A DNA stretch of 41,959 bases, taken from assembly GCA_030054295.1 (NCBI GenBank), contig JASGCE010000003.1, positions 1 through 41,959 on the forward strand. The letters run 5' to 3'. This DNA comes from Minisyncoccota bacterium (GTDB lineage: Bacteria > Pseudomonadota > Alphaproteobacteria > Elsterales > Elsteraceae). Under the pieces are notes generated by a model. It saw only the letters and a list, made by a program, of their open reading frames with translations. It was not told the origin of the DNA and searched no databases. A program made the position numbers and the translations under genes. This document shows, in pieces, positions 1 to 41,959 of the stretch (its first letter is position 1; every line of letters begins with the position of its first letter).

Positions 1-175
1 ATGCAAAGTCTTTAGCAACCCTGAGCGAAGCGTGAGGGGAAGAGTCCAGAAAACTTAGCAATTACAATGATTTAAGTTTTTCTGGATTCTTCGCAAAGAA
101 CAGTTAGCCTCGCAAGGCTCGGACTGTTCTAAGCTCAGAATGACAAGTTTGGAGTTTTTCAGGGTTTCCTTAAGA
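1..175. repeat. Palindromic repeat family A, copy 1 (left-truncated by window edge)
   Basis: This stretch matches the copies at 34508-34673 and, in reverse orientation, 41657-41850. Shared landmarks are 'agagtccagaaaac', 'tttttctggattc', 'ggactgttctaagctcag' and 'aatgacaagtttgga'. The family is a long inverted repeat: one arm ends in a GTCACTCTGAGC-type sequence and the other in its near complement. Here the first arm is cut by the window edge. The local hairpin near 109-133 pairs 'agcctcg' with 'ggctcgg' imperfectly. No coding potential is apparent. It abuts family B copy 1 directly. Confidence 0.8.
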
Positions 176-339
176 ATTCAAAATTTTGTTTAGATTCCAA
201 TAACTTTCCATATTCGTCATTGCGAGGGAGCAATAGCGACCGTGGCAATCCATTTTTCCATCTGAATAGTATTACTTCGTGGAGAAATGGATTGCCACCC
301 TTCGTCTCACAGCAAGCTGTGAGTCTCGCTCGCAATGAC
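176..339. repeat. Palindromic repeat family B, copy 1
   Basis: The core (216-339) starts with 'gtcattgcgag' and ends with 'ctcgcaatgac'. Inside are the inverted pair 'tggcaatccat' and 'atggattgcca' and a small hairpin 'ctcacagcaagctgtgag'. The AT-rich left flank ('ttcaaaattttgtttag') is also present at 20443-20625 (reverse) and 30078-30345, so it belongs to the element. It lies downstream of ribBA, which runs on the minus strand and stops at 399. Similar 'gtcattgcgag...ggcaatcc' repeats are common in alphaproteobacterial genomes. Confidence 0.8.
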
Positions 340-398
340 ATCCTTTTTGTAAAATTCCAAGGATTTTTAAAGAAACACAGTATGTCTGCAACCATTTC

Positions 399-1535
399 TC
401 ACAAACTCACAAAATCGCTGACCTCGAGGCCAAAGCCTTCCAGCCCCACCAATGTCGGGTTGGAATGTGTCAGCAACCTCATCCGCCGCACCCCGAGATC
501 GACCAGAATCTGTGCCCCAATCCCATAGTAGCGCAGTTCATTACCTACCGCGGGCGGCTTGGTAACACCGCGATTTTTCTCTCGAATTTGGCGGGCTTCA
601 AACAGCTCGGCCAGACTGGAATGAGACGATTCGCGAATCACCACGACAATGCCGCGCCCCTCGGCACCGATCCTCTCCATCGCGCGACGCAGGCCATGGT
701 CGCTGCCCGCGGCCAGCACATCGCCCAGAATATTCAGGTGGTGGACTCGCACCAATATCGGCTGGTCGGAATTGGCGGCAATCCCCTCGAGCCCGCCCTT
801 GACCAGGGCCAGATGCTCGCCATAGCCATATTTGCTGCGATAGATCACGGCTTCAAAATCCCCGCCATAGCCATCGGCAAAGGGATAGACGGCGGTTCGT
901 TCGATGAGGGAATCGCTTTGGCGGCGATGGGCGATGAGGTCGGCAATGGTGCCAACCTTTAACCCATGTAATGCCGCAAATTGCAGCACATCGGGCAGGC
1001 GGGCCATGGTGCCGTCGTCGTTCATAATCTCGCAAATCACTCCCGCCGGAGCCAGTCCGGCGAGCCGCGCCAGATCGACCGCAGCCTCGGTATGGCCACT
1101 ACGCACCAGCACGCCACCGTCGCGAGCGACCAGGGGAAAGACATGGCCGGGCGAGACAATATCCCCGGCGCCACAGTTGGGATCGATGGCGACGCTGATG
1201 GTCTTGGCGCGGTCGGCGGCGGAGATGCCGGTGCTGATCCCCTCCCGCGACTCGATCGATACCGTAAAGGCGGTCTCGTGGCGCGAGCGGTTGAGGGCGG
1301 CCATCAAGGGCAGGCCGAGCTGCTCCACCCGCCCGCGAGTCAGGGTCAGGCAGATCAATCCGCGACCATGTTTGGCCATAAAATTGACCGCCTCGGCCGT
1401 GGCAAAGCTGGCGGGTATCACAAGGTCGCCTTCATTCTCTCGCCCTTCGTCATCCATCAAGATCACCATCCGACCGGCGGCGCATTCGGCGATGATCTCG
1501 GTGATTGGGCTTATACCATTATGATTAGAAGTCAT
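399..1535 (-). CDS. ribB: RibBA-like 3,4-dihydroxy-2-butanone-4-phosphate synthase with degenerate GTP cyclohydrolase II domain
   Basis: The N-terminal half (about residues 1-205) is 3,4-dihydroxy-2-butanone 4-phosphate synthase, which converts ribulose 5-phosphate to the four-carbon precursor of riboflavin. It keeps the acidic metal loop DDEGRENEGDL, the GHVFPL and GHTEAAVDL motifs and CEIMNDDGTMAR. The C-terminal half aligns with GTP cyclohydrolase II, but the zinc-binding cysteine cluster (usually a C-x10-C-x-C pattern) is absent; the matching stretch reads VRVHHLNILGDV. This half is therefore probably not a cyclohydrolase, as described for alphaproteobacterial RibBX-type proteins, and GTP cyclohydrolase II would be encoded elsewhere. 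The start is ATG at 1535, with AGGA about 7 nt upstream overlapping the ribE stop. It is the last gene of the run. Confidence 0.93.
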   Translation of the reverse strand: MTSNHNGISPITEIIAECAAGRMVILMDDEGRENEGDLVIPASFATAEAVNFMAKHGRGLICLTLTRGRVEQLGLPLMAALNRSRHETAFTVSIESREGISTGISAADRAKTISVAIDPNCGAGDIVSPGHVFPLVARDGGVLVRSGHTEAAVDLARLAGLAPAGVICEIMNDDGTMARLPDVLQFAALHGLKVGTIADLIAHRRQSDSLIERTAVYPFADGYGGDFEAVIYRSKYGYGEHLALVKGGLEGIAANSDQPILVRVHHLNILGDVLAAGSDHGLRRAMERIGAEGRGIVVVIRESSHSSLAELFEARQIREKNRGVTKPPAVGNELRYYGIGAQILVDLGVRRMRLLTHSNPTLVGLEGFGLEVSDFVSL

Positions 1536-1538
1536 TGA

Positions 1539-2168
1539 CTATTCCTGAAGATGCGGCGCGGCCAGTCGCGCCAAATTCTTGGCCACCAGATCGACCTCGA
1601 GATTGACCCGATCATCGGGGCGCAAAACCCCAAACCCCGTGACCAGAGCCGTATGGGGGATGATGGCGACACTGAACCGCGCGGCTTCGACGCGGTTGAC
1701 CGTCAGCGATACCCCATCGATGGTCACCGAGCCCTTGGGTACGATGTACCGTTCCAGGCCCTTCGGCAATTCAAACCACCAGACGGTATAGTCGCCCTCG
1801 GCTTCGCTGGCCAGGACAAGACTGGTGCTATCGACATGGCCCGATACCATATGGCCGCCAAATTCATCGCCCATCCGCAGGGGCCGCTCCAGATTGACCC
1901 TCCCGCCCTCCTTCCAGCCGATTGCCGTGGTGCAGGATAGGGTCTCAGGCGAGAGGTCAAAATCAAGGGAGTCTGGAACTCCCGCCGTCACAAATGGCTC
2001 CACCACCGTCAGGCAAATTCCGTTGCAGGCGACCGAGGCCCCGAGTTTTAAACCCGCGCGATCAGACCAGTCGGCTACCGCCAAAACCAGCCGCCGCCCG
2101 GCGGCTCCGCCCTTCCGCTCGGCGAAGGATTTGATGGTACCGCGCCCACTTATGATTCCCGTAAACAT
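1539..2168 (-). CDS. ribE: Riboflavin synthase alpha subunit
   Basis: This enzyme dismutates two 6,7-dimethyl-8-ribityllumazine molecules to riboflavin in the cytoplasm. The protein begins with the family hallmark MFTGII and consists of two lumazine-binding barrels. Repeat 1 carries NGICLTV and repeat 2 carries the matching GVSLTVN; the MVSGHVD motif starts the second half. At 209 residues it has normal length. Its stop is 3 nt before the RibBA-like start, so the two riboflavin genes are almost certainly cotranscribed. About 70 nt separate it from the upstream atzF stop. I looked for an FMN riboswitch in that gap and saw none. Confidence 0.95.
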   Translation of the reverse strand: MFTGIISGRGTIKSFAERKGGAAGRRLVLAVADWSDRAGLKLGASVACNGICLTVVEPFVTAGVPDSLDFDLSPETLSCTTAIGWKEGGRVNLERPLRMGDEFGGHMVSGHVDSTSLVLASEAEGDYTVWWFELPKGLERYIVPKGSVTIDGVSLTVNRVEAARFSVAIIPHTALVTGFGVLRPDDRVNLEVDLVAKNLARLAAPHLQE

Positions 2169-2237
2169 GCCGACAAGATAGGGATTGTCCGCCCAAAGAG
2201 CAAGGGTTGGAATGGGTAAATATTTTCCCGCCAGACA

Positions 2238-4052
2238 TTATGCCTTGCCCAGATATTGGCGATAGGCCTGCCAACTGCCATAGCCGCTGATATCGACCGC
2301 GCCCTCGACGACGAAACTCTGGGCAACCTGACCGAGGGTGGCTTCACCCTCCTCGAGCTGCACCTGGGCTATGGCGGCCCCGGCGGGCAGAGTCTGGCAA
2401 TAGTCACCCAATCGGCTCCGCGGCAAGCTCCAGAGTTCGAGCTCAATCGCAAAACCGGTTTCGCCGCGATTGACCGCGACCAGGGCTGGCTCCATCGCCT
2501 GCGGCAAAAGATAGAGTCGATAGTGCGGACCCGTCATGGCCCGCCCCTGCAGTTCGCCCCCCAATCCGCGCATAGTCTTGGCATCAATGGCCACCAGGGC
2601 GAGGGTTATTAGATCATCGGTCGGGTTGGCGGCTGTCGCCGAATCCTTCCCCAGGGCTTGACTAAGCCGCCGCCCGGTTGAACCAAGCACCAGGTCGGCC
2701 ATCAGAGAAAACTCCTCGGCCAGAGTCGAGACCAGACCATCGCGGTATGACGGGGCGACCAGACTGACGCCAAAGGGCAGGCCTTGGCGGTCAAAGCCGC
2801 TGGGTACCTGCACCACCGTAGATCCCAGCAGATTGGCGAAGGCGCAATAGTGCCCGAGGCTGGCGGGAATGGCGAAGGGGTCACTCGCCTCCTCGGCGAG
2901 GCTATAACAGCGCGGCGCGGTGGGGATCAGAATGAGGTCTGTCTTTTGCCAGGCGGCCTCTGACTGGCGGCGCAGACTCATTAATCGATAGTGGGCGCGG
3001 CACAGTTCAACCGCTGAATAGTCCTGCGACCTGGCCACCGACTGGCGGAGAATCGGCAGCACCGCATCGGGGTGGCTGGCGACAAAATCGCCGATACAGG
3101 CGGCCCGCTCGCTATAGAGGGCGGAGTTGATAAACATGTCACTGGCGGCGGCAAAGGGCTGGAAATCGATCTCGATTCTTTTTCCCCCGAGAGTTTCCAG
3201 TCGCGCGACGGCTTCGGCAAACAAAGCCGCGGCATCGGGGTTACCAAAATCCTTGAACTGGGCCGATGATGGCACGCCAAAGCGGAATCCTTTGCTCAGG
3301 TCGGGTTTGGTGGCGTGGTGCGCAGGGGCGTGGCGCGACCAGGGATCGGCGGAATCAAAACCGGCAATCAGGTCCCGCACCAACACCGCATCGGCGACGG
3401 TTAATGCCATAATGGCGGCGCAGTCGAGGGAGCGGCTGGCGGGAACTATACCGCGAGTACTGACGAGGCCGGGGGTGGCTTTAAGCCCGATGATATTGTG
3501 GAAGGCGGCGGGAACTCGGCCCGAACCGGCGGTATCGCTGCCGAGGGCGAAGCTGACCCAGCCGCGGGCCACCGCTCCGGCCGAGCCCGAACTGGAGCCG
3601 CCGGGAATATGGTCGGGCGCGAGCGGATTGCGCGGGGTACCAAAGGGCGAGCGGGTGCCGCTGAGGCCGGTGGCAAACTGGTCGAGGTTGGTCTTGCCGA
3701 TCAATATGGCTCCGGCGGCGAGCAGGGTCTCGACAATCGGGGCCGATGAGTCGCTGGTGGCGGCAAATGCGTGACAGGCGGCGGAGGTTGGCAGGCCTTG
3801 GATATCGATATTGTCCTTGACCGCGAAGGGGATGCCCCACAGTCGGTGGGTGGCGTTGCGGCCTATCTTTTCTAAGGCGGCGGCGCGGGCGAGCAGTTCG
3901 GCCTCGGGGATCTGTAAAATCCAGACATGGGAATCGGGTTCGGCGGCTATGGCAGATAGGATGGATTTGACGATTTGGGTAGGGGTTGCCTCGCCAGATT
4001 CATAGGCTCGGCTGAGGGCGGATATGGTCATGGCTGGGGGTTGGTGGCTCAT
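2238..4052 (-). CDS. atzF: Allophanate hydrolase (amidase signature family)
   Basis: Allophanate hydrolase splits allophanate (urea-1-carboxylate) into ammonia and CO2. The N-terminal part (to about residue 450) is an amidase-signature domain with the Ser-cisSer-Lys triad: lysine in VKDNIDI, the GGSSSGS loop, and the nucleophile serine in GSDTAGSGR. The C-terminal part (about 480-604) is the second domain typical of AtzF and urea amidolyase, with GRAMTGPHYRLYLLP and a conserved end EGAVDISGYGSWQAYRQYLG. The frame is open to a GTG at 4061, but ATG at 4052 has a better-spaced AGGTGAG. It follows DUF1467 with almost no gap. No urea carboxylase, biuret hydrolase or guanidine gene is visible, so its substrate source is unknown. 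Confidence 0.9.
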   Translation of the reverse strand: MSHQPPAMTISALSRAYESGEATPTQIVKSILSAIAAEPDSHVWILQIPEAELLARAAALEKIGRNATHRLWGIPFAVKDNIDIQGLPTSAACHAFAATSDSSAPIVETLLAAGAILIGKTNLDQFATGLSGTRSPFGTPRNPLAPDHIPGGSSSGSAGAVARGWVSFALGSDTAGSGRVPAAFHNIIGLKATPGLVSTRGIVPASRSLDCAAIMALTVADAVLVRDLIAGFDSADPWSRHAPAHHATKPDLSKGFRFGVPSSAQFKDFGNPDAAALFAEAVARLETLGGKRIEIDFQPFAAASDMFINSALYSERAACIGDFVASHPDAVLPILRQSVARSQDYSAVELCRAHYRLMSLRRQSEAAWQKTDLILIPTAPRCYSLAEEASDPFAIPASLGHYCAFANLLGSTVVQVPSGFDRQGLPFGVSLVAPSYRDGLVSTLAEEFSLMADLVLGSTGRRLSQALGKDSATAANPTDDLITLALVAIDAKTMRGLGGELQGRAMTGPHYRLYLLPQAMEPALVAVNRGETGFAIELELWSLPRSRLGDYCQTLPAGAAIAQVQLEEGEATLGQVAQSFVVEGAVDISGYGSWQAYRQYLGKA

Positions 4053-4061
4053 GGCACTCAC

Positions 4062-4307
4062 CTATTGGGAGAAGAGGGTATAGAAGTCAAAACCGGTGAC
4101 CTCCATGGTGATCAGGATAGCGGCGGTGAGACCAAAGGCTATGATCGTGGTAAGTGCGAATTTGCGTTTAAGATTCAGGGTTTTGGGCGCACCGGGGTCG
4201 GTACCGGGTTGCGGGTTGGGGTTGCGCTCGACCCCGATGGGCAGGACGGTGAATAGGACGAGCCACCAGACTATGGCGAAGGTAGCAAGGCTTGTGACGA
4301 AGGACAT
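4062..4307 (-). CDS. DUF1467 family small membrane protein
   Basis: This 81-residue protein has two predicted membrane helices (about 5-25 and 52-73). The first contains the family signature WWLVLFTVLPIGV and the linker contains PGTDPGAP, both typical of DUF1467, a family known mainly from Alphaproteobacteria with no established function. The ATG at 4307 is preceded by GGGAG at good spacing. The stop codon touches the extended atzF reading frame, so the two genes are probably cotranscribed. It is the first gene of the run toward ribE and ribB. Confidence 0.88.
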   Translation of the reverse strand: MSFVTSLATFAIVWWLVLFTVLPIGVERNPNPQPGTDPGAPKTLNLKRKFALTTIIAFGLTAAILITMEVTGFDFYTLFSQ

Positions 4308-4389
4308 GGTTACTCCCGTTGGTTCTTTGGGACAGTATAGACCATGGGTGGTGGAATGGGTAAGGGGAATTTGGGAGTATAGAAATTGG

Positions 4390-4674
4390 CTAGGTTAGTT
4401 CCAAGTCGCTATGGGAACCCAGCCGATATAGAATTAATCGATTGTCCACTATCTTGTAGTAGATAAGTAAAAGGTCTGGCTTCAGGTGACATTCGCGGTA
4501 AGCGCGAAACTTGCCATGAAGTTGATGGTCACGATATTTTTGGGCAAGGGGTTTATCGTTAGACAAACATTCCAGTACTTCCGAAATGATAAGATCAATG
4601 TCTGCCTTATATCTGCCAGATTTAATTCGTTTGTAGTCTCGTTTAAAACTAGATGACCACTCAATCTTCCGCAT
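4390..4674 (-). CDS. YafQ/RelE-type toxin (mRNA interferase)
   Basis: This 94-residue basic protein has the YafQ branch pattern of RelE-superfamily ribosome-dependent ribonucleases. Visible counterparts of the E. coli YafQ catalytic set are His in RDHQL, His in ECHL, Asp in KPDLL, and Arg and His in RLGSHSDL. The tryptophan after the aspartate is leucine here. The start codon lies inside the end of the antitoxin gene (14-nt overlap), the usual toxin-antitoxin arrangement. It would cut mRNA in the ribosomal A site when the antitoxin is degraded. The catalytic histidines appear intact, so it is probably active. Confidence 0.88.
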   Translation of the reverse strand: MRKIEWSSSFKRDYKRIKSGRYKADIDLIISEVLECLSNDKPLAQKYRDHQLHGKFRAYRECHLKPDLLLIYYKIVDNRLILYRLGSHSDLELT

Positions 4675-4843
4675 TTAATTCCGCCAAGAGTTCAGCTATT
4701 GTATTGCAGGTTTTACCCTCTCCCCGTTCGATTTCGGCGAAGGCAGCAAGAGTCTCGGCATTGGGTCGGAATTCTCTTACCGATGGGTGAGAAATATCCA
4801 TTTGGTCATCTAAGGAAGCCACACTACTTAAGATTCTGTCCAT
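4661..4843 (-). CDS. Short RelB/DinJ-like antitoxin of the YafQ-type toxin
   Basis: The gene lies just upstream of the toxin and overlaps it by 14 nt. The C-terminal half (RPNAETLAAFAEIERGEG followed by TIAELLAELNAED) matches the toxin-wrapping tail of RelB/DinJ antitoxins. I prefer ATG at 4843 (60 residues) over the upstream ATG at 4873 because GGAGAA sits 6 nt before it. The usual N-terminal ribbon-helix-helix DNA-binding domain is not recognisable: only about 24 residues precede the conserved tail. Autoregulation may therefore work differently or be lost. No longer open frame lies upstream. Confidence 0.75.
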   Translation of the reverse strand: MDRILSSVASLDDQMDISHPSVREFRPNAETLAAFAEIERGEGKTCNTIAELLAELNAED

Positions 4844-5006
4844 ATCGATTCTCCATTGTAAAAGAATTATCACAAAGCGAAGACAGAATCAATATCGTTA
4901 ATGTTATAGAATTGTGAAGGAAATTGATTTATGTGAGGAAGGAGGTTACATTCTGTTCAATTGGTAATTCAATAACTCAGGCGAGTGTTTTAGATTATAA
5001 TTTGTC

Positions 5007-5190
5007 GGGGGGCGGATGCCCCCCATCTCACTTCGTTCGATTCCCCCCGCTGGATAGCCTCGTGCTTTCGCACGACGCTATGAGGGGTGATCGGAGTTTT
5101 TAACCTTTCGATAGCCCTCATCGCGTTGCGATAGCAAGGCGATCCAGAGGGGGGAGTCGAGCATAGCTCGACGGGGGGCATCCGCCCCCC
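5007..5190. repeat. Palindromic repeat family C, copy 1
   Basis: This is a near-complete inverted repeat of about 184 bp between the toxin-antitoxin pair and the 3' end of the pirin gene. The ends are 'ggggggcggatgcccccc' (5007-5024) and its complement (5173-5190), each also a local hairpin. The arms continue inward through 'ctggat', 'atgagg' and a centre with 'gttttaac'. Between matched blocks each arm carries a different small hairpin: 'tcacttcgttcga' on the left, 'gtcgagcatagctcgac' on the right. A second copy is at 23304-23511. The rest of the gap (4875-5006 and 5191-5286) shows nothing recognisable. Confidence 0.85.
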
Positions 5191-5286
5191 GCTTAAACAA
5201 AAGTGTTTTTGGATTTTAAAAGAATCAGACTATAGATTCTTTTGACCACTACGCCGACTCATTCCCACAGCCTCCCCGCCCACGGC

Positions 5287-6147
5287 CTACCTCGGTACGG
5301 TGTCGGCGATGCGCTTCAGGGCCGAATGCAACGAAGCCCGATTGGTATGGACCGAACTGCGCCCCAAGACCAAAGGATAGTCATGCCTTTTAGCCGTACC
5401 CAATACAAACCATGATTCCTGCGCGCCTGCCTTCATCTCTATCGACCCAGAATCAGAAGACAGGACCAAAACCTCCATCTGCGATCTTTGACCATTGACC
5501 GAACCATCCCCGTCAAAAACCATCGCCCAGGCCACATCGTGATGACTGGGCGGCAAATAACTCCACTCAGCCCCCGCATCAAGCCGCACAATAAAATAAT
5601 TCATATCCTGATGAGTCACAATCGAACTGCTATGCCGCAGATTTCTCCCTTCACTGCCACGATCCTCCGCCACCGGCTCCAACTGCCCGAGCAGCACCCG
5701 AATATCGCCCCCACTGATTCGCGCCATCGGTACCGATTCGGGCGGAATATATTGACCCTGAGCCGCTCCATCCTCGACCAGCGGCGGCAGAGCAACCCAC
5801 AGCTGAAAGCCGGTCATCCTGCCCTCCCCCACCGCCCGCGACTGGTGCCAGGCGCCACCACCCGCATTCATCCATTCGATCCCACCCGCATGAATAGTCC
5901 CATTCTGACCACTATTGTCCCAATAGACGACATCGCCACCCCGCGCCCAAGTCAGGGTCGCAATCCCCGAATGGGGATGGGCCGGAAAATTCAGCTGCTC
6001 GGTCTTGACCGGGTTAAAATAGTCCAAAAACACAAAGGGCTTGAGCCGCTCCCCCAAGTCGCCCGGGCTGACCATGCGAATCACCGGCCCATGGCTATGA
6101 CCATGGTAATGATATTCAACTTTGCGTTGGTTGAGGGTTTTTGTCAT
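5287..6147 (-). CDS. Pirin family protein
   Basis: The two-cupin architecture and the motif HPHSGIATLTW followed by GGIEWMNAGGGAWHQ identify a pirin. Pirins bind a metal, usually iron, and some have quercetinase activity, but most have no known substrate. In characterised pirins the ligands are three histidines and one glutamate; the HPH pair and the histidine of AWHQ are present, but the expected glutamate two residues after the last histidine is serine. I chose ATG at 6147 (286 residues) because AAGGAA lies at suitable spacing and the alignable sequence begins there; an open frame runs up to 6207. It is divergent from the FYDLN gene. Confidence 0.88.
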   Translation of the reverse strand: MTKTLNQRKVEYHYHGHSHGPVIRMVSPGDLGERLKPFVFLDYFNPVKTEQLNFPAHPHSGIATLTWARGGDVVYWDNSGQNGTIHAGGIEWMNAGGGAWHQSRAVGEGRMTGFQLWVALPPLVEDGAAQGQYIPPESVPMARISGGDIRVLLGQLEPVAEDRGSEGRNLRHSSSIVTHQDMNYFIVRLDAGAEWSYLPPSHHDVAWAMVFDGDGSVNGQRSQMEVLVLSSDSGSIEMKAGAQESWFVLGTAKRHDYPLVLGRSSVHTNRASLHSALKRIADTVPR

Positions 6148-6330
6148 GATTGATTCCTTTTTAACCATCCTATCCCCTAAATCGGCAACAAAGCAACTCC
6201 ACCACACAGATTGCCTTCACGAAAGAATTGACAGATTTCTTAACTTCTGGCATGTGGTGACTGAGAATAAATTTTGTAAAGCGTTTGATAGATTGTTACG
6301 CTTATGATCAACATAGCTTAGGAACGAATC

Positions 6331-6693
6331 ATGGTTAAAGCCGAATGGGGCACTAAAAGACATTGCCAGAGCTGCGCAGCAGCCTTCTATGATTTAAACC
6401 GCAACCCAATCATCTGCCCAAAATGCAAGGCCGAGTTCGATCCCGAGGCCAACCTCCGCTCGCGCCGCGGGCGGGCGGGTCAAGCGGCCAAGGACGGGGA
6501 GATTATCACCCTCGACGGCGATAAGGCCTTGGTGGGCGGACTGGAAGGGGCCGGAATCGATCCCGATGAACTGGTCGTGGCTGATGCCGACGATGATGAT
6601 CCCGATATGATAGAGGATGCGTCTGAACTCGGGGAAGACGACGACGACATGGTCGGGGTGATCGAAAAACTCGACGATTCAGAGGAGAGATAG
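6331..6693 (+). CDS. FYDLN-acid (TIGR02300) family protein
   Basis: This 120-residue protein starts with a zinc-ribbon-like region: CQSC, then the family signature AFYDLN, then CPKC. A basic linker (RSRRGRAG) and a strongly acidic tail rich in Asp and Glu follow. This organisation defines the TIGR02300 family, found mostly in Alphaproteobacteria and of unknown function. The two CxxC pairs suggest zinc binding. AGGAACGAATC precedes the ATG. It appears to stand alone between the divergent pirin gene and pstS. Confidence 0.9.
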   Translation: MVKAEWGTKRHCQSCAAAFYDLNRNPIICPKCKAEFDPEANLRSRRGRAGQAAKDGEIITLDGDKALVGGLEGAGIDPDELVVADADDDDPDMIEDASELGEDDDDMVGVIEKLDDSEER

Positions 6694-6850
6694 TCAAAAC
6701 CCAATCCGTCGCTCGGGTAAATGCAAATCAGCCCTTAACCCGACCGATTGATCTTAAGGATTGCTTGTTAAAATACTTGCCTGCAAAGACAAAAAACCGT
6801 GATACTGTTAGAGGTTCCTTTACTCATAAGGGGGATAATCATAGCCACAG

Positions 6851-6891
6851 TAAATGAAATTAATTTAATCTTATTAAGTAAATTTCATTTT
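6851..6891. promoter_or_regulatory. AT-rich inverted repeat upstream of pstS
   Basis: Two 19-nt arms, 'taaatgaaattaatttaat' (6851-6869) and 'attaagtaaatttcatttt' (6873-6891), pair at 16 of 19 positions across a 3-nt loop. The structure ends 46 nt before the pstS start codon. It could be an operator for a dimeric regulator or an mRNA leader hairpin. I did not find a convincing Pho box (paired CTGTCAT-like repeats) in the 6694-6937 gap, so PhoB control is not shown. Confidence 0.4.
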
Positions 6892-6937
6892 CTGGAGTGA
6901 GACTCTCCCCTTCAAATATCACAATAAAAGGTGAACT

Positions 6938-7999
6938 ATGTTTTTCTTAAAGAAACCAAATTCCGCGATTGCTTTGGCAGCCGTCACAGTCATTAGCGGT
7001 TTGCTGATGGTCTCCAGTCATTTGTCAGCAACCGAGCTTACCGGGGCTGGCGCGACCTTCCCCTATCCCATCTATAGCAAATGGGCCGCCGCCTATAAGG
7101 AGAAGACGGGCGTCAATATCAATTACCAGGCCATTGGTTCGGGTGGCGGCTTAAAGCAGATCGTCGCCAAGACCGTTGATTTTGGAGCCTCCGACGCGCC
7201 GCAGACCATAGAGTGGCAGAACCAGAATCAGATCATCCAGTTCCCGATGGTGGTCAGTGGCATTGTGCCAATTGTCAATATCAAGGGCTTAAAATCGGGC
7301 CTGCTCAAGATGAGCGGAACCATCATTGCCGATATTTACCTCGGCAAGATTACCAAATGGAGCGACCCGGCAATCAAGGCGATGAATCCGCTGCTGGCCT
7401 TACCGGACATGCCCATTACCCCGATCTATCGTAACGATGGTTCGGGAACCACCTATAACTTCTCGAGCTATCTGGCCAAGGTCAGCGCGACCTGGCGGGA
7501 GAAGATCGGAGTCGCCACCGCCCTGGAATGGCCAGTCGGTTTGGGAGCCAAGGGTAATGACGGGGTATCGTCACTGGCTACTCGGGTTAACGGCTCGATT
7601 GCCTATGTTGAATCGAACTATGCCAAACAGAGCCAATTGCCTTTTGTTTTGGTGCAGAATAAACAGGGTAACTTCCCTATGCCAACCATCGCCAGTTACG
7701 AAGCCGCTGCCGCCAATGCCAATTGGCCAGCCGCCAAGGGCTTCTTCCTGACCCTGTCGGATCAGCCCGGCAAGGAGAGTTGGCCGATTGCCTCCGCCAG
7801 CTTTATCCTGATTCAAAAGAATGCGGTGGAGAATACCGAGGAGATGTTTAAATTCTTTGACTGGGCTTACCGCGATGGCGATAGGATGGCACGGAGTCTT
7901 GACTATGCGCCGATTCCCATTCCGGTGGTGAATTTTATCCAAAGCACCTGGACCGCTGGCGTGATGAGCAACGGCAAGCCGGTTTGGAATCCAAAATAA
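6938..7999 (+). CDS. pstS: Phosphate ABC transporter periplasmic binding protein
   Basis: PstS captures inorganic phosphate in the periplasm and delivers it to PstCAB. A signal peptide covers about residues 1-31 (basic start, hydrophobic core, LSA before TELTGAG). The mature protein opens with the hallmark GAGATFPYPIYSKW and carries GSGGGLKQI, FGASDAPQ and RNDGSGTTYNFSSYL, which supply phosphate contacts. Its 353 residues are typical. The start is ATG at 6938 with AAAAGGTGAAC before it. pstC begins 1 nt after its stop codon, so the four pst genes form one operon. Confidence 0.96.
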   Translation: MFFLKKPNSAIALAAVTVISGLLMVSSHLSATELTGAGATFPYPIYSKWAAAYKEKTGVNINYQAIGSGGGLKQIVAKTVDFGASDAPQTIEWQNQNQIIQFPMVVSGIVPIVNIKGLKSGLLKMSGTIIADIYLGKITKWSDPAIKAMNPLLALPDMPITPIYRNDGSGTTYNFSSYLAKVSATWREKIGVATALEWPVGLGAKGNDGVSSLATRVNGSIAYVESNYAKQSQLPFVLVQNKQGNFPMPTIASYEAAAANANWPAAKGFFLTLSDQPGKESWPIASASFILIQKNAVENTEEMFKFFDWAYRDGDRMARSLDYAPIPIPVVNFIQSTWTAGVMSNGKPVWNPK

Positions 8000-8000
8000 T

Positions 8001-8966
8001 ATGGTAGGCTCTAACCGCCATTCGGTGTTGAGACAGAAGGCCGGGTTTAACCGAATTTTCTATTCGGTTACACTCGGCTTTGCTCTGTCGGTCGTCGTGA
8101 TTGTTTTGGCGATTATTGCGGTCCTGGTGGTGGGGGCCTGGCCTAGTCTTAAGGAGTTTGGCTGGGGGTTTTTAACCACCGCCCGCTGGAATCCGGCGGC
8201 GGAGATTTTTGGCTCACTTGGGCCTATTCTCGGGACGGTGGTTTGCAGTTTGATTGCGATTCTGGTCGCCGTGCCGCTGAGTTTTGGCGTGGCCATGACC
8301 ATGGTCTTCTTGGCGCCTTCGTGGTTTAAACGGCCCCTGATTCTGACCATTGAACTGTTGGCGGGGGTGCCTTCGATCATCTATGGCATCTGGGGGATGC
8401 TGATTCTGGTGCCGTTTTTGGAGATGAATCTCTATCCGTTTTTGGCCGACCATCTGGGGCAATTTGCGCTGCTCAAACCGATTTTTGGCGGCCCGCCCTC
8501 GGGCTCATCGCTGCTGACGGCGGGGTTGGTTTTGGCGGTGATGATCCTGCCCTTTATCAGTTCAATCATGCGGGAGGTTTTTGAGGCCACCCCCAATATG
8601 CTGCGCGAAGCCTCATACGGTCTCGGGGCGACCACGACCGAGGTGCTGTGGAAGGTGGTTCTGCCCTATAGCCGCATTGGTGTAGTTGGCGGGATTATGC
8701 TCGGGCTCGGGCGGGCCTTGGGGGAGACCATGGCGGTAACCTTTGTCATTGGCAATGCCCATCGGATGCCCTATTCCCTCCTCTCCCCCGGAACCTCGAT
8801 CTCGGCCAGCCTTGCCAATGAATTTAACGAGGCGACCGGAGAACTCTACATAACTTCCCTGATTGCCCTGGGTTTGATATTATATGTGATCAGTTTGGTC
8901 GTGCTGGGTCTGTCGCGGCTGATGTTGAACCGCCTGACTCGTGACCCCAGTCGGCAAGGGAATTGA
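8001..8966 (+). CDS. pstC: Phosphate ABC transporter permease PstC
   Basis: PstC is one of the two inner-membrane subunits of the high-affinity phosphate importer. The 321-residue protein has about six hydrophobic segments. It carries the ABC permease coupling motif in EASYGLGATTTEVLWKVVLP, and the PstC-typical GVPSIIYGIWGM and GLGRALGETMAV. It starts immediately after the pstS stop and is followed by pstA after 3 nt, which indicates cotranscription. No deviation from the family is apparent. Confidence 0.95.
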   Translation: MVGSNRHSVLRQKAGFNRIFYSVTLGFALSVVVIVLAIIAVLVVGAWPSLKEFGWGFLTTARWNPAAEIFGSLGPILGTVVCSLIAILVAVPLSFGVAMTMVFLAPSWFKRPLILTIELLAGVPSIIYGIWGMLILVPFLEMNLYPFLADHLGQFALLKPIFGGPPSGSSLLTAGLVLAVMILPFISSIMREVFEATPNMLREASYGLGATTTEVLWKVVLPYSRIGVVGGIMLGLGRALGETMAVTFVIGNAHRMPYSLLSPGTSISASLANEFNEATGELYITSLIALGLILYVISLVVLGLSRLMLNRLTRDPSRQGN

Positions 8967-8969
8967 GCC

Positions 8970-9830
8970 ATGACTGCCATTATCACCAGCCTCACCTCGC
9001 TTTATTTTCGCCGTCGATTGTTCGATGGACTGGTTAAGATTTTTGCCTGGTCGGCGGTTATTTTTGCCGCGGCGGTTTTGCTTTTTGTCCTTGGCATGTT
9101 GTTTGTTAAGGGGCTGGAGGGAATCTCCTTCCAGCTCTTTACCCACAGCACGAGTCCGGCGGGGACCAAGGGCGGGCTGGCCAATGCCATGGTCGGCAGT
9201 TTGATCATTACCTTTGGCGCGGTTGCGATTGGGGCTCCGGCGGGGATCTTGGCGGGAACCTATCTCGCCGAATATGGGCGGGGCAAGAAACTATCGGGGG
9301 CGATTAGATTTGCCAATGATATTTTGCTCAGTTCGCCATCCATTATTATTGGGTTATTTATCTATACCATTGCGGTGGCTCCGCTTAAGCATTTCTCGGC
9401 CTGGTCGGGGTCGGTGGCCCTGGCCATTATCACCCTGCCGGTGGTTTTGCGCACGACCGAAGATATGCTGCTGATGGTTCCCAATGCCCTGCGCGAAGCC
9501 GCGGCGGCCCTGGGCGCGACCAAATGGCGAGTGATTATCTTGATCTGTTACCGTTCGGCGCGGCAAGGGATCATCAATGGCATGTTGCTGGCGGTGGCTC
9601 GGATCAGTGGCGAAACGGCCCCCTTGATCTTTACCTCGCTCGGTAATCAGAACTGGAGCCTCGATATAGCCGCGCCTATGGCCGCCCTGCCGATTGTCAT
9701 CTATAACTATGCGCGGAGTCCCTATGAAGATCAAATCCAACTGGCCTGGAGCGGAGCCTTACTGATTACCGTGGCCATTCTTTTACTCAATATTGTTGCC
9801 AAGATGCTGGGGGGGCAGAATCGCCGATGA
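8970..9830 (+). CDS. pstA: Phosphate ABC transporter permease PstA
   Basis: This is the second permease subunit of the phosphate importer, 286 residues with several membrane helices. The family-typical stretches are [12 protein letters not shown], the coupling motif region [17 protein letters not shown], and [18 protein letters not shown]. The stop overlaps the pstB start as ATGA (9827-9830), an arrangement that supports translational coupling. Together with PstC it forms the transmembrane channel energised by PstB. Confidence 0.95.
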
Positions 9831-10660
9831 AGAACCAAAAAACCGTCTCGGTAAAAAAGACCGAGGTCAAGACTGGCACCAAAAATTCAGTCGGAGCCCT
9901 GCCTTCGAGCGCCAAGTTCGAGCTGCAAAAGGTAAGCTTCTATTACCAAGGCTTTCAGGCCCTGAAGGATGTCAGCCTGACCCTCAAGGATCGGCAGGTC
10001 ACGGCCTTTATCGGCCCATCGGGCTGTGGTAAATCGACCCTGCTCAGGATGCTCAATCGTATCTACGAACTCTATCCCGGGCAATATGCGACCGGTAAGA
10101 TTCTGTTCGATGGCCAGAATATTTTGGGGCGGACGGTCGATGTCAATCGCCTGCGCAAAAGCGTCGGGATGGTGTTCCAAAAACCCTCGCCATTCCCCAT
10201 GTCGATTTTTGACAATGTTGCCTTTGGCATCCGACTCTACCATAAATATTCGGCGAGCGAACTTGAAGGCCGGGTCGAGACTGCCCTGCGCAAAACCGGC
10301 CTGTGGGAGGAGGTCAAGGATAAGCTGAAGCAAAGCGGCAATAGTCTGTCGGGCGGACAGCAACAGCGGGTCTGTATCGCGCGGGCCATTGCGATTCAAC
10401 CCTCGGTGCTGTTGCTGGATGAGCCAACCTCGGCCCTCGACCCGATCTCGACGCAAAGAATCGAGGAACTGGTGGCCGAGCTTAAAACCGACTATTGCAT
10501 CGCCATAGTCACCCACAATATGCGCCAGGCCGCGCGGGTTTCGGACTATACCGCCTTCCTCTATCAGGGCGAGCTGATCGAATTTGATACAAACGAGAAG
10601 ATCTTTACCCAACCCAGGCTAAAACAGACCGAAGACTATATCACCGGCCGCATTGGGTAG
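9827..10660 (+). CDS. pstB: Phosphate ABC transporter ATP-binding protein
   Basis: PstB hydrolyses ATP to drive phosphate import. The protein shows Walker [10 protein letters not shown] (about 63-71), the signature LSGGQQQR (175-182), Walker B VLLLDEP (195-201) and the switch histidine in IVTHNM. A polar extension of about 30 residues rich in Lys and Thr precedes the first strand; this is longer than in many PstB proteins. It ends the pst operon. phoU, phoB and phoR, often next to pst, are not in this window. Confidence 0.96.
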
Positions 10661-10662
10661 AA

Positions 10663-10682
10663 GGCCGCAAATCGGTTGCGGC
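10663..10682. terminator. Hairpin between convergent pstB and the nuclease-methyltransferase gene
   Basis: The arms GGCCGCAA (10663-10670) and TTGCGGCC (10675-10682) form a perfect 8-bp stem with a 5-nt loop. It fills the 24-nt gap between two convergent genes, where a bidirectional terminator is expected. There is no clear T-run on either side, so it would not be a textbook intrinsic terminator. Confidence 0.5.
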
Positions 10683-10684
10683 CA

Positions 10685-12916
10685 TTAAATCAGGCGATTA
10701 TTGCCCTTGATTTGCCAGCCATCTCGACCATAGCGGTCGGCGACCTGGCCCAAGACTCGGATAATGGTCTGATCGGTCGGAGTGGTGCCATTTTTGAGAT
10801 AGGGCATGACCTCGCTGACAATGGTCTCGAGCGATGGATAGCTGTTTTGCCTTTGGTGCTTCATCAGGCAGTTGCGGATAAAATAGCCCACCCGCTCCTC
10901 GGTCGGAATATGGGTTTTGAATCCTTGGTTGGGCTTGAGGTTGTATTTTTCGGTCTTGGGATCAAATTCATAGCCCTGGTTGATGATATCGAGCAATTCC
11001 CCCTCGTTCCTATGCAGCCAATCGAGATAGCCAAATTCAGTACCGACCGTGATTAAATCGGCATAGAACTCCTCCATCGTCGCGCCCTGATATTTGGCAA
11101 TGATCGATTCAATGTGATTGAGCAACAAGGGTTTAAAATCAGTCCCCAGATCAACCGTCTGCCTGACCAGCGGATTCTGCACCTTTTTAAAATTGATAAT
11201 CATTTGCCCTGACAGGACGCGGAAGGGATTTTGGCGTTTTTTATAACTGGTTTGGCCATTGTCTTGACGAACCATGCCCGCATATTCGAAACCAATCTTC
11301 TCGGCATTATTGACGATGAGGTACCAAAAATAAGGGTCTTGATGCTGGAAGACAAAACTCATCCAGCGATTCCATTTAAGCACGCGAAACATTTCCTTGA
11401 GCGATTCAATGATCAAATCGCCATATTCCTCCTTTTGCTTAAAATGGGTTCCGCCTTCGATGGCTTCGCGGGCAAGGTCATCCGCCGTCACCGGCAGATC
11501 GAGCCAGCTGTTCCACATGATCGAAAGGTCAAGATAGGGAATCTTCTTGCCATAGGGCGGATCGGTGTAAATATAATCCACCGACTCCGTGTCGATCATG
11601 GTCAAGCGGGTCGCATCGCCCTGGATGATGTGCAGCCGATCAATCGTCTGATCGTTTATTTTGCCCTGCATCTCGAGCTTGGCCTTGACCAGGCGATCCG
11701 CCTTACTGAGAAAGGTTTTGAGCGTATCAAGCTGGGTGGGAGTCTTGGCAATGCGATAACGGTAATAACGCATGGGGCCACTGTCGCCGCCATTGGGGGT
11801 TTTGGTTCCCCGATGGAAGGTTAAATTGATTTTATTAACCGTACTCGAAAAACTCACCATCAAAGATTTTCGGGTCGCTTTCTTTTTTGAAGCCAGGATA
11901 ATCTTTTTAAGCAAGGCAAGTTCAACAATCTGTTGGCGACTAAAAAGACCCCTTACCGTCGGCACATCTGAACCCTTGGGCAAATCGAGGTCGGCGGGAT
12001 AGAATTTACTCAATTCTTGATCGACTTGGCTGTCGTTTAACTTAAGAATTTTTTCGAGCTGTTTTGGATATGATTTGGCAATTCGTTCAATCTCTTGAAG
12101 CAAATCTTGAATTTCAACCGGCAGGGTCAAGCCCTCGACGATTAATTTACACAGGGGATTGAGGTCGATCTGAATCGCTCGGCGACCCAGCATCATCGCC
12201 TCCACCACCGTAATGCCACTGCCGCCAAAGGAGTCGAGAATCAAATCGTCGGGATCAGAAAATCTGCGAATATATTCGCTCACAACCATTCCAACCTGCC
12301 GAGTGAAATAGGGATGAACTCCATAATGTCGTTTAAGTCTTTGTTTATGGTCGGGTAAATTCGCTCTCGGCTGTTCGCGGTCGAGATAGTTCTTCTCCCT
12401 AGTCGGCGGCTGGCTGACTACGGGTGCCTTTGCAGGCGGCTTAAAATAATCCTGAAGCCTTTGCCAATGTTGGTCAATTTCTGCCAAAGGAATCGATTCC
12501 AGCATCTCCCGATAGATATTAAAAATCGTCAGATGGTGGCCATTACAGAGGGCAAAATGATTGACCCTAATCTCGGGGTGGATGGCATAGAAAAATGCCT
12601 GATGGATGGGTTCGCCTTCGTGGATATTGACCCATGGCGATTTGGCCTCGAGGATCAAAAAACCCCGCCCCTGATGGCGCAGCAGATAGTCGGGAAAGAC
12701 CGGCGCAATCTCGATGGCTCGGGAGCCGGTTTTAACCCAGGGATCGAGCAGTTTAACGCTGCGTTGAATCATAAACTCGGCATCGCTGGAGTCACTGTAA
12801 CCCAGGGCCAACAGAATCGGCATGATGATGGCTTCGCGAACCGAATCCTCTTTAAAATCGGCCTCATTTATCCGCGACAGATCGAGATTTGGAATCATGG
12901 TTTTTACTCGGTTCAT
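10685..12916 (-). CDS. Fusion of predicted PD-(D/E)XK (HsdR N-terminal-like) nuclease domain and DNA amino-methyltransferase
   Basis: The 743-residue protein has two recognisable parts. Residues about 10-155 resemble the N-terminal domain of type I restriction HsdR subunits: FKEDSVREAIIMPILLALGY, then PD at 75-76 and ILEAK ending at Lys92, giving a PD-x13-EAK nuclease pattern, and a downstream Gln in IHQAFFYA. Residues about 190-600 form an N6-adenine or N4-cytosine methyltransferase: HPYFTRQ, the SAM loop LDSFGGSGITVVEA (about 227-240), and the catalytic TDPPYG (451-456). The 215 residues between motifs could hold target recognition. The tail (about 690-743) is a separate conserved-looking segment. 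No restriction, specificity or defence gene is adjacent. It could be a single-chain restriction-modification enzyme, or a methyltransferase with an inactive nuclease fold. Confidence 0.8.
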   Translation of the reverse strand: MNRVKTMIPNLDLSRINEADFKEDSVREAIIMPILLALGYSDSSDAEFMIQRSVKLLDPWVKTGSRAIEIAPVFPDYLLRHQGRGFLILEAKSPWVNIHEGEPIHQAFFYAIHPEIRVNHFALCNGHHLTIFNIYREMLESIPLAEIDQHWQRLQDYFKPPAKAPVVSQPPTREKNYLDREQPRANLPDHKQRLKRHYGVHPYFTRQVGMVVSEYIRRFSDPDDLILDSFGGSGITVVEAMMLGRRAIQIDLNPLCKLIVEGLTLPVEIQDLLQEIERIAKSYPKQLEKILKLNDSQVDQELSKFYPADLDLPKGSDVPTVRGLFSRQQIVELALLKKIILASKKKATRKSLMVSFSSTVNKINLTFHRGTKTPNGGDSGPMRYYRYRIAKTPTQLDTLKTFLSKADRLVKAKLEMQGKINDQTIDRLHIIQGDATRLTMIDTESVDYIYTDPPYGKKIPYLDLSIMWNSWLDLPVTADDLAREAIEGGTHFKQKEEYGDLIIESLKEMFRVLKWNRWMSFVFQHQDPYFWYLIVNNAEKIGFEYAGMVRQDNGQTSYKKRQNPFRVLSGQMIINFKKVQNPLVRQTVDLGTDFKPLLLNHIESIIAKYQGATMEEFYADLITVGTEFGYLDWLHRNEGELLDIINQGYEFDPKTEKYNLKPNQGFKTHIPTEERVGYFIRNCLMKHQRQNSYPSLETIVSEVMPYLKNGTTPTDQTIIRVLGQVADRYGRDGWQIKGNNRLI

Positions 12917-12968
12917 GTGAATTAACAGCCAGCCATCCCCATCAACAATCTGTAAACCAACCCATCGG

Positions 12969-13694
12969 CTAAATCAACGACTGAGCAATCAACCGTGCCG
13001 CGGCGGCGGGGTCAGCCGCGGCGGTAATCGGGCGGCCCACCACCAGGACGACTCCACCATTTTGCAGGGCCTGCAAGGGCGTGACAATCCGTTTTTGATC
13101 CCCGGCGGATTTGCTATCGGCCATCCTCAGACCCGGCACGACCAATATCGATTGCGGCCCGACTTCGCGGTGCAGGGCTGCGACCTCGAGCCCCGAACAG
13201 ACCAGACCCGCCGCCCCGGCCGATACTGCCATTCGCCCCAATCTTATCGCCAATTCCCCCGCTGCGAAGCCAAAGCCAAGCGCATCAAGATTCTGATCAT
13301 CCAGACTGGTCAGTACGGTCACGGCGATGATTCGGGCATTGCCGGCGATTCCCGCCACCGCTGCCGCGACCATCTCCGCCCCGCCGCTGGCGTGCACGGT
13401 CAGCAGATCGATGGGCAGGCGCGAGAGACTCCGCGCCGCCGCCGCTACGGTATTGGGAATATCGTGGAGTTTAAGGTCGAGAAAAATCCCGCGCCGCTCC
13501 CCCGCTGCCTCGGCCGCAGCATCCGCAATCCGCGCCACCAGTTCGGGGCCGCTGCGGTAAAAGAGCTCCATGCCGATTTTAAACCCAACCACCTGGGGGC
13601 TGACCAGCCGCACCATCCGCAGGGCCGATTCAGCATCAGGCAGATCCAATGCGCACCAGATGCCGCGCGGAATTTGTTTTTGCACCACAGCCAC
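12969..13694 (-). CDS. pyrF: Orotidine 5'-phosphate decarboxylase
   Basis: PyrF performs the last step of UMP synthesis, decarboxylating OMP. The catalytic signature FLDLKLHDIPNT (about 71-82) supplies the Asp-Lys-Asp charge network. The phosphate-binding C-terminal region contains VVPGLRM and VVGRPIT. The frame begins with GTG at 13694, and two further in-frame GTG codons lie within the next four codons, so the exact start is uncertain. It follows DUF4167 with only 3 nt between stop and start. pyrD is elsewhere in this window (21148-22245). Confidence 0.95.
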   Translation of the reverse strand: MAVVQKQIPRGIWCALDLPDAESALRMVRLVSPQVVGFKIGMELFYRSGPELVARIADAAAEAAGERRGIFLDLKLHDIPNTVAAAARSLSRLPIDLLTVHASGGAEMVAAAVAGIAGNARIIAVTVLTSLDDQNLDALGFGFAAGELAIRLGRMAVSAGAAGLVCSGLEVAALHREVGPQSILVVPGLRMADSKSAGDQKRIVTPLQALQNGGVVLVVGRPITAAADPAAAARLIAQSLI

Positions 13695-13697
13695 AGG

Positions 13698-14570
13698 CTA
13701 TTCGCCCGAATCCTGCGCCGAGTCTTGGCGACTGTTCAATCCCGATTCGCCAAACAGGTCGGTGCGCGGCGGCCTTCTGCGGGCGGGGCGCGGAGTCCCG
13801 GGATAGTCGCTGGAGCGAGACTCGCCATCCCCCAAATGGCTGGTTCTCGACAGGGGGGAAATCCGATCCTCTACCGAAACCTCGTTGACCGGGGAAGGGG
13901 CGCGCGGGCCAGCCCCGTTATTGAAATTGTTGCGATTGCCATAGGGCGAGCGATTTTGCCTGAGGCCATTGCCGAGGTGCGATCTCAGCCGACCACGCGG
14001 TTGCACTTCAGCATGTTCGGGCGCTGGTGGGGCTATGACCGGCTGTTCCGCCGAGCCAAAATCAACCGTGGTTGGAATGATCGAGGCCAAATTCGGAATT
14101 GTCGTCATGCCATGATGGGGCTGATCCTCTCCGGTCGAACTATAGGGCATTCCAACCAAGGATGGCGAACCCGGCCCTTGAATCTGCTGCGGCATGGAAT
14201 GGTTTGAATCCCCCTCCTCCACCCCGCCATCCTCGATGTCGCGCGGTGTCGAGGCCAGAAGCTGATTGGCCTCGCCACTGGCATTGATAATCCGATAATA
14301 GTGCTCGGCGTGCTGATAAAAATTCTCGGCGGCAATCCGATCCCCCGAAGTCGTCGCATCCCGCGCCAAGGCCAGGTATTTCTCGAGCACCTGAAAGGCC
14401 GTGCCGCGCACCCTTATATCGGGGCCATTGCTGTCGAAGGTATGGTGGCGCAGCGACATGGGCTTGCGATTGCCTTGACCGTTACCTGGGCTGCCGCCGT
14501 TACCATTTTGCCCATTGCCTTGACCATGGGGGCGCGACCTTGTGCGTTTAATATGAGGACCTGTTCTCAT
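13698..14570 (-). CDS. DUF4167 domain protein
   Basis: The N-terminal 40 residues are basic and rich in Gly, Asn and Gln. The conserved DUF4167 block follows: FDSNGPDIRVRGTAFQVLEK, then KYLALARDATTSGDRIAAENFYQHAEHYYRII. The remaining 190 residues are low complexity, rich in Pro, Arg and Ser, and probably disordered. The family is alphaproteobacterial, often next to prmC as here, and its function is unknown; the basic Gly/Asn-rich start could bind RNA, which is inference. It lies 180 bp downstream of prmC and directly upstream of pyrF. Confidence 0.9.
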   Translation of the reverse strand: MRTGPHIKRTRSRPHGQGNGQNGNGGSPGNGQGNRKPMSLRHHTFDSNGPDIRVRGTAFQVLEKYLALARDATTSGDRIAAENFYQHAEHYYRIINASGEANQLLASTPRDIEDGGVEEGDSNHSMPQQIQGPGSPSLVGMPYSSTGEDQPHHGMTTIPNLASIIPTTVDFGSAEQPVIAPPAPEHAEVQPRGRLRSHLGNGLRQNRSPYGNRNNFNNGAGPRAPSPVNEVSVEDRISPLSRTSHLGDGESRSSDYPGTPRPARRRPPRTDLFGESGLNSRQDSAQDSGE

Positions 14571-14752
14571 GGCTGATGCTGAACCTTTGGTTTGAAATTG
14601 ACCAGTGTGGCACGGTTATCCAAGCGGAGTAGTTGCCGAATAAAGGAGCAAGGCGATTCTTCGTAATCACTATCGTGAAGGGTTGGGTTTAGGTTTCCAA
14701 ATCCCAGACTCGGTTACTCGGTCATTTGTTGCAATGTCGTTTAAGGTTCGAG

Positions 14753-15646
14753 TTATTGGGTTTCTCGAAAATAATGGCCGCCGATCATTCTGACCCGACC
14801 CCTTAAATCGTTCCTGTTATATACCATAGTGAAGCCCGCTCCTGTCAATAGAGTTCTTACAGCCCCCTCCTGCCCCTCGCCCAATTCAAACAGCAGCCAA
14901 AATTGCGACGGCTGACTTGCCTTGACCAGAGCCTCTATAATCGCCCGATATTCAGCCAGACCCTGATCATCGGCAAAAAGGGCATTGGCCGGTTCATAGT
15001 CCAATTCCGGTGCCAAATCAGCCTTTGATTCCAAAGCAATATAGGGCGGATTGGCAATATATATATCGGCAATCGGCAGGGAAGCTTCTCGCCAATCGGC
15101 CTGTCGCCATTCCAGTCGCTGATCGAGATTGGGGATTTGGCTGGCAAGGTTCTGCCCATTGAACCGGGCAATCTCGAGGGCCGCCGCAGAGGAATCAAGA
15201 CCAATGCCGCGGGCCGTGGTAAGCTCCTTAAGCAGCGCAATAATCAAACAACCCGAACCGGTGCCAAGGTCGCACAGGGTCAAGGGATGATCGACGGGAG
15301 TCCTATCGGCGATTTGAATTGCCGCCTCTACCAATGTCTCGGAATCGGGACGGGGGTCAAGTACCGCCGTCGAGACGGCAAAATCAAGCGACCAGAATTC
15401 CTTACGACCAATTATTTTTGCCAGCGGTTTGCGAGCAATCCGCTCGGCAACCAATGAAGCATACTGGTCAGACTGTTCATCGGTAAGCTCCCGCGACGGG
15501 TCAAGCAACAGCCGAGCGCGATCGATTTTTAAAACCTCGGCCAAAAGAATCTGGGCATCCAGCCGCGGCGAATCACAACCCGCCGCCCGCAGCCTTGGTT
15601 CAGTTATCGCCATCAGTTTTTGTATCCTGGGGGTTGATTGATCCAA
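14753..15646 (-). CDS. prmC: Peptide chain release factor N5-glutamine methyltransferase
   Basis: PrmC methylates the glutamine of the GGQ motif in release factors RF1 and RF2. The SAM-binding loop DLGTGSGCL (about 126-134) and the catalytic NPPY (199-202) are intact, and the N-terminal helical domain contains SPRLDAQILLAEVL. The longest frame starts with TTG at 15646 (297 residues); an ATG at 15613 would remove 11 residues and has AGGA about 12 nt upstream, so the start is open. prfA, the common upstream partner, is absent; the upstream gap holds repeats. DUF4167 follows. Confidence 0.93.
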   Translation of the reverse strand: MDQSTPRIQKLMAITEPRLRAAGCDSPRLDAQILLAEVLKIDRARLLLDPSRELTDEQSDQYASLVAERIARKPLAKIIGRKEFWSLDFAVSTAVLDPRPDSETLVEAAIQIADRTPVDHPLTLCDLGTGSGCLIIALLKELTTARGIGLDSSAAALEIARFNGQNLASQIPNLDQRLEWRQADWREASLPIADIYIANPPYIALESKADLAPELDYEPANALFADDQGLAEYRAIIEALVKASQPSQFWLLFELGEGQEGAVRTLLTGAGFTMVYNRNDLRGRVRMIGGHYFRETQ

Positions 15647-15723
15647 ATGAAACCGTCGTGGTTATAGTTCGGGGAAGCCAAACCGCTGATATTGCGCATT
15701 GCCGCAGTCAGTTTATTGATTAA

Positions 15724-15892
15724 TCAACCCCTCCAAGAAACTCTAAGGTTCGACTTCGTCTCACCAAGAGTTTCTATCCTCCCCTTCTAAAGAAGGGGAG
15801 GTAATCCAATAATCATCCCCCCTTCTTTAGAAGGGGGGAATAGTCTCACTTATCAGCTTGCTGATTAGTGAGACTAAGGGGGGTTGCCTGAC
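15724..15892. repeat. Palindromic repeats of family D (half element plus a D' variant)
   Basis: Two units fill most of the 315-bp gap between the DUF1217 gene's 3' end and prmC. The first (15724-15801) has the framework 'caacccctccaag' then a hairpin insert 'aaactct...agagttt' then 'ctatcctccccttct'. The second (15816-15892) has 'ccccccttctttagaagggggg', 'aatagt', a hairpin 'tcagcttgctga' flanked by 'ctcact' and 'agtgag', then 'actaaggggggttgcctgac'. The second is matched in reverse at 34735-34810 with a different hairpin inside. The strong G+C stems could stop transcription from either side. Confidence 0.8.
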
Positions 15893-15961
15893 TTACTTTA
15901 CAAAAATGACTTTTCAGCCCCCCCATAAAGAAGAGGACATTATCAAACCCCCACCCACAGC

Positions 15962-16957
15962 CTAAAACAAACTGGCGGCTGTTGCTGCCTTGCTGCTGCC
16001 GCTCAGGCTGATTCCGCTGTTCTGGGCATCGGCCTGGGTCAGGAAGGTCTTAACCACCTTTTGAATATAGACTGGGTCGGTCAGTTTATTCACATCGATC
16101 TTGTTACCAAAGACCTTTTCTTGCGCGGTCAAGGACTGGACGGCAATCTGTTTGGGAATATTAAAGGCGGTTTGGACAAAGTTACGGAGATTCTTATCGG
16201 CAAGGATTCCGTCGATCACCGCCTTATTGACATTTTTGCTGGTCGAGGCCGAGTCCAGAATCGTCGGTATGGTCTTGACAAAATATCGCGCCAACTGAAC
16301 CGTCGAATTCTGGTTATTGATATCGGCTTCAAAACTGACCTGCTGATACTGCTGTACCAGATTGGCAATCACCGCCGGGTCTTTAAGATTAGCAACCCCC
16401 TTCGATGAAAATTGCAACAGACCGGCAGCCTTGGCATAGACCGCCCCCAGCTGATTGGCAACCCCCACCCGATAGGGGTTTTGCGGATCAAGGTAACCCT
16501 TGGCGATCAATGTCTTTTGCGCCTCTTGGTTTGGCGGGCGACCATTGGCATCGAGCAGGCCCTGCGATTTCAAGGATTTATAGGTGTCGGGATCAATGGC
16601 AAAACTATTCAATGCCCGCTTGACCAGCCCCCCCTGGGTGTTAGCATCGGGAATCCCGAGCGCGGTGGTGACAAACTTATAGACCTTGGGATTCTGGAAA
16701 AAACCATCCACCGAATTGACCGAGGATAGGGCATTTTTAAACTGAGCAATCTCGTTCTTCAACTTCGGCGAATCGACAAACTTGGCATAGAGTTGATCGC
16801 CCTGTTTCTCGTATTTTTGATAGAGAACCGAGGCCGAAAGGGAAGAGGTTCCCGCCGCCGGACTCGCGCTCAAGGCACTGAGATCAAGCGGCGTTACCCC
16901 ACCCGCATCAGCGGAGGATAGGGGCGAAAATAAACCTGCACTATTGATTCCAACCAT
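15962..16957 (-). CDS. DUF1217 flagellar-operon protein
   Basis: The 331-residue protein matches the DUF1217 pattern: a Ser/Ala-rich start, YQKYEKQGDQLYAKFVDSPK, repeated units around DP..Y...L...GLLD and a conserved AFNIPKQIAVQSL region. DUF1217 proteins occur in alphaproteobacterial flagellar clusters; their role is not firmly established. It has no classic signal peptide, consistent with export by the flagellar apparatus. AGGTGA precedes the ATG at 16957. It is the last gene of the run from the FlgN-like gene through flgK and flgL. Confidence 0.85.
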   Translation of the reverse strand: MVGINSAGLFSPLSSADAGGVTPLDLSALSASPAAGTSSLSASVLYQKYEKQGDQLYAKFVDSPKLKNEIAQFKNALSSVNSVDGFFQNPKVYKFVTTALGIPDANTQGGLVKRALNSFAIDPDTYKSLKSQGLLDANGRPPNQEAQKTLIAKGYLDPQNPYRVGVANQLGAVYAKAAGLLQFSSKGVANLKDPAVIANLVQQYQQVSFEADINNQNSTVQLARYFVKTIPTILDSASTSKNVNKAVIDGILADKNLRNFVQTAFNIPKQIAVQSLTAQEKVFGNKIDVNKLTDPVYIQKVVKTFLTQADAQNSGISLSGSSKAATAASLF

Positions 16958-17012
16958 ATTGTCACCTGTCGTAAATGGTCTTAGATGGTCATAACCCCTT
17001 TACTATAACCGA

Positions 17013-18104
17013 TTATTGGAGATAGTTCACTAGGCTTAAGTTCTTAAGCAAGGATGTCACCTGATAGGTCGCCTGTAACTGAGTCTGAAGGTTCTGCAAA
17101 TTGGTAATGGCCGTCGCCGAATCGACCGACTCGACGGTACTGATCGAGGCCCTGAGCTGAATATTCTGGGCCTGCAAAGCATCATTGGCATCATTCATCA
17201 CCCGGCCCTGTTGACCACTGCTCGAGATCTGCTGAATCACCTCGGACTGAGCGAATTTAAGCTGACCTAACTGCTTCTGAACAAATTCAACATAGAGGTC
17301 GGTGCTGGCAAAGTCGCTCGGCTTGAGTTCGGCCAGAGTCGCCAGGACTCGCACCGTATCCATCGCCATGTACGACTTGTCAATAACATTACCGGTGCGT
17401 GGGTCGGTCATACCCGTCCTTGTCGCATTGGGAACCACGCCAATATTGGGGACAATCGACTGGTCATCGCCAATCGCCACCGGCTCGCCCGCGCTATTGT
17501 TGCTGGTCGGCCCCCAGCTGGCCAGCTTGGCCGGATCGACATCGACCGTCGCCCCCGTTGCAAAGGCACCATTGGCCGCCGCCAAGGCCGCCGTTACCGT
17601 GGCAAAGGGCGGAGCCCCCAAATTAATCGCCGCCCTGACATTGGTTTGGATGGTTGCCGAATCCTCAATCGGCTGGACATTGCTGCGCCCACCAAAGACA
17701 TAGATTCCACTGGCCTGAGTGTTGAGCAAACCCACCGCCTGATCGAGCCCCGATGCCGCGGTATCCCGCACCGCCAGTCCCTGATCTCGACCAATCGAAG
17801 GAATCCCAGCCGCCAGCACCGTGTCATGAACGCTCGACAGAACATCGCCAACCGACTTGACGCTGCTGTTCAGGGCGGCATTGACCGTGATCATGGTGGA
17901 GAGATTCTGGACATAGGTTTGGTTACGGTTAAGCTGCGCCCTGAGAGTCATGGATTGCCGCGCTTCGACCGCCGTCAGCCCTTCAAAATTAGTCGATTTT
18001 TGACCCGTCGCTACCTGTTGCTGCAAGGCACTGAGCCGCCGATTCTGGTCGGTCATGGTCGCCTGGAGAGAGAGTGTCTGGGCCAGACTGTTGATAAAGG
18101 TCAT
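17013..18104 (-). CDS. flgL: Flagellar hook-associated protein 3 (FlgL-like)
   Basis: FlgL joins the hook (through FlgK) to the flagellin filament. The coiled N-terminus (SLQATMTDQNRRLSALQQQVATGQK) and C-terminus (ASISTVESVDSATAITNLQNLQTQLQATYQ) are the flagellin-like helices that pair in the filament. The middle (about 140-250) is the variable outer domain, with GIYVFGGRSNVQPI as a FlgL-typical segment. GGGAGAA precedes the ATG at 18104. It follows flgK by about 24 nt. Confidence 0.92.
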   Translation of the reverse strand: MTFINSLAQTLSLQATMTDQNRRLSALQQQVATGQKSTNFEGLTAVEARQSMTLRAQLNRNQTYVQNLSTMITVNAALNSSVKSVGDVLSSVHDTVLAAGIPSIGRDQGLAVRDTAASGLDQAVGLLNTQASGIYVFGGRSNVQPIEDSATIQTNVRAAINLGAPPFATVTAALAAANGAFATGATVDVDPAKLASWGPTSNNSAGEPVAIGDDQSIVPNIGVVPNATRTGMTDPRTGNVIDKSYMAMDTVRVLATLAELKPSDFASTDLYVEFVQKQLGQLKFAQSEVIQQISSSGQQGRVMNDANDALQAQNIQLRASISTVESVDSATAITNLQNLQTQLQATYQVTSLLKNLSLVNYLQ

Positions 18105-18128
18105 GCTATTCTCCCGTAAAACAAATCA

Positions 18129-19754
18129 TTATCGCGCAATCGACATCAAGGCATCCAACATGGTCTGAGAAACACTCATGACCCGCGCATTGGATGAATA
18201 GAGATTCTGCAAAATCACCAGATTCGACATCTCGACATCGATATTGACTCCCGATTGATTGCCAATCGATTGACTGATCTGGGTGTTATAGGTGTTGAGA
18301 GTCGTAATACTATTGTCGGTATTGGTGACATTCTGTCCGGCCGCGACCGCCATGGCATTGGCCGCGTCGAGGAAGGTTCCATATTGGCCAATCACCGGAG
18401 TCGTCACCCCGGCCAGATGGTTAAAATTAACCGCACCCTTGCTGAGTTGAGTCGCAGCACCACTGGCCCCTAAAGCATCGGTCGGCTGCCAGGATGCTGG
18501 TGGAGCCGACAATGACGGAATGGTATTGCCCATCCGCAGAATCGCATTGAGATGGGGCGAGGTGATCAGGGCCTGATTGAGGCTGATCCCACCCGAATAG
18601 TATGGCGGCTTGCCCGCAGGCATTGATGGGCTGTTAAAGAGCGGAATCCGAGTCGAGACCTGCAAACTGGTCGCCGCTGCCACCGTCGCTCCGGCTGGCG
18701 AGGTGATGGTCACTTCCCCAGTCGCGGTGTTGATCGCGGTGATGGTTGCCCCCGCGCCAAAGCCAGACACGGGTTGATTAAGCTGGAGCAATGCCGCATT
18801 CTTGACCGTCACGATCTGATTGCCGGGCGCAATAACGCCACCAACAACCGTCGCCTTGATGGGCGAGGTCAAATTGAACAGGGCCGATTCCAGCCCGCGG
18901 GCAAATCCATCCAGCTGTTGCAGATAGGTGACCGTATCGCCCTGGAAAATCTTTTGCAGCCCTCCGAGCGTTCCACCCGGAGTCGTCACCGTATCATGAC
19001 TGGTTTTAAGGTTCCCCGTGACCAGATCCACCGTCAAGACCTCGGCATATTGGGTTGCCAAGGGCTTGTAGTCGGCACTATAGACATTGGCAATGCCATT
19101 GGTATCGTAAAATACCCGTATATCGAGCTTGGTCGAAAGATCCGCCAGGGCGGCATCGCGCTGATCCTTCAGGGTCGAGGGATCGGCACCCAAGGCCAAT
19201 GCCGTATTCACCTTCGCATTTAAATCAGCAATGGTGTGGAGGCCGAGATTGACCCGCGACATCTGATCCTGCATGGTTTGCAGCGAATTCCTTTGGATCG
19301 TCAAGACCGCGCTATTCTGGTGGTTGAGTTCATCAACCAATGCCTGGGCCTTAACCACGACATCATCGGTCAGGCCGGGACTGGTCGGATTGCCCGCCAG
19401 GGCCTGAAAAGCATTGCCGAGGGCCTGCACCAAGGCACCAAGATTGGTCTCCTGCGACGGGTCACCCGCGAGGGCCGAGATCTTGGCCAGACTATCTTTG
19501 CGGGCCTGATTGTAATTAACATCGGCTGTCGTCTGTCTTTGCTGTTGCAGCAGCGATTCATCGACGATCCGCTGGACTTCGCCCGCAGCCGAACCGCCGG
19601 TGCCGAGATTATTGACGACACTATGTTGCCGTTCCGAGACATAGTTGGGAGTCTGGGCATTGCTGATATTGCGCGTCGCGGTATTGAGCAGCTGCTGCGA
19701 GGTGCGCAGCCCCGATAATATCGTCCCCAGATTATCGATGAGCGAAATGGCCAT
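18129..19754 (-). CDS. flgK: Flagellar hook-associated protein 1 (FlgK)
   Basis: FlgK is the first hook-filament junction protein. The N-terminal rod-like helices include the family pattern NTATRNISNAQTPNYVSERQ, and the end SGVNIDVEMSNLVILQNLYSSNARVMS is the usual C-terminal signature. The 541 residues are within normal range. Residues about 301-369 form an odd insert in the outer domain: beta-strand-like, with VTV, then VSGFGAGATITAINTATGEV, resembling short repeat domains of adhesins and phage tail proteins more than other FlgK outer domains. It sits between the FlgN-like chaperone gene and flgL. Confidence 0.93.
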   Translation of the reverse strand: MAISLIDNLGTILSGLRTSQQLLNTATRNISNAQTPNYVSERQHSVVNNLGTGGSAAGEVQRIVDESLLQQQRQTTADVNYNQARKDSLAKISALAGDPSQETNLGALVQALGNAFQALAGNPTSPGLTDDVVVKAQALVDELNHQNSAVLTIQRNSLQTMQDQMSRVNLGLHTIADLNAKVNTALALGADPSTLKDQRDAALADLSTKLDIRVFYDTNGIANVYSADYKPLATQYAEVLTVDLVTGNLKTSHDTVTTPGGTLGGLQKIFQGDTVTYLQQLDGFARGLESALFNLTSPIKATVVGGVIAPGNQIVTVKNAALLQLNQPVSGFGAGATITAINTATGEVTITSPAGATVAAATSLQVSTRIPLFNSPSMPAGKPPYYSGGISLNQALITSPHLNAILRMGNTIPSLSAPPASWQPTDALGASGAATQLSKGAVNFNHLAGVTTPVIGQYGTFLDAANAMAVAAGQNVTNTDNSITTLNTYNTQISQSIGNQSGVNIDVEMSNLVILQNLYSSNARVMSVSQTMLDALMSIAR

Positions 19755-19769
19755 GATACCCTATCCCGA

Positions 19770-20309
19770 TTAAAGTTCTTGCGGCGGAACGGTATTGGCC
19801 CCGTTCATGGAGATGACATTGCCGGTGCGGCTGTAGCGATGAAGACCACTGTCGTTGCTCTTGCGCATGGCCTGCACCACGGCGCGGATATTATATTGGC
19901 TGGCGCGAATGGCACCGACGATGACCTGTTCATTCTCGGCCGCCAGTTTGTTGATATTGACCAGAGTCACCGCCAGATCATAGAGATCGTCATCCTCCTC
20001 AAGATTCAAATCGCCCTCGAGCCTTTTGATCGCCTGCAAGACCGTATTGGCGCGTTGCAAATCGGGAACGCGAGCATCCTTTTCGATCTTGATCTTGGCA
20101 AGGGTATCAAAGTCACCCTCCTTAACCAGCTGGGTCTCGAGCGACAGGATGGTCTCGAGGTCGAGCAAACGGTCGATAAGATGCGGTACCTCGGCATGAA
20201 GTTCAGCCAGCAGATCATAGACCCGATCTTCGCTCAATTCGATAGTCGGGTCTTCCCCCAATATGACTGGCAAATCAGCACGATTATCCGATTGATCAAA
20301 TTCACTCAT
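19770..20309 (-). CDS. Putative FlgN-like flagellar export chaperone
   Basis: This 179-residue protein is mostly helical, with an acidic N-terminus and predicted helices at about 27-70 and 80-150, and a short tail containing YSRTGNVIS. The position, 15 nt upstream of flgK, and the long paired helices fit FlgN, the chaperone that escorts FlgK and FlgL to the export gate. Sequence signatures of FlgN are weak, so the call rests on context and composition. It would start the flagellar run. An alternative is an unrelated alphaproteobacterial flagellar protein. Confidence 0.6.
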   Translation of the reverse strand: MSEFDQSDNRADLPVILGEDPTIELSEDRVYDLLAELHAEVPHLIDRLLDLETILSLETQLVKEGDFDTLAKIKIEKDARVPDLQRANTVLQAIKRLEGDLNLEEDDDLYDLAVTLVNINKLAAENEQVIVGAIRASQYNIRAVVQAMRKSNDSGLHRYSRTGNVISMNGANTVPPQEL

Positions 20310-20442
20310 GGCACACCCATCTTGGTTTTTCTGCCCAGACTGGACAGAATTCGGGACTTCGCCGTTATATGTGCAAGATTTGTGCCAGGGTTGGGTGAAT
20401 ATAGTCTGTGCCGTAAAAAATCGTGGCGTTAATCAAAAGCTC

Positions 20443-20625
20443 GTCATTGCGAGCAAGACTCACAGCCTGCTGTGAGGCGAAGCGTGGCAATCCATTTATC
20501 CACTCAGTAATTGTTTTCAGATGGAAAAATGGATTGCCACGGTCGCTGTCGCTCCCTCGCAATGACGAAAATGGAAAGTTATTGAAGCCTAAATAAAATT
20601 TTGAATTCTCAAGTGAACGGAGTAT
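20443..20625. repeat. Palindromic repeat family B, copy 2 (reverse orientation)
   Basis: The core (20443-20566) is bounded by 'gtcattgcgag' and 'ctcgcaatgac'. Inside are the 'tggcaatccat' / 'atggattgcca' pair and the hairpin 'ctcacagcctgctgtgag'. The flank to 20625 repeats the AT-rich segment of copies 1 and 3 and ends with 'ctcaagtgaacggagtat' (20608-20625), the terminal repeat seen on both sides of copy 3. No matching terminal repeat is visible on the left side. It occupies most of the gap between the FlgN-like gene and the next minus-strand gene. Confidence 0.82.
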
Positions 20626-20642
20626 AAACAAAAAACCCTCCC

Positions 20643-20948
20643 TCACCCCCCCGTTACGATTTTAATCCCGGTGACAATCACCTCGTTATTGGATGATCCC
20701 TGTTTGACCAGTCCGGAGATCTCGACCTTGACATGGAGGTCCTTGATGCTGGCGACGCCGTTTTTGGTCACCAGCCCCTGCATTTTGCTATGTAGATTAT
20801 TGAGGGCATCGGCCTTGTCAGCATAGGCCATGACTCTTTCCTTACCCGCGCCGGTAACCAGGAACATCTCGACAACTGTATCCCCCGAGGAAGAAATTCG
20901 GCTCTTTATTTCTTCGACCTCCCCCTCGATGGTGCGTATGGTTTCCAT
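20643..20948 (-). CDS. Small protein of unknown function
   Basis: I do not recognise this 101-residue protein. It alternates short beta-like strands (TIEGEVEEI, TVVEMFLVTG, DLHVKVEISGLV, NEVIVTGIKIVTG) with one helix (ADALNNLHSKMQGLV). The order could fit a small OB-fold-like barrel, which is a guess from the pattern only. No signal peptide or cysteines are present. The start is taken as ATG at 20948; TTG at 20957 would add three residues. It is flanked by repeat DNA and a non-coding gap and has no clear operon partner. Confidence 0.6.
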   Translation of the reverse strand: METIRTIEGEVEEIKSRISSSGDTVVEMFLVTGAGKERVMAYADKADALNNLHSKMQGLVTKNGVASIKDLHVKVEISGLVKQGSSNNEVIVTGIKIVTGG

Positions 20949-21012
20949 TGTCAGCAACGCCCCAGCGGAATTATCATTGGCAGTAAAAAACCTTTACTGA
21001 CGAATCTATCCT

Positions 21013-21033
21013 GTTGCAAATGGTAATTGCAAC
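21013..21033. promoter_or_regulatory. Perfect 7-bp inverted repeat upstream of the small unknown gene
   Basis: GTTGCAA (21013-21019) and TTGCAAC (21027-21033) are perfect complements separated by 7 nt. They lie about 65 nt upstream of the ATG at 20948, where an operator could be. The remaining gap to pyrD (21034-21147) is AT-rich and otherwise featureless. Confidence 0.3.
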
Positions 21034-21147
21034 TCAAGAATGGTTATTATAAGCCCTATTGAGTTTAAAATCTCAAACAAGTTGGTGCCTATTTTTAAAG
21101 ATTTTTTTTATTCATTTCCACAAAAAAATATCAAGAATGATGAAGTC

Positions 21148-22245
21148 CTAAAAAGAACTTGGCAGACCCTGCCCGAGGGCCTGTTTAACCGAGTTAAAAC
21201 CCTGTTGCCTTAACAGTGTCGCCAGTTCCTCTGCCACCAGGTTAAAAACCTGCGGCCCACGATAGACCATGGCCGAATAGAGTTGAACCAGACTCGCCCC
21301 AGCCATAATCTTATCCAAAGCATCCTGGCCGGTAAAGACTCCACCGACCCCGATCAGGGCAAAATCCCGTACCCCTGATTGGTGACGCATTAGCTCGGCA
21401 TGGGCTGCCGCCAACTGACGGGTGGAGGCGGCAAAGAGGGGCCGACCCGACAGGCCGCCCCGCTCCCCCTGCCAGCGGCTGTCGAGACCGGCTGGCCGTT
21501 CCGAACTGGTGTTGCTCAGGATCAGGCCATCGATCCCGGCCTTGACCAAAATCGCAATAATATCGGCCATGGTCTCGTCGCTAAGGTCTGGACTGAGCTT
21601 GGCCAGCAGGGGTGGCCTTGGCAGATTGGGGCTCGATTTAAACAGCCGATTGATGGCCTCCAGCAGGTTGAGCAGGGCTGGCGGTTGCAGAAATATCTTG
21701 CCATTGCTGCTGTTGGGGCAGGATATATCAAAGGTTAAATAATCCACCAGATTGGCAAAACGACGGGTGAGTTTGACAAAATCCTCGATGGGATCGCTGC
21801 TGGTGCTATTGCTCGCCAGGCTGAGACCAACCATACCTGTCGCTCGCGGTTTACGACGCCAGGCCGTGACAATGGACTCCATCGCCGCCGCACCGCGGTT
21901 GTTGAATCCCATGCGGTTGATGATGGCCTGATCTTCGGTCAAACGAAATAACCTCGGCCGCGGATTGCCAATCTGCCCGAGCGGAGTCACACTCCCCAGC
22001 TCCACCGCCGCCGCGCCAAGTTTTAAAACCGCGCCAAAGGCCTGACCGTTCTTGTCAAACCCCGCCGCTAAACCAAGGGGGTGAGGTAAATCATGGCCGA
22101 GGAATTCACAGCGCAAAACCGCATCATAATTCTGTCGCTGCCGCAGCAATGGCTCGCCGTAATGGAGGGCCTTGAGGCCGAGATTATGGGCGGTCTCGGG
22201 CGGCAATGCCATCAGAGCCGGACGGGTGAGGTTCCAAAAATCCAT
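21148..22245 (-). CDS. pyrD: Dihydroorotate dehydrogenase, class 2 type, with cysteine at the catalytic-base position
   Basis: PyrD oxidises dihydroorotate to orotate, passing electrons to quinone in class 2 enzymes. Class 2 features are the N-terminal membrane-associating helix segment (FWNLTRPALMALPPETAHNLGL), VELGSVTPLGQIGNPRPRLFRL, NRMGFNNRG, KLSPDLSDETMADI and GGLSGRPLF. The active-site loop, usually SSPNTPGLR with serine as base, reads SCPNSSNGK, so the base position is cysteine as in class 1 enzymes. The codon is TGC and the surrounding frame is clean. It lies 4 nt downstream of the GT9 gene. Confidence 0.92.
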   Translation of the reverse strand: MDFWNLTRPALMALPPETAHNLGLKALHYGEPLLRQRQNYDAVLRCEFLGHDLPHPLGLAAGFDKNGQAFGAVLKLGAAAVELGSVTPLGQIGNPRPRLFRLTEDQAIINRMGFNNRGAAAMESIVTAWRRKPRATGMVGLSLASNSTSSDPIEDFVKLTRRFANLVDYLTFDISCPNSSNGKIFLQPPALLNLLEAINRLFKSSPNLPRPPLLAKLSPDLSDETMADIIAILVKAGIDGLILSNTSSERPAGLDSRWQGERGGLSGRPLFAASTRQLAAAHAELMRHQSGVRDFALIGVGGVFTGQDALDKIMAGASLVQLYSAMVYRGPQVFNLVAEELATLLRQQGFNSVKQALGQGLPSSF

Positions 22246-22249
22246 AGAT

Positions 22250-23272
22250 CTAGTCTGCCCTATTACCTTGCAAATGGCAATTGTCTCGATAAGGATCAGA
22301 TACTATTGCTTGCACCCGCGCTAAAACCCTTGCCGCGTTTAAATCATCCAGACTCTCCCCTTGGGCGACTTGAAGATAATGGGCATTTTTGCCGCGCGGT
22401 GCCGCCTTCCACGGGTGAGTCTGGCGGGAGAAAAGCATCAAACAGGGCACCCCGGCAATGGCCATCAGATGGGCCGGGCCCGTATCATTCCCAACCATCA
22501 GCCGAGCTTTTTTGGCCAGAGTAACCAGATCATTCAGGCTGGTTTGAGCGGTGAGATCAATCACCTCGGCTAGAGCGGCAATCTCGGCGGCCAGCTGGGC
22601 CTCAGCCGCCCCGCCAATCAAGACGGGTGTCAAACCCAGTTGCGATTTAAGCAAGCCTGCCAATTCGGCAAAATGACCAGCTGGCCATTTTTTTCCCGGC
22701 GGCCGCGGGGAGGCTCCGATTACCAACAGGGCAAAGGATTCGGGCAGGTTAAATCGGTGCCAATCGGACTCTGGCAACCAGTCAAAATTCGCCAGGGGGA
22801 CGGAATCAATCCCCGCCAGTCGCAGCTGCTCGGCCTGGCGATCGACCGTATGGCTGGTGCTGCGAGCCGGATTGACGAGATCACTATGCGAAGCCGATTT
22901 GATATGGCCCGACCATTCGGGGCGCGCATTCCCGCGCGGCAACAGGTAAAAATAGCTGCGACTATGGGCCGAGGTCTGGAGATCATAGATACGGTCAAAC
23001 CTCTCTCGCCTCAGCCACCGCCCAATCCGCCACAGCCACAGCGGGTTATAACGACTATGGCGCGGCACTGAATGAAGGCGATCAAAATAGGGACAGTCCT
23101 TGAGCCAATCGGCAAAAAACCCAGTCGTCAACAGGACAATCTCGGCGGTCGGATGGTGGGCGCGGATCGCCGCCATCGGCCCCAGCGACAGGCAAATGTC
23201 ACCGAGGGCTCCCAGGCGAATCACGAGGATTTTTGGTATTTTATTTCCCATGGCTATTTTGCTTTGCGTCAT
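22250..23272 (-). CDS. Glycosyltransferase family 9 (heptosyltransferase-like)
   Basis: GT9 enzymes add heptose or related sugars to the lipopolysaccharide core at the inner face of the inner membrane. Visible signatures are KILVIRLGALGDICLSLGPM at the N-terminus, GASPRPPGKKWPAGHFAEL in the donor-site region, and VGNDTGPAHLMAIAGVPCLMLF near the end. The 340 residues fit the family. The start could be ATG at 23272 or the internal ATG at 23251, which lies just before the conserved sequence; neither has a well-placed ribosome site. It is 4 nt upstream of pyrD. Confidence 0.88.
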   Translation of the reverse strand: MTQSKIAMGNKIPKILVIRLGALGDICLSLGPMAAIRAHHPTAEIVLLTTGFFADWLKDCPYFDRLHSVPRHSRYNPLWLWRIGRWLRRERFDRIYDLQTSAHSRSYFYLLPRGNARPEWSGHIKSASHSDLVNPARSTSHTVDRQAEQLRLAGIDSVPLANFDWLPESDWHRFNLPESFALLVIGASPRPPGKKWPAGHFAELAGLLKSQLGLTPVLIGGAAEAQLAAEIAALAEVIDLTAQTSLNDLVTLAKKARLMVGNDTGPAHLMAIAGVPCLMLFSRQTHPWKAAPRGKNAHYLQVAQGESLDDLNAARVLARVQAIVSDPYRDNCHLQGNRAD

Positions 23273-23303
23273 TCCTTAAAATCAAATGATTTTAATTGCA
23301 ACA

Positions 23304-23511
23304 GGGGGCTGACGCCCCCTCGACTTACTTCGTAAGTCTCACCCCCGCTGGATAGCCTCGTGCTTACGCACGACGCTATGAGGGGTGATGTGAAGTTTTA
23401 ACCTTTCGATACCCCTCATCGCCCCGTCGGCGTAGGCCGACATAACTCGGAGAAGCAAGGCGATCCAGCGGGGGGAGTCAAGCGTAGCGCGACGGGGGGC
23501 GTCAGCCCCCC
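23304..23511. repeat. Palindromic repeat family C, copy 2
   Basis: The ends 'gggggctgacgccccc' (23304-23319) and 'gggggcgtcagccccc' (23495-23510) pair. Inside are the same blocks as copy 1 (5007-5190): 'gctggatagcctcgtgctt', 'cgcacgacgctatgagggg', 'gttttaacctttcgat', 'gcaaggcgatccag'. Where copy 1 has 'gttgcgata', this copy carries a longer hairpin insert with 'ccgtcggcgtaggccgacat' (23424-23443). The remaining gap to malate synthase is AT-rich; TTGACA at 23651-23656 is a possible -35 element without a clear -10. Confidence 0.85.
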
Positions 23512-23725
23512 TCATTCACTTATTTACTGTTAAAAAAAATTACTCAACACTCATCAGCATTCTATAACAATAGTGCCCCGCCATTTCAAGGCTTGCAAAT
23601 TTTACGGGGCAGATATGCGGTTTTTGGGCTATTCTAATGCCTTGCATAACTTGACAATTAAGAGCATAGGTTGTGGATGAGTCTGGTTAGTTATTCGGGC
23701 AAATTATCAATCATTTGGAGCCAAC

Positions 23726-25315
23726 ATGTCTACCGATCCTCGCGTTGTCGTTACGCCATTTCCCAGGTCTGCTCACGCGGATATTTTAACCCCCGAGGCC
23801 CTCGCCTTCCTTGCCGATCTAGAACGGCATTTTGGCGCCGAGCGGCATCGACTAATGGCGGTGCGCGAAGAACGGCAATTGCAACTCGATAAGGGTTGGA
23901 AACCAGACTTCCTGCCCGAGACTGCGGATATTCGCGCCGGCGACTGGAAATGTGCGCCGATTCCCCCCGACATTCAAGACCGCAAGGTCGAGATCACCGG
24001 CCCGGTTGATCGCAAAATGATCATCAATGCCCTCAATTCCGGGGCGCGAGTCTTTATGGCTGATTTTGAGGATTCAAACACCCCGACCTGGCCAAACCAG
24101 TTGGATGGTCAGGTCAATCTGTTTGACGCGGTTCGTCGCACCATTACCTTTACCGACGAAAAATCCGGCAAATGGTATGAACTGAACGAAAATCCGGCCG
24201 TGCTTTTTGTCCGTCCGCGCGGTTGGCACTTGACCGAGCGGCATGTTTTTGTCGATGGCGTGCCGATGAGTGGCTCGCTGTTTGATTTTGGCCTGTTCTT
24301 TTTCCACAATGCCAAGGAACTGATCAAGCGCGGCACTGGCCCCTATTTTTACCTCCCCAAAATGGAATCCCATATGGAGGCGCGGCTGTGGAACGAGGTC
24401 TTTATCTATGCCCAAAAACAGCTGGGGATTCCGGTCGGAACCATTCGCGCCACGGCCCTTATCGAGACGGTTTTGGCCGCCTTCGAGATGGACGAGATTC
24501 TCTATGAACTGCGCGACCATTCTGCCGGTTTGAACTGTGGGCGGTGGGACTATATCTTCAGCTTTATCAAGAAATTCCGTAATGATCCCAAGGCTGTCAT
24601 GCCTGATCGCAGCACCATCACCATGGGGACTCATTTTTTAAAGAGCTATTCTTTGCTGCTGATTAAAACCTGTCACCGTCGCGGCGTTCACGCCATGGGT
24701 GGGATGGCGGCGCAGATTCCGATCAAGGGCGATCCGGTCGCCAATGGCGCGGCCATGAAGAAGATTCGCGCCGATAAAAAACGGGAGGCGACTAATGGCC
24801 ATGACGGTACCTGGGTTGCTCATCCGGGCATGGTCGAGATTGCGATGGAGGAGTTGGAGGCGGTCTTTACCGGCCCCAATCAGATTTCTAAACAGCTTCC
24901 CGAGGTTCAGGTTACGGCGGCCGATCTGCTCAAGATTCCCGAGGGCGAGATTACCGAGGCTGGGCTTAAACAGAATCTGAATGTGGGGGTCTGTTACCTC
25001 GAGGCCTGGCTGCGTGGGATTGGCTGTGTTCCGCTGCACCATCTGATGGAGGATGCAGCTACGGCGGAGATCAGCCGCACCCAGGTCTGGCAGTGGCGCA
25101 ACCACAAGGCGAGGCTGAGTGACGGTCGTTTGATCGATATGAAGCTCATCCGCAGTCTGGTCGAGGAGGATATGAGGCTCATCGAAACCGCGCTTGGCAA
25201 ACAGGCCTTTGCCGAGTCGCAGTTTAAGCAGGCGGCGAAGTTGTTTTTGGCCCTGGTCGAGAATGCGGTCTTGACGGACTTTTTGACCGTACCGGCCTAT
25301 GTCATGGTGGCTTAG
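23726..25315 (+). CDS. aceB: Malate synthase A
   Basis: This enzyme condenses glyoxylate and acetyl-CoA to malate in the glyoxylate shunt, allowing growth on acetate or fatty acids. The 529-residue length is that of the A isoform rather than the longer G form. Family segments include FMADFEDSNTPTW, VRPRGWHLTERH, YLPKMESHMEARLW, GTIRATALIETVLAAFEMDEI, GLNCGRWDYIFSFIKKF, and GTWVAHPGMVEIA. The start is ATG at 23726 with TTGGAG upstream. Isocitrate lyase is not in the window. It stands alone, followed by the large palindromic element F. Confidence 0.96.
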   Translation: MSTDPRVVVTPFPRSAHADILTPEALAFLADLERHFGAERHRLMAVREERQLQLDKGWKPDFLPETADIRAGDWKCAPIPPDIQDRKVEITGPVDRKMIINALNSGARVFMADFEDSNTPTWPNQLDGQVNLFDAVRRTITFTDEKSGKWYELNENPAVLFVRPRGWHLTERHVFVDGVPMSGSLFDFGLFFFHNAKELIKRGTGPYFYLPKMESHMEARLWNEVFIYAQKQLGIPVGTIRATALIETVLAAFEMDEILYELRDHSAGLNCGRWDYIFSFIKKFRNDPKAVMPDRSTITMGTHFLKSYSLLLIKTCHRRGVHAMGGMAAQIPIKGDPVANGAAMKKIRADKKREATNGHDGTWVAHPGMVEIAMEELEAVFTGPNQISKQLPEVQVTAADLLKIPEGEITEAGLKQNLNVGVCYLEAWLRGIGCVPLHHLMEDAATAEISRTQVWQWRNHKARLSDGRLIDMKLIRSLVEEDMRLIETALGKQAFAESQFKQAAKLFLALVENAVLTDFLTVPAYVMVA

Positions 25316-25329
25316 GGATTATTGTCAAT

Positions 25330-25865
25330 GTCCGTCTCGCCGCTAAAGCGGCGGCGGGGAATAAATAATACTATGCAATCGGTTGCAAGGCGGAGCCTTG
25401 CTGGATTTTTAAGGCGAAGCCTTAAATGGGTCTGGGCGAAGCCCAGCATTAACCCGCCAATCGGTGAGGGTTGGCGCAGCAAAACTTGTGAAGCTGCCCC
25501 ACCGCAAATTCAACGACATAAAACGGACTATGCGGGGCAGTTCGCGTTTTGCAAGCCGAGCCCGAACCGATGGCGTTGGGGTTGAGACAATAGTCAAAGC
25601 GAGACAGCGCGTTCTTATGAATTATTTACCCTTACTCGTAATCTGCTCACTTCGTTCGCAGCGAGCAAGGATAAATAATTCATTGGGAGAAACGAACGCG
25701 CTAGTTAAATCTGTCACAACTATTGACGGGTTGGGTGGGGAAATGCCTGCGGCGCTTCAAACTGTAGATAAGGTCTGTGAATTCAAAGCGTTACAGGGCT
25801 TCGCCCGGATTTAGGGCTCCGCCCTAAAAACCCGCCAAGGCTGCGCCTTGGAACCCATTTGGTAG
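25330..25865. repeat. Large nested palindromic element (family F)
   Basis: Most of the gap between malate synthase and the cyclophilin gene is one multi-level inverted repeat. The outer arms (25384-25446 and 25795-25856) pair over roughly 60 bp. Each arm is made of three mini-hairpins with GGC/GCC stems, for example 'caaggcggagccttg' and 'aaggcgaagcctt' on the left. Inside are two further stems: 25457-25485 with 25544-25573, and 25606-25633 with 25667-25702. The latter encloses a hairpin 'tgctc...gagca' at 25643-25666. Open frames across it are short and I regard them as non-coding. It might fold as a structured RNA or be a mobile repeat; nothing here decides which. Confidence 0.8.
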
Positions 25866-25878
25866 ATCGAAATACCCC

Positions 25879-26502
25879 CTACTTCACATCCGCAGCGACC
25901 CGCATCGAGATCATCAAATCAGGCTGACTGACCTGGCCACCCAGCGAAGGCGACCCCTTTTTAATCCTATCGACCAGCTCCATCCCCGCCACAACCTGAC
26001 CAAAAACCGTATATTGCCCGTTCAAATTATCCGCCTTGGCAAAACAGATAAAAAACTGACTGTCGCCGCTGTTCGGACTGGCCGCCCGAGCCATCCCCAC
26101 CGTCCCACGAATAAAGGGCGTGTCGGTAAATTCTGCCGGAACATTAACCCCCGAGCCACCCGTACCGGTACCCCGCGGATCCCCCGTCTGGGCCATAAAA
26201 CCCTCGATCACCCGATGAAAAACAATCCCGTCATAAAACTTCTGGCGCGTCAATTCCTTGATCCGCGCAACCGTCTTGGGCGCAAGGTCGGGGCGAAGCC
26301 TGATCATCACCGGGCCATCCTTCAGGGTGAGAATCAATGTATTCTCTGGGTCTAACCCCTCCGGCAATTTAATCGCCTGAGCCTGATTGACCGAGGCCGT
26401 CGCCATGGTAATGCCAAACAGGGCCATAATCGCCATCCGCCAGCGGCCGAATAATGACTTGAATTTCATTGATTTTTTAGGCCTCTTGGTCGATTTAGTC
26501 AT
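25879..26502 (-). CDS. Cyclophilin-type peptidyl-prolyl cis-trans isomerase, exported
   Basis: The C-terminal about 155 residues form a cyclophilin domain with FHRVIEGFMAQTGDPRGTGTGG (catalytic Arg in FHRV) and MARAASPNSGDSQFFICF. The N-terminus has a basic stretch and a hydrophobic segment (about 23-43) ending in AQA, so the protein is probably periplasmic, by signal peptide or membrane anchor, and would assist folding of exported proteins. GAGGATATT precedes the ATG at 26502. It follows the GT11-like gene with a gap of about 40 nt on the same strand. Confidence 0.92.
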   Translation of the reverse strand: MTKSTKRPKKSMKFKSLFGRWRMAIMALFGITMATASVNQAQAIKLPEGLDPENTLILTLKDGPVMIRLRPDLAPKTVARIKELTRQKFYDGIVFHRVIEGFMAQTGDPRGTGTGGSGVNVPAEFTDTPFIRGTVGMARAASPNSGDSQFFICFAKADNLNGQYTVFGQVVAGMELVDRIKKGSPSLGGQVSQPDLMISMRVAADVK

Positions 26503-26540
26503 AATATCCTCGGTTAGTTGGGGGTGTGGGTGAGCGAAAG

Positions 26541-27824
26541 CTATTCAGGAAATTCCTCAAATCGATCCCAAAAATAAACATCATCCCAGGCTTGATAGGG
26601 AATGAATTTCTGCTCCTTAATATCAATAATCCAGGCCCTTGTCGACTCCTTTGCCAGTAATGAAGCCATCCGCGAGAAACTGCTATTGACGACAAAAATA
26701 TTGTCGCAGTAACACAGAGCATAAAAGTCGGGAAAAAAACTCCAATGGTCGAATGACAGCAGCGGCGCCGGGACAACCAGCGGCTGATAGTCGCTAAACT
26801 CCGCCACCAGTTCCGGGGCATCGGTGGCAATGATCAGGCGCGGCTTGGTTAAACTCGGCCAGAGTTCAGCCAGGCTGCGCCGATAGGCCGCGACGGCAAT
26901 GGTCTGAAAATATGTCGCAGTCTCGCCAAACTTAACATAGTCGCCGCGGCGAATATGGATTCCGACGGTGGTCGCCCCCTCCCCAACCTCGGATTTAATC
27001 CAGTTCTCGATCGGCTGGCTGACAGTCGCAATGGGTCGCAGCAGCCGCTGAATGAATTTTTTATGGCGGCGATAGGCCTTTGGAATGACCTGAAAATAGC
27101 CCCAAAAATCGACATTAATCGGCGGGTTATCGCTATACCAGAGCCCCAGTTCGCTCCCAACAAAGGGCATATATTGAATGGTCTTGAGACCCGTCTGGCA
27201 TGTCGGATCGTCAAAGCCATAGAGAGCCCGACCAATCCAATGGGGAGTCTCGATCTGACAATTATGGCGCAGGCCATAGAGTCGCATAAAAACATATTGA
27301 AAAAGCTGATTGGCAAATCGTCCATTGCTGCCCAGACTGGTCATGGTTACCCGTCGCTCGCTTGAACCCGATCCCAATAACGACAGGTCTTCAAGCCAAT
27401 CCGAACGAAGATAGACCAGCCAAGCCTCCCGCAGATCATCGCGCAGCCGCACCAGGCCAAGGTCAAACAGAATCCGGTCGCAATTCTCCCCCCCGAGTTC
27501 TTCGCGGAGTGTCGCGGGCAGGGTGAGCAGAATGGTCTGCGGCAAGGACTCAAACAGGCTAGCCAAGAACTTACCAAAATCGCCCTGGTCTTCGCGCGAC
27601 CCGAACTGTGAATCTGGGTTGATTTCAATCCATTGGTTTTGGTAATCTGTAATCTGTAGATCACTATAATCAGGCGACTGCACGGCTGCGTTATCGGGCA
27701 AAACCGTAAGGCTGGTCGTGGCCAAGACCCGCTCGGATAGACCGAGCCTAGATAAAAGGGCGCAATCAGACGGAGCAAAATCTGATACCGACTGGCTTGA
27801 ACCTGTTTTAATGGCATAGTTCAT
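26541..27824 (-). CDS. Glycosyltransferase family 11-like (fucosyltransferase-type) protein with N-terminal extension
   Basis: Two signatures of GT11 alpha-1,2-fucosyltransferases are visible: FANQLFQYVFMRLYGLRH (from about residue 168) and GIHIRRGDYV (about 287-296), the nucleotide-sugar-binding HxRRxDY motif. The C-terminal region with FPDFYALCYCDNIFVVNSSFS fits the family. The 165 residues before the domain are unusual and I do not recognise them. It would decorate a surface polysaccharide or glycoprotein. It is divergent from the TPR/GT41 gene with only 53 bp between starts, so the two may share control. Confidence 0.78.
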   Translation of the reverse strand: MNYAIKTGSSQSVSDFAPSDCALLSRLGLSERVLATTSLTVLPDNAAVQSPDYSDLQITDYQNQWIEINPDSQFGSREDQGDFGKFLASLFESLPQTILLTLPATLREELGGENCDRILFDLGLVRLRDDLREAWLVYLRSDWLEDLSLLGSGSSERRVTMTSLGSNGRFANQLFQYVFMRLYGLRHNCQIETPHWIGRALYGFDDPTCQTGLKTIQYMPFVGSELGLWYSDNPPINVDFWGYFQVIPKAYRRHKKFIQRLLRPIATVSQPIENWIKSEVGEGATTVGIHIRRGDYVKFGETATYFQTIAVAAYRRSLAELWPSLTKPRLIIATDAPELVAEFSDYQPLVVPAPLLSFDHWSFFPDFYALCYCDNIFVVNSSFSRMASLLAKESTRAWIIDIKEQKFIPYQAWDDVYFWDRFEEFPE

Positions 27825-27877
27825 GCTAATTCTATTCCTCGATAACCGCTGATAGGTTTGAACTGTTAAGGTATATT

Positions 27878-30064
27878 ATGGCTTTTGACCCTTTTTTACT
27901 TCGCGCCCAGTCCTTGATTCATGCCGGGCTTTTTGACGATGCCCGCAAAATTTACGACAATCTTATTCAGGAGCGGGGCGAGACTGCGGAGCTTCGTTAT
28001 TCTATTTCATTCTTGGAACAGAAACTAGGCAATCGTAAAAAGGCGATCAAGATTCTGAAGGCCTTGACCGCGGAATTCCCCACCAACAACGACTATCTCT
28101 ATGACCTTGCCTTTACCCAGCTGCTGGATGGTAAGATAGGGGCGGCTGAGAAAATCTGTCAGGGTTTGATCGCACAGTCCACCGATAACCCTTCGCTCTA
28201 TATTAAATCGCGGCGGCTTTTGGGGCAAATTCTTTTAGTGCGACAAAAATATCAGGAGCGATTTTTGCTCTGCAAGGAACTGATCGAACTCGACCCCAGC
28301 AATCTTGATTTAAGACAGGACTATGGCATTGCCCTCAAGGATATTAAACTCTATGCCGAGGCGGTGAATGAATTTGCGGTGATTCTCGAGAAGAATCCCG
28401 AACATGAGGAGGCGATTGTGCTTTCGGCCATAGCCCATCAGGACAATGGTAACCACCTCGAGGCCATTAAGTTTTTTGATATGATCAAGGCGGAGGAGGA
28501 GAATGACCTCAATATCGCCTTCCGCCAATGCCACAGCTATCTCCAGCTTTCGCGGCACGAAGATGCCTATAGTCTGCTGATGAAGCTGCCCAAAAGTGCC
28601 AAAAAAATGGCCCCCTATTGGCTCAACCTCGGCAATATCATGAATGCCCGTAAAAAAACCGGGGAGGCGATTAAATGTTTCCGCCGCGGCCGGAAATTAA
28701 CCCAAAAGGACTATATTCTCGACAATAACCTCGCCCTCGCCCTGGTCACGGTGGGCCGAATCGACGAGGCGGTCAGGGTCTTTAAATCAGCCATCAAGGG
28801 GGCGACGGGCACCAGTTCTCTCCCCGCCATTTACAGTAATGCCCTTTTTTGTTTTCAATATTGGCCCAAGATCACCGCGCAGAAACTATCGAAAATGCAT
28901 CTGGAGTACGAGACCCTGATCGGTGCCCCGGCCATCCTGCCGCAAAAATACGACAATGACCGCAGCCGCGATCGACCACTCAGGATTGGCTATATCTCCG
29001 ACGATCTGGTCAACCATCCGGTGGGGTTTTTTGTAAGTTCGGTAATCATTCGCCATGATCGTAGTGCCGTCGAGTCCTTTTGCTATAGTTCAAAGATTTA
29101 CGAGGATTTTATTACCTATAAGATTAAATCCAACGCCCATCACTGGCGGCGGATTGTTGGCCTTGGCCCTGACGAGGTCAAGGCGATTGTCCAGCGCGAC
29201 AAGATCGATATATTGGTCGATCTCTCGGGTCATACGGCTGGCAATCACCTGAAGATGATGAGCGAAAAGCCGGTGCCAGTCCAGGCGACCTGGGCCGGCT
29301 ATGTCGGGACGACCGGGATGAAGGCGATGGACTGGTTGATTGCGGATCGTTTCCATGTTCCGCCTGAACTGGAATATCTCCACCGCGAGAAGATTTGGCG
29401 GATGCCCCATGGCTATATTTGTTTTGATCCCTCGACGGCGATGTTGCCGGTCAGTCCCCTGCCCGCTTTGAGCAATGGTTTTGTGACATTTTGCTCCTTC
29501 AACAATCCGAATAAGCTCAACGAGGGTATATTGAATGTCTGGGCCGAGATTCTGCTCCGCGTTCCCAATTCACGGCTGCGGTTGCGTTATGGCTCCCTGG
29601 GCGAGCCATACCAGTTCAAACGAGTCGCCAAGGTCTTTATCGACCGCGGGATTGACCCGGCACGACTGCAGATCGAGAATGGCGGCGATGGCACCAGCAT
29701 GTATCGCGCCTATCAGCAATGCGACATTGCCCTCGATACCAGCCCCTATTCGGGCGGCCTGACCACCTGCGAGGCCCTGTGGCTGGGCCTGCCAGTGGTG
29801 ACTTTCCCGGGGGAGCGATTTGCCAGCCGCCATTCCTTCAGCCATGTCTCCAATGCCGGCCTGACCGAGACCATTGCCAATAGTTGGGAGAACTATGTCG
29901 ATATTGCGGTAAATCTGGCCGAGGATATTCCGCACCTGACCGAAATTCGTGGCTCGCTGCGGGCGATGATTGCCTCCTCTCCCCTCTGTGATGCCGACCT
30001 TTTTGTCCGTGATCTGGAATCGGGATTCCGCCACATGTGGCACGACTGGCTGGATGGGAGGTAG
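27878..30064 (+). CDS. TPR-repeat protein with O-GlcNAc transferase-like (GT41) catalytic domain
   Basis: Residues about 1-330 are tetratricopeptide-like helical repeats (for example EAIKFFDMIKAEEENDLNIAF, AYSLLMKLPKSAKKMAPYWLNLGNIMNA). Residues about 365-728 match the bacterial OGT/SPINDLY catalytic region: RIGYISDDLVNHPVGFF, DILVDLSGHTAGNHL, PVQATWAGYVGTTGMKAMDW, FCSFNNPNKL, ALDTSPYSGGLTTCEALWLGLPVV and ASRHSFSHVSNAGL. Such enzymes transfer sugar from a nucleotide donor to Ser/Thr of proteins; in several flagellated bacteria relatives sit near glycosylated surface proteins. The acceptor here is unknown. AAGG precedes the ATG at 27878. It is divergent from the GT11-like gene. Confidence 0.9.
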   Translation: MAFDPFLLRAQSLIHAGLFDDARKIYDNLIQERGETAELRYSISFLEQKLGNRKKAIKILKALTAEFPTNNDYLYDLAFTQLLDGKIGAAEKICQGLIAQSTDNPSLYIKSRRLLGQILLVRQKYQERFLLCKELIELDPSNLDLRQDYGIALKDIKLYAEAVNEFAVILEKNPEHEEAIVLSAIAHQDNGNHLEAIKFFDMIKAEEENDLNIAFRQCHSYLQLSRHEDAYSLLMKLPKSAKKMAPYWLNLGNIMNARKKTGEAIKCFRRGRKLTQKDYILDNNLALALVTVGRIDEAVRVFKSAIKGATGTSSLPAIYSNALFCFQYWPKITAQKLSKMHLEYETLIGAPAILPQKYDNDRSRDRPLRIGYISDDLVNHPVGFFVSSVIIRHDRSAVESFCYSSKIYEDFITYKIKSNAHHWRRIVGLGPDEVKAIVQRDKIDILVDLSGHTAGNHLKMMSEKPVPVQATWAGYVGTTGMKAMDWLIADRFHVPPELEYLHREKIWRMPHGYICFDPSTAMLPVSPLPALSNGFVTFCSFNNPNKLNEGILNVWAEILLRVPNSRLRLRYGSLGEPYQFKRVAKVFIDRGIDPARLQIENGGDGTSMYRAYQQCDIALDTSPYSGGLTTCEALWLGLPVVTFPGERFASRHSFSHVSNAGLTETIANSWENYVDIAVNLAEDIPHLTEIRGSLRAMIASSPLCDADLFVRDLESGFRHMWHDWLDGR

Positions 30065-30077
30065 AATCATTTTATCT

Positions 30078-30345
30078 ATACTCCGTTCACTTGAGAAGTC
30101 AAAATTTTGTTTAGGTTTCAATAACCCTCCATATTCGTCATTGCCGCCGCTCGTTATGAGCGGCTGGCAATCCAGCGGGGAGTTTGAGGGGCATAAGCCC
30201 CTCAATTATAGAGATTATTTTGTGTTTGGCTTACGCCGATCTGGATTGCCACTCTGCGCTGCTATCGCAGCTTGAGGGCAATGACGATTTTGGAAGAGCC
30301 TACATTTGAGGGAATTACTCTAGAATGCTCAAGTGAACAGAGTAT
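30078..30345. repeat. Palindromic repeat family B, copy 3, with terminal inverted repeats (MITE-like)
   Basis: This is the most complete copy. It is bounded by 'atactccgttcacttgag' (30078-30095) and 'ctcaagtgaacagagtat' (30328-30345), which pair at 17 of 18 positions. The AT-rich segment shared with copies 1 and 2 and 'gtcattgc' follow inside. The interior differs from the other copies: 'ccgctcgttatgagcgg' and 'gaggggcataagcccctc' hairpins replace the 'ccatttttcca' region. Terminal inverted repeats without a gene are the layout of a miniature inverted-repeat element. It fills the gap between the GT41 gene and the outer-membrane protein. Confidence 0.82.
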
Positions 30346-30393
30346 GTTACACAAAATATTATTACAATCTAACCTATTAAAAGGATCATTATC

Positions 30394-31269
30394 ATGGCTG
30401 GACTATTCACCAATCATCATCGCAGACTCTTTTCGGCGCGGGCGATTTTGGCGGCGGGGATTATCATGTCGACTCCGCTATATGCTGCCGAAGACGCGGC
30501 AACCCCACCCAACCTCACCGTCTCTCAGGCGGCGGCAAGCGATATAAATGGTCAACTACCGGAGGGCGCGCGGACGGTGGTTCTGCTGAAAAACCAGACG
30601 ATCAATGACTATGAACATCCGATCATGGTGGGTGGGATGATCAGCACCCTCGGTTATGGCGCACAGGTGCAATATGGCCTGCCCTTTGACTTTGGCTTCA
30701 ATCATTTTGCCGTTCGCGGCGGTTTTAATCAGCTGAGTTTTGAGGTCAGCGAAGAACTCGGCACTGGCAATAGCCTCAGTTTAAAAACCGATATATCGAC
30801 GCCTGAGTTGCTGCTTGACCTCTATCCTTCGGCGGGTTCGGGTTTCCATTTTACTGTCGGGGCAATGTTTCCAACGGGCGGAGCCAAGGTCAATTTCGAC
30901 TCGGCGGGTATTAAGATCGATGGAAAAACCTATGCCAACATCAATGCCAATATGGATATTGATATCAACTCTGATTTCTATGCCCCCTATGTCGGGATTG
31001 GGCTGAAAAGCTGGAGCGGTGCGCGGGCCAATAGCAACAATTGGGTCGGGGTCAATCTCGACCTCGGGGCGATGATGATCAGCCCAAAGGCCACCGGCAG
31101 CCTGTCGTGCGGCAGTTGTGAATTTGCCATCGATGCCCAAGGGGTGCAAATCCCTATCGCCGATCTCAAGGCAAAATTTAACCAATCCGTGATTGATAAG
31201 GCCAATGCTTCCATCCAAGAGATTGAGTTCTATCCGGTGATTCGCATGACCGTCTCGATTATCTTCTAA
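30394..31269 (+). CDS. Putative outer-membrane beta-barrel protein
   Basis: The 291-residue protein has a signal peptide (basic start, ILAAGIIMSTPLYAAED with cleavage near residue 31). Alternating strands then follow, such as FGFNHFAVRGGFNQLSFEV, LLDLYPSAGSGFHFTVGAMFP and NNWVGVNLDLGAMMI, and it ends in FYPVIRMTVSIIF with a terminal phenylalanine, as in barrels inserted by BamA. I do not recognise the family. The inserted CGSCEF motif has two cysteines that could form a disulfide. It precedes ruvA by 41 nt with a hairpin between them, so it may be a separate transcript. Confidence 0.7.
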   Translation: MAGLFTNHHRRLFSARAILAAGIIMSTPLYAAEDAATPPNLTVSQAAASDINGQLPEGARTVVLLKNQTINDYEHPIMVGGMISTLGYGAQVQYGLPFDFGFNHFAVRGGFNQLSFEVSEELGTGNSLSLKTDISTPELLLDLYPSAGSGFHFTVGAMFPTGGAKVNFDSAGIKIDGKTYANINANMDIDINSDFYAPYVGIGLKSWSGARANSNNWVGVNLDLGAMMISPKATGSLSCGSCEFAIDAQGVQIPIADLKAKFNQSVIDKANASIQEIEFYPVIRMTVSIIF

Positions 31270-31275
31270 AGCCTC

Positions 31276-31302
31276 TTTACGGCGGCGCGAAATCGCCGTA
31301 AA
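31276..31302. terminator. Hairpin between the outer-membrane protein gene and ruvA
   Basis: TTTACGGCG (31276-31284) and CGCCGTAAA (31294-31302) form a perfect 9-bp stem with a 9-nt loop, 7 nt after the outer-membrane protein stop. No T-run follows on the plus strand, so termination may be partial. Confidence 0.45.
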
Positions 31303-31310
31303 ACCGAGCT

Positions 31311-31985
31311 ATGATTGCAAAACTGACAGGCTTGGTCGAGTCTCGCGGCAGTGATTGGCTGGTACTCGATGTCAATGGCGTTGGCTATCTGGTCGCGGTG
31401 GCCAGCCGAACCCTCGACCAATGCCCGCTGGCCGAGCGGGTATCGCTGATTATCGAGACTCGCCTGTCGGAGGAGAAGATTCAGCTCTTCGGCTTCAGCA
31501 GCCAGGCCGAGCGCGACCTGTTTCGCCTGTTGCAAACCGTGCAGGGAGTCGGGGCCAGGCTGGCCCTGGCCATCATCGGCAGCTTTGACTTGGCCAGTCT
31601 GCAAAGGGCGATCCTGAGCGAAGACCGCACCGCCCTGACCCGCGCCCCCGGGGTTGGGGCCAAACTGGCGACTCGTTTAATCAGCGAATTGCGCGACAAG
31701 TTCGCGGGTTTTGCCGGGGTGAGCGGCGGGGTAGGTGACTCTCCACCAATGGCCACGAATCAAAATTCAACCTTCGCTAAAGCAGATGCTGCCAGCGAGG
31801 CCCTATCAGCCCTGGTCAATCTTGGCTATGGTCGCAGCCTGGCCTTTGGCGCGGTCGCCGAGGCGCAAAAATCTCTGCTGCGGGATGGCGGTGCGGCTGC
31901 GGTCACTACCGCCGCCCTGATTCGTCAGGCCCTGGCCCAGCTCAACCGCAGCCCCAATGACTCCTCATCGGATCGGGGAGCCTAG
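31311..31985 (+). CDS. ruvA: Holliday junction branch migration protein RuvA
   Basis: RuvA binds four-way DNA junctions and recruits the RuvB motor. The N-terminal barrel begins [26 protein letters not shown]. Two helix-hairpin-helix motifs follow ([17 protein letters not shown] and [16 protein letters not shown]). The C-terminal RuvB-binding domain contains [16 protein letters not shown]. The linker before the last domain is Ser/Asn-rich. It ends just before ruvB. ruvC, usually directly upstream in this class, is not present; the outer-membrane protein gene is there instead. Confidence 0.96.
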
Positions 31986-31990
31986 ATTTG

Positions 31991-33115
31991 ATGGCCCTGC
32001 CCAAACCGCCGAAACTCGGCAACAAACAGGTGGAACGACTGGTCACGCGGGAGGCGACCAGCCTCGACCAGGCCCTAAACGACGAAGAGACCCCGCCGCA
32101 GCAGGACACCGCCCTGCGCCCAAAGTTACTGGCTGATTTTGTTGGTCAGAGTGATCTTTGTTTTAACCTCAAGGTCTTTGTCCAGGCGGCGCGGCAGCGC
32201 GGGGAGCCGCTGGATCATGTGCTGCTGAGTGGCCCGCCGGGGCTTGGCAAGACCACCCTCGCCCATATTATCGCCAATGAACTCGGGGTTGGATTCCGCG
32301 CCACTTCCGGCCCGGTCATTACCAAGGGCGGCGATTTGGCGGGACTGCTGACCAGTTTGCAGCCACGCGATGTTTTATTTATCGACGAGATTCATCGGCT
32401 CAATCCCCTGGTCGAGGAGATTCTCTATCCCGCCCTCGAAGACCGTCGGCTCGATTTGATGATTGGCGAGGGGCCAGCGGCGCGGTCGGTGCAGATTGAC
32501 CTTAATCCCTTTACTCTGGTGGCGGCGACCACCCGCACCGGTCTGGTCAGTCGCCCGCTGCGGGATCGTTTTGGCATTCCGCTGCGGCTGCAATTCTACA
32601 CGCCGGAGGAACTGCTGGGGATTGTCGAGCGGGCGGCGCGAATGCTGGATATGAGTCTCACGACTCGCGGGGCGGAGGAGATTGCGCGAAGGTCGCGTGG
32701 CACGCCGCGGATTGCCGGTCGGCTGCTGCGACGGGTGCGCGACTTTGCTCTGGTCGCTGGGGTGGCAAGGCTCGATCAGATTCATACCGACCAGGCCTTG
32801 ACGCGGCTGGAGGTTGATCATCGCGGCCTCGATGCCCAGGATCGGCGGTACCTGAGTTGCATCAGCGACATCTATGACGGCGGGCCGGTGGGGGTGGAGA
32901 CCCTCGCGGCATATTTATCGGAACAGCGCGATGTTCTTGAAGATGTGATCGAACCCTATCTGCTGCAACAGGGATTGTTGATGCGCACCCCGCGCGGCAG
33001 GATGCTGGCCCCGATGGGGTGGGAATATTTGGGGCTTAAACCGCGGGCTATTCGCCCGTCGGAGTCGGGGGATTCACCCCTGCCCCTCGATTTGGAATCG
33101 CCCGATGAGTCATAA
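31991..33115 (+). CDS. ruvB: Holliday junction branch migration ATPase RuvB
   Basis: RuvB is the hexameric AAA+ motor that drives branch migration. It shows Walker [14 protein letters not shown], Walker [12 protein letters not shown], sensor region [20 protein letters not shown] with the arginine finger, and the winged-helix C-terminus ending with [20 protein letters not shown]. The frame opens at TTG 31988, but the ATG one codon later is the natural start. The N-terminus is about 35 residues longer than in E. coli. Its 3' end overlaps the ybgC start by 11 nt. Confidence 0.96.
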
Positions 33116-33536
33116 TTTTTTTATGCGCATTGCCTATGCCGATACCGACGCGGGCGGAGTCGTCTATCACGCCCGATATTTGGAAATTGCCGAGCGGGCG
33201 CGGCTCGAGATGCTGCGCGACTGCGACCTGCTCGAGATGGTGACGGGCATTGGCGGGGCGAGAAATCAGGGCGCGGCACCTGATCTTGATGCGGTGCAGC
33301 TGGTGGTGCGGCGGGCCGAGATTGACTATCGCCTGCCGGTGCGGCTGGATGATCTGGTGCTGGTGCAGTCGCGGGTCATCGACTGGAGTGGGGCGCGATT
33401 TACCCTCGAACAGCTGATCTTTGTCGAGACCCAATTGATGGTCGGGCTCAAGGTGCAGCTGGCCACGATCGACCGATCCTTCCGTCCACAGCGGATTCCA
33501 GAGCTGTTGCGGCAGAGGTTGGGCGGGTCGCTGTGA
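33105..33536 (+). CDS. ybgC: YbgC-type acyl-CoA thioesterase
   Basis: YbgC is a hotdog-fold thioesterase, associated with the Tol-Pal envelope system and phospholipid synthesis. The signature [32 protein letters not shown] includes the catalytic aspartate. At 143 residues it has typical length. It overlaps the end of ruvB, so they are probably cotranscribed. In many relatives tolQRAB and pal follow; here a ModB-like permease follows and no tol gene is visible. Confidence 0.92.
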
Positions 33537-33557
33537 TCGGTTTATTAGGGGTTTTGG

Positions 33558-34250
33558 ATGGTACAGACTCTGTGGGTGACATTTAAACTCGCCTTGGTGA
33601 CGACGCCGATTCTGTTGGTAGTGGGAATCGCCCTGGCCTGGTGGCTCGAGCAGAATAGCCACAAACATCCCTATGGCCTCTGCCACTGGCTGGGCGAGGC
33701 GGTCGCGGCAGTGGTGACTCTGCCGATGATCTTGCCGGCGACGGTTCTGGGATTCTATCTGCTGGTGTTTTTGGGAGTCGGGGGGGCTGGTGGCTGGCTG
33801 GCGCAAAGCTGGGGCGGCACCAGTCTGGCCTTTAGTTTTAGCGGCCTGGTGATTGGCTCCTTGATCTATTCCCTGCCCTTTGTCGTCCAGCCGCTGCGCA
33901 ATGGGTTTGCCACCATGGGTCGGCAACCGCTGGAGGTCGCGGCATCATTGCGGGCGACTCCGTGGCAGGGTTTTTGGCGGGTTGCGGTGCCGCTCAATCG
34001 GCGGGCGATTCTGGCGGCGGGTTTGTTGGGTTTTGCTCATACCATTGGCGAGTTTGGCTTGGTTCTGATGATTGGCGGCAATATTCCGGGGCAAACGCGA
34101 GTCCTGTCGATTGCCATCTATGACGATGTTGAGACCATGAATTGGGCGCGGGTTCATTGGCTGGCGGGCGGGCTGGTGCTTCTGTCCCTGGCCATGAGTC
34201 TGACTCTGGGGTTTTTATTGCGCCCAGGCCGGTCGCGGCAAGAGCAATGA
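33558..34250 (+). CDS. modB: Molybdate-type ABC transporter permease (ModB-like)
   Basis: The 230-residue protein has about five membrane helices and the ModB pattern: TLPMILPATVLGFYLLVFLG, YSLPFVVQPLRNGFATMG, the coupling motif EVAASLRATPWQGFWRVAVPL, and AHTIGEFGLVLMIGGNIPGQTRVLSIAIYDDVE. It would be the channel of a molybdate (or tungstate) importer. The partner genes for the binding protein (modA) and ATPase (modC) are not adjacent: ybgC lies upstream and repeat DNA downstream. It could serve a transporter encoded elsewhere. The substrate cannot be told from the permease alone. Confidence 0.87.
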   Translation: MVQTLWVTFKLALVTTPILLVVGIALAWWLEQNSHKHPYGLCHWLGEAVAAVVTLPMILPATVLGFYLLVFLGVGGAGGWLAQSWGGTSLAFSFSGLVIGSLIYSLPFVVQPLRNGFATMGRQPLEVAASLRATPWQGFWRVAVPLNRRAILAAGLLGFAHTIGEFGLVLMIGGNIPGQTRVLSIAIYDDVETMNWARVHWLAGGLVLLSLAMSLTLGFLLRPGRSRQEQ

Positions 34251-34301
34251 GGGGTTTGAGGGGTGATGATTTTACTAAATTGTGAAACAATGAAAATCTA
34301 A

Positions 34302-34490
34302 TTGCCCCCCCTTCCCTTTGGGAAGCGGGGGGAAAGCTCACTCTGCATAGCAGAGTGAGACAGGGGGGGTAGGGTCGATAAGTTTGATTTTGTTTTAAAG
34401 ACATACCCCCCAAGTCGTTCTAAGATTTTCGCTGCGCTTTGCTTCCTCAAATCAAAGAACGACTTTCCCCCGCTTTCTAAAGGAAAGTCT
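34302..34490. repeat. Palindromic repeat family E, copy 1
   Basis: The left arm has 'cccccccttccctttgggaag', then a hairpin insert 'ctcactctgcatagcagagtgag', then 'cagggggggtaggg'. The right arm has 'aagacataccccccaa', then an insert bounded by 'gtcgttct' and 'agaacgac', then 'tttcccccgctttctaaagg'. The same framework with other inserts is found at 39788-39984. It follows the modB stop and could end that transcript. The gap 34251-34823 is entirely repeats of families E, A and D'. Confidence 0.8.
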
Positions 34491-34507
34491 GAAAAAGTCA
34501 TTTTTTT

Positions 34508-34673
34508 GTCACTCTGAGCGTCGTCGCGCTTGGCTTTTGCGAAGCGAAAGCCTTAGCAAGACAAGCGAAGAGTCCAGAAAACAAAACAAATACAATGTGC
34601 TAAGTTTTTCTGGATTCATCGCTAAGAACAGTTTGCCGAGCTGAAGCTCGGACTGTTCTAAGCTCAGAATGAC
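34508..34673. repeat. Palindromic repeat family A, copy 2
   Basis: The ends 'gtcactctgagc' (34508) and 'gctcagaatgac' (to 34673) are near complements. The left arm carries 'gcttttgcgaagcgaaagc' as a local hairpin, the right arm 'gccgagctgaagctcgg'. In the middle 'agtccagaaaac' pairs with 'tttttctggatt'. The framework is the same as at 41657-41850, but the left hairpin there is different and longer. The element is flanked on both sides by 'ctgaaaaagtcatttttt'. Confidence 0.82.
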
Positions 34674-34734
34674 AAGTTTGGAGTTATTCAAAGTTTCCTA
34701 AAGAAAGGTCTGAAAAAGTCATTTTTTAAAAACA

Positions 34735-34810
34735 GTCAGGCAACCCCCCTTAGTCTCACTAAGCAATAAATTGCTAAGTTCGACTATTCCCCCCTTCTGA
34801 AGAAGGGGGG
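34735..34810. repeat. Palindromic repeat D' (reverse of 15816-15892)
   Basis: It reads 'gtcaggcaacccccctta', then 'gtctcactaagcaataaatt', then 'gctaagttcgactatt', then 'ccccccttctgaagaagggggg'. The outer blocks match 15816-15892 in reverse, but the central hairpin ('aagcaataaattgctt'-like) is unrelated to the one there. It lies 13 nt past the bactofilin stop and could serve as that operon's terminator. Confidence 0.78.
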
Positions 34811-34823
34811 ATAAAGCCAAACC

Positions 34824-35309
34824 CTACCTACTCGCGGCCAATTTGACTTCGCGGGCGACAGTGACCTTGCCCTTTTCGCTAATTTCGGTTGTGGTCATGG
34901 TTGTTGATTTTTGGTTGGTCAGCTGTTTGATCTCTGGTTTTGGCGCCTCTGGCCGGCGTTTGCTACTGCCGTCGAAATAGGCACCGGCCTCGATCGACAT
35001 GATCGAGTGGGTAATGTCTCCCTCGACATGGGCATGGGACAATAGATTGACCTCGGCGGCATTGATCGCGCCGGTGACATTGCCATCGACTCGCACCAGT
35101 TGGGCGGTGATATTGCCGGTGACCTGGGCTTCCCGTCCGACCATGACTTCGCGGGCGACGATATTGCCGCTGACCTTGCCGTCGATATGAACCTCTCCTT
35201 TACTGACAATACCGTCCTTGTTGACCTCCATGTCGGAGGCGACAATCGAGGGAGGAACCTCGCCCTCGCGGTGGGGTTTTCGCTCTGATTTGTTTTTACT
35301 GGAGAACAT
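34824..35309 (-). CDS. Bactofilin family cytoskeletal protein
   Basis: Bactofilins polymerise into filaments that scaffold cell-shape and cell-wall enzymes. The central part (about 23-115) is the right-handed beta-helix, visible as repeated G.V...I.G.V.G.I rungs: KGEVHIDGKVSGNIVAREV, GREAQVTGNITAQLV, DGNVTGAINAAEV, HAHVEGDITHS. Short polar tails flank it, as usual. At 161 residues it is typical. Its start overlaps the 3' end of the M23 peptidase gene by 14 nt, so the two are translated from one mRNA and probably act together. Confidence 0.93.
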   Translation of the reverse strand: MFSSKNKSERKPHREGEVPPSIVASDMEVNKDGIVSKGEVHIDGKVSGNIVAREVMVGREAQVTGNITAQLVRVDGNVTGAINAAEVNLLSHAHVEGDITHSIMSIEAGAYFDGSSKRRPEAPKPEIKQLTNQKSTTMTTTEISEKGKVTVAREVKLAASR

Positions 35310-36846
35310 TGGATTTTGCCCTTAAAAAGTTGACTGGATTTCGCGCAATGCCGTTGACTCGAACCTCGTAGTGTAAATGAGGCCCCTGTGACCGTCCGGT
35401 TGAACCCGATAAACCAACGGCTTGATGCCGATTTACCCTCTGTCCCACCTTTACCAATAGTTTTGACATATGTGCATAACGGGTAGAAATACCATTTCCG
35501 TGAACTATTTCCACTAAATTCCCATAGGCTCCGCGTTCACCGGCAAAAATAACCGTTCCCGGTGCGGTTGCCATGACCTCAGTCCCCATGGGAACCCCCA
35601 TGTCCAGCCCCTCGTGCTTGGCCATCCGCCCGTTAAAGGGGTCGGCGCGCGGCCCGAATTTGCTGGTCACTGAATAATAGCTAAGGGGTTGAGAAAAGGG
35701 TATCTGATAAAATACCTTGCTGAGAGAGTTCAGTTTATCAAGACTCTGGTTAAAATTGGCGCGAATCTGCTGATCTTGCGAACGACCGGTCAGGACAGCC
35801 TGATCCTTGTCGCCGCCCTTCCACGGGATGAAGGGGCCACCGCTTTTGGTCGCAGCCTTTGGCTTCTCGAGCGGAATCACTTCGCGGATATTCATACCGG
35901 TCGAGCGCAGCAGTTTCTCGAGATTCCCAACCACGCGGTTGGTGCTGGCGGTCAAGCGAATCACCTCGGCATTTTGCTGGGCCTGAAGCTCCTTGACCTT
36001 GAGCTCGGCTGCCACCGCCTTGGCCTTCAGGCCATCGACCATGGCCAGACTGGTGCGTTTCTCCGTCATCATCTGGTTAAAGGCTGCATTGTTGTTATTG
36101 AGGGTCGCCTGCATCTCAGCCATTCTTTCGTTGGACTGCTTAAGCTGCTGCCGCAATAATGAAACCATCTGCTGCAAGGAGGCCCCCTGCACCATGGTCT
36201 CGACCGAACCCTGGTCGCCATTGTTTTGCGGGGCAGGCCCTTGGCTGCTGAAGCTGGCATTTACCACCGATGACTTCTGAGCTTGATCTTGCAGGGCTGC
36301 CGTTTGCGCCGCCAGCATTTGCGATACGGTAACCTCGGGCTTGACTCCGCGCAGGCTGGCGAGGTTCTTCTCGATCTCGGCCTCGGCGCGGATGATGGCA
36401 TCGGCGCTGGCCTTAAGTTCGCTCGATAGTTTTGGCCCCACCTGGCCAGAGTTGGCAAGTTCTCGCTTATTCTGGGCCAGACTGGTCAAAAAGACCCGAT
36501 AATGGTTGAGGGTTTCGCGGGTGGCCTCGAGTTCCAGACGGTCTCTTTCATTCTGTTCGGTCGTACTATGAATCCGCTCCTTGGCTGCCTGTAAAATGAG
36601 GCGGTTTTTTTGGTTCTGCGAACTCTTGCCAAAATAGCCATATAGAGTCACGGCACTCATCACCAATGAAGCCAATAGGAAGAGCGAAACCGTAAATTGA
36701 AAGCCAGAAGCCAGACGAAAAACCTTAACCCCCGTAGCCTGGCGAATAATCACCTGGCGCGGGGCAAAAATACGCAGGTAGAGCGAAGCCAATAGTTTCC
36801 CAACCGACCTTCGTCCTTGCCTTTGATTTTTTTTAATATTTTGCAT
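35296..36846 (-). CDS. Membrane-anchored coiled-coil M23 peptidase
   Basis: This protein would cut peptidoglycan cross-links in the periplasm. One membrane helix is near residues 50-70, followed by long coiled-coil segments (about 80-290) and a LytM/M23 domain at about 385-510. The zinc ligands are present: HEGLD (about 408-412), YAHMS, and HLHYEV (about 488-493). I use ATG at 36846 (516 residues), which has AAAGGAG 7 nt upstream; the frame is open to 36903. Pairing with a bactofilin matches known shape modules in which the peptidase is recruited by the filament. Confidence 0.92.
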   Translation of the reverse strand: MQNIKKNQRQGRRSVGKLLASLYLRIFAPRQVIIRQATGVKVFRLASGFQFTVSLFLLASLVMSAVTLYGYFGKSSQNQKNRLILQAAKERIHSTTEQNERDRLELEATRETLNHYRVFLTSLAQNKRELANSGQVGPKLSSELKASADAIIRAEAEIEKNLASLRGVKPEVTVSQMLAAQTAALQDQAQKSSVVNASFSSQGPAPQNNGDQGSVETMVQGASLQQMVSLLRQQLKQSNERMAEMQATLNNNNAAFNQMMTEKRTSLAMVDGLKAKAVAAELKVKELQAQQNAEVIRLTASTNRVVGNLEKLLRSTGMNIREVIPLEKPKAATKSGGPFIPWKGGDKDQAVLTGRSQDQQIRANFNQSLDKLNSLSKVFYQIPFSQPLSYYSVTSKFGPRADPFNGRMAKHEGLDMGVPMGTEVMATAPGTVIFAGERGAYGNLVEIVHGNGISTRYAHMSKLLVKVGQRVNRHQAVGLSGSTGRSQGPHLHYEVRVNGIARNPVNFLRAKSNVLQ

Positions 36847-36979
36847 CGTCCACTCCTTTGCCGAACGACAATCCCATTCATACAAGAGACTAGGATAAAC
36901 CAAATCTTAAATAAAATCAAGATTATCACTCAAGGCTGAATCAACTATGAGTGAGTTTAGCCGATTATCCCCTTGATAA

Positions 36980-37762
36980 CTATTGATTTTTATTTAATTT
37001 TTTGCGTTCGACAAACTTGACCGAAAAAATCGACAATTCATAAAGAATCATCATCGGCACCGCCAGGGCAATCTGGCTGGTCACATCAGGGGGAGTCACC
37101 ACCGCAGCAAAGGCAAAGATCGCCACAATCGCATAGCGGCGTTTCGAGATTAAACCCTGAGAATTAACAATCCCCACCCGCGCCAACAGGGTCAGCAAAA
37201 CCGGCAGTTCAAAACTGAGGCCAAAGGCAAAAATCAGCCGCAACATAAAGGATAGATATTCACTGATCTTGGGCTGGAGAACAATCGCAATGGTCGTGGC
37301 ATCGCCATGGGTCTGAAAACTCGCCAAAAACTTCAAGGCCAGCGGCAGAATCATGTAATAGACCAGCGAGGCCCCCAGCAAAAACAAAATCGGCGTCGCA
37401 ATCAAAAATGGGTAAAAGGCCCTTCGCTCCGTCCGATAGAGTCCCGGGGCGACAAAAAGCCAAATCTGAGTCATGATAAAGGGAAAGGCCAGGCAAAGCC
37501 CCGACCACATGGCGATACGGATATTGGTGGCAAAACCCTCGGTCACGCTGGTCATTAACATCTGGGTGACGGCCATGTTCTCAGGCAGGGTCTTGAGCGG
37601 GCGAATCAAAAAATTAAGAATATTCTGGGCAAAATAAAAACAGATGCCAAAGGCAATGGCAAAGGCAATGGCCGAATTGACCAGCCTTTTACGGGCCTCG
37701 AGTAGATGGGCGAGCAAGGGCATTGAAGCCGAGGATTCAGGCGGCAAGGGATTGTCACTCAT
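36980..37762 (-). CDS. tatC: Sec-independent protein translocase TatC
   Basis: TatC recognises twin-arginine signal peptides and forms the core of the Tat export complex. The 260-residue protein has six hydrophobic segments. It keeps the conserved N-terminal LLAHLLEARKRLVNS and the intramembrane glutamate in FAFGLSFELPVLLTLLARVGIV, followed by RRYAIV and the loop with PPDV. Its start overlaps the tatB stop by 4 nt. It is followed after about 130 nt by the M23 peptidase gene on the same strand. Confidence 0.96.
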   Translation of the reverse strand: MSDNPLPPESSASMPLLAHLLEARKRLVNSAIAFAIAFGICFYFAQNILNFLIRPLKTLPENMAVTQMLMTSVTEGFATNIRIAMWSGLCLAFPFIMTQIWLFVAPGLYRTERRAFYPFLIATPILFLLGASLVYYMILPLALKFLASFQTHGDATTIAIVLQPKISEYLSFMLRLIFAFGLSFELPVLLTLLARVGIVNSQGLISKRRYAIVAIFAFAAVVTPPDVTSQIALAVPMMILYELSIFSVKFVERKKLNKNQ

Positions 37763-38130
37763 GGGTTTTTACCCTTGACAGTTTTGGGTTTGGGTTTGGG
37801 TTTCGCAGCCGAAGATCTTTTGGGCCTGGTCTTTTCAACCACAGCAACTGCTGGTGGCGGAGTCGGACTATTGTTATGGATGGAAAGGGTCGGGTCGATA
37901 CCGCTTTTTACCAGTTTTTGGTTGGCCAGTTCGAGTTCTTCACGCAGCTTTGTGACCTCTGACTCGCGCCCCATCTCCTCGATCTGGCTTTGGAACTGGG
38001 CGACAAATCTTCGCGCCTTGCCGACCCACTGGCCCATAATATAGAGCAGTCGCGGCAGTTCCTTTGGCCCAATCACGACCATAGCAACGACCACCACGAC
38101 CAGTACTTCCGACAGGGCAAAATCAAACAT
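37759..38130 (-). CDS. tatB: Twin-arginine translocase subunit TatB
   Basis: TatB has one N-terminal membrane helix (about 5-22), the hinge GPKELPRLL, and an amphipathic helix (YIMGQWVGKARRFVAQFQSQIEEM) before a charged, Pro/Lys-rich tail. It works with TatC as signal-peptide receptor. The 123-residue length and the MFDFALSEVLVV start favour TatB over TatA. A tatA gene, often just upstream, is not here; upstream is a family D repeat, so TatA must be elsewhere. Confidence 0.93.
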   Translation of the reverse strand: MFDFALSEVLVVVVVAMVVIGPKELPRLLYIMGQWVGKARRFVAQFQSQIEEMGRESEVTKLREELELANQKLVKSGIDPTLSIHNNSPTPPPAVAVVEKTRPKRSSAAKPKPKPKTVKGKNP

Positions 38131-38212
38131 GGCTATTTTATGGCACAGTTAGTCGTTACCCGCAACTGGATTGCCATTTTTCAGACTGTTGACAAAATCA
38201 AAATTTACTTCA

Positions 38213-38392
38213 CCTCCCCTTCCCCAGGAAGGGGAGGATAGTCGCAGCTTGGCAGCTTGCTGCCTAGCGAGACTTGGAGGGGTTGGTTACTCTGTTGATT
38301 ATAAACAAAAAACCAACCCCTCCAAGTGAACCTAAGGCTCGACTTCGTCTTCGCTAAGGTTCACTATCCTCCCCTTCCTGGGGAAGGGGAGG
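38213..38392. repeat. Palindromic repeat family D, complete copy with different hairpins in its two arms
   Basis: Read outward to inward, both arms have the same 30-nt outer block (38213-38242 on the left) and the same 15-nt inner block 'acttggaggggttgg'. Between them lies an insert that differs completely. The left arm holds a hairpin around 'ggcagcttgctgcc'. The right arm holds one bounded by 'gaacctaag' and 'ctaaggttc' with 'cgacttcgtctt' inside. The centre (about 38288-38313) is AT-rich. The element lies between divergent tatB and the HAD phosphatase gene. The rest of the gap (38393-38531) is AT-rich and probably holds the phosphatase promoter. Confidence 0.85.
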
Positions 38393-38531
38393 TAACTTTA
38401 TTCCATAGCCAATTGTCATCAAACTGCATTCTTACTTTACCAAAAGATAAAAAACAGTTTGAAATATAATTATAATCGCCTATTATTTATAAACACGGGT
38501 AACCGTTCCACTTGAATAGAGGGAGAGTTTT

Positions 38532-39680
38532 ATGAAACTTCGTCATCTTAAACTGCTGGTACTATCGACTGTCGCCAGTCTGGCCATTCTGGGCTCGACT
38601 GTCGTGCGCGCCGAAACCGAACTCAAGAACTGGCCGCCCGAGGCAGCTGCCAAACTCAACGAAATGATCAAGAAGAACGCTAACAAGGGTGAATATGCCG
38701 TCTTTGATATGGACCAGACCAGCTATCAGTGGGATGTCGAGGAATCGCTCATTCTCTATATGGAGCAGAAGGGTGCCTTGAACCGCAACCAGATCGACAA
38801 GTCGCTGATTTTGACTCCGTTTAAGGATGACCCAAAACAGAATTACAAGGAAAGTTTTTACTGCTATTACAATCGTCTTGATGTCGTCAATCAGATGATC
38901 TCCTATCCTTGGGCGGCGCAGGTCTTTGCTGGCCTCAAGGTCAAGGATATTAAAAAACATGTCGATATGATGCTAGCCGAGGGCAAGCCCATGACCGACA
39001 AATGTTGGGATGGCGATAAGCTGGTGGAACATACGGTTCATGTTCCCAATATTTACAAGGGCATGAACGAACTCTATAACAAACTGACGGAGAATGGCAT
39101 CCGCGTCTATGTCATGACCGCAAGTTACGAGGAACTGGTGCGGGCCGTCGCCAGCGACCCCAAATATGGTTACAATGCCAAGCCCGAGAATATCATCGGA
39201 GTCGGCCTGCTGCTTCGGGATGCCAACGGCAATCTGACCAGTGCGCGGTTTGATATCGAAAATGGTGTCAAGTATGATGCCGCACGGCAGGCTGCGATTC
39301 AGGAAATGACCATCACCCCTTACTTGATCGCGCCCTATACCTGGTTTGAAGGCAAGTATTCCAGCATGTTGCGCCATATCGACCAGTGGCGTAAAGCCGT
39401 CCTGATCGCGGGCGATACGACCAAGTCCGATGGCTATATGATGCAACATGGAGTCGATACCGACAAGGGCGGGATTCGCGTCTGGGTCAACCGCAGCGAC
39501 CGCCACACGACCAATACTATCAATTGGTATAACAAGTCGGCCGCTTCGCAAAAGGAACTCGGTCTGCCGGTCACGGCCGACAAGAACTGGATCGTCGTCA
39601 AGCCAAATGAGCTCGGCCCCAAGATCGTCAACCCAGATAACCTGGTCGGCGACAAGTACAATAATCCGCCCAAGTCGTAA
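38532..39680 (+). CDS. Secreted HAD-superfamily phosphatase (phosphorylcholine phosphatase-like)
   Basis: A signal peptide covers about residues 1-27 (LLVLSTVASLAILGSTVVRA). The HAD motifs are present: nucleophile DMDQT in YAVFDMDQTSYQWDVEESL, motif II threonine in VYVMTASYEEL, and motif IV GDTTKSD. The DxDxT-SYxxDxEESL pattern resembles periplasmic phosphorylcholine phosphatases such as Pseudomonas PchP, but the substrate here is not proven. GGGAGAG precedes the ATG. It stands alone between repeat clusters D and E. Confidence 0.83.
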   Translation: MKLRHLKLLVLSTVASLAILGSTVVRAETELKNWPPEAAAKLNEMIKKNANKGEYAVFDMDQTSYQWDVEESLILYMEQKGALNRNQIDKSLILTPFKDDPKQNYKESFYCYYNRLDVVNQMISYPWAAQVFAGLKVKDIKKHVDMMLAEGKPMTDKCWDGDKLVEHTVHVPNIYKGMNELYNKLTENGIRVYVMTASYEELVRAVASDPKYGYNAKPENIIGVGLLLRDANGNLTSARFDIENGVKYDAARQAAIQEMTITPYLIAPYTWFEGKYSSMLRHIDQWRKAVLIAGDTTKSDGYMMQHGVDTDKGGIRVWVNRSDRHTTNTINWYNKSAASQKELGLPVTADKNWIVVKPNELGPKIVNPDNLVGDKYNNPPKS

Positions 39681-39698
39681 GGGGTGCACTAACTGAAC

Positions 39699-39984
39699 TG
39701 CCCCCGTTGGCCCTTTAGGGAGCGGGGGAAAGCAAGTCTTAGCGAGTGCTTTTGATCGTTAGACTTGCTTGCGTGTGAACTGTAACTGTCCCCCCTCCCT
39801 TTAGGGAGCGGGGGATAGCAAGTCTTAGCGAGTGCTTACGAGCGTTAGACTTGCTTGGGGGGTAGGTCTTACTTTTCTTATAGTTACAAAGACATACCCC
39901 CCAAGCTGTTCTAAGATTTTCGTTGCGCTTTGCTTACAAAAATCAAAGAACAGCTATCCCCCGCTTTCTAAAGAAAGGGGGGAC
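39699..39984. repeat. Palindromic repeat family E, copy 2, with partial tandem duplication
   Basis: The complete unit (39788-39984) has 'gtcccccctccctttaggga', then 'gcgggggata', a hairpin bounded by 'gcaagtctta' and 'ttagacttgc', then 'ttggggggtaggtctt'. The right arm has 'aagacataccccccaa', an insert bounded by 'gctgttct' and 'agaacagc', then 'tatcccccgctttctaaag'. An extra left half (39699-39775) repeats 'ccctttagggagcggggg' and the same hairpin with a changed loop ('gcttttgatcg' versus 'gcttacgagcg'). It fills most of the gap between the phosphatase and LysE genes. Confidence 0.82.
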
Positions 39985-40036
39985 AATTGTTTTTTTAAAT
40001 TACGGCCATAATTATTCTTAAGGTAAACTCACTCCC

Positions 40037-40672
40037 ATGATATTTGGCATTGAAGGCATTACCCCGCATATATTTATCTCGCTGCTCATCTATGCATCGG
40101 TCAGTTCGGGCACGCCGGGGCCTAATAATATGATGTTGCTGGCCTCGGGGATGAATTTTGGTTTTAGGCGCACCATTCCCCATATGTTGGGTATTTCGAT
40201 TGGATTCTCGGTGGTATTGCTGGCCCTGGGGCTGGGTCTGGGCGAGGTTTTCCGCCTCTATCCCATCACCTATATCACCTTAAAATATGCTGGAGCGGCC
40301 TATATGGTCTATCTGTCTTGGCAGATTGCCAATGCCAAGCCGCCGCAAACCGAAGGTACCAAGGGGGCAAAACACAAGTCGCTCAAGCCCATGAGTTTTA
40401 TCGGCGCGGCGGCTTTTCAGTGGGTTAATCCCAAGGCCATGATCATGGCGGCGACCTATTTTAGTGCCTATGTTCCCTTGGGCGATTCTTGGCAGAAGCT
40501 GGCCTTTGTCATTGGTCTCTATACCCCGGTTAACCTCATCTGCATCAGCCTGTGGGCGATTTTAGGGGTCAAGCTGGCCGATTATTTGGGGGTCAACCGC
40601 AATCGAAAAATCTTTAACTATACGATGGCCGGATTGCTGCTGCTCTCCCTCGCGCCAATATTGTGGGAGTAA
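40037..40672 (+). CDS. LysE family amino-acid/metabolite exporter
   Basis: The 211-residue protein has about six membrane helices and the LysE/RhtB signature near the start, SSGTPGPNNMMLLASGMNFGFRRTIPHMLGI, with a typical later segment FQWVNPKAMIMA. Such proteins export amino acids or related small molecules. The exported compound cannot be told from sequence. The ATG at 40037 follows AAGG. No operon partner is visible; the next gene is convergent. Confidence 0.88.
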   Translation: MIFGIEGITPHIFISLLIYASVSSGTPGPNNMMLLASGMNFGFRRTIPHMLGISIGFSVVLLALGLGLGEVFRLYPITYITLKYAGAAYMVYLSWQIANAKPPQTEGTKGAKHKSLKPMSFIGAAAFQWVNPKAMIMAATYFSAYVPLGDSWQKLAFVIGLYTPVNLICISLWAILGVKLADYLGVNRNRKIFNYTMAGLLLLSLAPILWE

Positions 40673-40692
40673 TCAGGGAGTAACCGCCAAAC

Positions 40693-40980
40693 CTACTCCC
40701 CGCTGATGGTGGTTTGATCGGCGGCGGAGGAGAATTCCAGCAACAGCATCTCGGGATCATCGCCTTCTTGCTTATGGATATTCCAACCGGATTGGCGATA
40801 ACGGGTCATGATGGTGGTAAGGATTCGCTCGGTGACGGTTTTTTTGGGCAGGTTGACCTGCACCGAAAGGCCGGGGAAATAGTTCTCGCTTAAAAAGGCA
40901 TCGACCTTATTCTCGACGAGGCGCAGGACTTCAAATTCCTCGTCGGTTAGTCTGAAGGCTTGAACGGGCGTAACGGGCAT
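40693..40980 (-). CDS. Small protein of unknown function next to the holin-like gene
   Basis: I do not recognise this 95-residue protein. It has a helical first half (LTDEEFEVLRLVENKVDAFLSEN), a strand SVQVNLP, a helix TERILTTIMTRYRQ and a final strand pattern with GWNIHKQEG and MLLLEFSS. The pattern is like small phage-encoded proteins, but that is impression only. ATG at 40980 is preferred over 40986 because GAGGA lies at a better distance. It follows the holin-like gene by about 90 nt on the same strand and is convergent with lysE. Confidence 0.6.
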   Translation of the reverse strand: MPVTPVQAFRLTDEEFEVLRLVENKVDAFLSENYFPGLSVQVNLPKKTVTERILTTIMTRYRQSGWNIHKQEGDDPEMLLLEFSSAADQTTISGE

Positions 40981-41069
40981 TGGCATTTCCTCAGGGCGGT
41001 ATGGTCACAACCTATAATCATAGATTTTATATACTGCTAAAGTGCCGCCATTACAATCACCTGTTGCAG

Positions 41070-41588
41070 TTACGGCGATACGACCTTACCAAGAATCCGC
41101 GTTTTTTCCTGCGAGCCGGCACTGGAGCCAAAAAAATAGCCGACAACGCTGGTCCAGGCCGCCCCCAGTGCCCCCAGCATCACATTGAGCAGATCGCGAT
41201 TCGCCCCCGGCAGATCGACCAGAGTCATGACCGCCAACATGCCAAAAAACCCGAGGGTAATCAGTACCGCCAGAATTTTGGGCATGGAGTCGCGCAGGGC
41301 TATTTCGCGGTTGCGCGCCGAGCCGCGATCCTTGGCGGCAATCTGTTCGAGCTCGACGCCAACCTCGGCGAGTTTGGCCTCGAATTCATATTCAGCGGCC
41401 TTGAGCTTGAGCAGAATATCGGGGTCTTGGCTGGTGACTGCGGTGGCCACCTCGGCCTCGCTGGCCGCCTCCTTACCCAGCAGAGTCTTGGCGAGATAGC
41501 CCACCGCCATCCCCGACATTGGCCCACCCAGAGCCGTCGCCAGACTGGGGGCCACCGTGGCTACGATTGATTTCCAGTTAATGTCCAT
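41070..41588 (-). CDS. Holin-like protein (3-TM holin of gene-transfer-agent type)
   Basis: The 172-residue protein has a Gly/Ala-rich N-terminal segment (SIVATVAPSLATALGGPMSGMAVGYL), a charged helix (KLKAAEYEFEAKLAEVGVELEQIAAKDRGSARNREIA) and two hydrophobic segments (about 104-124 and 136-153) ending in GYFFGSSAGSQEKT. This layout matches the 3-TM holins of phages and alphaproteobacterial gene transfer agents, which open the inner membrane for lysis. AGGA precedes the ATG. No endolysin, capsid or tail gene is present in the window, so it is an orphan or a remnant, or the rest lies outside. Confidence 0.72.
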   Translation of the reverse strand: MDINWKSIVATVAPSLATALGGPMSGMAVGYLAKTLLGKEAASEAEVATAVTSQDPDILLKLKAAEYEFEAKLAEVGVELEQIAAKDRGSARNREIALRDSMPKILAVLITLGFFGMLAVMTLVDLPGANRDLLNVMLGALGAAWTSVVGYFFGSSAGSQEKTRILGKVVSP

Positions 41589-41656
41589 TTTTGATCCTGT
41601 GATCTAATTGAATTGGCCCACACTCCCTAAAGGAAAGTCTGAAAAACACCAAACTT

Positions 41657-41850
41657 GTCATTCTGAGCTTAGAACAGTCCGAGCTTTAGCTCGGCAAACT
41701 GTTCTTAGCGAAGAATCCAGAAAAGCTTAAATTATTGTAATTACAAAGTTTTCTGGACTCTTCGCTTGTCTTGCTAAAGACTTTGCGCCTTCAAGCATGT
41801 CGGCATACGCCGACGGGCGCAAAGTCAAGCGCGACGACGCTCAGAGTGAC
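41657..41850. repeat. Palindromic repeat family A, copy 3 (reverse orientation)
   Basis: The ends 'gtcattctgagc' (41657) and 'gctcagagtgac' (to 41850) pair. Landmarks 'cagtccgagctttagctcgg', 'gaatccagaaaag' and 'ttctggactcttcgcttg' match copies 1 and 2. The arm near 41780-41830 carries a long hairpin bounded by 'actttgcgc' and 'gcgcaaagt', with the module 'atgtcggcatacgccgacgg' (41797-41816) inside. In copy 2 the same site holds only a short hairpin. It lies upstream of the holin-like gene. Confidence 0.82.
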
Positions 41851-41876
41851 AAAATGGTAAGTTTTTCAGACCTTCC

Positions 41877-41959
41877 TAAAGGGAGGGGGGGGCAATAATA
41901 ATGAATGTCCCCCCTCCCTTTAGGGAGCGGGGGATACTGGTTCTTAGATTTGAGCAAGC
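41877..41959. repeat. Palindromic repeat family E, copy 3 (truncated by window end)
   Basis: The sequence from 41907, 'gtcccccctccctttaggga' and 'gcgggggatac', matches the left arm of the copy at 39788. It then enters a different insert ('tggttcttagatttgagcaa') and is cut by the window edge. A short 'taaagggagggggg' block precedes it. Confidence 0.7.

Follow-up and report, generated by a model that had tools for sequence, protein, structure and literature searches.

Intrastrand triplex repeats of the BoxC, PIT and TM-ECO type, reportedly described by Hoyne and Maher in 2000, are the described systems closest to the element analysed here. CD and NMR experiments in vitro demonstrated the triplex of the E. 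coli TM repeat (Holder et al. 2015, PMC4666352), and DMS footprinting in vivo gave no protection (PMC4666352). The TM-ECO/BoxC consensus is CCCTCNCCC-N3-6-GGGNGAGGG-N3-GGGNGAGGG; the second loop of BoxC, PIT and TM-ECO has 3 nt, and published searches covered second loops of 1-6 or 0-10 nt (PMC4666352). Three other kinds of repeat have to be considered. GTAG/CGTC REPs, with their dimers and BIMEs, are intergenic palindromes arranged head-to-head and tail-to-tail, and their dimers are mostly heterodimers (PMC3733652). REPINs are inverted doublets which look like a copied unit and are linked to RAYT (PMC3116915). MITEs are short elements with terminal inverted repeats and many copies.

The window (the whole stretch of 41,959 nt analysed, from contig JASGCE010000003.1) carries an element which shares with BoxC, PIT and TM-ECO the order Y-R1-R2 on one strand, the G-rich composition, the intergenic and dispersed occurrence and the inverted pairs with unlike loops. 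However, its second loop is a variable and exchangeable hairpin of 31-37 nt, longer than the short loop of that class, and its framework is CCTCCCC or CCCCCC instead of CCCTCNCCC. It resembles REPs in location, dimer layout and heterodimer preference, but a REP unit has one short hairpin and no third mirror strand, while the units here have two hairpins each; the GTAG/CGTC tag is absent and ATAG precedes the slot. It looks like a copied doublet as REPINs do, although no RAYT was found in the source genome or in its relative G003. Its length of about 180 bp, terminal inverted repeats and copy number are MITE-like. No clear target-site duplication was seen at the one presence/absence locus, in Azospirillum, no parent transposase was identified, and the interior of the element consists of conserved structural modules. 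We consider that each arm is probably (about 0.7) a class II purine-motif intrastrand triplex repeat of the BoxC/PIT/TM-like kind, with a hairpin as second loop, and that two such arms form an inverted heterotypic pair; the folding is predicted from the sequence.

Architecture and dispersion of the element

The sequence-only reading had described arms identical in their outer 30 nt and inner 15 nt. The measured arms were slightly longer: 31 nt outside (38212-38242 and 38363-38393) and 17 nt inside (38272-38288 and 38311-38327), each 100% complementary. The middles were, as that reading said, unrelated hairpins, TCGCAGCTTGGCAGCTTGCTGCCTAGCGAGA on the plus strand and TGAACCTTAGCGAAGACGAAGTCGAGCCTTAGGTTCA on the minus strand. 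On its G-rich strand each arm reads CCTCCCCTTCC-loop-GGAAGGGGAGG-AT-slot-T-GGAGGGGTTGG (Table 1). Folded as single-stranded DNA and compared with shuffled sequences, the whole element gave z = -15.4 and the single arms z = -5.1 and -5.2. The outer hairpin pattern matched twice in the window and never in 100 shuffles. A chance palindrome is ruled out by the perfect arms, the shuffle counts and the fold scores.

Table 1. Positions of the repeat features and of one neighbouring gene in the window
Feature	Position	Strand	Remark
Whole element	38212..38393	.	Heterotypic (A + B) inverted unit pair, head-to-head, with R2 strands inward
Arm A, Y strand CCTCCCCTTCC	38213..38223	+	From sequence; complementary to R1
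Arm A, loop 1 (CCA)	38224-38226	+	
Arm A, R1 strand GGAAGGGGAGG	38227..38237	+	Watson-Crick partner of Y
Arm A, slot (second loop)	38240..38274	+	Hairpin AG-TCGCAGCTTGGCAGCTTGCTGCCTAGCGAGA-CT; TCGCAGCTTGGCAGCTTGCTGCCTAGCGAGA itself at 38242-38272
Arm A, R2 strand GGAGGGGTTGG	38276..38286	+	Mirror of R1 with A opposite A/T, 11/11 triplets
Central spacer	38287..38312	.	AT-rich, separates both R2 strands
Arm B, R2 strand GGAGGGGTTGG	38313..38323	-	From sequence and mirror statistics
Arm B, slot (second loop)	38325..38365	-	Hairpin AG-TGAACCTTAGCGAAGACGAAGTCGAGCCTTAGGTTCA-CT, C(GAA)G triloop; TGAACCTTAGCGAAGACGAAGTCGAGCCTTAGGTTCA at 38327-38363
Arm B, R1 strand GGAAGGGGAGG	38368..38378	-	
Arm B, Y strand CCTCCCCTTCC	38382..38392	-	
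Second family member	15725..15886	.	Tail-to-tail pair (outer hairpins inward); B arm on GGGGAGG framework, A arm on GGGGGGAA framework
Third family member	34741..34811	-	Single A-type unit, GGGGGGAA/AAGGGGGG framework
TatC (PF00902)	36980-37762	-	Within the tatC-containing gene block on one side of the element

The element sits in a gap between divergent genes. On the tatC side it adjoins an ORF of 123 aa with no Pfam match, which looks TatB-like by position; the ORF on the other flank is on the plus strand, has 382 aa and resembles HAD weakly, with a score below the cut-off. A comparison with plasmids gave no match that would point to a plasmid source.

The window element belongs to a dispersed repeat family and is not isolated. 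A pattern demanding R1, slot and R2 found 110 single-arm units in the source genome (G000, 2.72 Mb) and 138 in a genome of another genus of the same family (G003, deposited as 'Candidatus Symbiobacter sp. MAG09'); these counts come from pattern searches and retrieved stretches, and the pattern itself fixed parts of R1 and R2. The reversed control of the pattern gave 0 units in both genomes. Collecting all genome-wide copies of the outer hairpin, as had been suggested, gave 14 places, 13 of them full units with a slot hairpin and one a lone hairpin. The slot TCGCAGCTTGGCAGCTTGCTGCCTAGCGAGA of arm A was found again in 14 units. A search that matched the outer hairpin loosely was unusable, as wrong-strand readings pass at 3 mismatches.

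Inverted pairs are either head-to-head, with R2 inward as in the window copy, or tail-to-tail, with the outer hairpins inward, and in the tail-to-tail pairs the A arm is on a different framework, GGGGGGAA/AAGGGGGG. Among 385 genomes of the class, many copies of the CCTCCCC family were present only in G000 and G003, with single convincing copies in G020, G126 and G299. A scan with the CCTCCCC pattern also matched other organisms; those matches that were inspected had no Y strand or slot hairpin, and among the matches listed the real units were only in 'Candidatus Symbiobacter sp. MAG09', a name which NCBI places under Comamonadaceae, the genome itself aside.

The spacers between the outer hairpins of tail-to-tail pairs in G000 (e.g. 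L099, L113 and L116) are AT-rich with variable sequence. Measured between the R1 matches they are either 47-48 or 62-63 nt long, a difference of about 15 nt.

The framework and the strand that probably folds

On the G-rich strand every arm has the order Y-R1-slot-R2, and R2 mirrors R1. When R1 is read in reverse (GGAGGGGAAGG) against R2 (GGAGGGGTTGG), each G stands opposite G and each A opposite A or T, giving 11/11 antiparallel purine-motif triplets in both arms. Over 201 units, R2 was compatible with R1 at 99.6% of positions when read as a mirror, and at 68% in direct reading. The search set no letter at the third position of R2, and there 200/201 units agreed: R1 A goes with R2 A or T in 102/102, and R1 G with R2 G in 98/99. 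All six framework classes are mirror-compatible, which was equalled by 2 of 720 re-pairings. The covariation is good and not overwhelming evidence, because a small number of framework classes gives few independent events and the pattern itself fixed some of the positions. The strand order used to define class II, namely a Y strand, its complementary purine strand and an antiparallel purine third strand as Y-R1-R2, is thus found in the sequence. A loop as long as 31-37 nt could weaken the binding of the third strand. The length of R2 also covaries with that of the stem (TTGG with GGAA stems), but this follows the split between head-to-head and tail-to-tail pairs, so it is not evidence.

The runs of G also raise the question of a G-quadruplex, in which R1 and R2 would form tetrads and the slot would be a quadruplex loop. 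The slot of G003 is flanked by GGGGGGG left and right, and BoxC-like copies have many GGG runs, as this reading would expect. But the GGGGAGG/GGAGGGG framework of G000 has just two runs of four G, so that a single unit cannot form three tetrads. Neither the complementary Y strand, which the units have, nor the mirror placement of A and T is required for a quadruplex, and NMR excluded one for the related E. coli TM repeat (PMC4666352). We regard the quadruplex as highly improbable.

Loops and mismatches of the slot hairpins tell which strand, and which kind of molecule, is likely folded. Read on the G-rich strand, apical triloops were GNA in 79 cases and TNC in 1 (31 vs 1 for unique cores), and mismatches in the slot stems were G.A in 135 cases and C.T in 6 (39 vs 6 for unique blocks), with G.A often in tandem as GA/GA after a pyrimidine. 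The raw P values overstate these biases and the unique counts are safer, because copies within one genome are related. The loops take the forms C(GNA)G and C(GNNA)G and do not specially favour GNRA; the DNA minihairpin d(GCGNAGC), which is very stable, has a C(GNA)G loop. GNA triloops and G.A mismatches together point to the G-rich strand folding as DNA. Over all genomes the slot stems also have T.T in 50 cases and A.A in 6 on the G-rich strand, mostly in a conserved CTTA..TTAG context. This T.T/A.A asymmetry falls outside the best explanation of the loop and mismatch bias.

The same data bear on an RNA-level element of REP or BIME kind, whose framework and slots would be RNA stems, forming hairpins in 3' regions which stabilise or terminate transcripts. 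The location speaks for it to some extent: only 1 of 60 elements overlaps an ORF of at least 90 aa, the tail-to-tail copies lie in tandem or convergent gaps (0/19 in divergent ones), and the stems are strong on either strand. However, the window copy is between divergent genes, the loops do not specially favour GNRA, and G.T shows no significant excess over A.C in the slot stems (33 vs 24). A mirror of R1 in R2 would not be needed by an RNA, and triplexes of the purine motif are not formed by RNA (PMC4666352). No known RNA family was recognised: no Rfam model matched at the gathering threshold, and only chance-level matches appeared up to E = 5. We think the RNA explanation improbable, and folding of the G-rich strand as DNA is preferred. 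These repeats are evidence, natural and from many copies, that single-stranded DNA is folded within genomes, with strand-specific loop and mismatch preferences.

The slot and the pairing of unlike hairpins

A hairpin of 31-37 nt takes the place of the usual second loop of about 3 nt, and about 100 distinct hairpins occur in 201 units. Its borders are sharp. For the main G000 framework, entropy stays at zero through the last framework base and jumps to 1.59 bits at the first slot base, so the suggested comparison of identity inside and outside the slot came out in favour of fixed boundaries. Since the R1-slot-R2 pattern demanded framework letters, unbiased support for the boundaries comes from the search with the outer hairpin only. 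The first slot base is Watson-Crick paired with the last in 201/201 units, the outermost pair being AT in 98, TA in 82, CG in 20 and GC in 1. Slots within one type differ by compensated changes, and G003 has identical slots set in two frameworks which are unlike each other both before and after the slot.

The sequence-only reading gave an account of the slot without a known class. The framework is a mirror-repeat motif of the BoxC/PIT/TM type, whose triplex is predicted, and the slot is the second loop of this motif, which explains why the slot alone is free to vary.

Two loci in G003 (L057 and L060) and several A slots in G000 carry an extra hairpin inside the slot hairpin, with 47-62 nt compared with 30-37, i.e. 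growth as a hairpin within a hairpin.

The two arms of a pair are combined by a rule. In G000 and G003, 63 of 66 distinct inverted pairs joined an A-type slot with a B-type slot, and the three exceptions, all in G003, joined two different B sub-types. In a third genome of the class (G058) all 22 inverted pairs had unlike second loops; among the 16 which paired hairpin with hairpin, none was homotypic against 5.3 expected (P = 0.0015), and three slot types were combined in all three unlike ways and never alike. In E. coli, all inverted TM pairs (5/5) join type A with type B (PMC4666352). The rule was seen earlier in five E. coli pairs and now extends to three further genomes. With it one can test which process prevents identical inverted repeats in bacterial chromosomes or removes them.

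For G000, the same count of A + B pairs rules out that the arms reassort their hairpins at random. Avoidance of palindromes alone is an incomplete explanation, as pairs of like type but different sequence are also missing.

Because 63/66 pairs are A + B, unlike arms are the normal state of such repeats. This divides the earlier proposal of a fixed position at which hairpins are swapped. The swappable slot stands, with its sharp boundaries, its roughly 100 hairpins and one replacement in Azospirillum (below), but a swap as the origin of the unlike arms in the window copy is not supported. An exchangeable slot is supported in general, and the window copy needs no recent exchange.

BoxC-like versions and how the slots may persist

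A BoxC framework whose R1 and GTGAGGG are 24-54 nt apart was found in 57/385 genomes and 51/277 genera of the class, and the reversed control gave almost none. All 102 loops analysed were distinct, and all but four of them (98) form one hairpin only (median z -2.6). In 97/102 the two bases before GTGAGGG, which were free in the search, complete GGGTGAGGG. Versions with a hairpin loop lay outside earlier triplex searches, which covered loops of up to 10 nt (PMC4666352), and candidates are now present in 51 of 277 sampled genera. The CCCTCTCCC-type framework had no match in G000. The CCTCCCC family of G000 and the CCCTCTCCC family share the architecture, and the replacement between strains given below belongs to the CCCTCTCCC family.

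G058 connects the hairpin slot with the short second loop already known. Its 66 units on one framework comprise 29 with loops of 2-4 nt and 37 with hairpins, and the short loops include TTA and CCG, which are the E. coli types A and B. In G063 and G237, a single outer hairpin serves two units of opposite orientation and has an R2 strand to its left and to its right.

Azospirillum strains, in which the BoxC-like version is present on plasmids, allowed the comparison for recent swaps, over few loci. In the gap between uxaC and altronate dehydratase, the flanks of A. brasilense MTCC4039 and A. argentinense MTCC4035 agree to 97-98%, and both strains have the same left arm with its slot. In the right arm the framework is unchanged, but one strain carries TGGCGCCAACGGCGCC and the other GGCCCGCGAAGCGGGC (7/16 identical). 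So one hairpin was replaced at an orthologous locus, in this sister version of the repeat, and it is a whole-module replacement inside a fixed framework between strains. At the same locus other strains have a TM unit with a TTA loop of 3 nt, and B510 has an AA-type hairpin opposite an AG-type one. A second locus showed similar variety of slots, with one strain collapsed to a single hairpin. A third locus was occupied in three strains and empty in three; at this single presence/absence locus no clear target-site duplication was seen.

At the M20 aminoacylase locus, A. brasilense MTCC4038 (L280) has a single outer hairpin, compared with a pair in L279, L281 and L282. This collapse resembles deletions of the palindrome type that are known from the TM pairs of E. 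coli.

These loci matter for the remaining alternative, a miniature transposable element or REPIN in which arms A and B are two ancient, different ends and the slots diverged with compensation and were never exchanged. Copying of the pair as a unit would produce the A + B rule, the compensated changes within a type agree with it, and so does the presence or absence of the element at one Azospirillum locus. On the other side, no Y1 transposase (PF01797) was found in G000 or G003, both of which are draft assemblies, the matches within the class being two, in G001 and G020. Ends that were never exchanged do not agree with identical slots in two G003 frameworks, with three slot types pairing in all three unlike combinations in G058, or with the orthologous slot replaced between Azospirillum strains. 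We judge this explanation unlikely, though less so than the RNA and quadruplex ones.

For the triplex repeat with an exchangeable second loop, we suggest the following course. When the G-rich strand becomes single-stranded, as in a lagging-strand template or in supercoiled or extruded DNA, Y and R1 would form a hairpin. The chain would then pass through the slot hairpin, which closes on itself, and return as R2, which may occupy the major groove of Y/R1 as the third, antiparallel strand (G*G:C, A*A:T, T*A:T). Each of the framework strands would be constrained by the other two and stay fixed, while the slot need only be a closed loop, so that its stem could drift with compensation and at times be replaced whole. 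The most likely routes to whole replacement would be template switching and gene conversion, for which the framework, identical in dispersed copies, would serve as the bridge. Inverted units may persist when their slot types differ, as a pair of like units would make a longer, near-perfect palindrome, which would be lost or never spread.

By analogy with what was proposed for E. coli TM, the role is most likely that of a repeat propagated by its structure, which may disturb replication locally; a benefit to the host is not needed. We also speculate, at somewhat less than even odds, that there is a widespread class of folded single-stranded DNA in which a triplex socket holds interchangeable hairpins, with the rule of unlike hairpins enforced by replication, recombination or a protein.

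Beyond the head-to-head copies there are more palindromic repeats in inverted order, with GGAAGGTCTGAATAAGT-type hairpins in G003 (e.g. L054, L056 and L062) and CAGACTGTTGACAA-type motifs in G000 (e.g. L009 and L022), and the head-to-head element seems to be nested in a larger mosaic of repeats. A related motif, AAGAAAGGTCTGAAAAAGT, is located at 34690-34720 of the window.
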